Of a stretch of DNA of 64,000 nt, positions 1 through 64,000 are shown piece by piece; positions within the stretch are counted from its first letter, which is position 1; every line of letters starts with the position of its first letter. Origin of the DNA: a virus. The stretch lies in the IMG/VR virus record IMGVR_UViG_3300044825_001821, positions 108,440 to 172,439 of that record; one strand, written 5' to 3'. Below the pieces are notes generated by a model, which saw only the letters and a program-made list of their open reading frames with translations, had not been told where the DNA came from and searched no databases. Made by a program: the position numbers and the translations under genes.

Positions 1-1
1 A

Positions 2-3000
2 AAAACTGGATTACTCAGAGATTCAACAACAAGAGAGTGGTTCTTATTTAAGAATTACACACCTGAAATTGGTACAAATAATAATATCAACATTAATGAT
101 TCTTCTTTTGAAGTTGATACACTCAGTGCCAATTTAAAATCAACTTATATTTTAATCAAAAATGTAGATATTCTACCAAGAACAAATATCATTTTTGATT
201 TAACAAATGCAGCATTTAGACACGCCAACTCTGGATTTGTACATTCAAACGCTGCATTTGTTCACGCCAATGCCGCATATCAAAGTCAAAATGCAACTGG
301 CAGTTATGCAAACACGGGATATGTACACGCCAACGCAGCATTTATTCATGCAAATTCATCATATGAATCTCAGAATGCAACAGGTACTTACGCCAATGCC
401 GCATTCTTGCAAGCAAACACACCTAGTTACACTGCTAATTCGGCAGCATTATATGCCAATGGTTCGTTTATTCAATCCAATGCGGCGTTTGATCATGCTA
501 ATGCAGCATATCAAAGTCAAAATACGACAGGTGTATATGCCAACGCAGCGTTTATACATGCCAATGCCGCATTTATAAAAACTAATGCATCATTTGATCA
601 TGCCAATTCTGCATATCAATCACAAAATGCAACAGGCACTTACGCAAACTCAGCATTTCTACATGCCAATGCTGGATTTATACACGCCAATAGTGCTTTT
701 GTTCATGCCAATGCAGCATTTGATCATTCAAATGCTGGATATAATCAAGCCAATACTGGAACAACATTAGCACAGGCGGCATTTGATAATTCAAACACCA
801 AGTTTAATTCTACTGGTGGAACGATTTCTGGTAATGTAACAGTTCAAAGTAATCTTACTGTTCTAGGTAATGTTACATTCGTAGGTAATGTCACATCGGT
901 ATTAGTTACTGGTAATAGTGGTCAATTCTTTGGCTACGCATCGAATGGTCACAACGCACTGTACGCAGGTATTCCAACTGGTTATGATTATCAGCCACAA
1001 ACAGTTTTCCAAGCATCTGCAAATTATGATGGTTACTCACAGATAAACATTCAGAATATCAATACTGGACCTGATGCATCCGGTGACTATGTTGCTACTG
1101 CTGATAATGGTAACGAAAATGATACTTACATTGACATGGGCATCGGCAGTAGTCAACATGCCGATCCTGACTTTACATTAGTTGGACCAAATGATGGTTA
1201 CTTGTATACACACGGCAACACCTCAACTGGTGGTGGTGATCTTGTAGTTGGTACATTCTTACCACAGAATGATGTAGTATTTGCAGCAGGTGGTATGAAT
1301 ATTGAAAATGAGCAGATGCGTATCATTGGCTCAAGCAACACTATTAATATTCGTGCAAATGTAGATATAAGTCTTTCAAAAAATGTTTTCTTAGGACCAG
1401 TTGTCAATGTTCACATTACTGGTGGAACTAATGATGATTACATCAGAACTGATGGTGCTGGTAACTTAACATTTGCAAATCTTACTTCTGCAAATGTAAT
1501 TAAAGTATTATACAATACATCTAATGCTTCATATATTCAAGCCAATGCAGCATTTGATCATGCTAACGCCTCATTTGCTGCTGCTAATAATGTATTCCCA
1601 CAAGTTCAGCCAGCATTCAACACCGCCAATTTAGCATTTGCACATTCCAATGCAGCATATAATCGTGCAAATAATTCTGTAGACGCAAACAATGGTGGCA
1701 CAATTACTGGTGATTTAACAATCACTAAAAATCTGTTTGTTGGTAATGTGTTTGTAGCTGGACAGACATTCAGTGTTAATGCTGGTACTTTAGTTTCAAA
1801 TGATTCTGTCATTATTTTAGCCGAAGGAAATTATTTCTCCGATTTAACTGATATTGGTTTTGCTGCACATTATAATGATGGTACAAACGCACACTCAGGT
1901 CTGATTCGTGACTCTGTAACAAAAGAGTGGTATCTATTCAAAGGATATACACCTGAGATTGGCACAAACAATAATATTGATATTAATGATGCATCGTTCA
2001 CAATTGATACTCTGAATGCAAATCTAAACTCAACATATGTTTTAGCAAAAGGTATTGATCTATTACCAAGAACAAATATTATTTTTGGTCTTACAAATTC
2101 TTCTTTTGCTCATGCAAATGCTGGATTTGATCATGCCAATGCAGCATTTATTTCGGCTAACAATGTATTTCCACAGGTTCAGCCAGCGTTCAATACGGCT
2201 AACTTAGCATTTGCACACTCAAATGCTGCATTCACACATGCAAATTCATCATATGAATCTCAGAATGCAACTGGCAGTTATGCTAACTCTGCATTTGCAC
2301 ACGCCAACGCAGCATTTATTTCGGCTAACAATGTATTCCCACAAGTTCAGCCAGCATTCAATACGGCCAATTTAGCGTTTGCTCATTCAAATTCTTCGTT
2401 TGATCATGCCAATGCTGCATTCTTGCAGGCAAACACACCTAGCTACACTGCAAACTCTGCAAGTGTTTATGCCAATGCTGCATTCTTACAGGCTAACACA
2501 CCTAGCTACACCGCAAACTCTTCGGCATTGTATGCCAATGCTGCGTTTATACATGCCAATTCGTCATATGAATCACAGAATGCTACTGGTAGTTATGCCA
2601 ACAGTGCTTTTGTACATGCCAATGCTGCGTTTAATTCTGCTAACAATGTATTCCCGCAAGTGCAACCGGCATTTAACACTGCTAATGCTGCATTTGATCA
2701 TGCGAACGCATCTTACATTCAAGCTAATGCCGCATTCATTCGTGCGAATAATTCATTAGATGCAAACAATGGTGGAACAATTACTGCAAATGTTGTAATT
2801 AATGCGAATCTACAAGCAGCTAATGTTACAACAAATGCGTACATTCAATTTGCGGATGGCACAAGACAGTTTACTGCAAATGCAAATCCAGCAAATGTTT
2901 CACTGAAAACATTTACAACAACATCAAATGGCACTACGCCAACGTTTGCATTAGGGTTTACTCCTGCTGGTTCGAATGCTGCTTTAGTTGTTTCAATTGG

Positions 3001-3547
3001 CGGTGTTATACAAACCGATGGTGTTGATTATTCAATACAACCAGGTAATTCATCAATTTCATTTGATGGCATCCCACCAGCGGGTGAAATTGTTAGAGTT
3101 ACATGTTTGGAAAATGTAGTTCTTTTACCAAATCCAAACGTTACTGTATCGGTGTATGAAACTACTGCAAATGGAAATGTTAGCACGTTTGCTTTACCGT
3201 TCTATCCAATTTCACGTGAAGCCTTAACTGTAACAATTGATGGCATTGTGCAACCAATTTCAATGTACACGGTTGATACTTCTGCTAACACAGTTACATT
3301 GGATGACACACCACTAAACGGTGAGTTGGTTCGTGTTGCAACTTTCTATACGGCAGTGAATCCATATGCGGTATTGCCGAACACAGTGACATTTGATGCA
3401 TTGGCTCCTGGTGTTAGAAGTTCAATTAATACATCATTTGCAGCAGCAAATTCGGCCGGCTCATATGCCAATTCGGCATTCAATAAAGCAAATACAGCAG
3501 CAACAACAGGAAAGGCAATTGCAATGTCGATTGTATTTGGAGGCTAA
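2..3547 (+). CDS. Large repeat-rich tail fibre/adhesin-like structural protein (5' end outside window)
   Basis: The frame is open from the first bases, so this is the C-terminal part (about 1180 residues) of a longer protein. Much of it consists of seven-residue repeats of the type ANxAFxH, which look like trimeric coiled-coil fibre sequence. Between them are beta-rich blocks with GNVTV/NLTVLGNV-type turns. A motif FPQVQPAFNTAN recurs four times. Near residues 970-1090 are two copies of a fibre domain with the pattern VSIxGVIQ ... PPxGExVRV, also seen in the next gene. Its position just before other virion genes and the neck genes supports a tail-fibre or receptor-binding role. This is inference from repeat type and context; no specific T4 homologue is recognised. 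Confidence 0.7.
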   Translation, partial: KTGLLRDSTTREWFLFKNYTPEIGTNNNININDSSFEVDTLSANLKSTYILIKNVDILPRTNIIFDLTNAAFRHANSGFVHSNAAFVHANAAYQSQNATGSYANTGYVHANAAFIHANSSYESQNATGTYANAAFLQANTPSYTANSAALYANGSFIQSNAAFDHANAAYQSQNTTGVYANAAFIHANAAFIKTNASFDHANSAYQSQNATGTYANSAFLHANAGFIHANSAFVHANAAFDHSNAGYNQANTGTTLAQAAFDNSNTKFNSTGGTISGNVTVQSNLTVLGNVTFVGNVTSVLVTGNSGQFFGYASNGHNALYAGIPTGYDYQPQTVFQASANYDGYSQINIQNINTGPDASGDYVATADNGNENDTYIDMGIGSSQHADPDFTLVGPNDGYLYTHGNTSTGGGDLVVGTFLPQNDVVFAAGGMNIENEQMRIIGSSNTINIRANVDISLSKNVFLGPVVNVHITGGTNDDYIRTDGAGNLTFANLTSANVIKVLYNTSNASYIQANAAFDHANASFAAANNVFPQVQPAFNTANLAFAHSNAAYNRANNSVDANNGGTITGDLTITKNLFVGNVFVAGQTFSVNAGTLVSNDSVIILAEGNYFSDLTDIGFAAHYNDGTNAHSGLIRDSVTKEWYLFKGYTPEIGTNNNIDINDASFTIDTLNANLNSTYVLAKGIDLLPRTNIIFGLTNSSFAHANAGFDHANAAFISANNVFPQVQPAFNTANLAFAHSNAAFTHANSSYESQNATGSYANSAFAHANAAFISANNVFPQVQPAFNTANLAFAHSNSSFDHANAAFLQANTPSYTANSASVYANAAFLQANTPSYTANSSALYANAAFIHANSSYESQNATGSYANSAFVHANAAFNSANNVFPQVQPAFNTANAAFDHANASYIQANAAFIRANNSLDANNGGTITANVVINANLQAANVTTNAYIQFADGTRQFTANANPANVSLKTFTTTSNGTTPTFALGFTPAGSNAALVVSIGGVIQTDGVDYSIQPGNSSISFDGIPPAGEIVRVTCLENVVLLPNPNVTVSVYETTANGNVSTFALPFYPISREALTVTIDGIVQPISMYTVDTSANTVTLDDTPLNGELVRVATFYTAVNPYAVLPNTVTFDALAPGVRSSINTSFAAANSAGSYANSAFNKANTAATTGKAIAMSIVFGG
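8..208 (+). repeat. Internal duplication of a fibre module, copy 1
   Basis: Codes for a block starting GLLRDSTTREWFLF and ending LPRTNIIFDLTN. A diverged copy lies exactly 1890 nt (630 codons) downstream with no net indel. This points to tandem duplication of a roughly 630-residue unit. Confidence 0.75.
207..792 (+). repeat. 21-bp repeats coding ANxAFxH heptads (first block)
   Basis: Reads as consecutive seven-residue units: ANAAFIH, ANAAFIK, TNASFDH, ANSAYQS, QNATGTY, ANSAFLH and so on. At DNA level the units are variants of 'gccaatgcagcatttgatcat'-like 21-mers. Further blocks of the same kind lie near 1528-1680 and 2095-2755. Confidence 0.8.
1898..2098 (+). repeat. Internal duplication of a fibre module, copy 2
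   Basis: Codes for GLIRDSVTKEWYLF through LPRTNIIFGLTN. It is the diverged partner of the block at 8-208, with many synonymous and conservative differences, so the duplication is not recent. Confidence 0.75.
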
Positions 3548-3550
3548 TTC

Positions 3551-3973
3551 ATGACACAGAAAATTACAAGTGGTAGAATAGCCAACAGTTCTATTACGGT
3601 AAACAGCTTCTCCACTAATTTTGGTGGCTATGCATATGACTTCGATGATATTTCTTATATCACCGATGGTGTGACGACTATCTTTCCTTTAACATATAAC
3701 ACATCGAATGTTTCTGTATCAAGTCCTTGGAATTTAATTATATCAATTAATGGTCTTTTACAGTCCGCTTTTGCAAATACGCAAGAAGTTCTTTGGATGA
3801 GTCACGTTAAAAACTCAGCAAAAGGATACACATTAAATGATGATGGTCGTGTTCTTTTTGCCGATCCGCCTCCAGCGGGTTCTGATGTTATGATTCGACT
3901 TGTGCCTGGGACACCAGCACAAAATACCAAGATTTATCCATTCAAAGCAACCGATATCTTCTTGGGTTACTAA
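3551..3973 (+). CDS. Small tail-fibre-domain structural protein
   Basis: 140 residues. It contains the same beta-sandwich-like pattern as the end of the preceding fibre gene: a stretch ending IISINGLLQ, then VLFADPPPAGSDVMIRLV. That pattern is common in phage fibre and receptor-binding domains. It starts 3 nt after the preceding stop and has no export or membrane features. Likely a fibre accessory or tip protein; the exact role is unknown. Confidence 0.6.
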   Translation: MTQKITSGRIANSSITVNSFSTNFGGYAYDFDDISYITDGVTTIFPLTYNTSNVSVSSPWNLIISINGLLQSAFANTQEVLWMSHVKNSAKGYTLNDDGRVLFADPPPAGSDVMIRLVPGTPAQNTKIYPFKATDIFLGY

Positions 3974-3975
3974 TT

Positions 3976-3983
3976 ACTAAATA
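3976..3983 (+). promoter_or_regulatory. Candidate late promoter (ACTAAATA)
   Basis: A TAAATA core lies in the 58-nt gap before the next structural gene. It is one base from the T4 late consensus TATAAATA. Gene 55 in this window supports late promoters of this type; use of this site is inferred. Confidence 0.4.
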
Positions 3984-4031
3984 GTAGAGATTTTAAAAAA
4001 ATAAACACCTTTCCCATATTTTGGAGTCAAA

Positions 4032-7000
4032 ATGGCTAGAAAAGTAATCGTAGACACATATTATTCGTTCACACCTTCGTCAAGAACGATTGTGTTTAAT
4101 GAGGTGATTCAACGTGAACGTTTTGTTCTGATTACAAACGTCACTACGAATCAGGTAATTTACAATTTTTCAGACCCAAATCTGAAATTAACTTCTCATT
4201 CGGTATCACAAAACGCAACAAGCGGTTCGGCGACAACCACAATTGTATTGCAATATAATACAGCAGCAATGTCATCTACCGACAAACTTCAAGTTGTGAT
4301 TGATGAATACGCCGAAAAGTTTGAGCCTGATGAACTCTATACTGATCCGGTAAATAAATTCCGTGTGTCTCAGCCACAGTCGATGATTGATACCGACTTT
4401 GAATATTCAACTCAAGCCACAAAATGGGAAACGTTATCTTTAGTAAATAACAGAGCCTTTGCTTATGCGAACGTAGCGGCAAACTCTGACGTTTCTATTG
4501 GTGGTCCAATCAATGTAACATCAATTACTGTAAACTCTAACTCAAGTTTTGTTACAGTATATACTGCAAACCCACCAGCTGTAAACACTCCTATTTTTGT
4601 GACTGATAGTGCATGGGGTCCCGCTGACGGTACATATGTTGTTGATGCTGTTTTTGGTACAACTGCATTTAGATACACAACAAAACAAAGATATCAAGCA
4701 ACACTAGGCGTAACTGCTGGTTTGAATATTAACATTCCGGGAGTAACACAAGTTGCTAATGGTTCTATCTTTACACGTTCAAATATTGCTTTATCAAATA
4801 TTAATTTTACTGGTGCATTTGCAAATGGTATCGTAAGAACAACTCAACCACATGGTATCTCAATTGGTAATGAGATCATTCTTCAGGGTACAACAGCAGC
4901 AACATCAGGTGCGCCTAATGGAGCATTTACTGTAACTGGCGTTTATTCTAATACAGAGTTTCGTATCGATGCTAATGTAGCACCAGTAAGTTCATCTGGT
5001 ATTGGTTCTGGTGGTTTTGCTAATCTATTCTCTTCAGGTCGTTCAACTGTAATTCATCGTGCTTATGATGGTGGTGTTGAGTTTAGCACCGCAGCAGAAG
5101 GACATAACAATCAATTGATTCGTCAGACACGCCGTTACTTCCGTTATCAATCTGGTAAGGGTATTCAAATGTCAACTGGCACTTTGATGAAGCCTTCAAT
5201 TCGTTTGGATAGTGTGACAAGTTCTGGTGCGGTTGTAACATTAAAAACAAAGGAACCCCACTTTGTAGATACAAACACATCAATTACAATTACCGGTTGT
5301 AATGAAACTGCATATAACGGAACGTTTAATGTCTTAGAAGTTTTAGACCCATACACTCTTCGTTATGTTGCTAACAGTACACCTTCTGCAACTCCAGCAA
5401 CTGGTTTGTATTTCTTGTCAGTTAATAACTGGTATGGTGCATCTAATCGTGTTGGCATGTTTGATGATCAAAATGGTATTTTCTTTGAGTATGATGGACA
5501 ACAACTATATGCAGTTCGTCGTTCTTCAACAAGACAATTATCAGGATTCATCAGCGCCAACACTGCCAATACACAAATTGATGGTGTTTCTGTGAATGGT
5601 GTAACAACCAAGTTCTCTTCTGAACTTGATGTTGGTGATTACATTGTAATCAAAGGTATGTCATATCGTGTTATTGAAATTAACTCTGATACCAGACTGC
5701 ATGTTTCACCAGCATATAGAGGTAACACACAAATTCTACAAGCTGTTGCTGCCAAAACAATTGACTTCAAGATTCCACAGTCTCAATGGAATTTAGATCG
5801 TTGTGATGGCACAGGTCCTTCAGGATTTAATCTTGATCTTCGTAAGATGCAGATGTTCTACCTAGATTACTCTTGGTATGGTGCAGGTTTCGTTCGTTGG
5901 GGCTTCAGAGCAACAGATGGTAATATTGTTTATTGTCATAAGATGGTAAACAATAATGTAAACTATGAAGCGTACATGCGTTCTGGTAACTTACCAGGCC
6001 GCTATGAAACAAATACATTTGCACCTAAAACAAAAGTTCAAGCGACGATTCAATCTGGAGACACTTCAATCAATGTGGCTAATGCTTCAGCATTTCCTAC
6101 TGTTGGAACGCTGTGGCTCACAAATGGCGCAGGTTTAAGTGAGTTTGTAAACTACAACGGTGTAACTAACAATTCACCTACAGGTTGGACATTTAATAAT
6201 CTTATTCGTGGACAACAAGGTAATAATATTAACTGTATCATGTCAACATCAAATTCAACATTGAATTTGGTTTCTGGACAGGCAACAACAGGAATTCAAA
6301 TTGGTATGTTTGTACAAAGCGCAAACATTCCACAAGTTGCTCAAGTTGTTAGTATTAATCCAAACGTTTCAGTACAACTTTCTCAAGCACCTGGTATCTC
6401 TGGAACAGGAGTTGTAACATTTATTCCTATGGGTAATGTTGCACAAACGTTTACATATAGTGCTACTTCACCAACATACGCTGAGTTACATGCGCCTGGA
6501 TATGCACCACGTATTGCACATTGGGGCACTTCAGTTATTATGGATGGTCGTTATGATGACGATAAATCATTTGTGTTTACTCAAGGTATGAGAGGTGGGT
6601 TATCTGTGCCTGCTGGTCAACGTATGGCACTACAGAGTTTCCGTGTTTCACCTTCAGTGAATAACGGTGTTCCTGGTTCCGCTTTAGGTGATCGTGAAGT
6701 TGTCAATCGTATGCAAATGGTTCTTCGACAACTTGATTTGTTATCAGGTGGTACTTTCTTGATTGAAGTTGTTCTAAATGGTTCTACAGCAAATGCTGCA
6801 CCAGTTTGGCAAAACGTTGGCGGTTCAAGTCTTGCTCAGTACGTCAATCATGCTGTAAACACAAGAATTGAAGGTGGTGAAGTTATTTACGGCTTCTTCA
6901 CCAACTCCGCTGGTGGTTCGACTAACTTGACTACAACATCCATGGATCTACCTCTGGTTCGTGATCTTGGTAATAGTATTCTTGGTGGAGGTACTAATGA

Positions 7001-7118
7001 TCCACGAAGTGGATTTTATCCAGACGGTCCTGATATTGTGACAATTGTTGCACGTAATGTTGGTACTGCGGCAGCATCAGTGTTCTCACGACTATCATGG
7101 ACAGAAGCACAAGCATAA
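4032..7118 (+). CDS. Large virion structural protein (tail/baseplate or fibre associated)
   Basis: 1028 residues, beta-rich and Asn/Thr/Ser-rich, without transmembrane segments. The central block MFDDQNGIFFEYDGQQLY followed by RRSSTRQLSG, and the later FYLDYSWYGAGFVRWGFR, resemble a large structural protein I recall from marine T4-like phages; this is from memory, not a search. A clear TTTTGGAG ribosome site precedes the ATG. It sits between fibre-like genes and the neck genes. A virion role is likely, its precise location in the particle unknown. Confidence 0.65.
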   Translation: MARKVIVDTYYSFTPSSRTIVFNEVIQRERFVLITNVTTNQVIYNFSDPNLKLTSHSVSQNATSGSATTTIVLQYNTAAMSSTDKLQVVIDEYAEKFEPDELYTDPVNKFRVSQPQSMIDTDFEYSTQATKWETLSLVNNRAFAYANVAANSDVSIGGPINVTSITVNSNSSFVTVYTANPPAVNTPIFVTDSAWGPADGTYVVDAVFGTTAFRYTTKQRYQATLGVTAGLNINIPGVTQVANGSIFTRSNIALSNINFTGAFANGIVRTTQPHGISIGNEIILQGTTAATSGAPNGAFTVTGVYSNTEFRIDANVAPVSSSGIGSGGFANLFSSGRSTVIHRAYDGGVEFSTAAEGHNNQLIRQTRRYFRYQSGKGIQMSTGTLMKPSIRLDSVTSSGAVVTLKTKEPHFVDTNTSITITGCNETAYNGTFNVLEVLDPYTLRYVANSTPSATPATGLYFLSVNNWYGASNRVGMFDDQNGIFFEYDGQQLYAVRRSSTRQLSGFISANTANTQIDGVSVNGVTTKFSSELDVGDYIVIKGMSYRVIEINSDTRLHVSPAYRGNTQILQAVAAKTIDFKIPQSQWNLDRCDGTGPSGFNLDLRKMQMFYLDYSWYGAGFVRWGFRATDGNIVYCHKMVNNNVNYEAYMRSGNLPGRYETNTFAPKTKVQATIQSGDTSINVANASAFPTVGTLWLTNGAGLSEFVNYNGVTNNSPTGWTFNNLIRGQQGNNINCIMSTSNSTLNLVSGQATTGIQIGMFVQSANIPQVAQVVSINPNVSVQLSQAPGISGTGVVTFIPMGNVAQTFTYSATSPTYAELHAPGYAPRIAHWGTSVIMDGRYDDDKSFVFTQGMRGGLSVPAGQRMALQSFRVSPSVNNGVPGSALGDREVVNRMQMVLRQLDLLSGGTFLIEVVLNGSTANAAPVWQNVGGSSLAQYVNHAVNTRIEGGEVIYGFFTNSAGGSTNLTTTSMDLPLVRDLGNSILGGGTNDPRSGFYPDGPDIVTIVARNVGTAAASVFSRLSWTEAQA

Positions 7119-7760
7119 ATGCAAACTGTTACTACATTACCAATACTGCAAACTGTCAGTGATGTCACACAACACTATATCAGTTTGCAGCCTGCAATAT
7201 CAGGAAGAACAGCGGCAGAGTACGTCAATCGTAATCTGTCGTTTAATCCCGCTTCAAATACATTAAATATTGCGGTCAATGTAAATTTTTTACCAAATTC
7301 AATTTCCGGTTTGGCAATAGCAGACTCAGGAATAATTTCTTCTAAAATTGCGCCTTTAACTAGATTAATTGAGCAAGCTAAAATTATTCCAGGTCAATTA
7401 AGTGGTAACATTAACATCGATGTTTTAGAATCTTCAGTATACTATTTGACGCAATATCCTACGGGAGCTTTAACTTTTAATCTTCGTGGTAATACAAATT
7501 ATACATTAGATAGACTTTTGAATCCTGGACAATCTGTGTCAACAGTTTTTATGATCACACAGAATGTTACTCAGCAAGTTGCAAACGTTTCTGTTGATGG
7601 TAATTTTCAAACAGCAAATATAAGATATGGTTCAAACACCAAACCAACTTCGACCAGTATTTCTAGAGAAGTCATAGATGTTTATTCTTTTGTTACAATG
7701 AAACTTGCAACCAATTCTTATATAATATTACAAACACAGTCATCTTATGGTGTGGGATAA
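7119..7760 (+). CDS. Virion structural protein, fibre-like
   Basis: 213 residues, starting directly after the preceding stop and ending in a TAATG overlap with the next gene. The C-terminal half, with SVSTVFMITQNVTQQ and later REVIDVYSFVTMKL, resembles a domain I recall in tail-fibre-associated proteins of T4-like marine phages. No enzymatic motif is visible. The function assignment rests mainly on position in the fibre operon. Confidence 0.5.
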   Translation: MQTVTTLPILQTVSDVTQHYISLQPAISGRTAAEYVNRNLSFNPASNTLNIAVNVNFLPNSISGLAIADSGIISSKIAPLTRLIEQAKIIPGQLSGNINIDVLESSVYYLTQYPTGALTFNLRGNTNYTLDRLLNPGQSVSTVFMITQNVTQQVANVSVDGNFQTANIRYGSNTKPTSTSISREVIDVYSFVTMKLATNSYIILQTQSSYGVG

Positions 7761-8110
7761 TGATACAGAAAGTTCGTTCGTCTTTAATAGAACCAACAAA
7801 TATTACAGGCAATCTGATTGCTCAAAATGCCGTTTCTGGTAACAATATTGTTTCTAACGCTATTCGTGGAAACAATATTGTGGCAAGCACAATCACTGGT
7901 AATTTAATCGCAACAAATCAAATCACTGGCAATCAAATTGCACAAAATCAAATCACCGGTAATTTAATTGCGGTAAATCAAATCACTGGTAACTTAATTG
8001 CGACAAATCAAATCACTGGCAATCTGATAGCAAACAACGCAATCAGTGGAAACAATATTGTTTCTCCTCCTGATATTTTTGATGATGCTTTCTTATTTGG
8101 TGGAATGTAA
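7760..8110 (+). CDS. Short decapeptide-repeat fibre protein
   Basis: 116 residues, of which roughly 15-100 are about eight ten-residue repeats of the form ITGNLIATNQ, encoded by 30-bp tandem repeats. Regular small-hydrophobic-Asn periodicity of this sort suggests a beta-helix or beta-prism shaft. The last 15 residues (DIFDDAFLFGGM) are non-repetitive and could be a cap or docking tail. It overlaps the preceding stop and is followed after 2 nt by the neck gene. Confidence 0.6.
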   Translation: MIQKVRSSLIEPTNITGNLIAQNAVSGNNIVSNAIRGNNIVASTITGNLIATNQITGNQIAQNQITGNLIAVNQITGNLIATNQITGNLIANNAISGNNIVSPPDIFDDAFLFGGM

Positions 8111-8112
8111 CC

Positions 8113-9063
8113 ATGTCAATAAACACAAGACAACAATTCAAAGATTACTGCCTACGCCGACTTGGCTGGCCAGTAATTGAAATCAACGTTGATGATGACC
8201 AAGTTGATGATCGCATTGATGATGCGCTAAACTTTTGGCGTGATTATCACTATGATGGAACAGAAAAACTGTTCATGAAACATCAAATCACTCAAGCAGA
8301 TATTGATCGTCAGTGGATTTACTGTCCTGATGCGGTACAATTTGTCACAGGCATTTTTTCATTTGACCAGTCAAACGCATCAATCAATATGTTTGACTTG
8401 CGTTATCAATTGCGTCTACACGATCTCTATGACTTCACATCGGTATCGTATGTGTCATACGAAATCACAATGCAGCATTTACGTACATTGAATCTGTTAT
8501 TCTCTGGCACACCACAGTTCAGATTCAATCGTCATCAGAACAAAGTGTTTCTTGATATTGATTGGACAAGGGATGTAGAACCTGGTGATTGGGTTATTAT
8601 TGAGTGTTATCGCACAGTTCGTCCAGAAACAGTTACACTAACTGGCACAGTATCAGGCACACCAGCATCAAATACAATCACAGGTTATGGCACTAAGTTT
8701 GATCAAGAGATTGTCCCTTATGATTTTATTACCATTGGTACAGAATCAAAGCAAGTCGGTAACATTGTGTCACCAACAAGTCTGGTATTGATCGGTCCAC
8801 CAACACTGACACATAATAACTCAGCAATTCAAATTGAAGGCACAACTGATGTGTGGAACGACCGTTTTCTAAAACAGTTAGCAACTGCAAAAATCAAACA
8901 GCAGTGGGGTAACAATCTTAAAAAGTTTGAAGGTATTCAAATGCCAGGTGGTGTTACACTCAACGGTCAAAAGATTTATGATGAAGCATCCGAAGAAATC
9001 AAAGAAATGGAAGAACAGATTTACATGATGGGTTCACTGCCGTCTGAAATCTTTACTGGCTAA
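8113..9063 (+). CDS. gp13: Neck protein gp13
   Basis: 316 residues, close to T4 gp13. The N-terminus MSINTRQQFKDYCLRRLGWP, followed by VDDDQVDDRIDDALNFW, is typical of T4-family gp13. Gp13 joins gp14 in the neck ring between the filled head and the tail. Gene order 13-14-15-16-17 supports the call. The stop overlaps the next ATG (TAATG). Confidence 0.85.
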   Translation: MSINTRQQFKDYCLRRLGWPVIEINVDDDQVDDRIDDALNFWRDYHYDGTEKLFMKHQITQADIDRQWIYCPDAVQFVTGIFSFDQSNASINMFDLRYQLRLHDLYDFTSVSYVSYEITMQHLRTLNLLFSGTPQFRFNRHQNKVFLDIDWTRDVEPGDWVIIECYRTVRPETVTLTGTVSGTPASNTITGYGTKFDQEIVPYDFITIGTESKQVGNIVSPTSLVLIGPPTLTHNNSAIQIEGTTDVWNDRFLKQLATAKIKQQWGNNLKKFEGIQMPGGVTLNGQKIYDEASEEIKEMEEQIYMMGSLPSEIFTG

Positions 9064-9965
9064 TGGCAACTAATTTTTATTTTAATAATTTTCCAACAAG
9101 ACTTGCAGATGCTCCTGTAACACCGGAGCAACTGCTTGTTGAAGATTTGGTAATTGAAGCACTCAAGATTTATGGTCTTGATGTATATTATTTGCCACGT
9201 ACAACACGTGATCAAGTAGATTATTTGTTTGGTGAAGATACATTAAAAGAATATCGCACCGCACATGCTATTGAAATGTATTTGGAAAATGTAACTGGCT
9301 TTGATGGTGAGCAAGACTTTATATCTAAATTTGGTTTAGAAATTCGTGATGAAGTAACCATGTTAATTTCAAGACTAAGATTTAGATATACAGTTAATGG
9401 TTATACACGACCACGTGAAGGTGATTTGGTTTATATACCAATGACTACTAGTTTTTTTGAAATTACAAGTGTTGAAAATGAAAACGATCAAGCAATGTTT
9501 TATACATTAGGCCGTGGTCGTGGCGGTAATGTTTATGTTTATGCTTTAAAAATGAAACAGTTTTATTTTTCAAATGAAATTATTGAAACTGGTGTAAAAG
9601 ATATTGACAATAACATTCGTAATTACTATCCAAAACTACGTATTTCGTTAGGTTCAGGTTCAGGTAAGTTTGTAAATGATGAAATTGTTTATCAAGGTTC
9701 ATCATTATCTACCGCAACAGCACAAGCATTAGTATATGATTTTGAACCAAACGCATACATCGATGTGTATCGTATGCAAGGCGATTTTACTGCGTCGGCT
9801 AATGTAAAAGGCAACACAAGTTCGGCACAATGGACAGTGACACTTGCAACCGATGCACCAACACAAAACAATGCATTTGAAGATATCATTGACAACGCAC
9901 GTATCGAAGCAGCAAGTGATGGCATCATTGACTTTACGGAAGTCAATCCGTTTGGAGAACCGTAA
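9063..9965 (+). CDS. gp14: Neck protein gp14
   Basis: 300 residues. The segment IYGLDVYYLPR, then LFGEDTLKEYRTAHAIEMYLENVTGFDGE, matches the conserved core of T4-type gp14. With gp13 it completes the head so that a tail can attach. It is translationally coupled at both ends by TAATG junctions. Confidence 0.85.
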   Translation: MATNFYFNNFPTRLADAPVTPEQLLVEDLVIEALKIYGLDVYYLPRTTRDQVDYLFGEDTLKEYRTAHAIEMYLENVTGFDGEQDFISKFGLEIRDEVTMLISRLRFRYTVNGYTRPREGDLVYIPMTTSFFEITSVENENDQAMFYTLGRGRGGNVYVYALKMKQFYFSNEIIETGVKDIDNNIRNYYPKLRISLGSGSGKFVNDEIVYQGSSLSTATAQALVYDFEPNAYIDVYRMQGDFTASANVKGNTSSAQWTVTLATDAPTQNNAFEDIIDNARIEAASDGIIDFTEVNPFGEP

Positions 9966-10966
9966 TGTTAGGTAATGCTCAGTTTTATCATCGCACGATT
10001 CGTAAAATGGTTGTGGTGTTTGGTACATTGTTTAATGATCTTGAGATTGTTCGTTATACACAATCTGGTGTGCCAAAAGAAAAATTAAAAGTACCTCTTT
10101 CATATGGCCCGAAAGAAAGATATCTGACACAGATTACATCTGATCCTAATCTTATCAAGTCAGTCAACTCTGTGATACCAAGAATGTCATTCAATCTTGA
10201 CAGTCTTGAATATGATGTGAGCCGAAAACAAATTTCTACTTTACAAAATTTTGCATCAGGAACAAACACCGGGATAGCAACACAGTTTCTTCCTGTACCT
10301 TATAACTTTGAGTTTAGTTTGTCAATCTATGTACGTAATACAGAAGATGGCACACAGATATTAGAACAGATTCTACCATTTTTCACACCAGATTTTAGTG
10401 TGGTCGTAGATTTTATTCCGTCGATGGGTCAAAAATACACTGTGCCTATCATACTTAATTCTGTTGCGTCTACAGTTGAGTATGAAGGTGGTATGTCTGA
10501 TGGTACAACAAGAATTATTTTGTGGGATTTAAATTTTACAGCCAAGAGTTTCATCTGGCCACCTGTTAAGTCTGGCAAGATTATTAATCAAGCCAATACT
10601 AATCTTAATATTGACCTCACATCTAAAGAACTACAAAAAATTTACGTTGATTATGCAAATGGTAATAACGTATTTACGACAGGTGAAACAGTTCGTGATA
10701 CTGCAAATGGGTTTATTGGTACTGTAGAATACTTTAGTAACACAGCAACCGGTACACTTGTTGTTACTGGTGGCAACAAATATATCGAAAAAGGTTACAC
10801 ACTTACAGGCGATTACTCAGGGGCTTCTTATAACGTTGCAACTCTTGACATCAACTCTGTCAACGCTACTGCCGTTATTACCGAGCCTACGCCAAATACA
10901 GCATTACCAAACACTAACTATGGCTACATTGAAACAATTAAAGAGTGGCCTGATACATTATCATGA
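9965..10966 (+). CDS. gp15: Tail sheath stabilizer/completion protein gp15
   Basis: 333 residues against about 270 in T4. It shares the T4 gp15 pattern: an early Tyr-His-xxx-Arg stretch, FGTLFNDLEIVR, KVPLSYGPKERYL, VIPRMSFNLDSLEYD, and EQILPFFTPDF. Gp15 caps the sheath at the head-proximal end. The extra C-terminal 80 residues (from about 225) look like an added beta-rich domain. The stop overlaps the next ATG (ATGA). Confidence 0.85.
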   Translation: MLGNAQFYHRTIRKMVVVFGTLFNDLEIVRYTQSGVPKEKLKVPLSYGPKERYLTQITSDPNLIKSVNSVIPRMSFNLDSLEYDVSRKQISTLQNFASGTNTGIATQFLPVPYNFEFSLSIYVRNTEDGTQILEQILPFFTPDFSVVVDFIPSMGQKYTVPIILNSVASTVEYEGGMSDGTTRIILWDLNFTAKSFIWPPVKSGKIINQANTNLNIDLTSKELQKIYVDYANGNNVFTTGETVRDTANGFIGTVEYFSNTATGTLVVTGGNKYIEKGYTLTGDYSGASYNVATLDINSVNATAVITEPTPNTALPNTNYGYIETIKEWPDTLS

Positions 10967-11364
10967 AAAAATTAAATAAAAATTTGTCTGAAATCTTTGA
11001 CGTTGAACCTATACAGGAACAAACTGTAGAAACTTTGCCTGTTGTTATTGATAATAACGTAAATCAGATTGATGCTGATGCTGAGTTTGCACGTACCAAT
11101 ATGCGTGAGTTAATCAACAATGGTAACAAAGCATTAGGTGAATTAGCATCTGTTGCTAATCAATCGGAATCACCAAGAGCATATGAAGTCTTAGCCACAA
11201 TGATGAAGAATTTGGCTGAGATGAATAAAGATTTGTTGGAACTTCAGAAAAGAAAAAGAGAGCTTGCACCCCAATCTGAATCCACAAAAGGAGTCAACAT
11301 AGATAAAGCAGTGTTTGTTGGCTCCACAACCGAACTTTTAAAAATGATTAAATCAAATAAATAA
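10963..11364 (+). CDS. gp16: Small terminase subunit gp16
   Basis: 133 residues, overlapping gene 15 by 4 nt. The central segment FARTNMRELINNGNKALGEL, then ESPRAYEVLATMMKNLAEMNKDLLELQ, is the alpha-helical core typical of gp16 in marine T4-like phages. It should form the ring that recognises DNA and stimulates gp17. An unrelated Dps-like gene separates it from gene 17. Confidence 0.8.
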   Translation: MKKLNKNLSEIFDVEPIQEQTVETLPVVIDNNVNQIDADAEFARTNMRELINNGNKALGELASVANQSESPRAYEVLATMMKNLAEMNKDLLELQKRKRELAPQSESTKGVNIDKAVFVGSTTELLKMIKSNK

Positions 11365-11368
11365 GACT

Positions 11369-11803
11369 ATGGAACAATTAATCGAACAAATGAAAGTGAT
11401 TTTGGGAACAAACTTCGGTTTGTATTTCAAGGCACATACTTTTCACTGGAATGTGGAAGGACCAGACTTTGCACAATATCACGGATTCTTAGGCGACTTC
11501 TATGATTCTGTGTTCGATCAAACAGATTCTATTGCCGAACATATTCGTGCATTAGGTTCTTATGCACCGACAACACTTGCACGAATGATGGAACTTTCTA
11601 AAGTACAAGACATCGTTGCTATACCGTCACCTCTTGTTATGATGTCCGAACTTGCTCAAGATAACGACAAATACATTATGGAATTACGTGCAGGTATTGC
11701 AATTGCAGATGCAGCAGATGAACCTGCTGTTGGTAACTTTTTACAAGACATTCTTGATGCACATCAAAAGCATGGCTGGATGCTAAAGAGTTTTACAAAA
11801 TAA
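11369..11803 (+). CDS. Dps-like ferritin-fold protein
   Basis: 144 residues. KAHTFHWNVEGPDFAQYHGF, followed shortly by DSVFDQTDSIAEHIRALG, is the classic Dps ferroxidase/helix signature: the H in HWNVEG and the D and E in DxxxDxxAEHIR. Dps proteins form 12-subunit shells that oxidise and store iron and often coat DNA. The gene is sandwiched, with 3-4 nt gaps, between the two terminase genes and so should be late-expressed. It might protect DNA at packaging or handle iron in the infected cell. Assignment to the family is strong; its role here is inference. Confidence 0.85.
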   Translation: MEQLIEQMKVILGTNFGLYFKAHTFHWNVEGPDFAQYHGFLGDFYDSVFDQTDSIAEHIRALGSYAPTTLARMMELSKVQDIVAIPSPLVMMSELAQDNDKYIMELRAGIAIADAADEPAVGNFLQDILDAHQKHGWMLKSFTK

Positions 11804-11806
11804 AAT

Positions 11807-13438
11807 ATGGATGACGGATATCTTGGTAATGCAAGACTAAAAAGAGTTGGTGTTGAATTATCCCTCACAGAAGATCAAGTAAAAGAATTTGCAAAGTGTG
11901 CCGAAGATCCGGTATACTTTATTCGCAATTACGTAAAGATTGTCAACGTTGACCGTGGACTAGTCCCGTTTGAAATGTGGGGCTTTCAAGAAGATATGGT
12001 CAAAACGTTTCACGAAAATCGTTTCTGCATTGCAAAAATGCCACGACAGGTTGGTAAGACAACCACTACTGTCGGTTACATGTTATGGTGTGCATTGTTC
12101 AATGAAGAGTTTGTGATCGGTATTCTTGCAAACAAACTTCAACTTGCACAAGATATTCTAGCAAAGATTCAAAAGGCATATGAATATCTTCCACATTGGC
12201 TTCAACAAGGTATTATTAATTGGAACAAACGTTCAATTGAATTGGAAAATGGTTCTAAAATTTATGCATATGCAACATCAAATTCTGGAGTTCGAGGTGG
12301 CACGTACAATCTAATCTTTCTTGATGAGTTTGCATTCGTGCCACATAACATGGCAGTAGACTTTTTTACTTCTACTTACCCCGTTATCTCATCAGGTAAA
12401 ACAACAAAAGTTATTATTGTTTCTACACCAAATGGCTTGAATCTATTCTATAAAATGTGGATGGATGCTATTGAAAATCGTTCTCTTTACAAGACGCTTG
12501 AAGTTCACTGGTCACAAGTACCGGGTCGTGATCAAACATGGAAAGAAGAGACAATACGAAATACCTCCGAAGAGCAGTTTCGTCAAGAGTTTGAGACTGA
12601 GTTTATTGGCTCAGCCGCAACGCTCATCTCAGGTTCTAAATTGCGTTCACTTGCATTCAATGATCCAATGCGAATTGAAGATGATGGTCACCTCTTTATC
12701 TATGAAGATGCACGCCCAGGGCGTATCTATATTGCCACAGTAGACTGTGCCGAAGGTGTTGCTTTGGATTATCATACCATTAATGTGGTTGATGCTACTG
12801 AAGCACCTTATAAACAAGTTGCTGTTTATCGTAATAATAAGCTACCTTTGTTATTTTTACCAACAGTAATATACTCTTTAGCCAATCGATATAATCAAGC
12901 CTATGTGCTTATTGAAACTAACAACGTTGGTCAGCAAGTGGTAGACATTTTACACTATGATTTAGAGTATGAGAACATCTATAAGTTGGAACATCATCAT
13001 ATCAAAGGTCAGAGTATCTCTGCTGGTTTCAAACGCTCGGTGGCTTTTGGTGTAAAGACAACCAAATCTGTCAAGAAAATTGGTTGTGCCAACCTAAAAA
13101 CGTTGGTAGAAAACGACAAATTAATTATTCGTGACTTTAATACCATTGCCGAACTGAATACTTTTGTCAGAACTAAAGACACTTATGCTGCCGAAGAAGG
13201 CAATAATGATGATATCGTCATGGGTCTGGTGCTCTACGCATGGCTGACAGCACAGACTTTCTTCAAAGATGAGACAAGAATTGATATTCGTAAAATTATG
13301 TTAGAAGAACAACAGATGTTGGGTGAAGAAAATATGCTACCATTTGGCTTTATTGAAGATGGATTGCGTAGGGAAGTTGAGGTGGAAGATGGAGATATGT
13401 GGGAGCCGCCAGCGGGCTATTTATCATCAAGTTTGTAA
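11807..13438 (+). CDS. gp17: Large terminase (packaging ATPase/nuclease) gp17
   Basis: 543 residues. Walker A MPRQVGKTT lies at about 78-86, Walker B LIFLDEFAF at about 169-177, and coupling motif VSTPNG at about 205-210. The RNase H-like nuclease domain starts near 305 with the acidic TVDCAEG, continues with LIETNNVG, and ends with the acidic NDDIVMG. It pumps DNA into the prohead through the portal and makes the headful cuts. It is the last gene before a 55-nt gap and the sheath gene. Confidence 0.95.
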   Translation: MDDGYLGNARLKRVGVELSLTEDQVKEFAKCAEDPVYFIRNYVKIVNVDRGLVPFEMWGFQEDMVKTFHENRFCIAKMPRQVGKTTTTVGYMLWCALFNEEFVIGILANKLQLAQDILAKIQKAYEYLPHWLQQGIINWNKRSIELENGSKIYAYATSNSGVRGGTYNLIFLDEFAFVPHNMAVDFFTSTYPVISSGKTTKVIIVSTPNGLNLFYKMWMDAIENRSLYKTLEVHWSQVPGRDQTWKEETIRNTSEEQFRQEFETEFIGSAATLISGSKLRSLAFNDPMRIEDDGHLFIYEDARPGRIYIATVDCAEGVALDYHTINVVDATEAPYKQVAVYRNNKLPLLFLPTVIYSLANRYNQAYVLIETNNVGQQVVDILHYDLEYENIYKLEHHHIKGQSISAGFKRSVAFGVKTTKSVKKIGCANLKTLVENDKLIIRDFNTIAELNTFVRTKDTYAAEEGNNDDIVMGLVLYAWLTAQTFFKDETRIDIRKIMLEEQQMLGEENMLPFGFIEDGLRREVEVEDGDMWEPPAGYLSSSL

Positions 13439-13441
13439 AAA

Positions 13442-13449
13442 ACTAAATA
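13442..13449 (+). promoter_or_regulatory. Candidate late promoter (ACTAAATA) before the tail sheath gene
   Basis: This TAAATA core sits about 45 nt before the gp18 ATG, in the only sizeable gap between genes 17 and 18. The sequence resembles the T4 late element TATAAATA. Confidence 0.45.
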
Positions 13450-13493
13450 GACAATAAAAAGAAAATTGACCCAACAATAAAAGGAGAAATCCA

Positions 13494-15182
13494 ATGGCAT
13501 TTCAATTATCACCTGGAGTGAATGTATCAGAGATCGATCTGACTACAGTTATTCCTTCAGTTGCCACTTCTACTGGCGCTTTCGTAGGACCTTTTAATTG
13601 GGGACCATGTGGTGTTGTAACAACTATTTCCGATGAAGTTCGACTTGTGGACACATTCGGCAAACCAGACGAAAATAATTATGAATATTGGTTCTCTGCT
13701 GCGAACTTCCTAGCATATGGCAACAATATTAAAGTCGTTCGTGCCGTACCAAGCACAGGCATAAACTCTTCAGCAAACGGAACTGGCTTGGTTATCAAAA
13801 ATGAAGATGACTATTACGATAATCATACCGGTTATACAGATGGCGCATGGGGTGGATGGGTTGCTCGTTGGCCTGGCGCTTTAGGTAACTCTCTAAAAAT
13901 TTCTGTGGCCGATCTTGGAACGTTTGGTACATGGCCATATCGTACACAATTCACTGCAAACACTGGAACATCAACATATGTTTCAAATAAAGGTGGTGCA
14001 AATGACGAAGTTCACATTGTTGTTGTTGACGAAGATGGTTTGTGGTCAGGCACAGCAGGTACAGTGTTAGAAAAATATGCATTTGTTTCAAAAGCATCCG
14101 ATGCAAAAGATGATACTGGTAACTCAAATTACTATAAAGATGTTATCAATAAAAAATCAAAGTATGTATGGTGGGTTGCACATCCAGCAACAGCAAACCT
14201 AAGTTCTGGTACAGCATGGGGTTCAACTGCAAATGCTACAGCATTTAAAATAACCACAGCGAACGTTGTTTATTCGTTTGGTTCTGGTTCAGATGGTATC
14301 GTGGGTTCATCACAGATTACATCTGGTTGGGATTTATTCAAAAATACAGAAGCAGTTGACATTTCACTTTGTGTAACTGGAACTGGTAATGAAACTGTTG
14401 CCGACTATGTGATCAGTAACATTGCTGAAACTCGTAAAGATTGTGTTGTTTTTCTTTCACCAGAAAAATCAAACTGCGTAGACAATGCAGGAAACGAAGC
14501 ATCATCGATTTCAAATTTCAGTGACACAATTACGAAGTCATCATATGCCGTAATGGATTCTGGTTACAAATATCAGTATGACAAATACAAAGACGTATAT
14601 CGTTGGGTTCCTCTGAACGGTGATATTGCTGGTTTGTGTGTACGCACCGATACACAAAATGATCCTTGGTTCTCACCAGGTGGTATGAATCGTGGTCAAA
14701 TTAAAAACGTAATCAAGCTGGCATGGAATCCTACTAAGGCAGAACGTGATACTCTTTATACAAAAGGTGTTAACCCTGTTGTATCGTTCCCAGGTGAAGG
14801 CACAGTTCTTTTTGGAGACAAAACTCTGTTAGCAAAACCAAGTGCATTTGATCGTATCAACGTTCGTCGTTTGTTCATTACACTTGAAAAAGCAATTGCA
14901 CGTGCTGCTCGTTTCTCACTGTTCGAATTCAATGATCAGTTTACACGTGCTCAGTTTGTTGCATTAGTAGAACCATTCCTGCGTGATGTTCAAGGTCGTC
15001 GTGGTATCACTGACTTCCGTGTAGTCTGCGATGAAACAAACAACACAGCAGAAATTATTGACCGTAATGAATTTGTTGGTGACATTTACATTAAACCTGC
15101 TCGTTCTATCAACTTCATTCAACTTAACTTTGTTGCAGTACGTACAGGTGTAAGTTTCAATGAGGTCGTGGGCGCAGTTTAA
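13494..15182 (+). CDS. gp18: Tail sheath protein gp18
   Basis: 562 residues. The start MAFQLSPGVNVSEIDLTTVI and the early GPFNWGPCG are the conserved sheath N-terminus. The C-terminal domain has VRRLFITLEKAIARAARF and later DIYIKPARSINFIQLNFVAV. It forms the contractile sheath around the gp19 tube. A strong AAAGGAG site lies 7 nt before the ATG, as expected for an abundant protein. Confidence 0.95.
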   Translation: MAFQLSPGVNVSEIDLTTVIPSVATSTGAFVGPFNWGPCGVVTTISDEVRLVDTFGKPDENNYEYWFSAANFLAYGNNIKVVRAVPSTGINSSANGTGLVIKNEDDYYDNHTGYTDGAWGGWVARWPGALGNSLKISVADLGTFGTWPYRTQFTANTGTSTYVSNKGGANDEVHIVVVDEDGLWSGTAGTVLEKYAFVSKASDAKDDTGNSNYYKDVINKKSKYVWWVAHPATANLSSGTAWGSTANATAFKITTANVVYSFGSGSDGIVGSSQITSGWDLFKNTEAVDISLCVTGTGNETVADYVISNIAETRKDCVVFLSPEKSNCVDNAGNEASSISNFSDTITKSSYAVMDSGYKYQYDKYKDVYRWVPLNGDIAGLCVRTDTQNDPWFSPGGMNRGQIKNVIKLAWNPTKAERDTLYTKGVNPVVSFPGEGTVLFGDKTLLAKPSAFDRINVRRLFITLEKAIARAARFSLFEFNDQFTRAQFVALVEPFLRDVQGRRGITDFRVVCDETNNTAEIIDRNEFVGDIYIKPARSINFIQLNFVAVRTGVSFNEVVGAV

Positions 15183-15185
15183 ATA
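15178..15185 (+). promoter_or_regulatory. Candidate late promoter element overlapping the gp18 stop
   Basis: TTTAAATA includes the TAA stop of gene 18 and lies 22 nt before the gp19 ATG. It differs from TATAAATA at one position. It could give separate high-level late transcription of the tube gene. Confidence 0.35.
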
Positions 15186-15207
15186 AAGAGAAACAGGAGA
15201 AAATTAA

Positions 15208-15753
15208 ATGGCATTTAACGTAAATCAATTCCGTTCACAATTACAAGGTGACGGTGCCCGCCCAAATCTATTTGAGGTATCAATGCCGTTTCCTGCGTTC
15301 TCAATACCAGGAAACGCACAAACAAAAATGACGTTCATGTGTAAGACAGCACAACTTCCAGGGGCAACTCTGGGCGTTGTGCCAGTTCAATACTTTGGTC
15401 GTGAATTAAAGTTTGTAGGTAATCGTACATTTGCTGACTGGACAGTAACAATTATCAACGACGAAGATTTCGTAGTACGTAATGCATTCGAGCGTTGGAT
15501 GAATGGTATCAACAGTCATAATTTGAATGTACGTAATCCATTGGCAACTACACCTCTAGGATATACTCAAAATGGTGAGGTTACACAGTTTGGTAAATCT
15601 GGTAACCCAATCAAGAAATATAAATTTGTTGGCCTATTCCCAACTGACATCACTCCAATTGATGTTGATTGGGGTTCAAATGATACGATTGAAGAGTTTT
15701 CTGTAACTCTGACCTACCAGTGGTGGGAAGCAGTTGCAGATGGTGTGATCTAA
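15208..15753 (+). CDS. gp19: Tail tube protein gp19
   Basis: 181 residues (T4 gp19 is 163). The N-terminus MAFNVNQFRSQLQGDGARPN, then LFEVSMPFP, CKTAQLPGATLG and FADWTVTIINDEDF match the T4-type tail tube fold. The strong ribosome site ACAGGAG and a downstream intrinsic terminator mark it as a highly expressed unit with gene 18. Confidence 0.95.
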   Translation: MAFNVNQFRSQLQGDGARPNLFEVSMPFPAFSIPGNAQTKMTFMCKTAQLPGATLGVVPVQYFGRELKFVGNRTFADWTVTIINDEDFVVRNAFERWMNGINSHNLNVRNPLATTPLGYTQNGEVTQFGKSGNPIKKYKFVGLFPTDITPIDVDWGSNDTIEEFSVTLTYQWWEAVADGVI

Positions 15754-15754
15754 G

Positions 15755-15782
15755 AGTAAGGGTGTTTTACCCTTACTTTTTA
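15755..15782 (+). terminator. Intrinsic terminator after gp19
   Basis: A perfect 9-bp stem AGTAAGGGT (15755-15763) / ACCCTTACT (15769-15777) with loop GTTTT is followed by TTT and an AT-rich tail. It separates the sheath/tube genes from the portal gene. Confidence 0.85.
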
Positions 15783-15799
15783 ATTTAGGATGATATTTA

Positions 15800-17470
15800 A
15801 TGGCAATTAAACTATTTGGTTTCACATTTGGTGGAAGGGATGTCGTTAAGGCTGAGAAGCCCGAACAGGCATCCTTTACACTGCCTTCTGCTGCACAATT
15901 GGATGATGGTGCAGTTACAGTCACACAGAATGCTTACTACGGTACCTATGTTGACTTAGAAGGCTCAGTTCGTAATGAGATTGAACTTATCACAAGGTAT
16001 CGTGAGATGTCCAATCATCCAGAATGTCAGATGGCAATTGATGAGATTGTCAATGAGGCCATCACACACGACGATCAAGGCAGAGTTGTTGACATCGTTC
16101 TTGATAATCTAAAACAACCAGAGTCAATCAAGAAAAAAATTATTGAAGAGTTCAACAACGTTCAAAGAATGTTGAACTTTAATAATTTGGCTGACGATTT
16201 GTTCAAGCGTTGGTACATTGATGGTCGTATGTTCTATCATGTGGTAGTAAATGACAAACAACCTAATCTTGGTATTCAAGAACTTAGATACATTGATCCA
16301 CGTAAGATTCGTAAAGTACGTGAGATTAAAAAAGATCGTGACCCGAAAACGGGTGCAATGATCATTGTGTCGGTTGCTGAATACTACGTTTATAATGACC
16401 GTGGTACAACAACACAAACATTTACCGCAAATGTAGGACAAGGACTCCGCATTGCACCAGATTCAATTATTAATGTGAACTCTGGTCTGATGGATGCCAA
16501 GAATACATTTGTTATTTCATATCTACATAAAGCAATCAAACCTCTCAATCAACTTAGAATGATTGAAGATGCGATTGTTATCTATCGTATTTCACGTGCG
16601 CCAGAACGCCGCATATTTTACATTGATGTAGGTAATTTACCACGTGGTAAAGCAGAACAATATCTGCGTGATATCATGATTAAGTACCGTAATAAACTCG
16701 TTTACGATGCCAACACAGGTGAGATTCGTGACGAGCGTAAGCACATGTCTATGCTGGAAGATTTCTGGTTACCCCGCCGTGAAGGAGGGAAAGGTACAGA
16801 GATTACAACTCTACCAGCCGGACAAAATCTTGGTGAACTAGAGGATGTAAAGTATTTCCAAAAGAAATTGCTTCAGTCTCTAAATGTACCTTATTCACGC
16901 CTTGAGTCACAAGAAGGTGGACTTGCAGGGCTTGGTCGTTCACAAGAAGTTACACGTGATGAACTGAAGTTTGCCAAGTTTGTCATTCGTTTGCGTAATA
17001 AGTTTTCACAAGTGTTTGATGATGCATTGAGAATTCAATTGACACTCAAGGGCATCTGTACACGTGAAGAGTGGGATGAGTTCAAAGAAAACATTTACTA
17101 CGACTTCCGTAAAGACAACAACTTTACCGAATTGCGTGAAGCAGAGTTACTACAAAACAGATTACAAATGGTTGGTATGGTTGATCCATTTGTCGGTCGT
17201 TACTTCTCTAATAATTATGTCATGAACAAAATTCTCATGATGACTGATGAAGAGATTGAAGCGATGCAAGAAGAGATTCAAAAAGAAAAGGATACTTTAC
17301 CTGATGACATGCAAGGACCAGTATTGGGTGGACCACCACAGGGTGCTGCACCACAAGCAGAGCCAGAAGATAACACGGTAGAGAATGCTGAACAACCTGA
17401 GTCACTGACACCTCAACTTGACGATGAGGTAAACAAGTCAGTGGTCAGCATAAATAATAGACGCAGATAA
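15800..17470 (+). CDS. gp20: Portal vertex protein gp20
   Basis: 556 residues. The block YVDLEGSVRNEIELITRYRE, then HPECQMAIDEIVNEAI, and later RAPERRIFYIDVGNLPRGKA and TRDELKFAKFVIRLRNKFSQ, is the diagnostic gp20 core used in marine phage surveys. It forms the dodecameric portal for DNA packaging and prohead initiation. The acidic, Pro-rich C-tail (about 490-556) is typically variable. Confidence 0.95.
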   Translation: MAIKLFGFTFGGRDVVKAEKPEQASFTLPSAAQLDDGAVTVTQNAYYGTYVDLEGSVRNEIELITRYREMSNHPECQMAIDEIVNEAITHDDQGRVVDIVLDNLKQPESIKKKIIEEFNNVQRMLNFNNLADDLFKRWYIDGRMFYHVVVNDKQPNLGIQELRYIDPRKIRKVREIKKDRDPKTGAMIIVSVAEYYVYNDRGTTTQTFTANVGQGLRIAPDSIINVNSGLMDAKNTFVISYLHKAIKPLNQLRMIEDAIVIYRISRAPERRIFYIDVGNLPRGKAEQYLRDIMIKYRNKLVYDANTGEIRDERKHMSMLEDFWLPRREGGKGTEITTLPAGQNLGELEDVKYFQKKLLQSLNVPYSRLESQEGGLAGLGRSQEVTRDELKFAKFVIRLRNKFSQVFDDALRIQLTLKGICTREEWDEFKENIYYDFRKDNNFTELREAELLQNRLQMVGMVDPFVGRYFSNNYVMNKILMMTDEEIEAMQEEIQKEKDTLPDDMQGPVLGGPPQGAAPQAEPEDNTVENAEQPESLTPQLDDEVNKSVVSINNRRR

Positions 17471-17481
17471 GAGAGGTTATT

Positions 17482-17688
17482 ATGGATATTCAAGACGTTA
17501 TTAACAATATTGCTGCTGGTGATAGTGCCGCAGCCAAAGAAGGTATAGAAAATGTTTTATCAGCGAAAGCGTTCGATGCGCTCCAAGGTCGCAAACAAGA
17601 AATCGCTTCAACTCTTTTTGGCGGGAAAGAGCAAGAGTCTGAAGAAAACACAGACAATCAAGAGGCCGAAGAAGTAACTGAAGAATGA
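17482..17688 (+). CDS. gp67: Prohead core protein, gp67-like
   Basis: 68 residues: a short helical N-terminal half, then an acidic tail (ESEENTDNQEAEEVTEE). This is the layout of T4 gp67, which is a major component of the scaffold core and is destroyed by the gp21 protease. The position 20-67-68-21 is exactly as in T4. The call rests on position and composition more than on identity. Confidence 0.75.
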   Translation: MDIQDVINNIAAGDSAAAKEGIENVLSAKAFDALQGRKQEIASTLFGGKEQESEENTDNQEAEEVTEE

Positions 17689-18353
17689 AATCGTTACTAG
17701 AATTCAAATCTATCGTAGAAGAAGAGAAGTCGGACTATTCAAAGTTTGACGCTCTTGTACGTGCGGGTCTTGCAAACAAAGCACAGTTGGCACGTATTCA
17801 TAAAATCTTAGACAAGATGGGAGAAGAGAAGCCAGTATTTAACAATGCTGACCGTGAGATTCTTCGCAATCTTTTCAATCGCATGGTAGATTTAGTTTCA
17901 AGTAAACAGATTTATGGTAAAGCAAGACAAGCAGTGCGTGAAGAATTAACCGAAGCGAAAATGGACAGTGTGGGTAGTGCTTACCCATTGCTACCAGACC
18001 CACCTGCTGTATTAGTAATCAAACGTAAAGCGGTTAGATTATATCCAGATGGCACACGTATTGCAATGTATTGGAGTGATAAATTAAAACGTGTGTTTAG
18101 TTTACCGTATGGTCCTGCTGTTGATCCAGTTGTTCAAGCGGAACAATATGTGCAAGAGTTTTTGCAAACAGAAGAACTATTATTAAATGATGGTAACAGA
18201 TTGTCTTTAAGTGAAGAAACAAAACAACAAATTATAAACATTTACAGTAAGTTAGATGAAGAAAGTAAAGAAGTTTTTTGGCAAGAACTAACTGAATCTG
18301 TAATCACTTTTGGAAAACTAAATGAATTTTGTAGACTTAATTCTACAGAATAA
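17685..18353 (+). CDS. Prohead core-region protein of unknown family, two modules
   Basis: 222 residues. Module 1 (about 15-90) contains FDALVRAGLANKAQLARIHK, ILDKMGEEKP and LRNLFNRMVDLVSSKQIY. Module 2 (about 97-135) contains GSAYPLLPDPPAVLVIKRKA. I recall module 1 recurring in other marine T4-like phage proteins. The N-terminus MKSLLEFKSIVEEE resembles a T4 capsid-targeting peptide. It sits in the core operon between 67- and 68-like genes, overlapping both neighbours. A core or capsid-internal role is inferred. Confidence 0.5.
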   Translation: MKSLLEFKSIVEEEKSDYSKFDALVRAGLANKAQLARIHKILDKMGEEKPVFNNADREILRNLFNRMVDLVSSKQIYGKARQAVREELTEAKMDSVGSAYPLLPDPPAVLVIKRKAVRLYPDGTRIAMYWSDKLKRVFSLPYGPAVDPVVQAEQYVQEFLQTEELLLNDGNRLSLSEETKQQIINIYSKLDEESKEVFWQELTESVITFGKLNEFCRLNSTE

Positions 18354-18783
18354 GTTAGACGAAGCCAAAGAGTTAATCTTTGCACGTTTAGATGACATTG
18401 CTTCTGTAAGATTAGAAGAAGCAAAGCCTTATGTTGTCGATGAAATGTTTGAAGAAATTGAAGTCGATGAAGATGTGCTAGAAGAGGCGGCTAAAAAACG
18501 CAATCCTAATGTTGTTAAGATGGGTCGCATTACAAAGATACGCCGTCGCATTCGTCGCAATAAAAAAGGTAGAATAATCGTACAAAAAAATGTACGCAAA
18601 TCAGGTATCAAAGGATATCGAATATCTGGTAATACAGTTAAACGTATACCAGCAACAGTAAGATTACGTAAAGCACGTTTATTAAAACGTTCTTGGAAAA
18701 CAACAAGAAAAGCAAAACTAAGACGAACATTGTTAAAAAGAAAAATGTCAATGCGCCGTCGTAAATCTATGGGACTAAAATAA
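18322..18783 (+). CDS. gp68: Prohead core protein, gp68-like, with very basic tail
   Basis: 153 residues. The N-terminal helix KLDEAKELIFARLDDIA resembles gp68-type proteins. From about 60 onward it is extremely Arg/Lys-rich (RRRIRRNKKGR, LRKARLLKRSWKTTRKAKL, RRTLLKRKMSMRRRKSMG), consistent with nucleic acid or acidic scaffold binding. It overlaps the previous gene by 32 nt. The order before gene 21 matches T4 gene 68. Confidence 0.7.
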   Translation: MNFVDLILQNKLDEAKELIFARLDDIASVRLEEAKPYVVDEMFEEIEVDEDVLEEAAKKRNPNVVKMGRITKIRRRIRRNKKGRIIVQKNVRKSGIKGYRISGNTVKRIPATVRLRKARLLKRSWKTTRKAKLRRTLLKRKMSMRRRKSMGLK

Positions 18784-18784
18784 A

Positions 18785-19147
18785 ATGCCATTTGAAATTA
18801 CAAATACCCTAAGAGGATCGTCGATAGTTCGAGCAGTCGATGCTGGAACATATACGATTACTCTTAATAATTTAAGAGCAAATGCAACAACCGAAACTGT
18901 TACCGAAGCAGATATTCGCCATCTTAAATGGTCAACGAATGGGCATATTCGTATTGTTAGAAACAGTATTCCATTGTTAGCATTACATAACGGTGGTAGC
19001 ATGGATTTTGATGAGTATGGACATACGCTTGCAAATAATAATACACAAAGCATTGTCATTGAAATTGTGACTGGTGGAACACTTATTCTAGAATTATCAA
19101 AAACTGCAACGTACAATGTTGATCCATACACAGGAGTAAGTCTATAA
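18785..19147 (+). CDS. Small structural protein between gp68 and gp21, unidentified
   Basis: 120 residues, beta-rich: YTITLNNLRANATTE, HIRIVRNSIPLLAL, and TGGTLILELSKTATYNVDP. No catalytic motif is seen. A similar small protein occupies this position in T4-like cyanophages as I recall them. The single jelly-roll-like composition would suit a capsid decoration protein, but that is speculation. Confidence 0.45.
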   Translation: MPFEITNTLRGSSIVRAVDAGTYTITLNNLRANATTETVTEADIRHLKWSTNGHIRIVRNSIPLLALHNGGSMDFDEYGHTLANNNTQSIVIEIVTGGTLILELSKTATYNVDPYTGVSL

Positions 19148-19797
19148 TGAAACTCATTAAAGAACATATTGAAAATGTAAGATATCTTACCGAAAAAACA
19201 GAAGATGGTAAGAAACATTTATACATTGAAGGTACATTTCTAGTTGGCGATACAGTCAATCGCAACAACCGCATGTACAAAATGGATACTCTCCGCAATG
19301 AAGTACAACGATATACAGATGAATATATCAAATCTAATCGTGCGTTAGGAGAACTGGGACATCCAGACACACCATCTCTAAATCTAGAACGTGTGTCACA
19401 CAAGATTACAAGTTTGGTAGAGAACGGCAATACATTTGTTGGTAAAGCACTGATCATGGAAACACCATATGGCTTAATTGCTAAGAATCTAATTGAGTCT
19501 GGCGTTAATCTGGGTGTATCTTCACGTGCATTAGGTTCTGTCGTTATGACAAAAGAAGGTTACAATCTGGTACAAGATGACCTGCGCCTTGCAACTGCTG
19601 CTGATATTGTTGCTGACCCTTCTGCTCCTGGCGCTTTTGTCCAGGGTATCATGGAAAATAAAGAATGGTTATTCGTAGAAGGACGCTTTGTTGAATCTGA
19701 TATTAGCTATGCTAAACAACAAATTCGCAAAGCATCACGCAGAGATATTGAAACAGTTGGATTACAACTTTTCGAAAACTTCCTACGAAAACTTTAA
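19147..19797 (+). CDS. gp21: Prohead core protease gp21
   Basis: 216 residues, about T4 length. The herpes/T4-type serine protease signature is visible: His in GELGHPDTPSLNLERVSHKI (about 72) and Ser in NLGVSSRALGSV (about 125). It cleaves scaffold, capsid and internal proteins during head maturation, typically after (I/L)-x-E. Its start MKLIKEHIEN is itself similar to the capsid-targeting peptides noted elsewhere in this window. Confidence 0.92.
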   Translation: MKLIKEHIENVRYLTEKTEDGKKHLYIEGTFLVGDTVNRNNRMYKMDTLRNEVQRYTDEYIKSNRALGELGHPDTPSLNLERVSHKITSLVENGNTFVGKALIMETPYGLIAKNLIESGVNLGVSSRALGSVVMTKEGYNLVQDDLRLATAADIVADPSAPGAFVQGIMENKEWLFVEGRFVESDISYAKQQIRKASRRDIETVGLQLFENFLRKL

Positions 19798-19801
19798 AAT
19801 T

Positions 19802-19809
19802 TATAAATA
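19802..19809 (+). promoter_or_regulatory. T4-type late promoter TATAAATA before gp22
   Basis: An exact match to the T4 late promoter element, 22 nt before the gp22 ATG, in the short gap after gene 21. The AAGGAG ribosome site for gp22 follows at the right distance for a short leader. Confidence 0.6.
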
Positions 19810-19831
19810 AGAAATCATAAGGAGATATTCA

Positions 19832-20932
19832 ATGGCAACAAACAAACTCATGGAAGCAGCAGCAGAAATTCTTGCATCAAGCAAGTCATCTGCTCCTGGT
19901 ATGCCAATGCCTAAATTAACTCAGAATACACCTCCAGGCAATCCTGGAACACCTGAAGATTTAGGCGGTCCTACACCACAGAACAACAAACCTACTGATG
20001 ATTCTAACAAGTTATCAAGCAAAGGCAATGCTAAGAGTGCAGCAGCACCTACGACTAAGCCTTCAGCAGCATCAAGCGATGTTCAACTTGGTGACAAGAA
20101 CATGAAGTATGGTTCAGGTACAAACATGATGCCTGAAGAAACAGAAGATGAAGAAGGCGAATTGGTGCTCGATGATGAGTCAGCAATTGAAGAAATGAAA
20201 GCACAAATGAAAGAAGATGTTGCTTCATTGTTTGCCGACGATTCAAACATTTCTGAGGACTTCAAAGCAAAAGCTGCTACAATTTTTGAAGCACGTGTAT
20301 TCGACCGTGTTGCTCAAATTCAAGAACAAATGGAAGCAGAATATGCTGGTATGTTAGCCGAAGCTGTTGAAGAAATCAAAGCAGAACTAACAGAAAAGGT
20401 AGATGACTACCTGAACTACGTAGTAGAGCAGTGGATGGACGACAATGAAATCGCAATCGAAAGCGGTCTGCGTTCAGAAATCACAGAAGATTTTATTGCT
20501 GGTCTACGCAATCTGTTTGCTGAAAACTACATCAACGTTCCAGAAGATAAAGTCGAACTGGTAGATGAACTTGCATCTAAGGTCGAAGAACTGGAAGTTA
20601 AACTGAACGAAGAAATTGAAGCAAATATTCAGTATAAGAAACAACTTACTGAAGCTATTAAAGTACAACTGGTAAATGAAGTTTGCGAAGGTCTTACAGC
20701 AACTCAAGTAGAAAAAATCAAAACACTTGCAGAGAGTGTAGAGTTCTCCACAGAGGAAGAATTCGTTGAAAAACTTGAGACAATCCGTGAGAACTACTTC
20801 CCATCTGGCGTAAAGAAAGCCGATGCTGCACAACTTCATGAAGAAGTCGAAGATGACGGCACTGAAAAGAAAGTTGCCGCTGACCCATATGTCGCTTCGG
20901 TTGTACAAGCAATTTCTAAAACAAGAATTTAA
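19832..20932 (+). CDS. gp22: Major prohead scaffold core protein gp22
   Basis: 366 residues with a disordered Pro/Ser/Thr/Asn-rich first 100 residues. A long acidic coiled-coil follows (EIKAELTEKVDDYLNYVVEQ, VDELASKVEELEVKLNEEIE). The composition and place directly before the capsid gene fit T4 gp22, the scaffold removed by gp21. The segment DDYLNYVVEQWMDDNEIAIE is typical of gp22 in marine T4-like phages. Confidence 0.88.
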   Translation: MATNKLMEAAAEILASSKSSAPGMPMPKLTQNTPPGNPGTPEDLGGPTPQNNKPTDDSNKLSSKGNAKSAAAPTTKPSAASSDVQLGDKNMKYGSGTNMMPEETEDEEGELVLDDESAIEEMKAQMKEDVASLFADDSNISEDFKAKAATIFEARVFDRVAQIQEQMEAEYAGMLAEAVEEIKAELTEKVDDYLNYVVEQWMDDNEIAIESGLRSEITEDFIAGLRNLFAENYINVPEDKVELVDELASKVEELEVKLNEEIEANIQYKKQLTEAIKVQLVNEVCEGLTATQVEKIKTLAESVEFSTEEEFVEKLETIRENYFPSGVKKADAAQLHEEVEDDGTEKKVAADPYVASVVQAISKTRI

Positions 20933-20935
20933 ATA
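20928..20935 (+). promoter_or_regulatory. Candidate late promoter element overlapping the gp22 stop
   Basis: TTTAAATA contains the TAA stop of gene 22 and precedes the gp23 ATG by 21 nt. One mismatch to TATAAATA. The major capsid gene is expected to have its own strong late promoter. Confidence 0.35.
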
Positions 20936-20956
20936 AAAACAAAAGGAGATACAAAG

Positions 20957-22300
20957 ATGTATTTGTCTGAAAATCTACAAAGCAAATGGGAAAGCGTTCT
21001 GGATCATCCAGATATGCCTAAGATTGCTGACCCATACCGTAAAGCGGTAACAGCAGTTATTCTTGAGAATCAAGCTCAAGAAATGATCAAAGAATCTGGT
21101 ATTCTACAAGAAACAGGTTCACCAACTAACTTTGCTGGTACAGGTGGTTTCGGTGGCGGTGCTGCTGCTGCTGGTCCTGTTGCTGGTTTCGACCCAATTC
21201 TAATCAGCTTAGTTCGTCGTTCATTACCTAATCTGATTGCGTATGACGTTTGCGGCGTTCAGCCAATGACAGGTCCTACAGGTCTGATTTTTGCGATGCG
21301 TACAAAATACTCATCACAAGGCGGTACAGAAGCATTCTACAACGAAGCTAACACAGCATTCTCTGGTGCTAACGGCGCCATCGTTGCTTCTTCAATGAGC
21401 ATTTCTGGTAACACAACAGATTATCTGTTTACAGGTAACGCTGCTCCTACTGGTGCAATGTCAACTGGTTCTGCTGAAGCACTAGGTGATGGCGCTGCTG
21501 GTAACACATTCCAAGAGATGGCATTCTCAATTGAGAAAGTTACTGTAACAGCACGTACACGTGCTCTGAAAGCAGAATACTCAATGGAACTTGCACAAGA
21601 CTTGAAAGCAGTTCATGGTCTTGACGCAGAAACAGAACTGGCTAACATTCTGTCCGCTGAAATTCTTGCTGAAATCAACCGTGAAGTTATCCGTACAATC
21701 TACAAGATTGCTAAGCCAGGTTGCCAAGCAGGTACAACAACCAAAGGTGCATTTAACCTAGACACAGATTCAAACGGTCGTTGGATGGTTGAAAAGATTA
21801 AAGGTCTGGCATTCCAGATTGAGCGTGAAGCAAACCAAATTGCTAAGACAACTCGTCGTGGTAAAGGTAACATCGTTATCTGTTCTTCAGACGTAGCATC
21901 TGCTCTTGCAATGGCTGGTATTCTTGACTACAACTCAGCACTTGCAGGTCAAGTATCACTGACAGTTGACGATACAGGTAATACATTTGCTGGTACAATC
22001 TTCGGTCGTATCAAAGTCTACATCGATCCATACTTCCCAACAGGCTCAACATCTGAGTTTGCGGTTGTAGGTTACAAGGGTACAAACGCATACGATGCTG
22101 GTATGTTCTACTGCCCATACGTTCCTCTACAAATGGTTCGTGCAGTTGACACTGGTACTTTCCAGCCAAAGATCGGCTTCAAGACTCGTTACGGTCTAGT
22201 AGCAAATCCATTTGCAGAAGGTACAGATCAAGGTCTTGGTGCTTTGACATCTCAGTCAAACAACTACTACCGTGGTTTCCGTATTGCAAACCTGATGTAA
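20957..22300 (+). CDS. gp23: Major capsid protein gp23
   Basis: 447 residues. LVRRSLPNLIAYDVCGVQPM, then TGPTGLIFAMR, is the gp23 signature; the end has RVSxx-type YGLVANPFAEG. A likely gp21 cleavage site is GILQE|TG near residue 50-53, giving the mature N-terminus. Codon choice is strongly biased to few preferred codons, consistent with very high expression. The ribosome site is AAAAGGAG. Confidence 0.96.
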   Translation: MYLSENLQSKWESVLDHPDMPKIADPYRKAVTAVILENQAQEMIKESGILQETGSPTNFAGTGGFGGGAAAAGPVAGFDPILISLVRRSLPNLIAYDVCGVQPMTGPTGLIFAMRTKYSSQGGTEAFYNEANTAFSGANGAIVASSMSISGNTTDYLFTGNAAPTGAMSTGSAEALGDGAAGNTFQEMAFSIEKVTVTARTRALKAEYSMELAQDLKAVHGLDAETELANILSAEILAEINREVIRTIYKIAKPGCQAGTTTKGAFNLDTDSNGRWMVEKIKGLAFQIEREANQIAKTTRRGKGNIVICSSDVASALAMAGILDYNSALAGQVSLTVDDTGNTFAGTIFGRIKVYIDPYFPTGSTSEFAVVGYKGTNAYDAGMFYCPYVPLQMVRAVDTGTFQPKIGFKTRYGLVANPFAEGTDQGLGALTSQSNNYYRGFRIANLM

Positions 22301-22330
22301 TTAAATAACCACCGTAGAGTGGGATTTAGA

Positions 22331-22357
22331 GAGGCACCTTCGGGTGCCTCTTTTTTT
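22331..22357 (+). terminator. Strong intrinsic terminator after gp23
   Basis: An 8-bp GC-rich stem GAGGCACC / GGTGCCTC closed by a UUCG tetraloop and followed by seven T. It ends the capsid transcript and separates it from gene 3. Confidence 0.95.
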
Positions 22358-22362
22358 ACGTA

Positions 22363-22370
22363 TATAAATA
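22363..22370 (+). promoter_or_regulatory. T4-type late promoter TATAAATA before gp3
   Basis: An exact late-promoter match lying 6 nt after the terminator T-run and ending 5 nt before the gp3 ATG. With the usual spacing, transcription would begin at about the ATG itself, giving a leaderless or nearly leaderless message. Confidence 0.5.
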
Positions 22371-22375
22371 GAGAT

Positions 22376-22915
22376 ATGACAGCCTTAAATAGAAATCCAA
22401 TTAATCCAAATAGTTTACAGCCGAATAAGTTCACGCTGAACTTTTCACGTGCGCCCAATCTACAATACTTTTGTCAGACCATTTCATTACCTGGCATTTC
22501 TACTTCTGAGATTCCGGTACAAAATCCATTTGTTGAATTGTATGCACCAGGTGAAAAGGCAATTTATGATGTGCTTAACATTACCTTTATTGTTGATGCT
22601 GAGATGTTGTCATGGTTAGAAATACACGATTGGCTACGTGCTCTTACATTCCCTACCGAGTATGAAGAGTATCAAAATCTGAGTAAATTATCTCAGTTCA
22701 ATTCAGCGACTCTCTCAAAATCTCCTCAATATTCTGATGCTGCGGTAACACTTTTATCGGCATCAAATAAACCATATTATCGATTTAATTTCAAAGATTT
22801 ATTTCCAATCTCACTATCTGGTTTTGTCGTATCTTCAACCGACACACCAGACACAATTGTTACGGCAGACGCTACGTTTAGGTTTACCTATTACAACGTA
22901 GAAAAATTATTCTAA
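22376..22915 (+). CDS. gp3: Tail tube terminator gp3
   Basis: 179 residues (T4 gp3: 176). The pattern ISLPGISTSEIPVQNPF, then FIVDAEMLSWLEIHDWLRAL, and the ending ATFRFTYYNVEKLF match T4 gp3, which caps the tube at the head end. The fold is related to gp19. An upstream in-frame GTG at 22319 would place the terminator and late promoter inside the gene, so the ATG after them is chosen. Confidence 0.85.
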   Translation: MTALNRNPINPNSLQPNKFTLNFSRAPNLQYFCQTISLPGISTSEIPVQNPFVELYAPGEKAIYDVLNITFIVDAEMLSWLEIHDWLRALTFPTEYEEYQNLSKLSQFNSATLSKSPQYSDAAVTLLSASNKPYYRFNFKDLFPISLSGFVVSSTDTPDTIVTADATFRFTYYNVEKLF

Positions 22916-22927
22916 ATGTGATATACT
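22899..22927 (+). promoter_or_regulatory. Candidate extended -10 promoter for uvsY
   Basis: TGA-TATACT (TATACT at 22922-22927) with a weak -35 TAGAAA at 22899 and a 17-nt spacer. The TGn extended -10 is shared with candidate promoters before genes 45 and 44. Confidence 0.4.
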
Positions 22928-22943
22928 CCTAATAGGAGGTATA
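22922..22943 (+). promoter_or_regulatory. Hairpin sequestering the uvsY ribosome-binding site
   Basis: TATAC-TCCT (22922-22930) pairs with AGGA-(G)-GTATA (22934-22943), with loop AAT and one bulged G. The strong AGGAGG Shine-Dalgarno sits in the 3' arm, so folding could limit uvsY translation. The same bases overlap the candidate -10 element, so the hairpin forms only in longer read-through transcripts. Confidence 0.35.
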
Positions 22944-22945
22944 AT

Positions 22946-23380
22946 ATGAACAAACTTGATGAAGTATTACAGATGTGGACTGCCGATTCTAATATTGACC
23001 GCACCGAACCAGGTAAGGCACTGATCGACATTCCAAAATTACATTCCAAATATTTGAATATTCTATCGTCACATCGTATGTTAGCACGTGAAGCAGAATT
23101 TCAATACAACAAATGGCGTAAGTTAAAATGGGAATACTATACAGGTAGATTAGATGAAGATGATCTAGCAAAATATGGGTGGCAACCATTTCCTTATACT
23201 CTCAAATCAGAGATCAATACATACTTAGAATCAGATGAAGATATCAACAAATATCTTGCACGTAAAATGTTGCACGATGAAGTTGTGGAAGTTTGTCAAG
23301 CAATATTAAAAGAGTTAAACAATAGAACATGGGAACTACGTTCCTTCATTGATTGGGAAAAATTTATACAAGGTGTTTAA
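22946..23380 (+). CDS. uvsY: Recombination mediator UvsY
   Basis: 144 residues (T4 UvsY: 137). An all-helical protein with LHSKYLNILSSHRMLAREAE and KLKWEYYTGRLDEDDL, resembling the UvsY pattern of an early helix and a YYxGR stretch. UvsY loads UvsX recombinase on gp32-coated single strands. Adjacency to uvsW and the capsid cluster is as in T4. Confidence 0.8.
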   Translation: MNKLDEVLQMWTADSNIDRTEPGKALIDIPKLHSKYLNILSSHRMLAREAEFQYNKWRKLKWEYYTGRLDEDDLAKYGWQPFPYTLKSEINTYLESDEDINKYLARKMLHDEVVEVCQAILKELNNRTWELRSFIDWEKFIQGV

Positions 23381-23805
23381 TGAGAATCGATCCAAGTAAA
23401 GATTTAATTGAGCATCACAGTAAAGAGTATCCAATGGAAGTTGGTGCACCCGTCTTTGCTCCTGTTGCAGTCAAAGAAGAAAAAGATAGAAGTTTAAACG
23501 TTGCAAAGCTTCATGCTAAACAAGAGTATGAACGTATTATGGAACAGGTCAATGTTCTTAAAGAACAAGCCGAATCTTTAATGCGTCGATTAGATGTTAC
23601 ACACATCGTTCATTCTACTGAGTGTACTTTCAGTCCTTTGTTTACAAGAGTATACTATATCTATAATAACAAATACAAAGAAAAAAATCAAATGATGATG
23701 TTGGGTCCTCATGAGTGGAGTTCTGGTACACCAGATCATCTTGAATTTATAGTTGCTGTTCGAAAGAAAGGTGACAGCACTTGGGAAGAAGTGGTAAATG
23801 ACTGA
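23380..23805 (+). CDS. DUF2452-family protein
   Basis: 141 residues, TAATG-coupled to uvsY and overlapping uvsW by 8 nt. The central HAKQEYERIMEQVNVLKEQA, then ESLMRRLDVTHIVHS, and the later LGPHEWSSG match the DUF2452 family of unknown function, as I recall it. A short coiled-coil is followed by a beta-rich part. The coupling suggests a recombination- or repair-linked job, but this is only context. An in-frame start at 23353 would lie inside uvsY and lacks a ribosome site. Confidence 0.6.
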   Translation: MRIDPSKDLIEHHSKEYPMEVGAPVFAPVAVKEEKDRSLNVAKLHAKQEYERIMEQVNVLKEQAESLMRRLDVTHIVHSTECTFSPLFTRVYYIYNNKYKEKNQMMMLGPHEWSSGTPDHLEFIVAVRKKGDSTWEEVVND

Positions 23806-25279
23806 CCTTGTTCTTTACAAACAAAATGAAGCCTTCATTAAGTTTGATTGTGAAAAAAGTATTGCACAAGAACTTGCTGACTACTTTACATTCTTCGTAC
23901 CAGGTTATCAGTTCATGCCTGCGTACAAGAATAAACTTTGGGACGGTAAGATAAGACTTGCTGATCTTCGATCTTACACAATCTATCATGGTCTTGTACC
24001 TTACATTGAAAAGTTTTGTGAAGAACGGGGTTATAAACTTGAAGTTGATTCACCAGTAAACAACACAGAGAGTTTCTCAGCAATAGAGGCTAATGAGTTT
24101 CTACAGCAACTTTATCTGGACAAAAGCATTATAACAGATGGCATTAGAGAATATCAATACAAAGCCTTCTTATTTGCCGTTCGAAACAGGCGAATGTTAT
24201 TGTTGTCACCCACAGGCTCAGGCAAGTCTTTAATACAATATCTTATACTAAGATACTTACAACACAAAGGTTATAAGAAAGGATTACTAATTGTTCCTAC
24301 AACTTCTCTTGTTGAGCAAATGTATGCTGATTTTGTATCATATGGCTACGATGCCGCAAACAATGCCCATCGACAGTATTCGGGAAAAGACAAGCATACA
24401 AATAAATTTCTAACCATTACCACGTGGCAATCTATCTACAAAAATCCACCAGAATACTTTGAGCAGTTTGATTTTGTTTTAGGTGATGAAGCACATCAGT
24501 TCAAAGCAAAGTCATTGACTACCATCATGACTGGTCTGAAGAATGCAAAGTATAGAATAGGTTGCACAGGTACAATTGATGGTACACAAACACATAAGCT
24601 GGTATTGGAAGGTTTGTTTGGACCGTTATATCAATCTACTACCACAGCCAAGCTGATTGAAAACAAACAACTGGCAGACTTTCGTATCAAGTGTTTGGTA
24701 TTGAAATATTCAGAAGAAGTATGTAAACTATCTAGAGGCTGGGACTATCAAACCGAGATAGACTACATAGTCAGTAGTAAAGCAAGAAATGAATTCATTC
24801 GTAATCTGGCGTTGTCATTAGAGGGCAACTCACTTATATTATTTAATTTGGTAGAAAAACATGGTAAACATCTCCACAAACTCATTGAAGAAAAGGCTGG
24901 TAATAGGCATGTTTTTTTTGTGTATGGTGGAACAGATGTTGAAGTCCGTGAACAAGTTCGTGAGATAACAGAGAAGCAAAATGATGCGATTATTGTTGCT
25001 TCTTATGGTACATTCAGCACTGGTATTAACATTCGTAATCTCCACAATGTTGTCTTTGCATCACCATCTAAGTCTAGGGTACGTAATCTACAATCAATCG
25101 GTAGAGGTTTGCGAATTGGTGATAACAAAACCGAAGCAGTTCTTTATGACATAGCAGATGATTTCCGTATAGGTAAACATGTCAACTATACGTTGCAACA
25201 CTTGCAAGAACGTGTTAAAATATACGATGACGAAAAGTTTAAATACAAATTCTACAATATAGAGGTCAAGAATGCATAA
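23798..25279 (+). CDS. uvsW: UvsW-type DNA/RNA helicase
   Basis: 493 residues, near T4 UvsW length (503). Superfamily 2 motifs in order: LLLSPTGSGKS (about 138-148), LGDEAHQF (motif II, about 229), CTGTIDGT (motif III), and QSIGRGLRIGDN (motif VI). The N-terminal domain (about 1-110) matches the UvsW nucleic-acid-binding region (KNKLWDGKIRL). It branch-migrates junctions and unwinds R-loops, turning off origin-primed replication. Confidence 0.93.
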   Translation: MTDLVLYKQNEAFIKFDCEKSIAQELADYFTFFVPGYQFMPAYKNKLWDGKIRLADLRSYTIYHGLVPYIEKFCEERGYKLEVDSPVNNTESFSAIEANEFLQQLYLDKSIITDGIREYQYKAFLFAVRNRRMLLLSPTGSGKSLIQYLILRYLQHKGYKKGLLIVPTTSLVEQMYADFVSYGYDAANNAHRQYSGKDKHTNKFLTITTWQSIYKNPPEYFEQFDFVLGDEAHQFKAKSLTTIMTGLKNAKYRIGCTGTIDGTQTHKLVLEGLFGPLYQSTTTAKLIENKQLADFRIKCLVLKYSEEVCKLSRGWDYQTEIDYIVSSKARNEFIRNLALSLEGNSLILFNLVEKHGKHLHKLIEEKAGNRHVFFVYGGTDVEVREQVREITEKQNDAIIVASYGTFSTGINIRNLHNVVFASPSKSRVRNLQSIGRGLRIGDNKTEAVLYDIADDFRIGKHVNYTLQHLQERVKIYDDEKFKYKFYNIEVKNA

Positions 25280-25682
25280 CGTAAAACTTATAAGAATGCA
25301 GACTGGTGAAGATATTATGGCTTCTATGTTTGAGCAGGAAGATTCAGAACAGATACAACTCAATGATCCGATGCGTTTAGTGTTTCGTCGTATGCCCACA
25401 GGCCAAACTGTTATGATGATGATGCCATGGCTGCCAGTTGAATTGATCAAAGAAAACTCTGCCCTAATATATTCTTCCGATATCGTCACAGTTATTGAAC
25501 CAAAAGAAGCAATGATAAGATACTATGATAAACTTGTTGAGCGTACATTAGAAGAGATGGCAGACTCAGATAAAATACTTGACAGTTTATTAGACGAGCA
25601 AGAAGAGGAAGAAGAAGTAAACGAATTGCCTGAGCAGCTAATAGAATTTTTAAAAGACACCAACACTAAAAAATTACACTGA
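25272..25682 (+). CDS. Sm-like small phage protein, copy 1
   Basis: 136 residues. The N-terminal 90 residues have the short-strand pattern VKLIRMQTGEDIMASM ... LNDPMRLVF ... MMMPWLPVELI ... SSDIVTVIEP, resembling an Sm/Hfq-like barrel found in marine T4-like phages as I recall. A second protein of the same layout lies before gene 43. The tail is very acidic (DEQEEEEEVNE). It overlaps uvsW by 8 nt. Nucleic-acid binding is a guess. Confidence 0.45.
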   Translation: MHNVKLIRMQTGEDIMASMFEQEDSEQIQLNDPMRLVFRRMPTGQTVMMMMPWLPVELIKENSALIYSSDIVTVIEPKEAMIRYYDKLVERTLEEMADSDKILDSLLDEQEEEEEVNELPEQLIEFLKDTNTKKLH

Positions 25683-26470
25683 TGAATCTTTTTTTATATC
25701 AAGCGTATTACGAAAAAGCACAAATGAAACACTTGGATTCAGTTTGTGTTCCTTACGACAATACAGCAAATTTAACACCAGAACTAAGAGAATATCCTTT
25801 TGTAAAAAATCTATATGAGATTCATGCAAAGAATGAAGATGATCATTGGGGTTTACTCTCATGGAGATGGTACGATAAAACTAAACTTGAAATGAAGGAA
25901 TTTAAAGAATGGATACTAGCCAATCCAGGCTATGATGTATATCATCTTGATCCATTCTTAGATGTTGCTTCAACTCATATGAATCTATGGGTTCAAGGTG
26001 ACATATGGCATCCTGGAATGATAGATTTTGGTAACAAATTGCTACCTAAAATGGGTTTGAATTTTGATCTGAGAGAACTACTGTATCATCCTGATGATTT
26101 TGCTACATGCAACTATCATGTAGGAAACAAAAAGTTTTGGAAAAGCTACATCAGTTTTATAGATCATTGTTTAAATTTGATTGAGAATGATGAAGAACTC
26201 AAAGAATTTATGTATGAAAAGAAAAGATTATACAATGGCGCTATGCTTCCAAATTTTAGTTTTGTAATAGAGAGGTTGTTTAGTATACACAGTATTTGCA
26301 ATAGACATATAAAGATTAAAAAATTTCCATTTGAAAACGAAAGTTACGAACGATTATTTGGTAGCAACTACTCTTTATATCTTGATTTGTATAACCAAAG
26401 AAAAGAACATTATGAAATGATGTTGAAAAATCATGAGGAAAATTATGATACGAGAGTTGAATTGGTATGA
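25682..26470 (+). CDS. Uncharacterised protein of sugar/glycan gene context
   Basis: 262 residues. Start LFLYQAYYEKAQMKHLDSVC, then VPYDNTANLTPELREYPFV, DDHWGLLSWRWYDKTKLEM, and NPGYDVYHLDPFLD. This conserved layout is one I associate with bacterial polysaccharide clusters and phage sugar islands, possibly glycosyltransferase-related. No DxD motif is certain. It opens a run of sugar and oxygenase genes and overlaps the next gene. Confidence 0.4.
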   Translation: MNLFLYQAYYEKAQMKHLDSVCVPYDNTANLTPELREYPFVKNLYEIHAKNEDDHWGLLSWRWYDKTKLEMKEFKEWILANPGYDVYHLDPFLDVASTHMNLWVQGDIWHPGMIDFGNKLLPKMGLNFDLRELLYHPDDFATCNYHVGNKKFWKSYISFIDHCLNLIENDEELKEFMYEKKRLYNGAMLPNFSFVIERLFSIHSICNRHIKIKKFPFENESYERLFGSNYSLYLDLYNQRKEHYEMMLKNHEENYDTRVELV

Positions 26471-27236
26471 AATAAAAGAAAGTTTTCAATCATCAATACC
26501 TTTTAATCATGTTGTGATTGACAATTTTTTTATACCTGAAGTAGCAGATAAAATTTCTGAAGAGTTTCCAGACTTCTACGACTCTTCGTTGAACGATCAC
26601 CACAGCCCATTGGAAATTAAAAAAACAATGAATCGTTGGGATCGTTTTCCACCAACAACATATAGAGCATTTAGTTTTTTAAATTCACGTAATTTTGTGG
26701 AGAGACTATCTCATCTAGTTGATAGAGATGACTTAGTTTCTGACCCAGGCCTTAATGGCGGTGGTTGGCACATGCATACACGTGGTGGCAATAATAACAT
26801 ACACTTAGACTATAATGTTCATCCCAAACTAAATCTTCAACGCAAACTTAATATTATTGTTTATCTTACCAAAGATTGGCAGTCAGCATGGAAAGGTGGA
26901 CTAGAACTTTGGTCACACGATGAAGTACAAAAGGAACCTCTACAAAAAGTTCACACAATAGAAAACAAATTCAATAGGGCAATTGTTTTTGATACAACAC
27001 AAAACTCTTGGCATGGGCTTCCAAATAGTATAGAATGTCCATTAGGAGTTGTTCGCAAGTCTATAGCTGCCTATTATCTTTGTGCTGCCCCTGCTATAAC
27101 TGAAGAGCGTGGTCGTGCATTGTTTGCTCCTAGAGAAGAACAAAAAAATGATGAGTCGATAAAAGAACTTATCAAGAAAAGAGCATCCGTGTCACAATCA
27201 GCATCAGTGTACAATACAAAACATTCAGAGAAATAA
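26445..27236 (+). CDS. Fe(II)/2-oxoglutarate oxygenase, prolyl-4-hydroxylase type
   Basis: 263 residues. The double-stranded beta-helix metal site is visible: H-x-D in NIHLDYNVHPKL, distal His in SWHGLPN, and an Arg/Lys for 2-oxoglutarate in VVRKSIAAYYL; GGLELWSHD lies between. Substrate unknown; sugar, protein or nucleoside are possible. ATG 26445 is chosen because GAGG lies 6 nt before it; ATG 26433 is an alternative. It precedes the sugar dehydratase gene. Confidence 0.8.
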   Translation: MIRELNWYEIKESFQSSIPFNHVVIDNFFIPEVADKISEEFPDFYDSSLNDHHSPLEIKKTMNRWDRFPPTTYRAFSFLNSRNFVERLSHLVDRDDLVSDPGLNGGGWHMHTRGGNNNIHLDYNVHPKLNLQRKLNIIVYLTKDWQSAWKGGLELWSHDEVQKEPLQKVHTIENKFNRAIVFDTTQNSWHGLPNSIECPLGVVRKSIAAYYLCAAPAITEERGRALFAPREEQKNDESIKELIKKRASVSQSASVYNTKHSEK

Positions 27237-27253
27237 TTGAAAGGTATATAATG
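27237..27253 (+). promoter_or_regulatory. Leader element shared with the gene at 48805
   Basis: The 17-nt string TTGAAAGGTATATAATG, including the ATG, is identical at 48791-48807. GAAAGG serves as ribosome site. Two unrelated genes thus share an identical translation start region. Confidence 0.45.
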
Positions 27254-28300
27254 TCAAAGCGTGTTCTTATTACAGGTGGTGCTGGTTTTATCGGCCATCA
27301 TATCATTGATTTGTTTTTACAAAAAACAGATTGGACAATCGTATCACTTGATCGATTAGATTATTCTGGTAATTTAAATCGTTTACATGATGTAGTTCAT
27401 AGATACCCACCTGATGTTCGTAAAAGAGTTAAGATTGTCTGGCACGATTTAAAGTCTGAGATACAAGACCTTACACAAAATCTTATTGGTGATGTCAATA
27501 TCATTCTTCATTTGGCTGCATCATCACATGTTGATAGATCAATTACTTACCCTATGGAATTTTTGATGGACAACACTGTAGGCACAGTGAATGTTTTAAA
27601 TTTCGCACGTAAGCTAAAGAATCTTGAAAGAATGATTTACTTTTCAACTGATGAGATTTTTGGCATTGCACCTAATGGTGTTGCATATGCAGAACGTGAT
27701 CGTTACAACTCAACCAATCCTTATTCTGCATCCAAAGCTGCTGCCGAAGAATTTTGTGTAGCATATGAAAACACATACAAGCTACCTATTTTTATTACAC
27801 ATACAATGAATGTGTTTGGTGAACGTCAACATCCAGAGAAGTTTGTACCCATGAGCATTCGTAAAGTTCGTGATGGACAAACTATCTACATTCATTCCGA
27901 TCCTTCTAAAACTGTGCCAGGCTCACGATTCTATATTCACGCCAAAGATGTTGCAGAAGCAATGTACTTCTTGTTACATTTGAATGAAGAACAAAACAAA
28001 ATAATTTACACACCAGACTATGGTGGTGCTAAATGTCCTAAGTTTAATGTTGTAGGTAGAGAAGAAGTTGACAATCTTCAATTAGTCAAACTTGTTGCTG
28101 AAGCACAAAACAAAGAATTGAAATATGAGATGGTTGACTTTCACACTTCAAGACCTGGTCATGATTTGCGTTATGCATTATCAGGAGACTTTATGCGTCA
28201 GTTAGGATGGGAGCCACAACACTCATTCAAGGATCGTATTAAAGAAGTTGTTGATTGGTCAATAGCAAACCCAGAATGGATTGAGTTGAGTGGAGAATAA
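27251..28300 (+). CDS. NAD-dependent sugar epimerase/dehydratase (dTDP-glucose 4,6-dehydratase-like)
   Basis: 349 residues, extended SDR family. GGAGFIGHH (Rossmann, about 8-16), AASSHVDRSI, FSTDEIFG (STDE motif) and YSASKAAAEEF (YxxxK) are all present. LDRLDYSGNLNRL and the pattern DNTVGTVNVL are typical of nucleotide-sugar 4,6-dehydratases. It probably makes a keto-deoxy sugar nucleotide that the next gene (C-methyltransferase) would modify. Confidence 0.88.
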   Translation: MSKRVLITGGAGFIGHHIIDLFLQKTDWTIVSLDRLDYSGNLNRLHDVVHRYPPDVRKRVKIVWHDLKSEIQDLTQNLIGDVNIILHLAASSHVDRSITYPMEFLMDNTVGTVNVLNFARKLKNLERMIYFSTDEIFGIAPNGVAYAERDRYNSTNPYSASKAAAEEFCVAYENTYKLPIFITHTMNVFGERQHPEKFVPMSIRKVRDGQTIYIHSDPSKTVPGSRFYIHAKDVAEAMYFLLHLNEEQNKIIYTPDYGGAKCPKFNVVGREEVDNLQLVKLVAEAQNKELKYEMVDFHTSRPGHDLRYALSGDFMRQLGWEPQHSFKDRIKEVVDWSIANPEWIELSGE

Positions 28301-28301
28301 T

Positions 28302-29513
28302 ATGTCGAATGTAACCAAAGTAGATAGATGTATTGCATGTGATTATGATACTCTATCGCATACTTTAGATTTAGGTAATCAACCATTAGCAAACTCTTTT
28401 ACACCAACGAAAGAAAAACAAGAAGAATATCCTTTAGCAATCAATCGTTGTTTGAATTGTAATCATCTTCAACTAACACATATTGTCGATCCAGAATTAA
28501 TTTATAAGAACTATGCGTATGTGAGCGGTACTACAAAAACATACGTTGATTACATGGATTGGTTTGCAAAATGGGTAAGAGAATATTCTGGTCACTACTA
28601 TGGTCACGTTCTTGATATCGGTTGCAATGATGGAACTCAACTAGATGCTTTTGCCCGTATAGGATTCAGAACATATGGTGTTGATCCTGCCGAGAACTTA
28701 CATCAAATAAGCACATCAAAAGGACATAAAGTTGTTTGTGGTTTCTGGAATAAACAAACAATTCAAGAGTTACATACTGGTGCTACACGGTTTGATGTAG
28801 CAGTTTCACAAAATGCATTTGCTCATATACCAGACCCACACACATATTTGAAGTTGCTACGACCATTGATTGCTGATGATGGTTTGTTTTTCATTCAGAC
28901 AAGTCAAGCTGACATGGTATTAAATGGAGAGTTTGATACAATTTATCATGAGCATATCAGTTTCTATAACATCAACTCAATGAGAGAATTGGCCACACGT
29001 TCTGGATGGAATCTTGTTGATGTTGTTAAAACACCTATACATGGTACAAGTTATGTTTTTATTTTGAGTCCAAATAAATCAAAACCACAAAACATAAAGA
29101 ATCTGATTGAGATGGAATCTAAACTACAGAAACCTATAACTTATACACTGTGGGCTTTTGGTGTTGAACAGATTAAAAATGAATTTAAAAAAGTTTGTGC
29201 AGAGTATAGAGAAAAAGGATATAGACTTGTTGGTTATGGTGCAGCCGCTAAAGGTATGACTCTTCTGAATTACGTAAAAGAAGAACTAGATTTTATTATT
29301 GATGATAATCCTTTGAAGCAGTATCATTACACACCTGGACTTAATATACCAATTACTTCTGTAGTCGAACTTGATGATGTAGAAGAACCTATTTGCTTCA
29401 TTCCTTTGGCATGGAATTTCTTTGATGAGATAGTTAAAAGAATTAGAGATCGTAGAGTAGATTCTAGGGATAAGTATGTAAGATACTTTCCTAAAGTTGG
29501 AGTACAAGAATAA
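28302..29513 (+). CDS. Sugar C-methyltransferase (TylCIII/NovU-like)
   Basis: 403 residues. The N-terminal zinc-binding motif CIACD ... CLNCNHLQLTH is followed by LGNQPLANSF; the SAM site is VLDIGCNDGTQLDAF, with FDVAVSQNAFAHIPD. The C-terminal domain carries YGAAAKGMTLLNY. This three-part build is the sugar C-methyltransferase family acting on keto-deoxysugar nucleotides. ATG 28302 directly follows the upstream stop. It pairs logically with the dehydratase before it. Confidence 0.88.
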   Translation: MSNVTKVDRCIACDYDTLSHTLDLGNQPLANSFTPTKEKQEEYPLAINRCLNCNHLQLTHIVDPELIYKNYAYVSGTTKTYVDYMDWFAKWVREYSGHYYGHVLDIGCNDGTQLDAFARIGFRTYGVDPAENLHQISTSKGHKVVCGFWNKQTIQELHTGATRFDVAVSQNAFAHIPDPHTYLKLLRPLIADDGLFFIQTSQADMVLNGEFDTIYHEHISFYNINSMRELATRSGWNLVDVVKTPIHGTSYVFILSPNKSKPQNIKNLIEMESKLQKPITYTLWAFGVEQIKNEFKKVCAEYREKGYRLVGYGAAAKGMTLLNYVKEELDFIIDDNPLKQYHYTPGLNIPITSVVELDDVEEPICFIPLAWNFFDEIVKRIRDRRVDSRDKYVRYFPKVGVQE

Positions 29514-29514
29514 A

Positions 29515-30054
29515 ATGACAACCAATAATCACTACGTAAACAACGCAGACTTTCTGGCAGCACTAATTAAGTATAGAACAGATTGTGAAGATGCGAAAAA
29601 AAATAATACTTCAGAGCCAAAAGTTCCAGATTATATTGGTGAGTGTTTTCTAAAGATTGCAGAACATCTATCACGTAAACCAAACTTTATTTCTTACACA
29701 TATCGTGATGAAATGATATCTGATGGTGTAGAAAACTGTCTGATGTATTTTCGTAATTTTGATCCAGCTAAGTCTAAGAATCCATTTGCTTACTTCACAC
29801 AGATAATTTACTATGCATTTCTGCGTAGAATTATGCGTGAGAAGAAACAATTGTATGTGAAGTACAAAGCCACACAACAGTTCGGTTTGCTTGATGAAGG
29901 TGAAATGTACGAGGATGAGAATGGTAACATGAAACAGTTTGAGTTGTACGACAACATCTCAGAGTTTATTCATAACTTCGAAGAAAACAAAAAGAAAAAG
30001 AAAGCTAAAAAAATTGTTGGTCTTGATAATTTTCTTGATGGTGAGGCTGAATAA
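29515..30054 (+). CDS. gp55: Late-transcription sigma factor gp55
   Basis: 179 residues (T4: 185). YVNNADFLAALIKYRTD, then IAEHLSRKPNFISYTYRDEM, DGVENCLMYFRNFDP and NPFAYFTQIIYYAFLRRI align with T4 gp55. It directs host RNA polymerase to TATAAATA late promoters together with the gp45 clamp. The C-tail KKIVGLDNFLDGEAE fits a clamp-binding end. Starts 2 nt after the previous stop. Confidence 0.93.
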   Translation: MTTNNHYVNNADFLAALIKYRTDCEDAKKNNTSEPKVPDYIGECFLKIAEHLSRKPNFISYTYRDEMISDGVENCLMYFRNFDPAKSKNPFAYFTQIIYYAFLRRIMREKKQLYVKYKATQQFGLLDEGEMYEDENGNMKQFELYDNISEFIHNFEENKKKKKAKKIVGLDNFLDGEAE

Positions 30055-30485
30055 TGAAAGTAGGATTCAACTGTAGCACATTTGATTTGTTTCATGCCGG
30101 GCATGTAGCTATGCTCAAAGAAGCAAAACGTCACTGTGATTACCTGATAATAGCAATACAAACTGACCCTACTATTGATAGGCCAGAAAAAAATAAACCT
30201 ATACAATCAATCTATGAAAGATTTGTGCAAGTCTCTGGTTGCAAATATGTCGATGAAATACTTGTATATTCTACCGAAGAAGATTTATTAAATCTGTTAA
30301 AAACACAACACATTGACATAAGATTTCTTGGCGAAGATTATATAGGTAAAGACTTTACTGGCAGACAGTGGTGTATTGACAACGGAATCGAAATACACTA
30401 TCATAGTAGAAAACATTCTTACAGTAGCACCGAACTCAGATTGAGGGTGCAACGAGCCGAAGAACAAAAATTAAATTGGTCATAG
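30054..30485 (+). CDS. Cytidylyltransferase-like nucleotidyltransferase (TagD/RfaE-C type)
   Basis: 143 residues. The HxGH signature lies in NCSTFDLFHAGHVAMLKEAK, and a C-terminal YSSTELRLR replaces the usual ISST-x-hydrophobic-R. This family activates glycerol-3-phosphate or heptose-1-phosphate-type substrates with CTP or ATP. It overlaps gene 55 by one base and precedes gene 47. A sugar-nucleotide or teichoic-type precursor role is inferred; substrate unknown. Confidence 0.8.
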   Translation: MKVGFNCSTFDLFHAGHVAMLKEAKRHCDYLIIAIQTDPTIDRPEKNKPIQSIYERFVQVSGCKYVDEILVYSTEEDLLNLLKTQHIDIRFLGEDYIGKDFTGRQWCIDNGIEIHYHSRKHSYSSTELRLRVQRAEEQKLNWS

Positions 30486-30488
30486 TTA

Positions 30489-31565
30489 ATGAAAATTTGC
30501 ATACTTGGCGACACGCATTTTGGAATGCGAAATGACTCATTGGATTTTCATAAATACATTGAGAAGTTCTACGAGAACACGTTCTTTCCATACCTAAAAG
30601 AAAATGGTATTACTACCGTTGTACAACTTGGCGATCTATTCGACCGCCGTAAGTACATTAATTTCAATTCACTCTATTTGTGTCGTAAATTTTTCTTTGA
30701 TAAACTTAGAGAAAACAACATCACGTTCATTACGCTTCTTGGTAACCACGATGTCGCATACAAAAACACCTTACAAGTTAATTCATCCGAACTTCTATTA
30801 AAAGAATATGATAATATTACTGTATATAATTCTTTTAGTACAGTTGATTTTGGGGGTATCGATGTTGACATTGTACCTTGGCTCTGTGATGATAACCAAG
30901 ATGAAATTCTTTCACAAATAAAACAATCACGTTCTCAAATTTGTTTTGGTCATTTTGAATTATCTGGTTTTGAAATACAACCTGGTATAATTCATCACGA
31001 AGGACTTGACCGTGCTCTATTAAACAAGTATGATGTAGTTCTTACTGGTCACTATCACCACAAATCAACCGATGGTTCTATCACGTATGTTGGTACGCCA
31101 TACGAAATGTTTTGGTCAGACTACAATGACCCACGTGGTTTTCATATCTTCGATACAGATACACGTGAATTGGAGTTCATACAAAATCCATATCGCATGT
31201 TTTACAAATTAAATTATAAAGATGATTTGGAACACTTTGCTGAAGGATATACATCATCGTGTATGGACTATTCAATCTATGAAGGCTCTTATGTTAAAGT
31301 GGTTGTTTTGACTAAATTGAATCCATTTCTCTTTGATATTGTGATTGATAATTTATACAAGGCTGGTGCTGCTGATATATCTGTCGTAGAAGATTTTACT
31401 GAGGTAGAAAATAATACCGATGAAGAACTAGTTGACCGTGCCGAAGATACCATGACCATTCTATCAAAATATATTGATAACCTGACATTAAATGTCGAGT
31501 CTGATAAACTAAAGAAAGTGGTACAAGAACTCTACGTAGAAGCATTGAATACCGAGACTGAATGA
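30489..31565 (+). CDS. gp47: Recombination nuclease subunit gp47 (Mre11/SbcD family)
   Basis: 358 residues. Metallophosphoesterase motifs: GDTHFG (about 8-13), QLGDLFDRRK (about 47-56), LLGNHDVA (about 84-91), and GHYHHKS (about 185). With gp46 it resects DNA ends for recombination-dependent replication and host DNA breakdown. It overlaps gene 46 by 4 nt (ATGA), so the subunits are translationally coupled. Confidence 0.93.
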   Translation: MKICILGDTHFGMRNDSLDFHKYIEKFYENTFFPYLKENGITTVVQLGDLFDRRKYINFNSLYLCRKFFFDKLRENNITFITLLGNHDVAYKNTLQVNSSELLLKEYDNITVYNSFSTVDFGGIDVDIVPWLCDDNQDEILSQIKQSRSQICFGHFELSGFEIQPGIIHHEGLDRALLNKYDVVLTGHYHHKSTDGSITYVGTPYEMFWSDYNDPRGFHIFDTDTRELEFIQNPYRMFYKLNYKDDLEHFAEGYTSSCMDYSIYEGSYVKVVVLTKLNPFLFDIVIDNLYKAGAADISVVEDFTEVENNTDEELVDRAEDTMTILSKYIDNLTLNVESDKLKKVVQELYVEALNTETE

Positions 31566-33271
31566 TATTATTTAAACGTCTGCGTTGGAAGAATCTACTT
31601 TCAACGGGCAACCATTTTACTGAAATATTACTGAATGGTAACCCTAACACACTCATCGTTGGAACAAATGGCTCAGGTAAGTCAACGATGCTTGACGCTT
31701 TGTGCTTTGGTTTGTTTGGTAAGCCTTTTCGTTCAATTAACAAACCAAACCTTGTAAATTCAATTAACAGTAGAGACACTGTAGTAGAGATTGAATTTTC
31801 TATTGGTAATAAAGAATATAAGATCGTTCGTGGTATCAAACCGAATGTGTTTGAGATATATCAAGACAAGGTTTTGCTGAATCAAGATGCGGCTGTAAGA
31901 GATTATCAAGACTACTTAGAGAAGTTTATTCTCAAACTAAACTATAAGTCTTTCACACAGATCGTGATTCTTGGTTCAGCATCCTTTACGCCGTTTATGC
32001 AATTGTCGGCTGCTGACCGTCGTGCAATCATCGAAGATTTGTTAGACATTCAAATCTTTTCTGTCATGAATGGATTGGTTAGAGAAAGACTATCTACCAA
32101 CAAAGAGTTGACAGCAGCAAAGAAAAGTGAGATAGCATTGCTTGAACAAAAGCATGAACTCAAAAAAGAATACCAAGACAAACTCAATGAAGATATTGAA
32201 GTAAAGGTAAAAGAACATGAGAAAGAGATACTTTTGCACAGAGAAACCATTCGCACCTTACATGATGAGATTAACAACTTGGAGCGAACGAAGAAATCGC
32301 TTGACGAAACCTGCATCAAAATTCCTGAAAATGAAAAGAAGATTGCTGCGCTTAAAAAAATTGAGTCACAAATTGAGAGCAAGATATCCAAAGTGGGAGA
32401 TGATAGAAGTTTCTATGAACACAATGCTGATTGCCCAACCTGTAGGCAAGCAATTACCTTGGAGTTTAAAGAGGGGCAACTTACAGAACTTGGCACAAAA
32501 GAACACGAACTTGCTAGTGCTTTAATAGAACTGCAAACAAAAATCACAACGCAAGAAAATGTTGTTGCTGAACTGCGTGGCAAAGAAAAAGATTTATCAA
32601 ACGTTCGCATTCAATTAGCAACTACACAAACCAGTGTGAAAGGTTTGAATGAAACAATCATCAAATTAGAAAAACAAATTAAAGAACTAAGAACACCCAA
32701 AGAAAACAGCACAGACACAAACGAATTAGAAACAATTAAAACACAGATAAAACAAGCACAAGAAGAATTGAAACAGTTATTGGATGATAAAGCGTACCTT
32801 GATGTAGCATCAACATTATTGAAAGATACAGGCATCAAAACTAATATCATTAAACAATATTTGCCTGTGATAAACAAACTGGTGAACAAGTATCTTACCA
32901 GCATGGATTTCTTTGTGAACTTCAATCTTGATGAAGCATTCAAAGAAACAATCAAGTCACGCCATCGTGATGACTTTAGTTATCACAACTTCTCAGAAGG
33001 TGAGAAACAGCGTATTGATATGGCATTGATGTTGACATGGAGAGCAGTTGCTAAATTGAAGAACTCTACCAACACTAATCTGCTTATACTGGATGAGATA
33101 TTTGATTCAAGCCTAGATACAAGTGGTACTGAAGATTTAATGAAGATACTTCATGAATTGAATGGTGTTAATTTATTTGTTATAAGTCACAAGGGTGATG
33201 TTTTACAAGATAAATTTATGAATACTATTCGTTTTGAAAAAGTGAAAAACTTTTCAAGGATAGTAAAATGA
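31562..33271 (+). CDS. gp46: Recombination ATPase subunit gp46 (Rad50/SbcC family)
   Basis: 569 residues. Walker A GTNGSGKST is at about 37-45. A long central coiled coil has the zinc-hook CPTC near 289-292. The signature FSEGEKQRIDMAL and Walker B LLILDEIFDSSLD are in the C-terminal part. It forms the ATP-driven clamp of the gp46/47 complex. Confidence 0.94.
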   Translation: MILFKRLRWKNLLSTGNHFTEILLNGNPNTLIVGTNGSGKSTMLDALCFGLFGKPFRSINKPNLVNSINSRDTVVEIEFSIGNKEYKIVRGIKPNVFEIYQDKVLLNQDAAVRDYQDYLEKFILKLNYKSFTQIVILGSASFTPFMQLSAADRRAIIEDLLDIQIFSVMNGLVRERLSTNKELTAAKKSEIALLEQKHELKKEYQDKLNEDIEVKVKEHEKEILLHRETIRTLHDEINNLERTKKSLDETCIKIPENEKKIAALKKIESQIESKISKVGDDRSFYEHNADCPTCRQAITLEFKEGQLTELGTKEHELASALIELQTKITTQENVVAELRGKEKDLSNVRIQLATTQTSVKGLNETIIKLEKQIKELRTPKENSTDTNELETIKTQIKQAQEELKQLLDDKAYLDVASTLLKDTGIKTNIIKQYLPVINKLVNKYLTSMDFFVNFNLDEAFKETIKSRHRDDFSYHNFSEGEKQRIDMALMLTWRAVAKLKNSTNTNLLILDEIFDSSLDTSGTEDLMKILHELNGVNLFVISHKGDVLQDKFMNTIRFEKVKNFSRIVK

Positions 33272-33852
33272 TTTTTAATTATTTGTTCTCCAGTTTTTAC
33301 ATACAAGAAAAAGTAAATTTAAATAGTGAGTTAATTTCAGAATATTGTTTGAGTCTAAGACAAAAAGACTCAGGTAGATTTATAACAAACTATGGTGGTT
33401 GGCAAAGCAATAAAATTACTCACCTGTCATCTGAGTTACAACCTCTATTGAGAGAAGTGCAAAACAGATTTACACCAATGAAAAAGTTGTTAGGTCTTAA
33501 AGAAAACGTTTCTCTTTCAATTGGAAGTCATTGGATAAACATAAATGGTAAAAACAATTTTAATATACCACATATACATCCATTTTCTTTAATGTCTGCT
33601 GTTTACTATGCGAAGGTGCCTAAAAATTCTGGTAAACTAATCTTTGAAAACCCTATTCAACATCATGATTATGTTATAGTACCAGATACAGTTGAAAACT
33701 ATAACTCATTTAATTCTGGTGTTTGGAACGTTGTACCAGAAGAAAATGATTTATTATTCTTTCCTTCTTGGCTGAAACATTGGGTCGAGCCAAGTGAAAC
33801 TGAAGAGGAAAGAATCTCGATAGCATTTAACATACAATATGATAACCAATAA
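33268..33852 (+). CDS. Fe(II)/2OG oxygenase-like protein, TIGR02466 type
   Basis: 194 residues, ATGA-coupled to gene 46. The metal-site HIHP is in FNIPHIHPFSLMSAVYYAKV; then GKLIFENPI, LLFFPSWLKHWVEP (distal His), and ERISIAFNIQ (Arg) follow. This is the compact oxygenase family often found in marine phages. Substrate unknown. It starts an oxygenase-rich accessory operon. Confidence 0.75.
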   Translation: MIFNYLFSSFYIQEKVNLNSELISEYCLSLRQKDSGRFITNYGGWQSNKITHLSSELQPLLREVQNRFTPMKKLLGLKENVSLSIGSHWININGKNNFNIPHIHPFSLMSAVYYAKVPKNSGKLIFENPIQHHDYVIVPDTVENYNSFNSGVWNVVPEENDLLFFPSWLKHWVEPSETEEERISIAFNIQYDNQ

Positions 33853-34402
33853 AGTATACGTCTTTGATTATATCATTGATGAAAATAAACGAAAAGATAT
33901 GTATGACACTTTGGTGAAACAACACCAAACAAACGTTTATTTAAAAGAATCAAATAACATGGGTGTGAACCACCCCTTCATGACAGAACTCAACGAAGTA
34001 TTCGTACAAAAATGTAGAGAGATATATGGACCGTTCGAGGAACAATCTTTAAAACAAAAAGATCATCCTTGGATTCATGATTCTAGATATGAGGCATGGG
34101 TTTATTTAAACAATAAAGATTGGTATAAAGGAGAAAATATACACAATCATATGCCTACATCTACATATGTTGGTGTATATTATTTGAATGTACCCAAGCA
34201 CTCAAATTTGATGAATGGTTGTTTGAAGTTCTACGATTACAAATGGCATCTGATTGATTACTTTTATCCGAAGCAGGGACAATTCATTATCTTTGAATCT
34301 GATCTGTTTCATTCAATTACAAAAAACAATTGCGAAGAATACAGAATTTCAATTAATCTTGAAATACTTGTAAAGAAAAAATTAAAATTTGTGGAGCAAT
34401 AA
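33839..34402 (+). CDS. Fe(II)/2OG oxygenase-like protein, related to preceding
   Basis: 187 residues, overlapping the previous gene by 14 nt. The layout parallels it: IHNHMPTSTYVGVYYLNVPK (metal His), then LKFYDYKWHL, GQFIIFESDLFHSITKN (distal His), and EYRISINLEI (Arg). Probably an old tandem duplicate that diverged. The HNHM site lacks the usual Asp at HxD, as in the sister gene's HIHP. Substrate unknown. Confidence 0.6.
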   Translation: MITNKVYVFDYIIDENKRKDMYDTLVKQHQTNVYLKESNNMGVNHPFMTELNEVFVQKCREIYGPFEEQSLKQKDHPWIHDSRYEAWVYLNNKDWYKGENIHNHMPTSTYVGVYYLNVPKHSNLMNGCLKFYDYKWHLIDYFYPKQGQFIIFESDLFHSITKNNCEEYRISINLEILVKKKLKFVEQ

Positions 34403-34403
34403 A

Positions 34404-35000
34404 ATGAGTGAATACATTACAATTGATACTGAAAAAGATATAACATGGAAAAATGAAAACATAACTCCTTTACCTGTTCATGGTGAAGATTATTTCATGT
34501 TAGATGTTCGTATCCCCGAATACAAGGGGGAGTTTCCGAATGCGGCAATGGTACATTTAGCCAAACGATTGCGTATGACTATGAAACTATATTCTGGTTT
34601 AGGTTTGTCGGCTAATCAATGTGGCGTTGCTGAACGTATGTTTGTAATAGGTTCTGGTGAATTTCAACTGACATGTTTAAATCCAAAATTGAAAGCACAA
34701 TCTGCAAAAAGATCGAAAGAAAAAGAGGGATGTTTATCACACCCAGGTTTATTTTTAATTGTTGATAGGCCAGAAGTTATTGAAGTTGAGTTCTTAACAG
34801 AGGATGGTGAGAAAAAAGAAATGACTTTAGAAGGAATCACTGCAAGATGTTTTCTTCATGAGTTAGATCATTTAGATGGGGTTAGATATACCAAACTTGT
34901 AAAACCCCTTGCACTTAGAATGGCAAGACAAAGAGCAAACAAACTTGTTAAAAAGATTGTAAGGAAAAATAAAAATGAAAGACTGGCAACACGGGTATGA
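34404..35000 (+). CDS. def: Peptide deformylase
   Basis: 198 residues. All three metal-site motifs are intact: GLGLSANQCG (motif 1, about 67-76), EGCLSHPG (motif 2), and HELDHLDG (motif 3). It removes the formyl group from new N-termini. Marine phage deformylases have been linked to maintaining host organelle or photosystem proteins, but this phage shows no photosynthesis genes. A TTG at 34389 is in frame but inside the upstream gene; ATG 34404 follows its stop. Confidence 0.93.
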   Translation: MSEYITIDTEKDITWKNENITPLPVHGEDYFMLDVRIPEYKGEFPNAAMVHLAKRLRMTMKLYSGLGLSANQCGVAERMFVIGSGEFQLTCLNPKLKAQSAKRSKEKEGCLSHPGLFLIVDRPEVIEVEFLTEDGEKKEMTLEGITARCFLHELDHLDGVRYTKLVKPLALRMARQRANKLVKKIVRKNKNERLATRV

Positions 35001-36069
35001 TTTAGACTATCTAAAAAGTCTAGCCGAAAAATACAAGCACTACAATTCTTATACATACTCACCTTTTGCACAAGTAAAAAAGAATAACATTGCAGAAGGT
35101 TTGCATAAGGGCACACTGATTCACTTGTATGAAGATACACTTCTTGATGTGGTACATGTCAAATCGAAGGGTAGCATTACCATGCATGGTGACACAGTAA
35201 TTGGTACAAAACAAAAAGGTGATGTTGTATTCTCAAAGATGACAGGCGATCCTAAAATTTTGAACATGGAAATTTCAAAATACAATCAGGATGCATGGAT
35301 GTATGTGTGGGCAGAAGATAAAGTGATGAATGATTTTGCTGAGTCTATTGGGTTTTGTAAAGTTGCACCAAAGATTACCTCATTTGGTGAGATGTATATG
35401 GTATACTATCGTGGTAAGAAAAGAGATTTTCCAAAAGTTGACCCGGCAGAATATCAAAGTATTTGCAAAATTCAAGATATTGATGTATCATTAATTGATA
35501 GTATTGCAGATAAGTTGAATGAACTACCTCAGTTTACAAATCATTACAGCAATTACAATAAAGGCAAATCATGGTCCGCACTATCCCTTCGTGGTTACAC
35601 TGCCGATCCTGCCTTTATTACAAAACCAATTGAGATGAATGATAAATGGAAAGAAGAAAATAAAGAGGTGCATTTTGAAATGCAAGACACACCTTTGTTT
35701 GAAATGTTTCCTGAAGTTCGTGAATTGATTAAACCGTTTGGTCAGAATATACACCGAGTGAGATTTATGAAATTGAAACCTGGCGGTGGTGAATTAGAAA
35801 GACACACCGATCAAGTTGACCCCGACTCTGGAGGTTCACTTGGTAAACTTGCAAGGTTACATTTTCCAATCAAGACAAATGATAAAGTTAAGTTTACTGT
35901 CTGGCATACAAATGGTGTGCCTAGAGAAGTAACAATGAAAAAAGGTGAGTGTTGGTTTCTAGATACACGTAAGCCACATAGAGCAATCAATGGTGGTGAT
36001 GAGGAACGAATTCATTTAGTAGTCGATATAATGACAGAGAAAGATTTACATGCTAGAATTGTTGAATGA
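34975..36069 (+). CDS. Two-domain protein: GNAT-like N-terminus plus aspartyl/asparaginyl beta-hydroxylase-like C-terminus
   Basis: 364 residues. Residues about 30-150 look like an acetyltransferase-type fold (MYVWAEDKVMNDFAESIGF then SFGEMYMVYYRG). From about 170 on it resembles the Asp/Asn beta-hydroxylase oxygenase family: GGGELERHTDQVDP (HxD near 275), LARLHFPI, GECWFLDTRKPHRAINGG (distal His) and ERIHLVVDI (Arg). It overlaps both the deformylase gene (26 nt) and the PLP-enzyme gene (20 nt), so the four genes form one operon. Confidence 0.6.
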   Translation: MKDWQHGYDLDYLKSLAEKYKHYNSYTYSPFAQVKKNNIAEGLHKGTLIHLYEDTLLDVVHVKSKGSITMHGDTVIGTKQKGDVVFSKMTGDPKILNMEISKYNQDAWMYVWAEDKVMNDFAESIGFCKVAPKITSFGEMYMVYYRGKKRDFPKVDPAEYQSICKIQDIDVSLIDSIADKLNELPQFTNHYSNYNKGKSWSALSLRGYTADPAFITKPIEMNDKWKEENKEVHFEMQDTPLFEMFPEVRELIKPFGQNIHRVRFMKLKPGGGELERHTDQVDPDSGGSLGKLARLHFPIKTNDKVKFTVWHTNGVPREVTMKKGECWFLDTRKPHRAINGGDEERIHLVVDIMTEKDLHARIVE

Positions 36070-36787
36070 TTGGAGTGATCCTAATCCAAAACCTATTATT
36101 GAGATGCACAATAATTTTTATGTTGTGCGTGATGACCTATTAGAATATGGAAGCAAAAGTAGATTCATTGATTACCTGATTAAAAGTGAGGGTAATGAGT
36201 GGGTGTTTGGTGGCGCAAACAAAGTAGGTTGGGGACCTATATCACTAACGCATGTTTGTAATTTATACAATAAAAAAGCAACATTCTTTATGGCCAAAAG
36301 AAAAGAACCTACTTGGCACCAACAAAAAGTGTTAGACATGGGTGGCACAATTCATTGGGTCGATAATGGAATGTTGAATGTGACAAAAGCAAAAGCACGT
36401 AAGTATTATGAAGAAGATACAGTCAATCGTAGAGTGTTGCCTTTAGGTCTAGAACACCCTTCAGTGTTAGCATCGATAGTTAAAGTTGCAAAGAGTTTGG
36501 AAGTAACACCAACAGAAATATGGACAGTAGCATCAAGTGGAACATTAAGTAGAGGATTACAGTTAGCGTTTCCAGAACTGCCAGTGTATGCAGTTGAGAT
36601 TGGACACAAAATGAGTGAGTATGAAAGAGGTCGTGCAATAACTATGCGCTCACCTTATAAGTACGATCAACCTATCAAAGAAGAAGAAGCACCACCATAT
36701 CCATCAGAAAAATATTATGATGCAAAGATATGGCCATTTGTTATTGAACACGCCAAACCCGGCGCACTGATTTGGAATGTTGCATGA
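36050..36787 (+). CDS. PLP-dependent enzyme, ACC deaminase/D-cysteine desulfhydrase-like (fold II)
   Basis: 245 residues, shorter than the roughly 330 usual for the family. The probable PLP lysine is K36 in RDDLLEYGSKSRFIDYLI. A glycine-rich phosphate-binding loop may lie in VASSGTLSRGLQLAFPELPV. GPISLTHVCNLYNKKATFFM matches the Rossmann-like part. It is coupled on both sides, with the DNA methyltransferase-like gene starting in its stop codon. Acting on a free amino acid or a modified nucleotide side chain are both open. Confidence 0.65.
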   Translation: MLELLNDWSDPNPKPIIEMHNNFYVVRDDLLEYGSKSRFIDYLIKSEGNEWVFGGANKVGWGPISLTHVCNLYNKKATFFMAKRKEPTWHQQKVLDMGGTIHWVDNGMLNVTKAKARKYYEEDTVNRRVLPLGLEHPSVLASIVKVAKSLEVTPTEIWTVASSGTLSRGLQLAFPELPVYAVEIGHKMSEYERGRAITMRSPYKYDQPIKEEEAPPYPSEKYYDAKIWPFVIEHAKPGALIWNVA

Positions 36788-38358
36788 AATATTTTTATGA
36801 AAAGAATACAGAGTTACTTGAATCAAATGTAAACAAAACATTTGATGAAGTTCTTATTATGACGAAGGATGAATTTCGTCAATGGGCTATTGACTTACGC
36901 AAAAAAGTTGTTTATCTGTGGGATGAAAAAGGTCAACCACCACGTGTGGGATATGATGAACAAGAAATCATCGATCAGTTCAATGAGATGACTTCATTTC
37001 CTGTTCATAAATTTTTGGTTGAAGATGAATACACAAATGAAAAAAATGTAATTCGTAATACAAGTGTGATTGGGAATGCAGTTAATCAATGGTTTCCTAC
37101 CATGATGAAAACACGAATCAATTACACCAAAGATGTTGACAAAGGCAAATCAATATACGATTACTTTGCACGTGATGACTTACTTGATACGTTTGTAACG
37201 TATGCTTCAAGGCATTTCAAACGAGATTCTTTTTATCATTACTCTTCACCAATTCAAGTTGATAAACTAATTCAGATTGGTTCATTGCAGGTTGTACCAC
37301 AAACAACAAAAGAGTTTGTTGAGTGGTTCGAAACTAAAGCAAGAGGCTATGGCACACATGACTATTGGTTAGAACCTGCTGATGAAGATAAAGAATACAC
37401 AGGATACAATGAAGAGTTGAAGAATCAAAAGTATTTGTTTGTTTCACGTGATGAAATTATTGATTTGAACATACCTGTTCATTGTATAACAAATATTGAT
37501 GCCAAGGAAGGTGTCAACACATATAGAATTAGACTATATGAAAAAGAACAAAAACTTTTTCCTGTAGGTCTTAAAGCTTTCCGTGTGTCGTTCTGTCAGT
37601 ATGCGGTTAATTTTCCTCCATTGACAGCCAAATACTTGTATGAACGATACACGGAGCCTTTTAAAAATCAAGAGCAAATAATCATATACGATCCATCTTC
37701 TGGTTGGGGTGGTCGTTTACTTGGCGCATTGTCGGTTGACGATAATCGAAACATACATTACGTGGGAACTGATCCTAACACAGATCATAACACCCACAGC
37801 GGTAGAACAAAGTACCATGAGTTCGCTGACTTTTTTAATACGAACACGTACAGAGCGACTGGTTTGTTTCCTAAAACACACACATATGAAATCTTTCAAC
37901 ACGGTTCTGAAGAAATACACAATGATCCTGCGTTTCAAAAGTATAAAGGTAAGTTAGATTTGATCTTTACTTCACCACCATACTTTGCTAAAGAAGCCTA
38001 CTCTGAAGATGACGCACAATCGTATAAAAAATTTAGTCAATATGATTTGTGGCGTGATGGATTTCTTCGTAAGACATTAGAAACTTGTGCCGAGTATCTA
38101 AAGAGTGATCGATATCTGTTATGGAATATTGCTGATGCAGTGTTTGATAGTGAAATGCTTCCACTAGAACAAGATTCAATTGATATACTTACCGAGTATG
38201 GATTGATCTATAAAGGCAAACTGAAAATGTCACTGGCACAAATGCCAGGAGGCAATCGTGTTGACTCAGAGACAGGACTACCTAAAGCAAAAAACTTTTG
38301 CAAAGTTAATAACATGTGGCTCAAATACGAACCTATTTTTGTCTTTTATAAACCTTGA
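36784..38358 (+). CDS. DNA methyltransferase-like protein with large N-terminal extension
   Basis: 524 residues. The SAM site IYDPSSGWGGRLLGAL is near 302, and catalytic TSPPYFAKEAY near 396; SPPY is typical of N4-cytosine/N6-adenine amino methyltransferases. YLLWNIADAVFD follows. About 290 residues precede the methylase core and match nothing I recognise. ATG 36784 overlaps the PLP gene stop. It may modify phage DNA, possibly together with the PLP and oxygenase genes of the same operon. Confidence 0.7.
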   Translation: MKYFYEKNTELLESNVNKTFDEVLIMTKDEFRQWAIDLRKKVVYLWDEKGQPPRVGYDEQEIIDQFNEMTSFPVHKFLVEDEYTNEKNVIRNTSVIGNAVNQWFPTMMKTRINYTKDVDKGKSIYDYFARDDLLDTFVTYASRHFKRDSFYHYSSPIQVDKLIQIGSLQVVPQTTKEFVEWFETKARGYGTHDYWLEPADEDKEYTGYNEELKNQKYLFVSRDEIIDLNIPVHCITNIDAKEGVNTYRIRLYEKEQKLFPVGLKAFRVSFCQYAVNFPPLTAKYLYERYTEPFKNQEQIIIYDPSSGWGGRLLGALSVDDNRNIHYVGTDPNTDHNTHSGRTKYHEFADFFNTNTYRATGLFPKTHTYEIFQHGSEEIHNDPAFQKYKGKLDLIFTSPPYFAKEAYSEDDAQSYKKFSQYDLWRDGFLRKTLETCAEYLKSDRYLLWNIADAVFDSEMLPLEQDSIDILTEYGLIYKGKLKMSLAQMPGGNRVDSETGLPKAKNFCKVNNMWLKYEPIFVFYKP

Positions 38359-38383
38359 CAAGTAAAACCACCTCTGCTACACT
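38355..38383 (+). promoter_or_regulatory. Sigma70 promoter, TTGACA-17-TACACT with extended -10
   Basis: TTGACA at 38355-38360 (overlapping the TGA stop of the methyltransferase gene), 17-nt spacer, TACACT at 38378-38383 preceded by TGC. It drives the small gene at 38415 and the CobT-like gene. Confidence 0.75.
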
Positions 38384-38414
38384 GGTACAGTGATAGATGA
38401 ATGAGGAGGCAAAC

Positions 38415-38573
38415 ATGTCAGAATTGCAAGATTTTGTTGACGAAAATGAAATAGGTTATCAATTTGCTTTACTTGATGTCAAAAATGCAATAGATACATA
38501 TGGTATCGAAATAGTATTTCAAGCCTTGGACTTGACAAGTATTTCCATACCTGATAAAATGGTTATTCAATGA
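38415..38573 (+). CDS. Small hypothetical protein (52 residues)
   Basis: ATG follows an excellent GAGGAGG ribosome site by 5 nt and lies about 25 nt after the predicted promoter start. The acidic, soluble product runs MSELQDFVDENEIG ... LTSISIPDKMVIQ. Its stop is 15 nt before the CobT-like ATG. First gene of an early transcript; function unknown. Confidence 0.6.
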   Translation: MSELQDFVDENEIGYQFALLDVKNAIDTYGIEIVFQALDLTSISIPDKMVIQ

Positions 38574-38588
38574 TGCAAGGGTTATCAA

Positions 38589-40847
38589 ATGAATAACATT
38601 CAAAATCAAAAATCCGGTCTTGCCAAACTGATGGCGACCGAGAATCTTACAGTTCAACATTCCAAAGTCTCAACGGCAATGTTCGATCCTAAAAACCGTG
38701 TTCTCATTTGCCCTATTTGGGAACAAATGTCTGGCGATCTTTATGACTTGCTAATGGGTCATGAAGTTGGTCACGCTATCGATACACCTGCCGACGGTTG
38801 GCATGGTGCTGTACATGATCGTGGTTCAAACTACAAAGGCTTTTTGAATGTAGTTGAAGATGCACGTATTGAGAAACGTCAGAAACGCCGTTACCCTGGC
38901 TTGCGCCGTTCATTTATCAACGGCTTCAATGAATTGATGAAGCGTGACTTCTTTAATATTGGTGAACGTGAAGTCAATACATTTCCTTTCATTGATCGAC
39001 TGAACATGTATACCAAATCTGGTTATACAATGCAAATTACATTCAATGCAAAAGAGCAAGAGTTCGTTGAACGTGTTCAGGCTTGTGAAACATGGGAAGA
39101 TGTTCTCAAAGTTACTGATGAGATTTGGGAATATTCAAAAGAAGAACAATCACAAACTAACATTCCACAAGACAGTTTTGGTTTTGATGATAACAGTGCC
39201 ACTGATGAACAAGAAGTAGGTTCGGGTGAAGGTGATGCTGAGACTGAAGCAAAAGGCAACAATAAGTCTAAAGCAAGTGATAAAGGTGATGATGGTGATC
39301 AAGAAAGAGAATCACAATCATCAAGTGGCGACACGGAAGAAGGTGACGATGATGGTGGTGAAGATGGTGATGTTATCAATCGTTTCAAAGAATCACGTAG
39401 CACAAACGAAAACTTTGAGCCACGTTGTGAAACGGATGAAAACTTTCGTCGTAACGAATCTTCTTTGATTGACAAGAAAGCACGTGAGTATGTGTATGTC
39501 AACATACCGCAACCAAATCTGAAGAAAATTATTACACCTGCAAAACGTGTACATGAAATTCTTACCTCTGAGTTTTCCGATCAGCGTACAGATTATGAAA
39601 CACTTTCTAACAATCTGTACAGTGAATTTCGCCGTAAGAACGAACGATTCATTTCGCTATTGGCAAAAGAATTTGAGATGCGTAAAGCGGCTGATAAGTT
39701 TTCAAAAGCAAAAACTGCCGACACAGGCGATATTGACGTTAGCCGTATCTTCAAATATCAGATTGATGATGCTATCTTCAAAAAAGTTATGCGTGTACCA
39801 AAGGGTAAATCACATGGCTTGATTCTGTTACTTGATAAGTCTGGCTCAATGACCGAGAATTTGTCGGCATCATACGAACAAATTCTAGTGTTGGCTTCCT
39901 TTTGCCGTAAAGTAAACATACCGTTTGCTGCATATGGTTTTGGTAACGCTGACAATATTCGTGAACTAGATTTTCCTGGTGGTGAAACCAAACCGTTTTC
40001 AAATGGTTGTTTCAGTGAAAACTATAAAGATATGTTTGTATCACCTGTATATCTGCGTGAGATGATCAATTCCAAGATGAGCAACTCAGAATTTTCTAAG
40101 GCAACAAAAAATATTCTGTGCCTTGCTGATGCTTGGTCAATGGCATCCAGATATGGTTATTATGGTAAAAACTTTTACCGCCCACCGTCAGATGGATTAT
40201 CTAATACCCCATTGTCAGAGGCATTGATTGCTAGTCAAACATTAATCAATGAGTTTCGTCAAGTAAATAATCTTGATATTGTAAACCTCTGTGTTGTACA
40301 TGACGGTGATGCTGACGATATCAATTCGTACTACAACGAAACAATGCGCCGTAACTTTATTAATAGCAGATATCAAAATGTTTTCTTGGTAGATAAGAAA
40401 AACAAAGTGCAACAAGAGGTACCTGCTGATGAAGATGGTATGCGAATTGCTATCTCAAAGTGGTTAACGAAAACAACTGGCGTAAAGATTATTGGTTTTT
40501 ATCTGACACCGAATAGTCAAATGAAAGGTGCCTTGCGCCGCCGTTTATTTAACGAAGATGTAAATCGTTTTCGTAATGATCCAAGCAAAAGGTATGAATT
40601 GCATGATACAATAGCTAAGTATCAAAAGGTACTGAAGAAAGATAAGTATCTTGAATCGAAGAATGATGGTTATGAATCATTCTTTATTCTACCTGGTGGT
40701 ACTGATCTTGGTGTTGATGATGAAGAATTCGAAGCGCCAACAAAAGTTACCACGGCAACTTTGACTAAGGCATTCTCTAAGTTTGCCAAGAGCCGTCAAG
40801 TCAACCGTGTGTTGGTGTCACGATTCATCGGTATGATAGCAATGTGA
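38589..40847 (+). CDS. CobT-like protein: HExxH zinc-peptidase-like plus VWA domain
   Basis: 752 residues. HEVGH (about 58-62) with a following NVVEDARIE looks like a zinc metallopeptidase site. A disordered acidic linker spans about 200-270. A VWA domain with MIDAS motif LLDKSGSMTE lies near 413-422. Such CobT-like proteins partner MoxR/CobS AAA ATPases, as here with the next gene. Despite the name, cobalamin chelation is unlikely; the pair more plausibly remodels a protein complex early in infection. Known in T4-like cyanophages. Confidence 0.75.
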   Translation: MNNIQNQKSGLAKLMATENLTVQHSKVSTAMFDPKNRVLICPIWEQMSGDLYDLLMGHEVGHAIDTPADGWHGAVHDRGSNYKGFLNVVEDARIEKRQKRRYPGLRRSFINGFNELMKRDFFNIGEREVNTFPFIDRLNMYTKSGYTMQITFNAKEQEFVERVQACETWEDVLKVTDEIWEYSKEEQSQTNIPQDSFGFDDNSATDEQEVGSGEGDAETEAKGNNKSKASDKGDDGDQERESQSSSGDTEEGDDDGGEDGDVINRFKESRSTNENFEPRCETDENFRRNESSLIDKKAREYVYVNIPQPNLKKIITPAKRVHEILTSEFSDQRTDYETLSNNLYSEFRRKNERFISLLAKEFEMRKAADKFSKAKTADTGDIDVSRIFKYQIDDAIFKKVMRVPKGKSHGLILLLDKSGSMTENLSASYEQILVLASFCRKVNIPFAAYGFGNADNIRELDFPGGETKPFSNGCFSENYKDMFVSPVYLREMINSKMSNSEFSKATKNILCLADAWSMASRYGYYGKNFYRPPSDGLSNTPLSEALIASQTLINEFRQVNNLDIVNLCVVHDGDADDINSYYNETMRRNFINSRYQNVFLVDKKNKVQQEVPADEDGMRIAISKWLTKTTGVKIIGFYLTPNSQMKGALRRRLFNEDVNRFRNDPSKRYELHDTIAKYQKVLKKDKYLESKNDGYESFFILPGGTDLGVDDEEFEAPTKVTTATLTKAFSKFAKSRQVNRVLVSRFIGMIAM

Positions 40848-40852
40848 TAATA

Positions 40853-40886
40853 AAATGCCACTTGACAAGTTGGTGGCATTTCTTTA
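40853..40886 (+). terminator. Terminator-like hairpin merged with the CobS promoter
   Basis: Perfect 9-bp inverted repeat AAATGCCAC (40853-40861) / GTGGCATTT (40873-40881), followed by CTTTA. The 11-nt loop starts exactly with the TTGACA -35 of the next promoter. Confidence 0.65.
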
Positions 40887-40890
40887 TAAT
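40862..40890 (+). promoter_or_regulatory. Perfect sigma70 promoter for the CobS-like gene
   Basis: TTGACA (40862-40867), 17-nt spacer, TATAAT (40885-40890): all twelve consensus positions match. The start would be near 40897, giving a short leader with GGAG before ATG 40923. Confidence 0.93.
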
Positions 40891-40922
40891 GGAAGTTCTT
40901 AACGTGAGATGGAGTTTATATT

Positions 40923-42101
40923 ATGACAAGTCGTTCTGACAAGCGCCAGTTGTTTCTTGATGCTCTTATTGCAACTGGCAAAGCAGAAGTTTCACTTGAT
41001 GAAATTCGTGATCTTTCTGATAACATGGGTATACCAGTGCCACAATGGTTCACAAAAGATGAAATTAATAAGGTGAAGCGTGGTGTATATCGTGTTCCTA
41101 AAGCCACCCAAACGCCCGCTATTGAACTCTCAGCACAAGTAATCCCAATGACAAAGACTGAGAATCCAACAGGCAATCGTATTGCTAATGTGACAACTGA
41201 TCTTGAGATTGAAAATCTGATTCCTTCTCAATATAGCAACTATGTACCTTTTGGCAACTTTGAAGATGTGTTGTCAATTGTGCAATCAAAACAATTCTTT
41301 CCTGTATTCATCACCGGTCAATCTGGTAACGGTAAGACCATGTCCATTGAACAGGCTTGTGCCAAAGCAAAACGCAAATTCGTTTGCGTATCAATGACAC
41401 CTGATACTGATGAGGGTGACTTGCTTGGTAACTATGTTCTGATCAACGGTCAGATGGAATGGCGTGACGGTCCTGTGACTGTTGCTGCCCGTCAGGGTGC
41501 TGTTCTGTGTATCGATGAGATTGATTATGGTGCTCAGAATCTTTCTTGCTTACAACGTGTACTTGAAGGTAAGCCATTCTTGCTGAAGAAAAAGAATGAA
41601 CTGGTTGCACCCGCACCTGGCTTTACCGTGTTTGCTACTGCTAACACAAAAGGTAAAGGCTCCGAAGATGGTCGTTATATGTTTACCAATGTGTTGAACG
41701 AAGCGTTTCTTGAGCGTTTCCCTAACACTATGGAACAAGAATGGCCGCCTGCTAAGATCGAAGAAAAGATCATCGGCAAAGAACTTGATGCAGTTGGTCG
41801 TGCTGATGCAACATTTGCCAAGAATCTTGTAACATGGGCGAATGCAATTCGTACTACGTTTGCCGATGGTGGCTGTGATGAAGTTATTTCTACACGCCGT
41901 CTGGTACACATTGTCAAAACGTTTGGTATCTACAATGACAAAAAGAAAGCAATTGAGTATTGCTTGAATCGTTTTGATGCCGATACCAAAGCAACTTTCT
42001 TTGACTTGTATACTAAAGTCGATGCTGGTATTGATCCTACCGTTACGGCAGAACCAGAAGTGAAGCCTGCCGCAACTGAGGGCGAAGAAGTGCCGTTTTA
42101 A
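40923..42101 (+). CDS. cobS: CobS-like MoxR-family AAA+ ATPase
   Basis: 392 residues. Walker A GQSGNGKT at about 132-139, Walker B VLCIDEIDYG near 195, and sensor-like FATANTKGKG. The N-terminal 90 residues are a separate helical region. It is annotated as cobaltochelatase subunit CobS in related phages, but with a CobT-like VWA partner it is better seen as a MoxR/VWA remodelling pair. It has its own perfect promoter, so it can be made in excess of its partner. Confidence 0.85.
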   Translation: MTSRSDKRQLFLDALIATGKAEVSLDEIRDLSDNMGIPVPQWFTKDEINKVKRGVYRVPKATQTPAIELSAQVIPMTKTENPTGNRIANVTTDLEIENLIPSQYSNYVPFGNFEDVLSIVQSKQFFPVFITGQSGNGKTMSIEQACAKAKRKFVCVSMTPDTDEGDLLGNYVLINGQMEWRDGPVTVAARQGAVLCIDEIDYGAQNLSCLQRVLEGKPFLLKKKNELVAPAPGFTVFATANTKGKGSEDGRYMFTNVLNEAFLERFPNTMEQEWPPAKIEEKIIGKELDAVGRADATFAKNLVTWANAIRTTFADGGCDEVISTRRLVHIVKTFGIYNDKKKAIEYCLNRFDADTKATFFDLYTKVDAGIDPTVTAEPEVKPAATEGEEVPF

Positions 42102-42104
42102 TTA

Positions 42105-42133
42105 TTGACAGGGACTTCGGTTCCTGTTATAAT
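42105..42133 (+). promoter_or_regulatory. Perfect sigma70 promoter for the DUF262-HNH gene
   Basis: TTGACA (42105-42110), 17-nt spacer, TATAAT (42128-42133), all consensus. The spacer itself is a hairpin: ACAGGGAC / GTTCCTGT (8 bp, one G-T pair) closed by UUCG, at 42108-42127. Confidence 0.93.
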
Positions 42134-42154
42134 TTGTAGTGTAGTAAAACAATC

Positions 42155-42190
42155 TGCCAATTGTGGCAACCAACCAAACGCCGTCGGCGT
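42155..42190 (+). promoter_or_regulatory. Two short hairpins in the leader of the DUF262-HNH gene
   Basis: TGCCA-ATTG-TGGCA at 42155-42168 and ACGCC-GTC-GGCGT at 42178-42190. Both lie between the transcription start and the TAGGAG ribosome site. Possible operator or RNA control elements. Confidence 0.3.
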
Positions 42191-42208
42191 ATCTTAGGAG
42201 TAATATGT

Positions 42209-43651
42209 ATGAGTAAAGTTGTACTTTTTAATCACAAAACGTTCAATCTTGAACAGTGGTCAATTGAAGAGATTATTCGGTGTATCAATTCACCCACAGA
42301 AAAAATTCAAGTAATGCCGCCAGAATTTCAGCGTGACTTTATAGCATCGCTGAAATGGCAGCGTGATCTTATAGATTCATTCTACAATGGTCTATCATCT
42401 AATTTAATTCACTTTCGTAAACTTGATAAAGAAAAAGCGTCTAAGATTGGTTTTGCCTATCAATGTCTTGATGGTTTACAGAGACTTTCTACTACGATCA
42501 ATTTTGTCAATAATAAATTTGATGATAATAACGGAAAATTTTTTCGTGAACTCTCAAAAAAAGAGCAAGAAAATGTTCTTTCATACACCTTCACATTGTA
42601 TGTCTATGCTGAAACTATGACAGATGAAGAGGCGGGTGAAACTTTTTGTCGTATTAATAATGCAAATGATCTGAATGATCAAGAAATGCTTAATGCTATT
42701 CCTGGTTATGTATCACAAACAGTTCGTAGCCAGGCACGTTCCGGTCAAACTACATCTGTACTGCCTGTGTTTGAAACGTATATTGATGTTAAAGGTACAC
42801 GCCGTCCTAAAAATGGACTTGGAATGTTGCCTGGTGTACGTTTGGCATATGATGCTTTGCTTGCAAGATGGTATACAGTTGAATACGATAAACAGAAAAA
42901 TCCAAACAACTTAGCCTTTCATGGTTCAGGTATCAACAAACCACATACAACAAAAATGTATCGTGATGCTAATTTGAAATCTCAGTATGTTGATGGTAAA
43001 CCTGTATACCTTGCTGATTATACATGGGCACAACCAAAAGAGTTTGCTTCAATTGAGAAAGAAGTGATTCGTCGTGCTAAGTTTGTTCACGATTGTCTTA
43101 GTGCTGATATTGAAAACAACAAAAAGTTTTTTAAGACTGATGGTAAGATACATGCACTATATGATCTTTCTTATGAACTCGAAAATGTTTACGGTAAAAA
43201 CTGTGTGAAAGATTTTAAAAAATTTGTTCGTGGTGTCAAAGAAGTGCTTGCCACACACCTTGATGAAAAGAAAAATAAAGACGGTGCTCTTTACTTTCAA
43301 AGATTGTTAGGTTGTGGCACTGGTCATGAGATTCTAGAAAAGATTGCATATTTTATGGATGCTATCTATGCCGATCCAGACTATTTTGGTATAGTTGAAA
43401 TGGATTATGGTAAGATCAGTGATGCCGATAAGATGCAAATTTTGATTAAGCAGAAGCATACCTGCTGGATTGATGAACAAGAAGCCAGTATTGATGATGT
43501 TGAAGCAGCACATATCATTGCACGTTCTCTTGGTGGCAAGAATGTAGTAAGTAACTATGTTTTGGTACGTAAACAATACAACCGCAATATGGGTACAATG
43601 ACTCCACAAGATTACAAACAGAAATACTTTCCACAATTGTGTGGCAAATAA
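42209..43651 (+). CDS. DUF262 (ParB-like) protein with C-terminal HNH nuclease, GmrSD-like
   Basis: 480 residues. The N-terminal DUF262 signature is MPPEFQRDF (about 36-44) then CLDGLQRLSTT (about 87-97). The C-terminus carries EAAHIIARSLGGKNVVSNY and RKQYNRNMGT, an HNH-type nuclease site. The combination resembles GmrSD-type modification-dependent restriction enzymes. ATG 42209 has TAGGAG 8 nt upstream. It is monocistronic, from a perfect early promoter to a terminator. It may attack host or rival phage DNA. Confidence 0.78.
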   Translation: MSKVVLFNHKTFNLEQWSIEEIIRCINSPTEKIQVMPPEFQRDFIASLKWQRDLIDSFYNGLSSNLIHFRKLDKEKASKIGFAYQCLDGLQRLSTTINFVNNKFDDNNGKFFRELSKKEQENVLSYTFTLYVYAETMTDEEAGETFCRINNANDLNDQEMLNAIPGYVSQTVRSQARSGQTTSVLPVFETYIDVKGTRRPKNGLGMLPGVRLAYDALLARWYTVEYDKQKNPNNLAFHGSGINKPHTTKMYRDANLKSQYVDGKPVYLADYTWAQPKEFASIEKEVIRRAKFVHDCLSADIENNKKFFKTDGKIHALYDLSYELENVYGKNCVKDFKKFVRGVKEVLATHLDEKKNKDGALYFQRLLGCGTGHEILEKIAYFMDAIYADPDYFGIVEMDYGKISDADKMQILIKQKHTCWIDEQEASIDDVEAAHIIARSLGGKNVVSNYVLVRKQYNRNMGTMTPQDYKQKYFPQLCGK

Positions 43652-43668
43652 GTAACACCTTTGCCTGA

Positions 43669-43697
43669 GGGAGTGTTGACACACTCTCTCTTTTTTT
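43669..43697 (+). terminator. Intrinsic terminator merged with the next promoter
   Basis: Stem GGGAGTGT (43669-43676) / ACACTCTC (43681-43688), including a G-T pair, with loop TGAC and a T-rich tail CTCTTTTTTT-like run to 43697. The -35 of the following promoter spans the loop. Confidence 0.8.
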
Positions 43698-43704
43698 ATA
43701 TAAT
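43676..43704 (+). promoter_or_regulatory. Perfect sigma70 promoter for the winged-helix gene
   Basis: TTGACA (43676-43681), 17-nt spacer, TATAAT (43699-43704). The spacer is the terminator's 3' arm plus its T-run. Predicted start near 43711. Confidence 0.93.
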
Positions 43705-43713
43705 GTTAAGTAT

Positions 43714-43754
43714 GTAGAGAAAAGTCGCCTCTACTAATATATTTTTGTGCGACT
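43714..43754 (+). ncRNA. Candidate H-type RNA pseudoknot in the 5' leader
   Basis: Stem 1 is GUAGAG (43714-43719) with CUCUAC (43729-43734). Stem 2 is AGUCGC (43723-43728) with GCGACU (43749-43754). Loop 1 is 3 nt (AAA), the stems abut with no base between them, and loop 3 is 14 nt of A/U. These are textbook H-type proportions. It lies at the predicted 5' end of the message, followed by AA, seven T, then GGAG and the ATG of the winged-helix gene. Confidence 0.6.
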
Positions 43755-43777
43755 AATTTTTTTATGGAGTAAATTGA

Positions 43778-44041
43778 ATGTCTGCTAAAGAGAAAATTCT
43801 AAAGTTCCTTTCTAAGGACGGTCCTTACAATACCTTGACTGCCGCACAAGCACGTGCTCGTTTCGGTATCGTAAATGTTGGTGCTCGTATTGAAGAACTA
43901 CGTGCAGAGGGTTACTGCATCTACACCAACAAGAAAACTCTTGCCGATGGTCGTCGTATCACTTACTACAAACTCGGTAAGCCAACCAAGAAAATGATCG
44001 CTGCCGCACATGCAGTTCTTGGTGGTCAGGCGTTTGCCTAA
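43778..44041 (+). CDS. Small winged-helix DNA-binding protein
   Basis: 87 residues, basic. LTAAQARARFGIVNVGARIE, then ELRAEGYCIYTNKK and GRRITYYKLG, fits a helix-turn-helix plus wing (HTH_39-like). It sits alone between a perfect promoter and a terminator, so it should be a strongly expressed early regulator or host-takeover protein. The GGAG ribosome site is at 43766-43769. The structured leader suggests autoregulation. Confidence 0.75.
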   Translation: MSAKEKILKFLSKDGPYNTLTAAQARARFGIVNVGARIEELRAEGYCIYTNKKTLADGRRITYYKLGKPTKKMIAAAHAVLGGQAFA

Positions 44042-44060
44042 AATAGGTTGAAAAATGGTG

Positions 44061-44099
44061 GAGTGAGAGCATATATATTATGTGTTCTCACTCTTTTTT
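44061..44099 (+). terminator. Intrinsic terminator after the winged-helix gene
   Basis: Stem GAGTGAGA (44061-44068) / TCTCACTC (44086-44093), with an inner CATA/TATG extension, followed by six T. Confidence 0.9.
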
Positions 44100-44110
44100 A
44101 TGGATAAATT

Positions 44111-44929
44111 ATGCAGATACAAGTCAATATTGAACAACTAAGAAAAAATAAACTGTTCGTTGCTACACCAATGTATGGTGGCATGGCACATGGATTGTAT
44201 ATTAAATCTTGCCTTGATCTTCAAACCGTAATGATGCGTTATGGAATTGAAGTCAAATTCTCTTTCCTATTTAACGAATCACTTATCACACGTGCTCGTA
44301 ATTATCTGGTAGATGAATTTCTACGTTGTGAAGATTTCACACACATGATGTTCATTGACTCTGATATTCATTTCGATCCGAATGATATCATTGCTTTGAT
44401 GGCTCTTGATAAAGATATTATTGGTGGACCATATCCTAAAAAGTCAATCAATTGGGGTAACATTGCACAAGCAGCTAGAGCGCACCCAGAACTTGACCCG
44501 AAAGAACTTGAGAATCTTGTTGGTGAATATGTTTTCAATGTGGTAAAAGGCACACAACAATTTCAAGTATCAGAACCTCTAGAGGTTATGGAGATTGGTA
44601 CTGGTCACATGATGATGAAACGTGAAGTGTTTACGAAGATGGAGAAAGAATATCCCTTCATTCGTTACAAGCCAGATCATATTGGTCAAGCACACTTTGA
44701 TGGTTCACGTTACATTCATGCTTACTTTGATACTGTAATTGATACCAAAGATTCATGTGTTGGTGGTGGCTCTGAACGTTATCTATCAGAAGATTATATG
44801 TTCTGTCAGATGTGGCGTAAGATGGGTGGTAAAGTTTATCTATGTCCATGGATGAGAACTCAGCACATTGGTACATATGCGTTTACTGGTAACATGCCCG
44901 CTGTTGCTCAGTACACTGGTAGACTTTGA
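44111..44929 (+). CDS. Glycosyltransferase-like protein (GT-A type)
   Basis: 272 residues. FVATPMYGGMAHGLYIKSC, then RARNYLVDEFL, and the DxD-like MMFIDSDIHFDPNDIIALM indicate a GT-A fold with nucleotide-sugar binding. A late GGGSERYLSEDYMFCQMWRK block supplies the probable catalytic acid. Common in T4-like marine phages. Target (DNA, protein or surface glycan) unknown. It lies in a gap-free run toward gene 45. Confidence 0.7.
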   Translation: MQIQVNIEQLRKNKLFVATPMYGGMAHGLYIKSCLDLQTVMMRYGIEVKFSFLFNESLITRARNYLVDEFLRCEDFTHMMFIDSDIHFDPNDIIALMALDKDIIGGPYPKKSINWGNIAQAARAHPELDPKELENLVGEYVFNVVKGTQQFQVSEPLEVMEIGTGHMMMKREVFTKMEKEYPFIRYKPDHIGQAHFDGSRYIHAYFDTVIDTKDSCVGGGSERYLSEDYMFCQMWRKMGGKVYLCPWMRTQHIGTYAFTGNMPAVAQYTGRL

Positions 44930-45195
44930 TTGATTACAAATATAGTGAGGACCGTATTCTTGACGAGTTGAAACAATATATCGACAAGACATACGGTCAA
45001 CACTATTCACTAAACAAATTCCAAACTTCAGAATTCATTATAGACTGTGGGCACGGTGAAGGATTCTTTATTGGAAACATCATGAAGTATGCACAGCGTT
45101 ATGGCAAAAAGAATGGCTACAATCGTGATGACTTGTTAAAAGTCGTTCACTATGCTATAATGGCCTTACATAATCATGACTTGACGAGGAAATAA
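44926..45195 (+). CDS. DUF3310-family protein with TTG start
   Basis: 89 residues. FIIDCGHGEGFFIGNIMKYA, then QRYGKKNGYNRDDLLKVVHY, is the DUF3310 pattern seen in nucleotide-metabolism settings of phages. The only plausible start is TTG 44926, overlapping the glycosyltransferase stop; the next ATG would remove most of the domain. Function unknown. Confidence 0.7.
   Translation: MIDYKYSEDRILDELKQYIDKTYGQHYSLNKFQTSEFIIDCGHGEGFFIGNIMKYAQRYGKKNGYNRDDLLKVVHYAIMALHNHDLTRK
45133..45161 (+). promoter_or_regulatory. Extended -10 promoter for gene 45
   Basis: TTGTTA (45133-45138), 17-nt spacer, TATAAT (45156-45161) preceded by TGC. Inside the 3' end of the DUF3310 gene, about 38 nt before the clamp gene ATG. 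Confidence 0.5.
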
Positions 45196-45198
45196 ATT

Positions 45199-45879
45199 AT
45201 GAAACTATCAAATGATACAATAACTTTGTTGAAGAATTTTGCAACAATCAATCAGGGTATCATATTTAAAAAAGGCAAGACGATTCGAACTGTCTCTAGT
45301 TTGAAAAATCTAATGGCAGAAGCAACCATCTCAGAAGAAATTCCCACTGAGTTCGGTGTGTATGATCTCAACAATTTTCTTTCTGTCTTGACCTTACACA
45401 AAGATGATCCTGTTCTTGACTTTAAGGACAACGATGTCATCATTTCTGGTCTGCAAGGACGAAGTAAAATCAAATATAGATTTTGTGCGCCAAACATGAT
45501 TGTGGCGCCACCTGAAAATCCTATAAACATGCCTAACCCAGAAATATCTTTTGAGTTCAAACAAGAAGATTTTGATTGGTTGATGAAGGCTGCTGCCGTT
45601 CTATCTTCTCCTTTCATTGCTTTTGAATCTGACGGCGAAAGAATCTTTGTAAAGGCTTTTGATCCTGTGAATGATTCAAGTCATACAGATTCAATTGACA
45701 TTGCAAAAGGCAATGGTGATATCTATTCAATGTTATTTAAAGTTGAACACATCAAAATGATAACAGGCTCATATGATGTGAAGATATCTTCAAAAGGTAT
45801 ATCAAATTTTAAACACAAAAACTTGAATCTTCAGTATTGGATAGCTACTGAAAAAGGTTCCAAATATGAAAAGGTATAA
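45199..45879 (+). CDS. gp45: Sliding clamp gp45
   Basis: 226 residues (T4: 228). The layout LSNDTITLLKNFATINQGII, then FGVYDLNNFLSVL and the C-terminal FKHKNLNLQYWIATEKGSKY, is that of T4-type clamps. The trimeric ring tethers gp43 and also activates gp55-dependent late transcription. It begins the replisome operon 45-44-62-regA. Confidence 0.93.
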   Translation: MKLSNDTITLLKNFATINQGIIFKKGKTIRTVSSLKNLMAEATISEEIPTEFGVYDLNNFLSVLTLHKDDPVLDFKDNDVIISGLQGRSKIKYRFCAPNMIVAPPENPINMPNPEISFEFKQEDFDWLMKAAAVLSSPFIAFESDGERIFVKAFDPVNDSSHTDSIDIAKGNGDIYSMLFKVEHIKMITGSYDVKISSKGISNFKHKNLNLQYWIATEKGSKYEKV

Positions 45880-45881
45880 AC

Positions 45882-46097
45882 ATGTCTAAATTTGTAAAAT
45901 TTACGAACGCTGCACAGGGATTTGATGATGATGATCTTTATATCAACGCTGATATTGTCGCTTCAGTTTTCTCATTGATAGAACCTGGTGGCTCAGATAA
46001 CAAACTTAATCCATATACAGTCATTTATGGTGTGAATAATATCGACTGGCGTGTAAAAGAAAGTCTGGAAGATGTTGTTCATCTTCTGAATAACTGA
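45882..46097 (+). CDS. Small FlbD-like hypothetical protein
   Basis: 71 residues, 2 nt after gene 45. KFTNAAQGF ... YINADIVASVF ... WRVKESLEDVVHLLN resembles the small FlbD-like beta protein pattern and other small phage proteins at this site. No catalytic motif. Role unknown. Confidence 0.5.
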   Translation: MSKFVKFTNAAQGFDDDDLYINADIVASVFSLIEPGGSDNKLNPYTVIYGVNNIDWRVKESLEDVVHLLNN

Positions 46098-46103
46098 TAT
46101 AAT
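46075..46103 (+). promoter_or_regulatory. Extended -10 promoter for gene 44
   Basis: TTGTTC (46075-46080), 17-nt spacer, TATAAT (46098-46103) preceded by TGA. Lies 32 nt before the gp44 ATG. Confidence 0.5.
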
Positions 46104-46134
46104 TTTATTATTATGATTTATGTGAAAGGTAACC

Positions 46135-47064
46135 ATGGAACATTTTCTATGGACAGAAAAGTATCGCCCACAAACAGTCGAGGACTGTATTCTACCAGAA
46201 CGCTTGAAAGCAGTATTTCAAGAGTACGTGAACCAGAAGCAGATACCAAATCTTCTTCTGGCTGGTGGAGCAGGCGTGGGCAAGACAACAATCGCCAAGG
46301 CAATGTGCAACGAAGTCGGATGCGACTTCATGATACTCAATGGTTCTGATGAGAATGGTGTTGATACTATTCGTGTCAAAATCAAAAACTATGCTTCATC
46401 AATGTCTTTTTCTGGTGGCCGCAAGGTTGTCATTCTAGATGAAGCAGATTATCTAACACCAAACGCACAAGCGATTCTGCGTAACGCAATCGAAGAGTTT
46501 GCTGAAAACTGTTCGTTCATCTTCACTTGTAATTACAAAAGTAAAATCATTGAGCCGTTGCACAGTCGATGTGCGGTGATTGAATTTGGTTTGAAAAATG
46601 GTGAGAAGCAGAAGATGGCAGCAGCATTCTTCAAACGAATCACACACATACTAGACACAGAGAAAGTTGAATTTGATGAAAAGGTAATTGCTGAAGTAGT
46701 CAAGAAACACTTTCCAGATTTTCGTCGTGTTATCAATGAACTTCAACGCTATTCCAAACTCGGCAAGATTGATGTAGGCATCCTCTCTCAGATTGGTGAC
46801 ATATCCATCTCACAAATCGTCAAACATCTGAAAGAAAAAGACTTTACATCCGTCCGTAAATGGGCAGCAACGACAGACATTGATAGCACGACATTCTTTC
46901 GTAAACTGTATGACGCTTTGTATGACATTGTAAAACCACAGAGTATACCACAAGCAGTGTTGATTCTTGCTGACTATCAGTACAAGCAGGCATTTGTTGC
47001 TGATCAAGAGATCAATCTGGTTGCTTGTCTTACAGAGATCATGGCCAACGTGGAGTTCAAATGA
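46135..47064 (+). CDS. gp44: Clamp loader ATPase gp44
   Basis: 309 residues (T4: 319). WTEKYRPQTVEDCILP, Walker A AGGAGVGKTT (about 43-52), Walker B VILDEADYL (about 99-107), and the SRC motif in EPLHSRCAVIEF (about 144-146). With gp62 it loads gp45 at primer ends. Confidence 0.95.
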   Translation: MEHFLWTEKYRPQTVEDCILPERLKAVFQEYVNQKQIPNLLLAGGAGVGKTTIAKAMCNEVGCDFMILNGSDENGVDTIRVKIKNYASSMSFSGGRKVVILDEADYLTPNAQAILRNAIEEFAENCSFIFTCNYKSKIIEPLHSRCAVIEFGLKNGEKQKMAAAFFKRITHILDTEKVEFDEKVIAEVVKKHFPDFRRVINELQRYSKLGKIDVGILSQIGDISISQIVKHLKEKDFTSVRKWAATTDIDSTTFFRKLYDALYDIVKPQSIPQAVLILADYQYKQAFVADQEINLVACLTEIMANVEFK

Positions 47065-47246
47065 GTAAAGTGATTAGTGAATATTATTCTGAAGATGGTT
47101 TGAAACATGCCATGATATTTTCACGTACCTATGGTGGATACAGACTTGTCATGATTGATTCATATTTCGAAACTGAAAATGAATTGATGTTCAATCATCA
47201 AGAGACCGCAGAACAACATGCTGAAGATTGGGTGCTTAATAAATGA
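47061..47246 (+). CDS. Small hypothetical protein between clamp loader genes
   Basis: 61 residues, starting in the gp44 stop (ATGA) and overlapping gene 62 by 4 nt. MSKVISEYYSEDGLKHAMIF ... HQETAEQHAEDWVLNK. I recall similar short proteins in marine T4-like phages. Tight coupling suggests constant co-expression with the loader. Unknown function. Confidence 0.6.
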   Translation: MSKVISEYYSEDGLKHAMIFSRTYGGYRLVMIDSYFETENELMFNHQETAEQHAEDWVLNK

Positions 47247-47629
47247 GCAATCCATTTGACTATGCTACCGCCATTCTACAGTCTAAAAAACAACTTATTG
47301 TAGATGAAATAACAGAGAAGGACTATAATCCTTTTCTAATCAACCGAGCCTTGTCTCAGCACAAGGATTGTCTGGCCTTTGCAAATGAGATGAATAGTAG
47401 ACACTATCTTGAAAAGAAACTACAATTCGACTTTTTGCTAAATACCATCAGGTCTATGAAAAGACCTGTTGCGAAGTGGGCAAAGGCTGAAAAAAACGAT
47501 GATTTGGAATGTGTAAAATTGGTCTATGGCCTTTCCGACTCCAAAGCACGTGATGCTTTGCGCCTACTTAGCAAAGAACAAATCCAAAAACTAAAACAAG
47601 AAACCTATACAGGTGGGTTAGGAAAATGA
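47243..47629 (+). CDS. gp62: Clamp loader small subunit gp62
   Basis: 128 residues, shorter than T4 gp62 (187) as is usual in marine relatives. NPFDYATAILQSKKQLI, then YNPFLINRALSQHKDCLAFA, matches the conserved N-terminal part that contacts gp44. Position 44-62-regA as in T4. Confidence 0.88.
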   Translation: MSNPFDYATAILQSKKQLIVDEITEKDYNPFLINRALSQHKDCLAFANEMNSRHYLEKKLQFDFLLNTIRSMKRPVAKWAKAEKNDDLECVKLVYGLSDSKARDALRLLSKEQIQKLKQETYTGGLGK

Positions 47630-47630
47630 C

Positions 47631-48035
47631 ATGGTTGATTTATCTAAATTTGTCGAAGTCACTTTGCCCAAGCAAGATGACTTCCTTAAAGTGCGTGAGA
47701 CACTAACACGTATCGGTGTCTCATCACGCAAAGAAAAGGTACTCTATCAATCTTGCCATATATTGCATAAGCAAGGCAAGTATTATATTGTACATTTTAA
47801 AGAACTGTTTGCATTAGACGGTAAGTTGTCAACAATTACCGAGAATGATATACAAAGACGTAACGCTATTGCCAATTTACTTGAAGAGTGGGGCTTGCTA
47901 AAAATTGTAAACTATGATATAGTAGAACATAACATGGCTCCGATTCATCAGATCAAGATCATTGCTTTTAAAGAGAAGGATGATTGGGAATTGATTGCTA
48001 AATATAACATAGGTAAAAAAGGTAAAGTAGATTAA
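47631..48035 (+). CDS. regA: Translational repressor RegA
   Basis: 134 residues. DFLKVRETLTRIGVSSRKEK and VLYQSCHILHKQGKYYIVHF align closely with T4 RegA, as does WGLLKIV. RegA binds AU-rich start regions of early messages and shuts off their translation. Many start sites here are AU-rich and would suit it. Confidence 0.95.
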   Translation: MVDLSKFVEVTLPKQDDFLKVRETLTRIGVSSRKEKVLYQSCHILHKQGKYYIVHFKELFALDGKLSTITENDIQRRNAIANLLEEWGLLKIVNYDIVEHNMAPIHQIKIIAFKEKDDWELIAKYNIGKKGKVD

Positions 48036-48047
48036 TGGTGATATATC

Positions 48048-48230
48048 ATGCACAAAGTGAAAAAGAATCCTGTGAAACTGATCAACAAGTATACCAAAGA
48101 AGAGGTGTATACTAGAGATTACGATGATGTCATCAAAGAAGGCTCCAACGAGTTTATTAAGGTGTTCAATCAAAGTAATCCACAAAGAACTTATCTTGTC
48201 AATCGAACAGCATTTTCGGTTGCCAAGTAA
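48048..48230 (+). CDS. Small hypothetical protein (60 residues)
   Basis: Basic short protein MHKVKKNPVKLINKYTKEEV ... RTYLVNRTAFSVAK, 12 nt after regA. Beta-strand-rich, no motif recognised. A weak stem-loop (CGTGAT/ATCACG, 48233-48253) follows it. Confidence 0.5.
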   Translation: MHKVKKNPVKLINKYTKEEVYTRDYDDVIKEGSNEFIKVFNQSNPQRTYLVNRTAFSVAK

Positions 48231-48232
48231 GT

Positions 48233-48261
48233 CGTGATGCCTAATGGATCACGTTACTTTT
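48233..48261 (+). terminator. Weak stem-loop between small gene and Hsp20 gene
   Basis: CGTGAT (48233-48238) / ATCACG (48248-48253), loop 9 nt, followed by TTACTTTT. A marginal terminator. Confidence 0.3.
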
Positions 48262-48285
48262 AACTTGCTTAAAAAGGAGAAAACT

Positions 48286-48765
48286 ATGACAGTAGGACGT
48301 ATTGCTTTTGGACCATTGTTTCATCAAACACTTGGTTTTGAGAAATTCATTCATGATGTTGAAAGCATTCTAAATGATACACGCCCAGTAAACAATTTTC
48401 CTCCACATAACATTGTCAAACTAGATGATAACAAATATGTGGTCGAACTTGCTGTTGCTGGCTTTGGTAAAGATGATATTGATATTCAGGTACAAGAAAA
48501 TACTTTGACTATCAAAGGTGAAAAGGTAGAAGGTACACCAAATCTTGAATATCTACATCGTGGTATTGGCACACGTTCCTTCACCAAAACAATCACTATC
48601 GCCGACACCATTGAAGTAAAGGGTGCGGAATACAAAGATGGTATTCTACGTGTTGGGTTAGAGAATATCGTACCTGAACACAAGAAACCACGCAAGATTG
48701 AAATTGGTAATGAACTAAAAACATTCCAGCCACAACTTCTACAAGAAGAAAAAAAGGCTGCGTAA
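48286..48765 (+). CDS. Small heat shock protein Hsp20
   Basis: 159 residues. The alpha-crystallin core runs from about 50 to 140: NKYVVELAVAGFGKDDIDIQ, then NTLTIKGEK and DGILRVGLENIVPE (GxL motif). The ATG has AAGGAG 6 nt before it. Such chaperones occur in many T4-like marine phages and may aid scaffold or capsid folding. An in-frame ATG at 48244 lacks a ribosome site. Confidence 0.92.
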   Translation: MTVGRIAFGPLFHQTLGFEKFIHDVESILNDTRPVNNFPPHNIVKLDDNKYVVELAVAGFGKDDIDIQVQENTLTIKGEKVEGTPNLEYLHRGIGTRSFTKTITIADTIEVKGAEYKDGILRVGLENIVPEHKKPRKIEIGNELKTFQPQLLQEEKKAA

Positions 48766-48769
48766 TAGA

Positions 48770-48787
48770 GTGGGGCGCAAGCCCCAC
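48770..48787 (+). terminator. GNRA-loop hairpin after Hsp20 gene
   Basis: GTGGGGC / GCCCCAC, 7 bp, GCAA tetraloop. Very stable but followed by TTGTTGAAAGG rather than a T-run, so it may act as an RNA stabiliser or weak terminator. Confidence 0.5.
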
Positions 48788-48804
48788 TTGTTGAAAGGTA
48801 TATA

Positions 48805-49380
48805 ATGGATAAAGATTTACGATCATATCTCAAAGTCTATTCTGATTGGCTAACACCAGAAGTGTGCCAAGAGACTGTCGATGAACTTGAAAAAGTTGAA
48901 GGACAGTTTCAAACACATACATTTTACGATCATCAATCAGATACTTCCCACTCAACAGAAAATGAACTTTCTGTAACATGGTCTGAGGTGAAGCACAAAA
49001 ATTATATTATGCAACGAATATGGGATGCCCTAAAAAGGTATCATGAAGAACTTACACAGTCAGGATGTACATGGTATCAAGCTTGGAAGGGATACACAGA
49101 AGTCCGTTTCAATCGATATCGTGAGAACACGAATATGAAATTACATTGTGATCATATTCATTCCATGTTTGATGGTCATCGTAAAGGTATACCAACACTA
49201 TCTGTTTTAGGTAGCTTAAACAATGAATACAGAGGTGGAGAACTTGTATTTTGGGAAGATAGTATTGTACCGCTCAAAGCAGGTGAAATTATGATATTTC
49301 CTTCTAATTTTTTGTACCCACATAAAGTAGATATGGTGACAAAAGGCACCCGATACTCTTACGTTTCTTGGACATGGTGA
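48805..49380 (+). CDS. Fe(II)/2OG oxygenase, prolyl-4-hydroxylase-like
   Basis: 191 residues. Metal HxD in MKLHCDHIHSMF; GIPTLSVLGSLNNEYRGGEL; then GEIMIFPSNFLYPHKVDMV (distal His) and GTRYSYVSWTW (Arg). The start region is identical over 17 nt to that of the sugar dehydratase gene. Substrate unknown. Confidence 0.8.
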   Translation: MDKDLRSYLKVYSDWLTPEVCQETVDELEKVEGQFQTHTFYDHQSDTSHSTENELSVTWSEVKHKNYIMQRIWDALKRYHEELTQSGCTWYQAWKGYTEVRFNRYRENTNMKLHCDHIHSMFDGHRKGIPTLSVLGSLNNEYRGGELVFWEDSIVPLKAGEIMIFPSNFLYPHKVDMVTKGTRYSYVSWTW

Positions 49381-49544
49381 TGAAATCGAACTCAAATTTT
49401 AAAATGAAAAAGGACTTGAAAATTATATTATCAAGTCTCAAGGGTGAAAGTAAATTCGATTACAAGCGTGAAATGATTAAAGCAATCATTGCTCCACGCA
49501 TTGACTTCAAAAAGAAATCCAAAGAAGAAAAATCCGAGGATTGA
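49380..49544 (+). CDS. Small basic hypothetical protein (54 residues)
   Basis: Coupled by TGATG to the oxygenase gene. MKSNSNFKMKKDLKIILSSL ... YKREMIKAIIAPR then a Lys/Glu-rich tail. Short and highly charged; could bind nucleic acid. It is in the gap before the deaminase gene and otherwise unrecognised. Confidence 0.45.
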   Translation: MKSNSNFKMKKDLKIILSSLKGESKFDYKREMIKAIIAPRIDFKKKSKEEKSED

Positions 49545-49556
49545 TTTTTTCATTTT

Positions 49557-49578
49557 GCGCTCATGCACGAGTGAGTGC
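49557..49578 (+). promoter_or_regulatory. Stem-loop just before the dCMP deaminase gene
   Basis: GCGCTCAT (49557-49564) pairs with GTGAGTGC (49571-49578), including two G-T pairs, loop GCACGA. It ends 9 nt before the ATG and could affect ribosome access. Confidence 0.3.
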
Positions 49579-49587
49579 TTACTTCAA

Positions 49588-50085
49588 ATGAAACAAAAAT
49601 ACGTAAAAGCCCATATGAAAGCAGCAAGTGTATATGCTGAACTTTCTACCGCAAAGAGATTACAAGTGGGATGTGTAATCGTCAAAGACAATACCATCAT
49701 CGGCATTGGTTATAATGGTATGCCATCTGGTTGGAATAACATGTGTGAAGAAGTAGAGTATGTTCTGAAAGAAGAATGTTATAAAACTGATGAGTGGATG
49801 AAAATTAATGGTTTCACAGAAACAGCACATGGATGGACAAGATTGCGTTCCAAACCAGAAGTGCTACATGCCGAATCCAATGCTATTGCCAAAGTTTCTC
49901 GGTCAACAAATTCAAGTGATGGGGCATCGATGTTTATTACCCACGCACCATGCTTAGAATGTGCTAAAATGATATATCAGTCAGGAATCAAGGAGGTTTA
50001 TTATAGGCATGATTATAGAAGCAATGCAGGAATCAACTTTTTGAAACAATGTGAAGTTAATGTACAACAGGTGAAGGAGATATAA
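49588..50085 (+). CDS. cd: Deoxycytidylate deaminase
   Basis: 165 residues. Zinc site HAESNAI and PCLECAK (HAE/PCxxC), with QVGCVIVKDNTIIGIGYNGM. The insert between the core strands (CEEVEYVLKEECYK ...) is as in T4 Cd. It converts dCMP to dUMP to feed dTTP. ATG 49588 is preferred; the upstream in-frame codons overlap the small basic gene in another frame. Confidence 0.92.
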   Translation: MKQKYVKAHMKAASVYAELSTAKRLQVGCVIVKDNTIIGIGYNGMPSGWNNMCEEVEYVLKEECYKTDEWMKINGFTETAHGWTRLRSKPEVLHAESNAIAKVSRSTNSSDGASMFITHAPCLECAKMIYQSGIKEVYYRHDYRSNAGINFLKQCEVNVQQVKEI

Positions 50086-50086
50086 T

Positions 50087-50317
50087 ATGAGCACAACTGT
50101 AAAAGTAGCCAAGCAACTTGCCGAGGCAAATCCTAAACTCCCTAAAGCATACAAGTATGATCTTGTATTGCGTGATTTTGACAATATGGTCGAACTGATT
50201 GGTCTTGTTGATGATCCAACATATGACATTGCCGACTTTCGTGGTCGTGAAATGTTGTTTCCCAAAAAATGGGTCACACTTGACGTTTATGAACCAACAA
50301 CAAAGGTAACAGTATGA
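50087..50317 (+). CDS. Small hypothetical protein before the Sm-like gene
   Basis: 76 residues with a good GAAGGAG ribosome site. MSTTVKVAKQLAEANPKLPK ... LRDFDNMVELIGLVDDPTYD ... LFPKKWVTLDVYEPTTK. No family recognised. Overlaps the next gene by 4 nt. Confidence 0.55.
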   Translation: MSTTVKVAKQLAEANPKLPKAYKYDLVLRDFDNMVELIGLVDDPTYDIADFRGREMLFPKKWVTLDVYEPTTKVTV

Positions 50318-50619
50318 ACATAAAATGTATCACGTTTAAAACACATCAAACTATTATTGCCGAACTATCACTCGAAGGTGATGTTGTTGTGTTAGTTAAA
50401 AATCCAGTGCAAGTAATTTCCGTACCACCACGTTCAGCAAATGATCCAGGTGGTGTTGGCTTTGCACCATATCTTGCTTTTGTCGAAGAGTTTGATAAAG
50501 GAATTACACTCAAGCATGAAGATATTTTAACAATCAATACACCTGTTTCTGATCTTTTAGCACAATATCGTAAAATGTTTAGTCGTATCGAAATTGCACC
50601 AGCAGGATTAAAACTTTAA
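50314..50619 (+). CDS. Sm-like small phage protein, copy 2
   Basis: 101 residues. IKCITFKTHQTIIAELSLEG ... KNPVQVISV ... GFAPYLAFVEEFD ... HEDILTINTPVSDLLAQYRK follows the same order of strands and DP/PYL/DI-P landmarks as the protein encoded at 25272. Placed directly before gene 43, ending on its first base. Possible RNA- or DNA-binding partner of replication; unproven. Confidence 0.45.
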   Translation: MNIKCITFKTHQTIIAELSLEGDVVVLVKNPVQVISVPPRSANDPGGVGFAPYLAFVEEFDKGITLKHEDILTINTPVSDLLAQYRKMFSRIEIAPAGLKL

Positions 50620-53162
50620 TGTCAAAATATTATACAAACGTATGTGTTCATAGTAATCATATATTGTTTCGTGGCGTAACAAACGGTCGGAGAGTAAAGA
50701 GCAAAGTCAAATACTCTCCGACTTTGTTTTTACAATCTAACAAACCATCTTTGGGTTCTGATCAGTTTCATTCACTATTCAATGATCCTCTAGAACCTAT
50801 GAAATTTGAAACAATTCGGGAGGCACGTGATTTTGTCAAACGTTATGAAGATGTTGCAAACTTTAAAATCTACGGCAATACACGCTATGAATACGCATTC
50901 ATTGCTGACAATTTTAGAGGGATTGTTGATTGGGATATTTCTCATCTCTCTGTCGTTTTCATAGACATTGAGGTTGGTTCGGAGAATGGTTTTCCTGATC
51001 CTTACAAAGCTACAGAACCCATCACTGCAATTGCCATTCATCAGTTAAATGGTGGTACTACAGTGTATGGTTGTGGTTCATATCGTAATAATGATGAAAG
51101 TGTAGATTATGTTACTTGTAAAGATGAAGTCGATTTGTGTGAACGCTTCCTTGCTGATTGGTCAAGCAATCATCCTGACGTTGTTACTGGTTGGAATATC
51201 AAGTTCTTTGATATTCCTTATCTTATCAACCGTTTTACCCGTATACTTGGAGAGGATGACGTAAAGAAACTTTCACCTTGGTCTGTTATTTCACAACGCA
51301 ATACAGTATTCAAAGGTAAAGAACAAACAGTTTATGATATGGTTGGCGTATCTGCGCTTGACTATCTTGAACTGTATCAGTGGTATGCGCCTGGTGGTAG
51401 AAACATTGAAAACTATCGTCTTGATACAGTTGCCAGCGTAGAACTTGGTGAGAGTAAATTATCATATGATGAATATGATAGCCTCCATCAACTTTATAAA
51501 CTTGACTATCAAAAATTTATCGACTATAACATCAAAGATGTTAGATTGGTGTTGAAACTAGAAGATAAATTGAAATTGATTGAACTTGCATTGACTCTTG
51601 CCTATGATACAAAGTGCAACTATGACGATGTATTTGCACAAACAAGAATGTGGGATGCACTGATCTATAATTATCTGTTAGAAAAAAAGATCGTCGTACC
51701 ACCACGACGCATTGCAAATAAAACGGCAGCGTTTGAAGGTGCATATGTCAAAGAACCACAAATTGGATTGCATCATTGGGTCGCATCATTTGACTTGAAC
51801 AGTCTGTATCCACATTTGATTATGCAATACAATATTTCACCAGAGACTTTGATTAACAATCATGATTATACAGATGACATGCGTAAACTTGCATCACAGG
51901 CATCTGTTGAAAGTCTGTTGGAGAAGAAACTTGATACGAGCGTGTTGAAAGATGTAACTATTACACCGAACGGTCAATTCTTTCGTACAGATAAAGAAGG
52001 CTTTCTTCCTGCGATGATGGTTGAAATGTATGAAGATCGTAAAAAGTTTAAGAAGTTAATGTTGAAAGAACAACAGGCATATGAAAACGAGAAGGATAAA
52101 ACAAAGAAAAAAGAAATTGAAAAATTGATTGCAAGATACAACAATCTACAACTTGCTAAGAAAGTCTCACTTAACTCTGCCTACGGTGCAATGGGTTCTC
52201 AGTATTTTCGTTTTTATGATTTGCGCCAAGCACTTGCTGTCACACAAGCAGGTCAACTATCGATTCGTTGGATTGAAAATAAACTCAACGAGTATTTGAA
52301 CAAACTATTGAAAACGAATACTGACTATGTTATTGCTTCGGATACAGATTCTATCTATCTCAATCTTGGTCCATTGGTTGATTCTGTGTATGAGAAAAAA
52401 TCATCAACTGAGAAAGTTATCACCTTCATGGATAAAATCTGTGAAGAGAAAATTCAACCATATATCGATCAGAGTTATCAGGAACTTGCTACGTATGTTC
52501 ACGCATTCGACCAAAAGATGCAAATGAAACGTGAGGGCTTGTCTGATAAAGGTATATGGACTGCAAAGAAACGATACATTCTGAACGTGTATAACAATGA
52601 AGGTGTTCAGTATGCAAAACCAAAAATCAAAGTCATGGGTCTTGAGATGGTTAAATCATCAACACCCACTGCTGTACGTGACAAGATGTATCAATTGGTT
52701 GATTTGATTGTGAACACCAATGAAGAAACGGTGCAAAAATTTATTGCTGATTTTAAAGAAGAGTTTAAACGATTACCTGTAGAAGATATATCTTTTCCAC
52801 GTGGTTGTAATGGCTTGAAAGAGTATGCCGATCCTACTACAATATACAAGAAAGGTACACCAATTCATGTTAAAGGGGCAATACTATATAATCATTTCCT
52901 TAAACAAGCTGACTTGATGACTAAGTATCCTTTGATACAAGAAGGAGAAAAACTTAAATTCACATACTTGAAAGTGCCGAATCCATTCAAAGATACGGTT
53001 GTTTCTTTTCCAATGAGACTGCCAAAAGAATTTGGCCTTCAAGATTACGTTGATTATGAAACTCAGTTTGAGAAAACATTCATAGAACCAATTAGACTGA
53101 TTCTTGATTGTATTAATTGGAAAACTGAAAAGCAATATTCTTTGGAGAGTTTTTTTGCATGA
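50619..53162 (+). CDS. gp43: DNA polymerase gp43 (family B)
   Basis: 847 residues (T4: 898). Exonuclease motifs: FIDIEVGSE (Exo I), NIKFFDIPYLINR (Exo II), YNIKDVRLV (Exo III). Polymerase motifs: FDLNSLYPHLI (A), KKVSLNSAYGAMG (B), ASDTDSIYLN (C). Complete with intact proofreading. No intron or split, unlike some relatives. The stop overlaps the next ATG. Confidence 0.97.
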   Translation: MSKYYTNVCVHSNHILFRGVTNGRRVKSKVKYSPTLFLQSNKPSLGSDQFHSLFNDPLEPMKFETIREARDFVKRYEDVANFKIYGNTRYEYAFIADNFRGIVDWDISHLSVVFIDIEVGSENGFPDPYKATEPITAIAIHQLNGGTTVYGCGSYRNNDESVDYVTCKDEVDLCERFLADWSSNHPDVVTGWNIKFFDIPYLINRFTRILGEDDVKKLSPWSVISQRNTVFKGKEQTVYDMVGVSALDYLELYQWYAPGGRNIENYRLDTVASVELGESKLSYDEYDSLHQLYKLDYQKFIDYNIKDVRLVLKLEDKLKLIELALTLAYDTKCNYDDVFAQTRMWDALIYNYLLEKKIVVPPRRIANKTAAFEGAYVKEPQIGLHHWVASFDLNSLYPHLIMQYNISPETLINNHDYTDDMRKLASQASVESLLEKKLDTSVLKDVTITPNGQFFRTDKEGFLPAMMVEMYEDRKKFKKLMLKEQQAYENEKDKTKKKEIEKLIARYNNLQLAKKVSLNSAYGAMGSQYFRFYDLRQALAVTQAGQLSIRWIENKLNEYLNKLLKTNTDYVIASDTDSIYLNLGPLVDSVYEKKSSTEKVITFMDKICEEKIQPYIDQSYQELATYVHAFDQKMQMKREGLSDKGIWTAKKRYILNVYNNEGVQYAKPKIKVMGLEMVKSSTPTAVRDKMYQLVDLIVNTNEETVQKFIADFKEEFKRLPVEDISFPRGCNGLKEYADPTTIYKKGTPIHVKGAILYNHFLKQADLMTKYPLIQEGEKLKFTYLKVPNPFKDTVVSFPMRLPKEFGLQDYVDYETQFEKTFIEPIRLILDCINWKTEKQYSLESFFA

Positions 53163-53704
53163 AGAATATAAGAATCATTAGAACCGATATTAACGTTTCA
53201 AAAATATTGAAACAACTGAGTCAGCATCCTGAAGATTGGAACTTTCAAAAGAAACTTCCCGAAACTAAAGTTTTGGACCCACATGTTTATATAAGTCAAG
53301 CCGCAGTTCTTCAACTTGTGATTGGAACAATCAGTCATGAAGATGAATATGTTTTCGATTCTGAAGGTTGTATGCCATCACCAGCATATTATCGACATAC
53401 AGAAGCAGTGGCATTCTTAAAAAGACATTTTAAAAATTTTAAACGTGCTGGATTTCTTGCTTTACCGCCAGGAGGCATAACAGGCAAACACACTGACTTT
53501 GGAAAATATTATTTGACTAAAGATAGATATCATCTATCAATTCAAGGTACATACGAATATACGGTTGAAGATGAAACGATCATTGTCAAGCCTGGCACAT
53601 TGTTTTGGTTTGACAATAAAAAAGAACACTCAGCAAAAAATATCGGAGACAACGATAGAATTGTGTTAGTGTTTGATGTACCACACTCAAAAAACAATCC
53701 ATGA
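53159..53704 (+). CDS. Aspartyl/asparaginyl beta-hydroxylase-like oxygenase
   Basis: 181 residues. GGITGKHTDFGKYYL (metal HxD), DRYHLSIQGTYEYTVED, PGTLFWFDNKKEHSAKN (distal His), and DRIVLVFDVPH (Arg). Same family as the C-terminal domain encoded at 34975. ATGA-coupled to gene 43 and overlapping the membrane protein gene by 4 nt. Substrate unknown. Confidence 0.75.
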   Translation: MKNIRIIRTDINVSKILKQLSQHPEDWNFQKKLPETKVLDPHVYISQAAVLQLVIGTISHEDEYVFDSEGCMPSPAYYRHTEAVAFLKRHFKNFKRAGFLALPPGGITGKHTDFGKYYLTKDRYHLSIQGTYEYTVEDETIIVKPGTLFWFDNKKEHSAKNIGDNDRIVLVFDVPHSKNNP

Positions 53705-54612
53705 TACACGTAATACTACCATTTTTAACTGCACTTGCACTGTCTGGTATTGCAGCATACTATTCAGTGATTGGTCTTGCACAGATATTTCCAGGTTCAT
53801 ATTGGCCTATTATTATTATGGGTTCTGTGCTTGAAGCAGCAAAATTGGTAACTGTATCATGGGTATACAATCATTGGAAAACAACATTCTCTGCACTCAA
53901 ACTTTATTTTTTAATTGCAGTTGTGTTGTTGATGGGCATCACATCGATGGGTATTTTTGGTTATTTGTCAAAAGCACACATCGAACATTCAAGCACTGTA
54001 GCACCACAAGTAGCAAAGGTAGAACTCTATGATGAAAAGATCAAAGTTATTCAATCGCAGATTGAGAGGAACAACAAGAACCTTAGTCAGTATGATGAAG
54101 CTGTCGATCAAATTATGGGCAGAACGAAAGATGAAAAGGGGGCTGAAAGAGCGAACCAAATTCGTAAAGCCCAACAGAAAGACCGTGAGAGAATCATTGC
54201 TGAGACTAAGAGGCTACAAAAAGAGATACAGTTACTCACGGAAGAGAAGCTCCCTTTATCCTTGGAAGTTAAGAAGGCTGAATCGGATTTGGGGCCTATA
54301 AAGTATGTGGCCGAAGTTGTATATGGCACACAAGATAGAGACTTAATTGACAAAGCAGTTCGTCTGGTGATCTTTGTGATCATTGTCGTATTTGATCCTT
54401 TAGCGGTATTATTGTTGATAGCAGCGAATCAAACTTACCGCAAGATAAAAGGGTACAAAGAAGAAATGGAGCCTTCTAAAAAAATTATAAAGAAGAAAAA
54501 GCTTGACAACACCCCCACACGTAGTTTAGAATCATTCTTTGTAGATGATAAACATGCAGTGATACCAAAAGACAAAATTGCAGATATTGGAGATATGAAT
54601 GAGCGTACTTGA
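53701..54612 (+). CDS. Membrane protein with cytoplasmic coiled coil
   Basis: 303 residues. Membrane segments lie at about 3-22, 34-52, 65-88 and 222-243 (LVIFVIIVVFDPLAVLLLIA). Between the third and fourth is a charged coiled coil (about 105-200). A Lys-rich tail follows (KKIIKKKKLD). Similar proteins recur near polymerase genes of marine T4-like phages as I recall. It might anchor replication or alter the host membrane; unknown. Confidence 0.6.
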   Translation: MIHVILPFLTALALSGIAAYYSVIGLAQIFPGSYWPIIIMGSVLEAAKLVTVSWVYNHWKTTFSALKLYFLIAVVLLMGITSMGIFGYLSKAHIEHSSTVAPQVAKVELYDEKIKVIQSQIERNNKNLSQYDEAVDQIMGRTKDEKGAERANQIRKAQQKDRERIIAETKRLQKEIQLLTEEKLPLSLEVKKAESDLGPIKYVAEVVYGTQDRDLIDKAVRLVIFVIIVVFDPLAVLLLIAANQTYRKIKGYKEEMEPSKKIIKKKKLDNTPTRSLESFFVDDKHAVIPKDKIADIGDMNERT

Positions 54613-55663
54613 TAAACTAAAGAAAGCATCAACAATTAAAGAAACATCGGTGCTTTCTAAATCGAAATTCTTTACTGATAAAGATATGATTCAAACTGAT
54701 GTGCCTATTATTAATGTGGCACTATCAGGTAGTCTAGATGGTGGTCTTACACCAGGTCTGACGATGTTTGCAGGTCCATCAAAACATTTCAAGACAGCGT
54801 TTGCTTTACTCATGGCAAAATCATACATGAACAAGTATGATGATGCCGTTGTTTTGTTTTATGATTCTGAGTTTGGCACACCACAATCATACTTTGATGC
54901 TTTTGGTATTGATACTGAACGTGTACTTCACACACCAATTACTGATGTTGAGCAGTTGAAACATGATATCATGAATCAATTACAGAACATCGAAAAGACT
55001 GACAAAGTGATTATTGTGTTAGATTCGATTGGCAATCTAGCATCAAAGAAAGAAGTCGAAGATTCAATCGAAGGCAAATCTGTTGCTGACATGAGCCGAG
55101 CAAAACAGATGAAGTCGTTATTCCGTATGGTAACACCACACTTGACTATCAAAGATATTCCTATGGTTGTTGTCAATCACACATACAAAGAGATTGGTAT
55201 GTTCCCGAAAGACATTGTTGGTGGTGGCACAGGCTCATATTATTCAGCAGACACAATCTGGATTCTTGGTCGTCAACAAGACAAAGATGGTACAGAAATC
55301 GTCGGCTACAACTTTATCATCAACGTAGAAAAGAGTAGATATGTTAGAGAAAAATCAAAGATACCTGTTACTGTATCTTTTGACGGTGGTATTAACAAGT
55401 GGTCTGGTTTATTGGATATTGCACTCGAAGGCAATTTCGTCACTAAGCCAAGCAATGGTTGGTATGCCAAAGTAGATCAGAACACCGGTGAAGTGCTTGA
55501 GAAGAAACGTTTTGTGGATACACAAACAGAAGAATTCTGGAAAGACATTCTTGCAGATGAACGTTTCAAAGAGTTTGTGAGGAAGAAATATGAAATCACT
55601 TATAGCAGCATTATGGGACAAAATGCAATTCTGGAGGAAGAGGTCGATGAAGCCGAGACATAA
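54599..55663 (+). CDS. uvsX: RecA-like recombinase UvsX
   Basis: 354 residues. Walker A-type GPSKHFKTA (about 59-67), DSEFGTPQSYFDAFGID, and Walker B VIIVLDSIGNLASK. GGGTGSYYSADTIWIL is typical of UvsX. It forms the strand-exchange filament with UvsY. Overlaps its upstream neighbour by 14 nt. Confidence 0.95.
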   Translation: MSVLDKLKKASTIKETSVLSKSKFFTDKDMIQTDVPIINVALSGSLDGGLTPGLTMFAGPSKHFKTAFALLMAKSYMNKYDDAVVLFYDSEFGTPQSYFDAFGIDTERVLHTPITDVEQLKHDIMNQLQNIEKTDKVIIVLDSIGNLASKKEVEDSIEGKSVADMSRAKQMKSLFRMVTPHLTIKDIPMVVVNHTYKEIGMFPKDIVGGGTGSYYSADTIWILGRQQDKDGTEIVGYNFIINVEKSRYVREKSKIPVTVSFDGGINKWSGLLDIALEGNFVTKPSNGWYAKVDQNTGEVLEKKRFVDTQTEEFWKDILADERFKEFVRKKYEITYSSIMGQNAILEEEVDEAET

Positions 55664-55961
55664 TATCGATTATGTTTTGATAGACAACGAAGAGGGCACC
55701 CAAACGGGTGTCGGAATCAAAACGGGAAAATATGCAGGAGTTTTGTATCGTTATCATTCAGCAAAGTTTACAGAAGTTGATGATTATGCTAAAATGACTT
55801 TTGGATACACAGTAATGTTTTCTCCTAAAATACCCATAGACGATTTAATTCTTGACGAAGAATTTCATGACTTTATAGGTGAAATACTAACAGAAATTCT
55901 AATTGCTCAAACAAATCATGAAACTAGAAACTACAATCCTGAAGAATTTGATATTCAATGA
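55647..55961 (+). CDS. Hypothetical protein between uvsX and gene 41
   Basis: 104 residues from ATG 55647, which has GGAGGAAGAGG shortly before it. NIDYVLIDNEEGTQTGVGIK, then TGKYAGVLYRYHSAKFTEV and EEFHDFIGEILTEIL. An ATG at 55590 with GAGGAAG would add 19 residues and overlap uvsX by 74 nt. The family is known to me only as a conserved neighbour in T4-like phages. Function unknown. Confidence 0.55.
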   Translation: MKPRHNIDYVLIDNEEGTQTGVGIKTGKYAGVLYRYHSAKFTEVDDYAKMTFGYTVMFSPKIPIDDLILDEEFHDFIGEILTEILIAQTNHETRNYNPEEFDIQ

Positions 55962-57318
55962 GGACTATGCACGAAAAATTATTCCGTTCTTAAAAAACGA
56001 ATACTTCTCAGATACGACTGATCGAATTCTTTTTCAGGAAATCAATGAACATATTCATCAATTCAAACATCTTCCTACCTACGAATCACTTGTAATTAAT
56101 TTTACTGAATCACGTAAACTGACAGAAGAACAAGTCAGAGATGCAGTTGAAATGATTCGTGAAATCAACGCCGACAAAGAAAATCCTACTGATACAGACT
56201 GGCTTATCAAACAAACTGAAAAGTTTTGTCAAGATAAAGCAATTTATAATGCCATCATGAAGTCTGTCAAAATTCTTGATGATAGAGAAAACAAAGATGG
56301 TAAAGGTGCCATACCAAAGATGCTATCTGATGCACTTGGTGTTTCATTTGACAATTCTGTTGGTCATGATTATATCGACGATTCGGATAATCGTTTTGAA
56401 TTCTATCATCGTCATGAAACAAAGATACCATTTGATCTTGATCTATTTAACAAGATTACCAAAGGCGGTCTGCCAAAGAAAACACTGAACATTGCACTTG
56501 CTGGTACTGGTGTTGGTAAGTCACTGTTCATGTGTCACGTTGCTGGTTCATGTTTATCACAAGGTCTGAATGTGTTGTACATCACGATGGAAATGGCCGA
56601 AGAAAGAATTGCTGAACGTATTGATGCCAATCTATTGAACATTGATATTGCAGACCTGAACTCTATCAGTAAACAAGATTATGATCGAAAGTTCTCTGCA
56701 CTCAAAGTCAACACACAAGGCAAACTCATCATCAAAGAGTATCCGACCGCTGCGGCATCTGCATTACACTTTCGTGCTTTGTTAAATGAATTGCAACTAA
56801 AGAAAAGTTTCAAACCTGACATCATCTTTATTGACTATCTTAACATTTGTGCAAGTGCTAGAATCAAGCCTGGTGCTAACGTAAATAGTTATTCTTATGT
56901 TAAGGCCATTGCAGAGGAATTGAGGGGTCTAGCGGTCGAGTTTGATGTTCCTATAGTCTCTGCTACACAGACCACCAGAAGCGGCTTCACAAGCTCGGAT
57001 CCAGGTCTAGAAGATACTTCAGAATCGTTTGGTCTGCCAGCTACGGCCGACTTCATGTTTGCTTTGATAAGCACAGAAGAGTTGCAACAATTGAATCAGA
57101 TACTAATTAAGCAACTCAAGAATCGTTACAATGATCCGAATTATTTCAAAAGATTTGTCGTGGGTATTGACAGAGCCAAAATGAAACTGTATGATGTTGA
57201 ACAGGGCGCACAAGATGATCTAATAGATGCTGGTCAGGTACCGCCCGATAAACCTTTGAATACCTTCGGAGATCGTGAAAGACGCTCAAATGATAAGTTC
57301 GGGGGTTTCAAAGTATAA
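55918..57318 (+). CDS. gp41: Replicative DNA helicase gp41
   Basis: 466 residues (T4: 475). The N-terminal domain aligns (FNEDYARKIIPFLKNEYFSD). Walker A LAGTGVGKSLF (about 194-204), YITMEMAEERIAERIDANLL, Walker B IIFIDYLNIC, and TQTTRSGFTSSDPGLEDTSE follow. It overlaps the preceding gene by 44 nt. No primase (61) gene is in this window. Confidence 0.95.
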   Translation: MKLETTILKNLIFNEDYARKIIPFLKNEYFSDTTDRILFQEINEHIHQFKHLPTYESLVINFTESRKLTEEQVRDAVEMIREINADKENPTDTDWLIKQTEKFCQDKAIYNAIMKSVKILDDRENKDGKGAIPKMLSDALGVSFDNSVGHDYIDDSDNRFEFYHRHETKIPFDLDLFNKITKGGLPKKTLNIALAGTGVGKSLFMCHVAGSCLSQGLNVLYITMEMAEERIAERIDANLLNIDIADLNSISKQDYDRKFSALKVNTQGKLIIKEYPTAAASALHFRALLNELQLKKSFKPDIIFIDYLNICASARIKPGANVNSYSYVKAIAEELRGLAVEFDVPIVSATQTTRSGFTSSDPGLEDTSESFGLPATADFMFALISTEELQQLNQILIKQLKNRYNDPNYFKRFVVGIDRAKMKLYDVEQGAQDDLIDAGQVPPDKPLNTFGDRERRSNDKFGGFKV

Positions 57319-57321
57319 ATA
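57314..57321 (+). promoter_or_regulatory. T4-type late promoter TATAAATA overlapping the gp41 stop
   Basis: Exact late-promoter match containing the TAA of gene 41, 33 nt before the next ATG. It marks a switch from replication genes to late-expressed genes. Confidence 0.6.
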
Positions 57322-57353
57322 CACTAATAACCGTAAATTTGTAAGGAAATTAT

Positions 57354-58154
57354 ATGTCCGTAGGCGCAGGTGGTGTAGAATATGAGAACAAAGTTCTTAG
57401 ACAGATTAAGCCCCAAATAAAAAAAATCAAAGGTTTAAAACTTAAAGAAGGAGCATCAACTGCTGCTTTCGCCGCCACTGAACCTGATTTAGTTTTATTG
57501 ATGGATAACTATCAAATAAACATCGAAATCAAACAAGACAACAAAGCGCAAATGGGAGGCGGTTCTTATAATTATGATATAAAAACTAAAAAATTTAGTT
57601 TATCTGCAAAGACTGTTATTGATCCTGCGATTGATTCAAAATTAAAGGAAGTGTTGAGTACCAAACAAAAAGATTTGGATAAACTTCTAAATTATGTTAA
57701 AAAAAATGATGCAAAATTGTTGAGTGAAGATGTGAAGGGATTACCACTAAAGGCAACTAAAACTATGTGGGAAGAATTAACAAAAGAAAGATTTTTAGTA
57801 CCTTTAAATGCAAAGATGCAAGTACCACACACTTTCTTACACGATCACTACAACAAAAAAAAGTGTTACTATATTCAAATTGGTGGAGCAGGTCTTTTTT
57901 ATCTTAAAAAAAATCCATTAAATCTTCCTATACCACAATTAAAAATACCTATGGCAATTGAATTGCGTTTAGGTAGAGCCGGTTCAAAGATGGATAAAAC
58001 TTTGGGCGTTGATGTTGCGAGTGGAAATATTAGAGCACAGGGGCGACTTGATAGTAAAACAAAAATACAATCTCCATACTCACTGGATAAACCAGGAGAT
58101 TTTTTAAAACTATTTGGTAACGTAACCGCAAAAGATTTAGAAAATTTAAAGTAA
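57354..58154 (+). CDS. PD-(D/E)XK nuclease-like protein, late expressed
   Basis: 266 residues. EPDLVLLMDNYQINIEIKQD gives an Asp, then Glu-x-Lys on adjacent strands, as in the PD-(D/E)XK nuclease core. The rest (MGGGSYNYDIKTKKFSLSAK, HTFLHDHYNKKKCYYIQIGG, AIELRLGR) is unfamiliar. Preceded by an exact late promoter, so a role in packaging, head-stage DNA repair or injected activity is possible. Catalysis is inferred from the motif alone. Confidence 0.45.
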   Translation: MSVGAGGVEYENKVLRQIKPQIKKIKGLKLKEGASTAAFAATEPDLVLLMDNYQINIEIKQDNKAQMGGGSYNYDIKTKKFSLSAKTVIDPAIDSKLKEVLSTKQKDLDKLLNYVKKNDAKLLSEDVKGLPLKATKTMWEELTKERFLVPLNAKMQVPHTFLHDHYNKKKCYYIQIGGAGLFYLKKNPLNLPIPQLKIPMAIELRLGRAGSKMDKTLGVDVASGNIRAQGRLDSKTKIQSPYSLDKPGDFLKLFGNVTAKDLENLK

Positions 58155-58155
58155 A

Positions 58156-59379
58156 ATGAAATTCATGGACTTCATAACAGAGAGTAAAGAAGGTAAGAAT
58201 GTTCACTTGGAACATCTTGAAGATAATGTATTAAATGGTGGTGTATCAGGCGCACGTGAAGCAATTGAATTCTTACGTTCCTTACGAAACATGCTTGCTG
58301 GTCATACTGGCAATAAAATAAACATAACCACAAAATGGGATGGTGCACCGGCAATCTTTGCTGGCACAAATCCAGAGAACGGCAAATTTTTTGTCGGTAC
58401 TAAATCAGTGTTTGCAAAAAATGCAAAATTGAATTATACTGATGAAGATATTGATGAGAATCATCCCGGCGAAGGACTCAATCAAAAACTAAAACTTGCA
58501 TTAGCATTCTTACCTAAGTTAGGCATCAAAGGTGTTTTGCAAGGTGACATGATGTTCTCTAAAGGAGATATCAAACATGAGACAATCGATGGAGAAGATT
58601 ATATCATCTTTCAACCAAATACAATCGTATACGCAGTGCCAACAAAATCAAAGTTGGCACAAACAATGCTTGCTGCACACATTGGCGTGGTATTCCATAC
58701 ATCGTACTCTGGTAAAACACTTGAGACAATGAAAGCATCATTCAACATTGACATTGGACATTTAAAACCAACCAAAGATGTTTGGTTTCGTGATGCATCA
58801 TTCACTGACGCATCTGGCTCTGTCACATTCACCGAAGAAGAAACGGCAGCAATCACATCAATACTTTCAAATGCAGGTAGATTGTTTAATACAATACCCG
58901 CACTGACGTTGAATCGAATTGCTGCATCTGATGTTTTTCTTACGCAGATTAAAACGTTTAACAACACCAAAGTTCGTGAAGGTAAAAAGATTTCTGATAC
59001 CAGAGTTCATACACAAGAATTATTAAATTGGGTGGAAGCAAAATTAAACAAAGAAGTTCTTGCAGCAAAGAAAGAAGATACGAAACAAAAACGTTTGAAA
59101 GAAAAGAATGAAGTGATGCGTTTTTATCGTTCAAACGCTATAAATCTGAAAGCAATTTTCGATCTAATGAATTTAATTGTTGATGCCAAGTTAATGGTTA
59201 TTCGTAAGTTAGAAACTATCAAGAGTATTGGCACATTCGTTCGCACCGATGATGGTTTTCGTATCACGGCACCAGAAGGATTTGTTGCTGTAGATCATCT
59301 TGGTAAAGCACTAAAACTGGTAGATAGATTAGAATTCAGTAGACAAAACTTTAACGCACAAAAGGCATGGGATAAATGA
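58156..59379 (+). CDS. KxDG nucleotidyltransferase/ligase-like protein with capsid-targeting-like N-terminus
   Basis: 407 residues. The start MKFMDFITES resembles T4 capsid-targeting peptides, with I-T-E|S fitting gp21 cleavage. It is followed by HLEHLEDNVLNGGVSGAREA. ITTKWDGAPAIFAG carries the lysine of a ligase-type KxDG motif, and GVLQGDMMFS could be motif III; SVFAKNAKLNY follows motif I. I recall homologues annotated as unknown (DUF6267-like). Covalent nucleotidyl transfer and packaging in the head are both inferences. Confidence 0.5.
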   Translation: MKFMDFITESKEGKNVHLEHLEDNVLNGGVSGAREAIEFLRSLRNMLAGHTGNKINITTKWDGAPAIFAGTNPENGKFFVGTKSVFAKNAKLNYTDEDIDENHPGEGLNQKLKLALAFLPKLGIKGVLQGDMMFSKGDIKHETIDGEDYIIFQPNTIVYAVPTKSKLAQTMLAAHIGVVFHTSYSGKTLETMKASFNIDIGHLKPTKDVWFRDASFTDASGSVTFTEEETAAITSILSNAGRLFNTIPALTLNRIAASDVFLTQIKTFNNTKVREGKKISDTRVHTQELLNWVEAKLNKEVLAAKKEDTKQKRLKEKNEVMRFYRSNAINLKAIFDLMNLIVDAKLMVIRKLETIKSIGTFVRTDDGFRITAPEGFVAVDHLGKALKLVDRLEFSRQNFNAQKAWDK

Positions 59380-59648
59380 GTTACGATATCAATAAGATTT
59401 TAGCAGAATATGCAGATGATGACTTTGGCTTCAGCACCGTAGATGAAGTTGAATATCAAGCAGTCATTGCAGAGAAAGATGAAACTGTTGAGGAATATAA
59501 ACAAAGACTTCAACAAGTAGAAAAGATTATCATGCCTTTTCTGACAAATTTATATAAGACTGCAAATCAACCATACATTCACTGGCCTAATCGTGGTCCT
59601 ATTATTGAGAAACAAATGCAGAAGATTCTTACATTGACGAGGGGCTAA
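59376..59648 (+). CDS. Hypothetical protein conserved in T4-like marine phages
   Basis: 90 residues, ATGA-coupled to the preceding gene. A helical N-half with an acidic start ([14 protein letters not shown]), then [20 protein letters not shown] and ending KILTLTRG. I recall similar proteins from other marine phages without function. Ends on the first base of the Fe-S carrier gene. Confidence 0.55.
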
Positions 59649-59968
59649 TGTTCAACATTACATCAACTGCCGCAAAGAAAATTAAATCAATCATTGATGA
59701 AGAAAATCCTGATTTGAAACTACGTGTGTTCGTACAGGGTGGTGGTTGCACAGGTTTTCAGTATGGCTTTACACTTGAAGAGCAATCAGAAGCCGATGAT
59801 CATGTGTTTGAACGTGATGGCATACAGGTTGTTATAGATAGTATTAGTATGCATTATGTAAATGATGCGGAAATTGATTATGAAGAATCATTGATGGGTT
59901 CACAATTCAAAATCAAAAATCCTAATGTAACTGCAACTTGCGGTTGTGGTTCATCATTTGCCGTATGA
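59648..59968 (+). CDS. A-type iron-sulfur carrier (IscA/ErpA family)
   Basis: 106 residues. The three ligand cysteines are intact: [11 protein letters not shown] and the C-terminal [10 protein letters not shown]. Such proteins deliver Fe-S clusters to apoenzymes. Known as a host-derived gene in some marine phages. Iron-related company in this genome includes Dps and several Fe(II) oxygenases. Overlaps the next gene by 4 nt. Confidence 0.93.
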
Positions 59969-60360
59969 AAACTTTTAAAGAACATATATCAGAATCCAGT
60001 ATCTATGATAAAGATGTGATAACTTTAGGTAAGTTAGAAAAAACTGGAAAGATCGTTCAGATATTGAAAAAAGCACACACCGTTGCTTTCAGTAAAGATA
60101 AAGATTGGATATTGATTGATACCGATTATATCAGAGGTAAGAAAAGCATTGGTCAAAAATGGATTCCTGCATCAACCAAGTTTAGTTGGGTAAAAGAATT
60201 TAACAATATTCGTGAAAAACAAGAGTTTGTATCAAAGGCTGGTGCTGGTGAATGGGGTCGTCCAGAACTGAGAGATAAATATCTCACTGACACGCCAGGT
60301 CAAAGTACAAAACAATACAAAAAGTTTACAGGAAACTGGGCGACGACAGACAGAAAATAA
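59965..60360 (+). CDS. Candidate capsid-internal protein with T4-like targeting peptide
   Basis: 131 residues, basic. [12 protein letters not shown] closely resembles T4 internal-protein leaders (MKTYQEFIAE|A as known from IPI-III), with I-S-E|S matching the gp21 cut rule. The remainder ([20 protein letters not shown], then [13 protein letters not shown]) is unrecognised. ATG 59965 lies in the preceding stop codon. Packaging and ejection are inferred. Confidence 0.5.
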
Positions 60361-60375
60361 ATTATTGGAGATATT

Positions 60376-61218
60376 ATGAAGGATTGTATCGTGGGGTGTT
60401 CGACCAACTATGATTGGTCGAAGTTAAAATATTGGGTAAACTCAATCAACGCATCAGGCTTTGAAGGTGATAAAGTTCTGATTCTCATGAACTGCGACAA
60501 AGATACCGTACAAAAGGTAACTGACGCAGGCTTCTCAATCATAGCATTCAATCAAGATGGTGATGGTAATTTAAGCTATCAATCACAATTGATGGTGCAT
60601 GTTGAGCGATTTGTTCACATTTACAAACTTCTGAAAGACAACGACTATCGTTATGTGATTACCACAGATGTGAGAGATGTTATCTTTCAAAAAAATCCTG
60701 TTGATTGGCTAGAAGAAAATCTTTCTACCCGAGAAGATTTGGTATTCTCATCTGAAAGCATGAAATACAAAGATGAACCATGGGGTCGTGAAAACATTAC
60801 ACAATGTTATGGACAAGGTATCTATGAAGATTTTAAAAACAATACTATTTTTAATGTTGGTGTGATTGCAGGTCGTGGTTATGCAATGAAAGATTTAGCA
60901 TTACAACTGTTTTTAAACTGTATTAATAGACCAATACCAATTGTTGATCAAGCAGTATTCAATGTAATGATTTCAAGACATCCATATATTGATTCGTCAA
61001 TGTATACTGAATCAGAATACGGTTGGGCATGTCAATTAGGTACAACTGCCGATCCGAGTAAGATTGATCAATTCAGACCGCATCTACTAGAATCATCACC
61101 GAAATTAGAAGGCGATAAGGTTGTAACTTCAAAGGGAATAGAGTATACTATTGTACATCAGTATGATCGTGTTCCAGAGTGGCGTAAAGTGATTGAGGCA
61201 AAATATGACGACAAGTAA
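60376..61218 (+). CDS. Glycosyltransferase-like protein
   Basis: 280 residues. VGCSTNYDWSKLKYWVNSIN, then YRYVITTDVRDVIFQKNP (a DxRD metal/sugar-nucleotide site), and NNTIFNVGVIAGRGYAM, YIDSSMYTESEYGWA. The layout is a GT-A-like enzyme. TTGGAG precedes the ATG. It starts a coupled sugar gene run to the end of the window. Confidence 0.65.
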   Translation: MKDCIVGCSTNYDWSKLKYWVNSINASGFEGDKVLILMNCDKDTVQKVTDAGFSIIAFNQDGDGNLSYQSQLMVHVERFVHIYKLLKDNDYRYVITTDVRDVIFQKNPVDWLEENLSTREDLVFSSESMKYKDEPWGRENITQCYGQGIYEDFKNNTIFNVGVIAGRGYAMKDLALQLFLNCINRPIPIVDQAVFNVMISRHPYIDSSMYTESEYGWACQLGTTADPSKIDQFRPHLLESSPKLEGDKVVTSKGIEYTIVHQYDRVPEWRKVIEAKYDDK

Positions 61219-61927
61219 AATAGCACTTTGTATTTCAGGTCAACCAAGAATGGTTGAAGCGGGGCATTACTATCATTTGAAAAATATTTTGTATAAAAAT
61301 GATGTAACAGTTTTTCTTCACACTTGGGAAAATGAAAACGATCTTCATGAACAAGCCCTTGATCTGTATCAACCAGCTGGTGCAATTGTTGAGCAGCCTT
61401 TAGAAATAGATTTATCAGCATATACTAACACACCTCCTCCTTCTCCAAATTGGAAGGTTAAGGATGGTCGTATGTCAACATATGCACAAATGTATGCAAT
61501 TTATCATACCATGAAATTAAAGCAAGAATATGAAAAAAATAATTCAATGAAGTTTGATTGGGTTATTCGTTCAAGATTTGATTTTGCTATTAATACTCGT
61601 ATACCTTTTGATCAATTAGACAACTCTAAGTTGCATATACCAAACTGTCGCATGACACCAGATCGTGATTTTGGTAATGATCAGTTTGCATTTTCTTCAT
61701 CAGAGAATATGAACAAGTATGCTGAGGTGTTTAAAAACTATGATGAATTTTATAAACAAGGCATACAGTTTATGATGGAAGATTTCATGAGTGCTAACTG
61801 GAAAAAGTATGGTCTTGTTGGTGAAAAACTAGTATACTGTGATGTCAATCATCCATTTCCTCCAGGCGAATACAATGGCACATGGCACTCTTTACTACGT
61901 GAGGACATGGAAGAATGGCTGAAGTAA
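61205..61927 (+). CDS. Glycan-related transferase-like protein
   Basis: 240 residues; ATG 61205 lies inside the end of the previous gene. IALCISGQPRMVEAGHYYHL, VTVFLHTWENENDL, MSTYAQMYAIYHTMKL, and DWVIRSRFDFAINTRI are typical of a family found in capsule and LPS clusters. Likely a glycosyltransferase; acceptor unknown. Overlaps the next gene by 13 nt. Confidence 0.55.
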   Translation: MTTSKIALCISGQPRMVEAGHYYHLKNILYKNDVTVFLHTWENENDLHEQALDLYQPAGAIVEQPLEIDLSAYTNTPPPSPNWKVKDGRMSTYAQMYAIYHTMKLKQEYEKNNSMKFDWVIRSRFDFAINTRIPFDQLDNSKLHIPNCRMTPDRDFGNDQFAFSSSENMNKYAEVFKNYDEFYKQGIQFMMEDFMSANWKKYGLVGEKLVYCDVNHPFPPGEYNGTWHSLLREDMEEWLK

Positions 61928-62643
61928 ATCTTGTTATTTGCATGGCGGGTTACAACACCCGCTTTCATGACGTTGGTTTTGATATTCCAAAGTATCTGTT
62001 GCCTTGGAATGGTAAGACAATCATTCATGATATCATAAAGAATCTACACACAGATTGCCGTGTGCTTCTTGTTGCGAACAAACGTGATGTTTATTTTCAA
62101 GATCAACTTCTTGAAACGATTGCACCTTTTGATTTGAATGAAAAGAATATTCTGTATATTGGTGACACAAAAGGCCAAGCACATACAGCAGCGATTGGTA
62201 TTGATTATCTGAATCATCCAGAGTTGCCAACTTTCATTCACAACGGAGACACGATTGTGACTGGTCGTAATTTGAAATCGATAAGTGAAATGTTGGCTTA
62301 TCCATATACAGCATATGTTGATGTATTCATTGGCAACTCACCAAAATATTCTTATGTTCGTGCATATGAAGGCGTCGTTACAGAAATAGTTGAGAAGAAA
62401 CAGATATCGCCATACGCATCATCAGGCCTGTATGGCTTTGAATCTGGCAATAGATATCTTGAATACTACAACAAACTTCATTCGGATGACGAACTTTATA
62501 TTTCAAATGTAATTCAGAGTATGATTGCAGATGATAAGTCTGCGTTCATGAATGGTTTAGCAACAAATCAAGAAACAATTGTTTTAGGTAGTCCACAAGA
62601 ATATGGTATTGAAGTAGCAAGACAAACATTGGGTGCGAAATGA
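61915..62643 (+). CDS. Sugar-phosphate nucleotidyltransferase
   Basis: 242 residues. NLVICMAGYNTRFHDVGFDI, then PKYLLPWNGKTIIHDII, is the nucleotidyltransferase (NTP_transferase) start with an altered GxGxRF loop. FIHNGDTIV is the product-site motif and YASSGLYGFESG lies late. Expected to activate a sugar or cyclitol phosphate. Coupled to the kinase-like gene by ATGA. Confidence 0.82.
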   Translation: MAEVNLVICMAGYNTRFHDVGFDIPKYLLPWNGKTIIHDIIKNLHTDCRVLLVANKRDVYFQDQLLETIAPFDLNEKNILYIGDTKGQAHTAAIGIDYLNHPELPTFIHNGDTIVTGRNLKSISEMLAYPYTAYVDVFIGNSPKYSYVRAYEGVVTEIVEKKQISPYASSGLYGFESGNRYLEYYNKLHSDDELYISNVIQSMIADDKSAFMNGLATNQETIVLGSPQEYGIEVARQTLGAK

Positions 62644-63605
62644 AAACGATTGAACTTAAAGGTGGCTCACTGAGCAAAACTTATTGGATACCAGACCAGA
62701 ACATTGTTCGTAAAGAAATATCACGCACGAAGAATCGTGAATATGGTTTTGTTCGTTGGTATTCACAGTTGATGAAACTGCAACACTTCAATCAGATTTA
62801 TCCTGGTCTGTTTCCAGAAGTTGTTGCTATTGGTTCTACTGGTGTTGATGCATGGTTTGATTTAAAATATCTAGAAGGATTTCGTGATATCAAATCTATT
62901 CTGAGTGGTGAACCACTCAAAGAAGAAACAATATTCAAAATCAGTAAAGCAGTATGGAAAGGTTTGAACACAATACATTCTTTTGGTAGAACGCCAATTT
63001 CTGGAGCGCCATCACTTTACTTCCGTGAAGAGATACATCAAAAGTTGATGGATGCATTGAAGATACCAGCATTTGGTGAATTCTTCGAAAAAGGTAATTA
63101 TTGGTTAAACAGTAAAGAAGTAATTGGTCTTACTGGCACACTAGCAATTCATGGTCCTGTGTATGAATTCTTTTCAAATTTAGAAAATGATGATGAGTGT
63201 AACATTCATGGCAATCCTACATTAGAAAACATCATGTATTCTTTTGAAGAGGACCGTGTAATGTTCATTGACACATACGAAGAAAGTATGTGGAACACAA
63301 AATATCTTGATTATGCACAAGTTCTTCAGTGTTCACGTAGTCATTATGGTTTCATCAATGATCGTGATATTCGTGTAGTCGGAAATGACTTCTTCAATCC
63401 AAATACAATACCAAGTAACTTTGAAGTATTCAACAACCACTTCATGTCCGAACTGCCAGAAGATAAAATGAAACTTATAGATATATTGGAAGCATCACAA
63501 TTTATTCGTATGCTTCCATTCAAATTAATTGCTGGCGATATAAACAAAGCAAGATATTTTTATGTACATGCGGCAAAATTGTTTCATGAGGCTTTAGATG
63601 AGTGA
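62640..63605 (+). CDS. Kinase-like protein (APH/choline kinase fold) with HGN in place of HGD
   Basis: 321 residues. CNIHGNPTLENIMYSFEE and VMFIDTYEE align with the Brenner (HGDxxxxN) and DFG-like motifs of aminoglycoside/sugar kinases. The catalytic Asp is Asn here. LKYLEGFRDIKSIL marks the hinge. In this cluster it would phosphorylate a sugar or cyclitol, or be a non-catalytic relative. Overlaps the neighbouring genes at both ends. Confidence 0.65.
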   Translation: MKTIELKGGSLSKTYWIPDQNIVRKEISRTKNREYGFVRWYSQLMKLQHFNQIYPGLFPEVVAIGSTGVDAWFDLKYLEGFRDIKSILSGEPLKEETIFKISKAVWKGLNTIHSFGRTPISGAPSLYFREEIHQKLMDALKIPAFGEFFEKGNYWLNSKEVIGLTGTLAIHGPVYEFFSNLENDDECNIHGNPTLENIMYSFEEDRVMFIDTYEESMWNTKYLDYAQVLQCSRSHYGFINDRDIRVVGNDFFNPNTIPSNFEVFNNHFMSELPEDKMKLIDILEASQFIRMLPFKLIAGDINKARYFYVHAAKLFHEALDE

Positions 63606-64000
63606 TGAGTTTATGATGGACTATGACAAGTTCAAACGAACTTGGAAAGTAAAAACAGAACTACCAGTAGAATTCAAATTAACATATTCGGCTGACATAT
63701 TTAATCCGAGTAACCAAGATATAGCAAATTTATCCAATAGTCATCGTAGAGTGATTGTGATAGATACTGAAGTTTGGGATTTATATAAATCAAAAATCGA
63801 TGAATATTTTGGTGTCACAAAACTTGAATCACAAATACTGATTATTGACTGTAAAGAAGAAAACAAGAACTGGAAAAATGTAGATGAAATTGTCACCTTT
63901 TTTGAAAAACAGGGAGTTCTTCGTCGTGAAAAGATTATCGCCATTGGTGGTGGTGTTCTCCTTGACATTGTTGGGTTTGCTTGCAGCATATATCGTCGTG
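63598..64000 (+). CDS. Sugar-phosphate cyclase (dehydroquinate synthase/EEVS superfamily), 3' end outside window
   Basis: The first 134 codons are visible, from ATG 63598 overlapping the kinase-like stop. FKRTWKVKTELPVEFKLTYS and RRVIVIDTEVWDLYKSKIDE precede the NAD-binding IIAIGGGVLLDIVGFACSIY. That loop and the long N-terminal strand pattern look like sedoheptulose-7-phosphate cyclases (EEVS type) more than shikimate-pathway AroB. It would make a C7 cyclitol feeding the kinase and nucleotidyltransferase beside it. Confidence 0.75.
   Translation, partial: MSDEFMMDYDKFKRTWKVKTELPVEFKLTYSADIFNPSNQDIANLSNSHRRVIVIDTEVWDLYKSKIDEYFGVTKLESQILIIDCKEENKNWKNVDEIVTFFEKQGVLRREKIIAIGGGVLLDIVGFACSIYRR

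What the first reader, a model, noticed from the sequence alone, without database searches (positions are those of the whole stretch)
34404..38358. Overlapping operon: deformylase, GNAT/hydroxylase-like, PLP enzyme, SPPY methyltransferase
The four genes overlap each other, so they were likely kept together. A fold-II PLP enzyme coupled by ATGA to an amino-methyltransferase-like protein with a 290-residue unknown N-terminus, plus an Asp/Asn hydroxylase-like domain joined to an acetyltransferase-like one, looks like a set for building an amino-acid-derived base modification. PLP enzymes and acetyltransferase-like proteins take part in known phage thymidine hypermodification. The exact combination is not one I know.
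Basis: inference. Interest (0 to 1): 0.75.

Follow-up and report, generated by a model that had tools for sequence, protein, structure and literature searches.

The report
Phage methyltransferase–decarboxylase pair modifying DNA
A phage carries, in one tightly packed operon, a DNA methyltransferase-like enzyme and a vitamin-B6 enzyme that recur together in many phages, and comparison with relatives suggests that they decorate the phage's own DNA with an amine derived from the cell's methyl donor SAM, a chemistry for which we found no description.

Summary
The operon is real: deformylase, GNAT-like/hydroxylase fusion, fold-II PLP enzyme and SPPY methyltransferase overlap, the last two by ATGA. 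The PLP enzyme is a diverged relative of the one in the thymidine-hypermodification cassette of M6-like phages, closer to it than to CysK, DcyD or IlvA. Unlike the M6 type it usually sits by a methyltransferase: within 3.5 kb in 53 of 63 dereplicated loci, against 0 of 15 M6-type loci. In Erythrobacter phages and Pam4 a PLP domain is inserted inside the methyltransferase. Related methyltransferases often carry a SAM decarboxylase gene instead (46 of 80; PLP 3; both 0), with a matching motif I change. I infer that the methyltransferase-like enzyme puts a SAM-derived aminocarboxypropyl group on an exocyclic base amine and the PLP enzyme decarboxylates it, giving an aminopropyl base. Hypermodification is likely (about 0.8); the exact chemistry is unproven (about 0.45). 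Against: only 10 of 25 close relatives of this methyltransferase have PLP nearby. The deformylase is probably a bystander.

The parts
36050..36787 (+). Fold-type-II PLP enzyme, 245 aa; predicted Schiff-base lysine K36 (codon 36155-36157) in RDDLLEYGSKSR; C-terminal family signature PPYPSxxxYDAKIW...GALIWNV
   Evidence: phrog_7093 1.5e-28; family profile matches cysteine synthases of the PDB; M6-type PLP profile 37.5 bits against at most 14.4 for CysK, DcyD, IlvA; conserved columns
36784..38358 (+). SPPY-type exocyclic-amine methyltransferase, 524 aa: unknown N-terminal ~270 residues, then class I methyltransferase core (motif I DPSSGWGGR, motif IV TSPPYF)
   Evidence: PF01555 2.8e-6; motifs I and IV conserved in 17 aligned sequences, window included; model mean pLDDT 83.9, best chain tRNA m2G10 methyltransferase Trm11 Z 15.2, rmsd 3.2, 180 residues; phrog_12517 7.8e-9 and phrog_498 1.1e-5
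34975..36069 (+). Fusion of a diverged GNAT-like N-terminus (about residues 1-150) and a 2OG-Fe(II) hydroxylase of the aspartyl/asparaginyl-hydroxylase and proline-hydroxylase group (about residues 161-364)
   Evidence: PF05118 1.1e-13; H277, D279, H335, R345 invariant in 20 aligned sequences, window included; L-proline cis-4-hydroxylase 4p7w E 2.1e-7, Z 14.5, rmsd 2.8, 164 residues; N-terminus versus stand-alone GNATs hhalign 86.8%
34404..35000 (+). Peptide deformylase; overlaps the hydroxylase gene but probably not part of the modification set
   Evidence: PF01327 1.9e-32; a deformylase-like gene, by eye, precedes the methyltransferase also in the 9 PLP-less loci printed (of 15 with full flanks)
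33268..34402 (+). Two overlapping 2OG-Fe(II) oxygenase genes (PF13759; phrog_81) upstream; relation to the pair unknown

Best explanation
The PLP enzyme and the SPPY methyltransferase are successive enzymes of a phage DNA base hypermodification. (1) The methyltransferase-like enzyme binds SAM and lets an exocyclic base amine (cytosine N4 or adenine N6) attack it, as its motif class implies [inferred from motifs]. (2) Instead of, or besides, methyl it transfers the 3-amino-3-carboxypropyl (acp) arm of SAM, leaving an amino acid tethered to the base and releasing methylthioadenosine [inferred]. (3) The PLP enzyme forms an aldimine with that tethered amino acid and decarboxylates it, leaving a 3-aminopropyl base, the kind of step its M6-type relative is held to perform on a thymine-tethered amino acid (recalled) [homology shown; reaction inferred]. 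In related phages SpeD would make decarboxylated SAM first and the methyltransferase-like enzyme would transfer the aminopropyl arm directly: two routes to one product [exchange of partner genes and motif covariation shown; reaction inferred]. (4) In this lineage the GNAT-like/hydroxylase protein would hydroxylate the side chain; its acetyltransferase half seems degenerate [inferred]. Likelihoods: DNA hypermodification by the pair about 0.8; PLP as a decarboxylase of a SAM-derived group about 0.5; whole scheme about 0.45.
For: Homology to the M6-type PLP enzyme, well above three cellular fold-II enzymes; shared signature PFPx..YDxKxW in 82 of 96 relatives and 17 of 21 M6-type proteins, in none of CysK, DcyD, IlvA. 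Methyltransferase within 3.5 kb in 53 of 63 dereplicated loci, within 150 bp in 40; of 15 M6-type loci (not dereplicated) none has it and 13 have ADDT, while ADDT is near none of our 63. PLP domain inserted in ParB-methyltransferase polypeptides of Erythrobacter phages ZS04 and R6L and, with a very diverged PLP, Pam4. SpeD next to 46 of 80 relatives of such methyltransferases, PLP next to 3, both next to 0. Over 91 rows, not dereplicated, motif I is AGD in 49 of 49 SpeD-linked enzymes, AGG in 7 of 7 PLP-linked ones, and in 35 with neither partner AGG 32, AGD 1, other 2; in the PLP scans 57 of 65 PLP-adjacent enzymes are AGG, 8 not covered, none AGD. SpeD of Croceibacter phage P2559s restored spermidine in an E. 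coli speD mutant (PMC9992855, passages read), and its gene overlaps such a methyltransferase gene.
Against: No nucleoside or enzyme data. The SpeD argument comes from the ParB-type methyltransferases; the window's enzyme shows no ParB match, has another N-terminus and reads DPSSGWGGR at motif I, though it matches the same PHROGs weakly. PLP-linked and most partnerless enzymes share AGG at motif I, so plain SAM methylation fits them equally. Only 10 of 25 close relatives of the window's methyltransferase with full flanks have PLP nearby, and none of the 80 has SpeD; 26 of the 80 have a stand-alone GNAT instead, none together with PLP. Ten of 63 PLP loci lack the methyltransferase; seven of these carry a protein of unknown family. 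The PLP family is rare in cultured phages (3 of 50,697 records match the window protein). Fold-type-II PLP enzymes are mostly eliminases and synthases, not decarboxylases (recalled); the decarboxylase role of the M6 enzyme is recalled (Lee et al. 2021 was not held).
Confidence: 0.45

Rival explanations
1. The PLP enzyme is a beta-replacement enzyme like cysteine synthase or O-phosphoserine sulfhydrylase: it turns serine (or an activated serine) into aminoacrylate and couples it to the base amine held by the methyltransferase, giving a diaminopropionate-type base; ParB/Srx domains of the relatives could supply O-phosphoserine, as SerK and SbnI do (recalled).
For: Best profile matches among solved structures are cysteine synthases, with O-phosphoserine sulfhydrylase lower in the list; fold-II enzymes usually do such chemistry (recalled); ParB domains accompany the siphophage methyltransferases.
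Against: Does not explain why SpeD, a SAM decarboxylase, stands in place of PLP beside related methyltransferases; no ParB domain was matched in the window's methyltransferase; the M6-type relative works in a cassette that has its own amino acid:DNA transferase.
Confidence: 0.15
2. The methyltransferase makes ordinary m4C or m6A, and the PLP enzyme is an auxiliary metabolic gene (for example a serine, threonine or D-cysteine lyase) that is only co-transcribed with it.
For: PLP-linked and most partnerless methyltransferases share motif I; PHROGs label the PLP family 'threonine dehydratase'; the methyltransferase often occurs without PLP.
Against: A PLP domain inserted inside the methyltransferase in Erythrobacter phages and Pam4; PLP within 150 bp of the methyltransferase in 40 of 63 dereplicated loci; closest characterised context is a DNA-hypermodification cassette.
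Confidence: 0.2
3. A decorated thymine as in M6: the PLP enzyme decarboxylates an amino acid on a 5-hydroxymethyluracil-derived base, and the methyltransferase is a separate modification or replaces the amino acid:DNA transferase.
For: PLP homology to the M6-type enzyme; a relative of the hydroxylase stands beside an ADDT in LilMcDreamy; thymidylate-synthase-family genes occur in two records of the methyltransferase-less PLP clade.
Against: No ADDT and no thymidylate synthase family in the window's 172-kb record (it may be a fragment); ADDT near 0 of 63 of our PLP loci; SPPY motifs belong to exocyclic-amine enzymes (recalled), which thymine does not offer.
Confidence: 0.1

Closest known systems
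M6/SN1-type thymidine hypermodification cassette (PLP enzyme SN1_023, phrog_7093)
   Same: Homologous fold-II PLP enzyme with the same C-terminal signature; phage DNA context
   Different: M6-type has 5-hmdU DNA kinase, ADDT, radical SAM and pyrimidine hydroxymethylase around it and no SPPY methyltransferase within 3.5 kb in 15 of 15 loci; here the partner is an SPPY methyltransferase, and no ADDT or thymidylate synthase family was found in the record
ParB-fused orphan DNA methyltransferases (phrog_498), e.g. Listeria phage B054 gp77, Enterococcus phage phiFL3A gp36
   Same: Related methyltransferase core (phrog_498 and phrog_12517)
   Different: These two have no PLP or SpeD gene beside them; the window's enzyme has an unknown N-terminus where they have ParB
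SpeD-linked ParB-methyltransferases, e.g. Croceibacter phage P2559S and Pseudomonas phage ZRG1
   Same: Related methyltransferase with an overlapping gene for a decarboxylase
   Different: Pyruvoyl SAM decarboxylase instead of PLP; motif I AGD instead of AGG
CmoX/CmoY carboxymethylcytosine system of Synechococcus phage S-B43 (PMC12783734; abstract, outline and introduction read)
   Same: A DNA methyltransferase homologue that transfers a group other than methyl from a SAM derivative and builds a handle for further modification
   Different: C5-cytosine enzyme with carboxy-SAM and an amide ligase; no PLP enzyme in the abstract or introduction
L-proline cis-4-hydroxylase and nucleoside-antibiotic beta-hydroxylase (4p7w, 7v4m)
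   Same: Same oxygenase fold as the hydroxylase domain, which has intact iron/2OG residues
   Different: Here fused to a GNAT-like domain and carried by phages; substrate unknown

Membership tests
phrog_7093 / M6-type PLP enzyme | Profile match clearly above other fold-II PLP enzymes | tested here: met
   Window 1.5e-28 to phrog_7093; SN1 enzyme 2e-160 to the same family; M6 profile 37.5 bits for the window against 14.4 IlvA, 10.2 CysK, 6.6 DcyD
phrog_7093 / M6-type PLP enzyme | Membership of the M6 clade proper (ADDT-linked) | tested here: not met
   In a 60-row tree the 11 M6-type proteins form one group (94/96) and the window lies in another, mostly methyltransferase-linked group of 44 (96/96); controls sit on long branches
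PF00291 fold-type-II PLP enzymes | Curated cut-off reached | tested here: inconclusive
   Window 15.6 bits against cut-off 35, but its relative in ZS04 40.1 bits; family profile matches cysteine synthases in the PDB
PF00291 fold-type-II PLP enzymes | Schiff-base lysine in the N-terminal SxK/GxK motif | tested here: met
   K36 invariant in two alignments of 8; the motif expression fits 88 of 96 relatives, and the 8 misses, all printed, still read G[ST]K
Thymidine hypermodification (5hmdU pathway) | ADDT and a thymidylate-synthase-family hydroxymethylase in the same genome | tested here: not met
   PF18724 and PF00303: no match in the 172-kb record G000; SN1 positive in both. The record may be incomplete
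N6/N4 amino DNA methyltransferases (PF01555) | Motif I and motif IV (SPPY) intact and cut-off reached | tested here: met
   27.9 bits, cut-off 26.7; motifs conserved in 17 aligned sequences
N6/N4 amino DNA methyltransferases (PF01555) | Transfers methyl to DNA | not testable with these tools
   Needs enzyme assay or nucleoside mass spectrometry
PF05118 aspartyl/asparaginyl hydroxylase | Curated match, Fe(II)-binding HxD...H and 2OG-binding R | tested here: met
   51.8 bits, cut-off 22.6; H277, D279, H335, R345 invariant in 20 aligned sequences
GNAT acetyltransferase | Acetyl-CoA loop (Q/RxxGxG/A) and curated match | tested here: inconclusive
   No Pfam match for the fused N-terminus; I see no such loop there; hhalign to stand-alone GNATs 86.8%; a stand-alone one passes PF00583 with 21.7 bits, cut-off 20.7

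The most novel reading that the evidence does not exclude
Phages convert exocyclic base amines in DNA to N-(3-aminopropyl) amines from SAM, by two alternative routes: acp transfer followed by a PLP decarboxylase acting on DNA (window type and ParB-methyltransferase-PLP fusions), or transfer of the aminopropyl arm from decarboxylated SAM made by a linked SpeD. This would be a class of DNA modification built like polyamines, with exchangeable tailoring enzymes (PLP, SpeD, GNAT, hydroxylase).
Probability: 0.4. Interest if true: 0.92.

Novelty: new variant of a known kind. Interest (0 to 1): 0.76.

Why it matters
It points to a DNA-modification chemistry for which no description was found in the searches made here (listings), in phages already in culture, so one mass-spectrometry run could decide it. 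If true it could explain some phage SAM decarboxylases that are now read as polyamine metabolism, would show PLP and SpeD as interchangeable solutions to one step, and would add a positively charged base that may (inference) block restriction enzymes or CRISPR nucleases.

Tried and rejected
Thymidine pathway proper: no ADDT and no thymidylate synthase family in the record. Defence system: PADLOC gives generic type II methyltransferase models for the window's methyltransferase, nothing for its hydroxylase or PLP enzyme; the relatives' methyltransferases matched mostly such models, plus mad2 and orphan-methyltransferase ones. Plasmids: no match for the Mae-JY30 PLP. Cultured phages with the window's whole methyltransferase: tblastn gave 24 records, none covering 80% of it. 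Methyltransferase-less PLP clade: I suspected its ~300-400 aa partner to be a distant ADDT or HMUDK domain; hhalign gave probabilities below 3%, and there was no Pfam, NCBIfam, PHROG or phage tblastn match (L122 copy). Of 13 records behind methyltransferase-less loci, the nine virus records matched neither methyltransferase query; of the four cellular genomes, L226's has one on another contig (66% identity) and L232's a weak partial match. Structural search of the methyltransferase model: class I methyltransferases run from Z 15.2 down to 12.8 over the 50 rows shown, with branched-chain polyamine synthase BpsA among them at 13.3; not discriminating, and the N-terminal ~270 residues were hardly tested; a profile search of the PDB by sequence found nothing significant. 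The GNAT part could not be tested by fold because the oxygenase domain fills the list. Searching SpeD relatives from ZRG1 alone gave one locus. A tree placed the Pam4 and AlanGrant PLP domains with DcyD on long branches; I draw nothing from that. Papers: I saw only listings, and none described a PLP-methyltransferase or SpeD-methyltransferase DNA modification; the library holds only openly licensed PMC papers. A term search of PMC6449724 for the M6 pathway steps found nothing. The R6L paper (passages) calls ORF 1 a DNA modification methylase with a CcrM-like domain and has no word beginning with pyridoxal.

Full report
What is there. Window 34404-38358 holds four consecutive + strand genes that overlap: a peptide deformylase, a GNAT-like/hydroxylase fusion, a fold-type-II PLP enzyme and an SPPY methyltransferase; the last two share ATGA at 36784-36787. 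The window is the last 64 kb of a 172,439-bp IMG/VR virus record, in which PF01555 finds only this one methyltransferase. Two 2OG-Fe(II) oxygenase genes lie just upstream.

The PLP enzyme. Pfam barely sees it (PF00291, E 0.01), but phrog_7093 does at 1.5e-28. That PHROG is the family of the PLP enzyme of phage SN1, an M6-like phage whose thymidine-hypermodification cassette is described in PMC9476957 (whole text read): the SN1 enzyme matches it at 2e-160 and is itself PF00291 above cut-off, and phage M6 carries a 96.8% identical copy. With profiles built from 96 relatives of the window enzyme and 21 M6-type proteins, the two sets find each other (window 37.5 bits with the M6 profile; SN1 53.0 bits with ours), while E. 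coli CysK, IlvA and DcyD stay at or below 16.1 bits with either. Both sets share a C-terminal signature, PFPx..YDxKxW, followed by WN; the first part is in 82 of 96 and 17 of 21 proteins and in none of the three controls. The lysine motif is intact. In a tree the M6-type enzymes form one group and ours another; the controls and two other PLP domains sit on long branches.

Its partner. The window enzyme led to 43 close relatives in IMG/VR, a three-sequence alignment to 484 confirmed relatives of which 80 were kept, and an eight-sequence alignment to 549 of which 80 were kept; another three-sequence alignment gave 34 loci among 84,980 species genomes, mostly alphaproteobacterial by title. Of 237 loci then held, 229 had a PLP domain of at least 150 residues in one frame; these fall in 103 clusters at 90% identity, 63 of them with at least 3.5 kb on both sides. 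Among the 63, a methyltransferase of this kind lies within 150 bp in 40, within 3.5 kb in 13 more, and not in 10. The M6-type loci are the control: of 15 with such flanks 0 have it and 13 have ADDT; of our 63, none has ADDT. In Microcystis phage Mae-JY30 a ParB/sulfiredoxin gene, the methyltransferase (PF01555) and the PLP gene follow one another; the record labels the last one DNA modification methylase. In Erythrobacter phage ZS04 the PLP domain is inserted between motif I and the SCPPY motif of one ParB-methyltransferase protein, and in R6L the PLP match lies between the two methyltransferase pieces of the gene annotated DNA modification methylase. Pseudanabaena phage Pam4 has a very diverged PLP domain at the same place, and mycobacteriophage AlanGrant a PALP gene overlapping its methyltransferase gene.

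What takes its place. Eighty relatives of the ParB-type methyltransferases, ranked by similarity to that of Pseudomonas phage ZRG1, were fetched. Next to the methyltransferase, 46 have a SAM decarboxylase (SpeD), 3 have PLP, 31 neither and none both; dereplicated to 58 loci these are 36, 1, 21 and 0. Motif I, near the methionine end of SAM (recalled), changes with the partner: over 91 rows it is AGD in 49 of 49 SpeD-linked enzymes and AGG in 7 of 7 PLP-linked ones; of 35 with neither partner, 32 are AGG, 1 AGD and 2 other. In the PLP scans 57 of 65 PLP-adjacent enzymes are AGG, 8 are not covered and none is AGD. The SpeD of Croceibacter phage P2559s was shown to be a true SAM decarboxylase (PMC9992855, passages); a term search of that paper finds no occurrence of methyltransferase. 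So a SAM decarboxylase and an M6-like PLP enzyme stand in for one another beside related methyltransferases. The simplest common meaning, in my reading, is that the final group is an aminopropyl arm: made before transfer by SpeD, or after transfer by the PLP enzyme.

The other genes. The hydroxylase domain has its iron and 2-oxoglutarate residues and is nearest to L-proline cis-4-hydroxylase by sequence and, by fold, to a nucleoside-antibiotic hydroxylase, proline 3-hydroxylase and that enzyme, with tied Z values. A relative in mycobacteriophage LilMcDreamy (28% over residues 108-348) overlaps a gene that passes the ADDT model. Among 80 close relatives of the window's methyltransferase, 26 have a stand-alone GNAT gene and in all 26 it directly precedes the methyltransferase; 17 have PLP; none has both. 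The fused N-terminus is a diverged relative of that GNAT (hhalign 86.8%) in which I see no acetyl-CoA loop. A deformylase-like gene, by eye, also precedes the methyltransferase in the 9 PLP-less loci printed, so I leave the deformylase out of the mechanism.

Against this reading. Only 10 of the 25 methyltransferase relatives with 4 kb on both sides have PLP, and none of the 80 has SpeD, so for the window-type enzyme PLP is an optional step and the SpeD evidence comes from a related but differently built methyltransferase. PLP-linked and most partnerless methyltransferases share AGG at motif I, so plain methylation remains open. Ten of 63 PLP loci lack the methyltransferase; seven of them carry a protein of unknown family instead. 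That the M6 enzyme decarboxylates a base-tethered amino acid is recalled from Lee et al. 2021, which the library does not hold. No chemistry has been measured.

Verdict. The proposed acp-then-decarboxylate chemistry is my inference.

Noticed in passing
L112:4728-5936, L122:5007-5921 and relatives in L110, L111, L115-L117, L121, L231, L232, L234: A ~300-400 aa protein family without Pfam, PHROG, NCBIfam or (L122 copy) phage tblastn match lies by the PLP gene in the clade that lacks the methyltransferase; phrog_13881 relatives occur in most of the same loci. A third partner for the same PLP enzyme.
   Followed up: partly
L288:2344-4201, L290:2356-3997, and 46 of the 80 loci: SpeD genes next to ParB-methyltransferases, with motif I AGD...FG where PLP-linked ones read AGG...RG; these may be aminopropyltransferases acting on DNA.
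   Followed up: partly
L377:4570-5001 and 25 further loci: A stand-alone GNAT gene directly before the SPPY methyltransferase in 26 of 26 loci that have it, none of them with PLP.
   Followed up: partly
L291:855-3759: Mycobacteriophage LilMcDreamy: a gene annotated queuine tRNA-ribosyltransferase, an ADDT and the GNAT-like/hydroxylase relative in a row.
   Followed up: no
L024:8758-9469, L034:7197-8409 and similar loci: Between PLP and methyltransferase several relatives carry an ~85-aa protein with a CGNPNCxMC-like motif, a protein that looks to me like a dCMP deaminase, and in some an extra oxygenase-like gene (names by eye).
   Followed up: no
window 33268-34402: Two overlapping 2OG-Fe(II) oxygenase genes directly upstream.
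   Followed up: no
L231, L232, L234 (genome contigs): The methyltransferase-less PLP clade also appears in contigs filed under cellular genomes (Bacteroidetes, Rhodobacteraceae); origin not examined.
   Followed up: no
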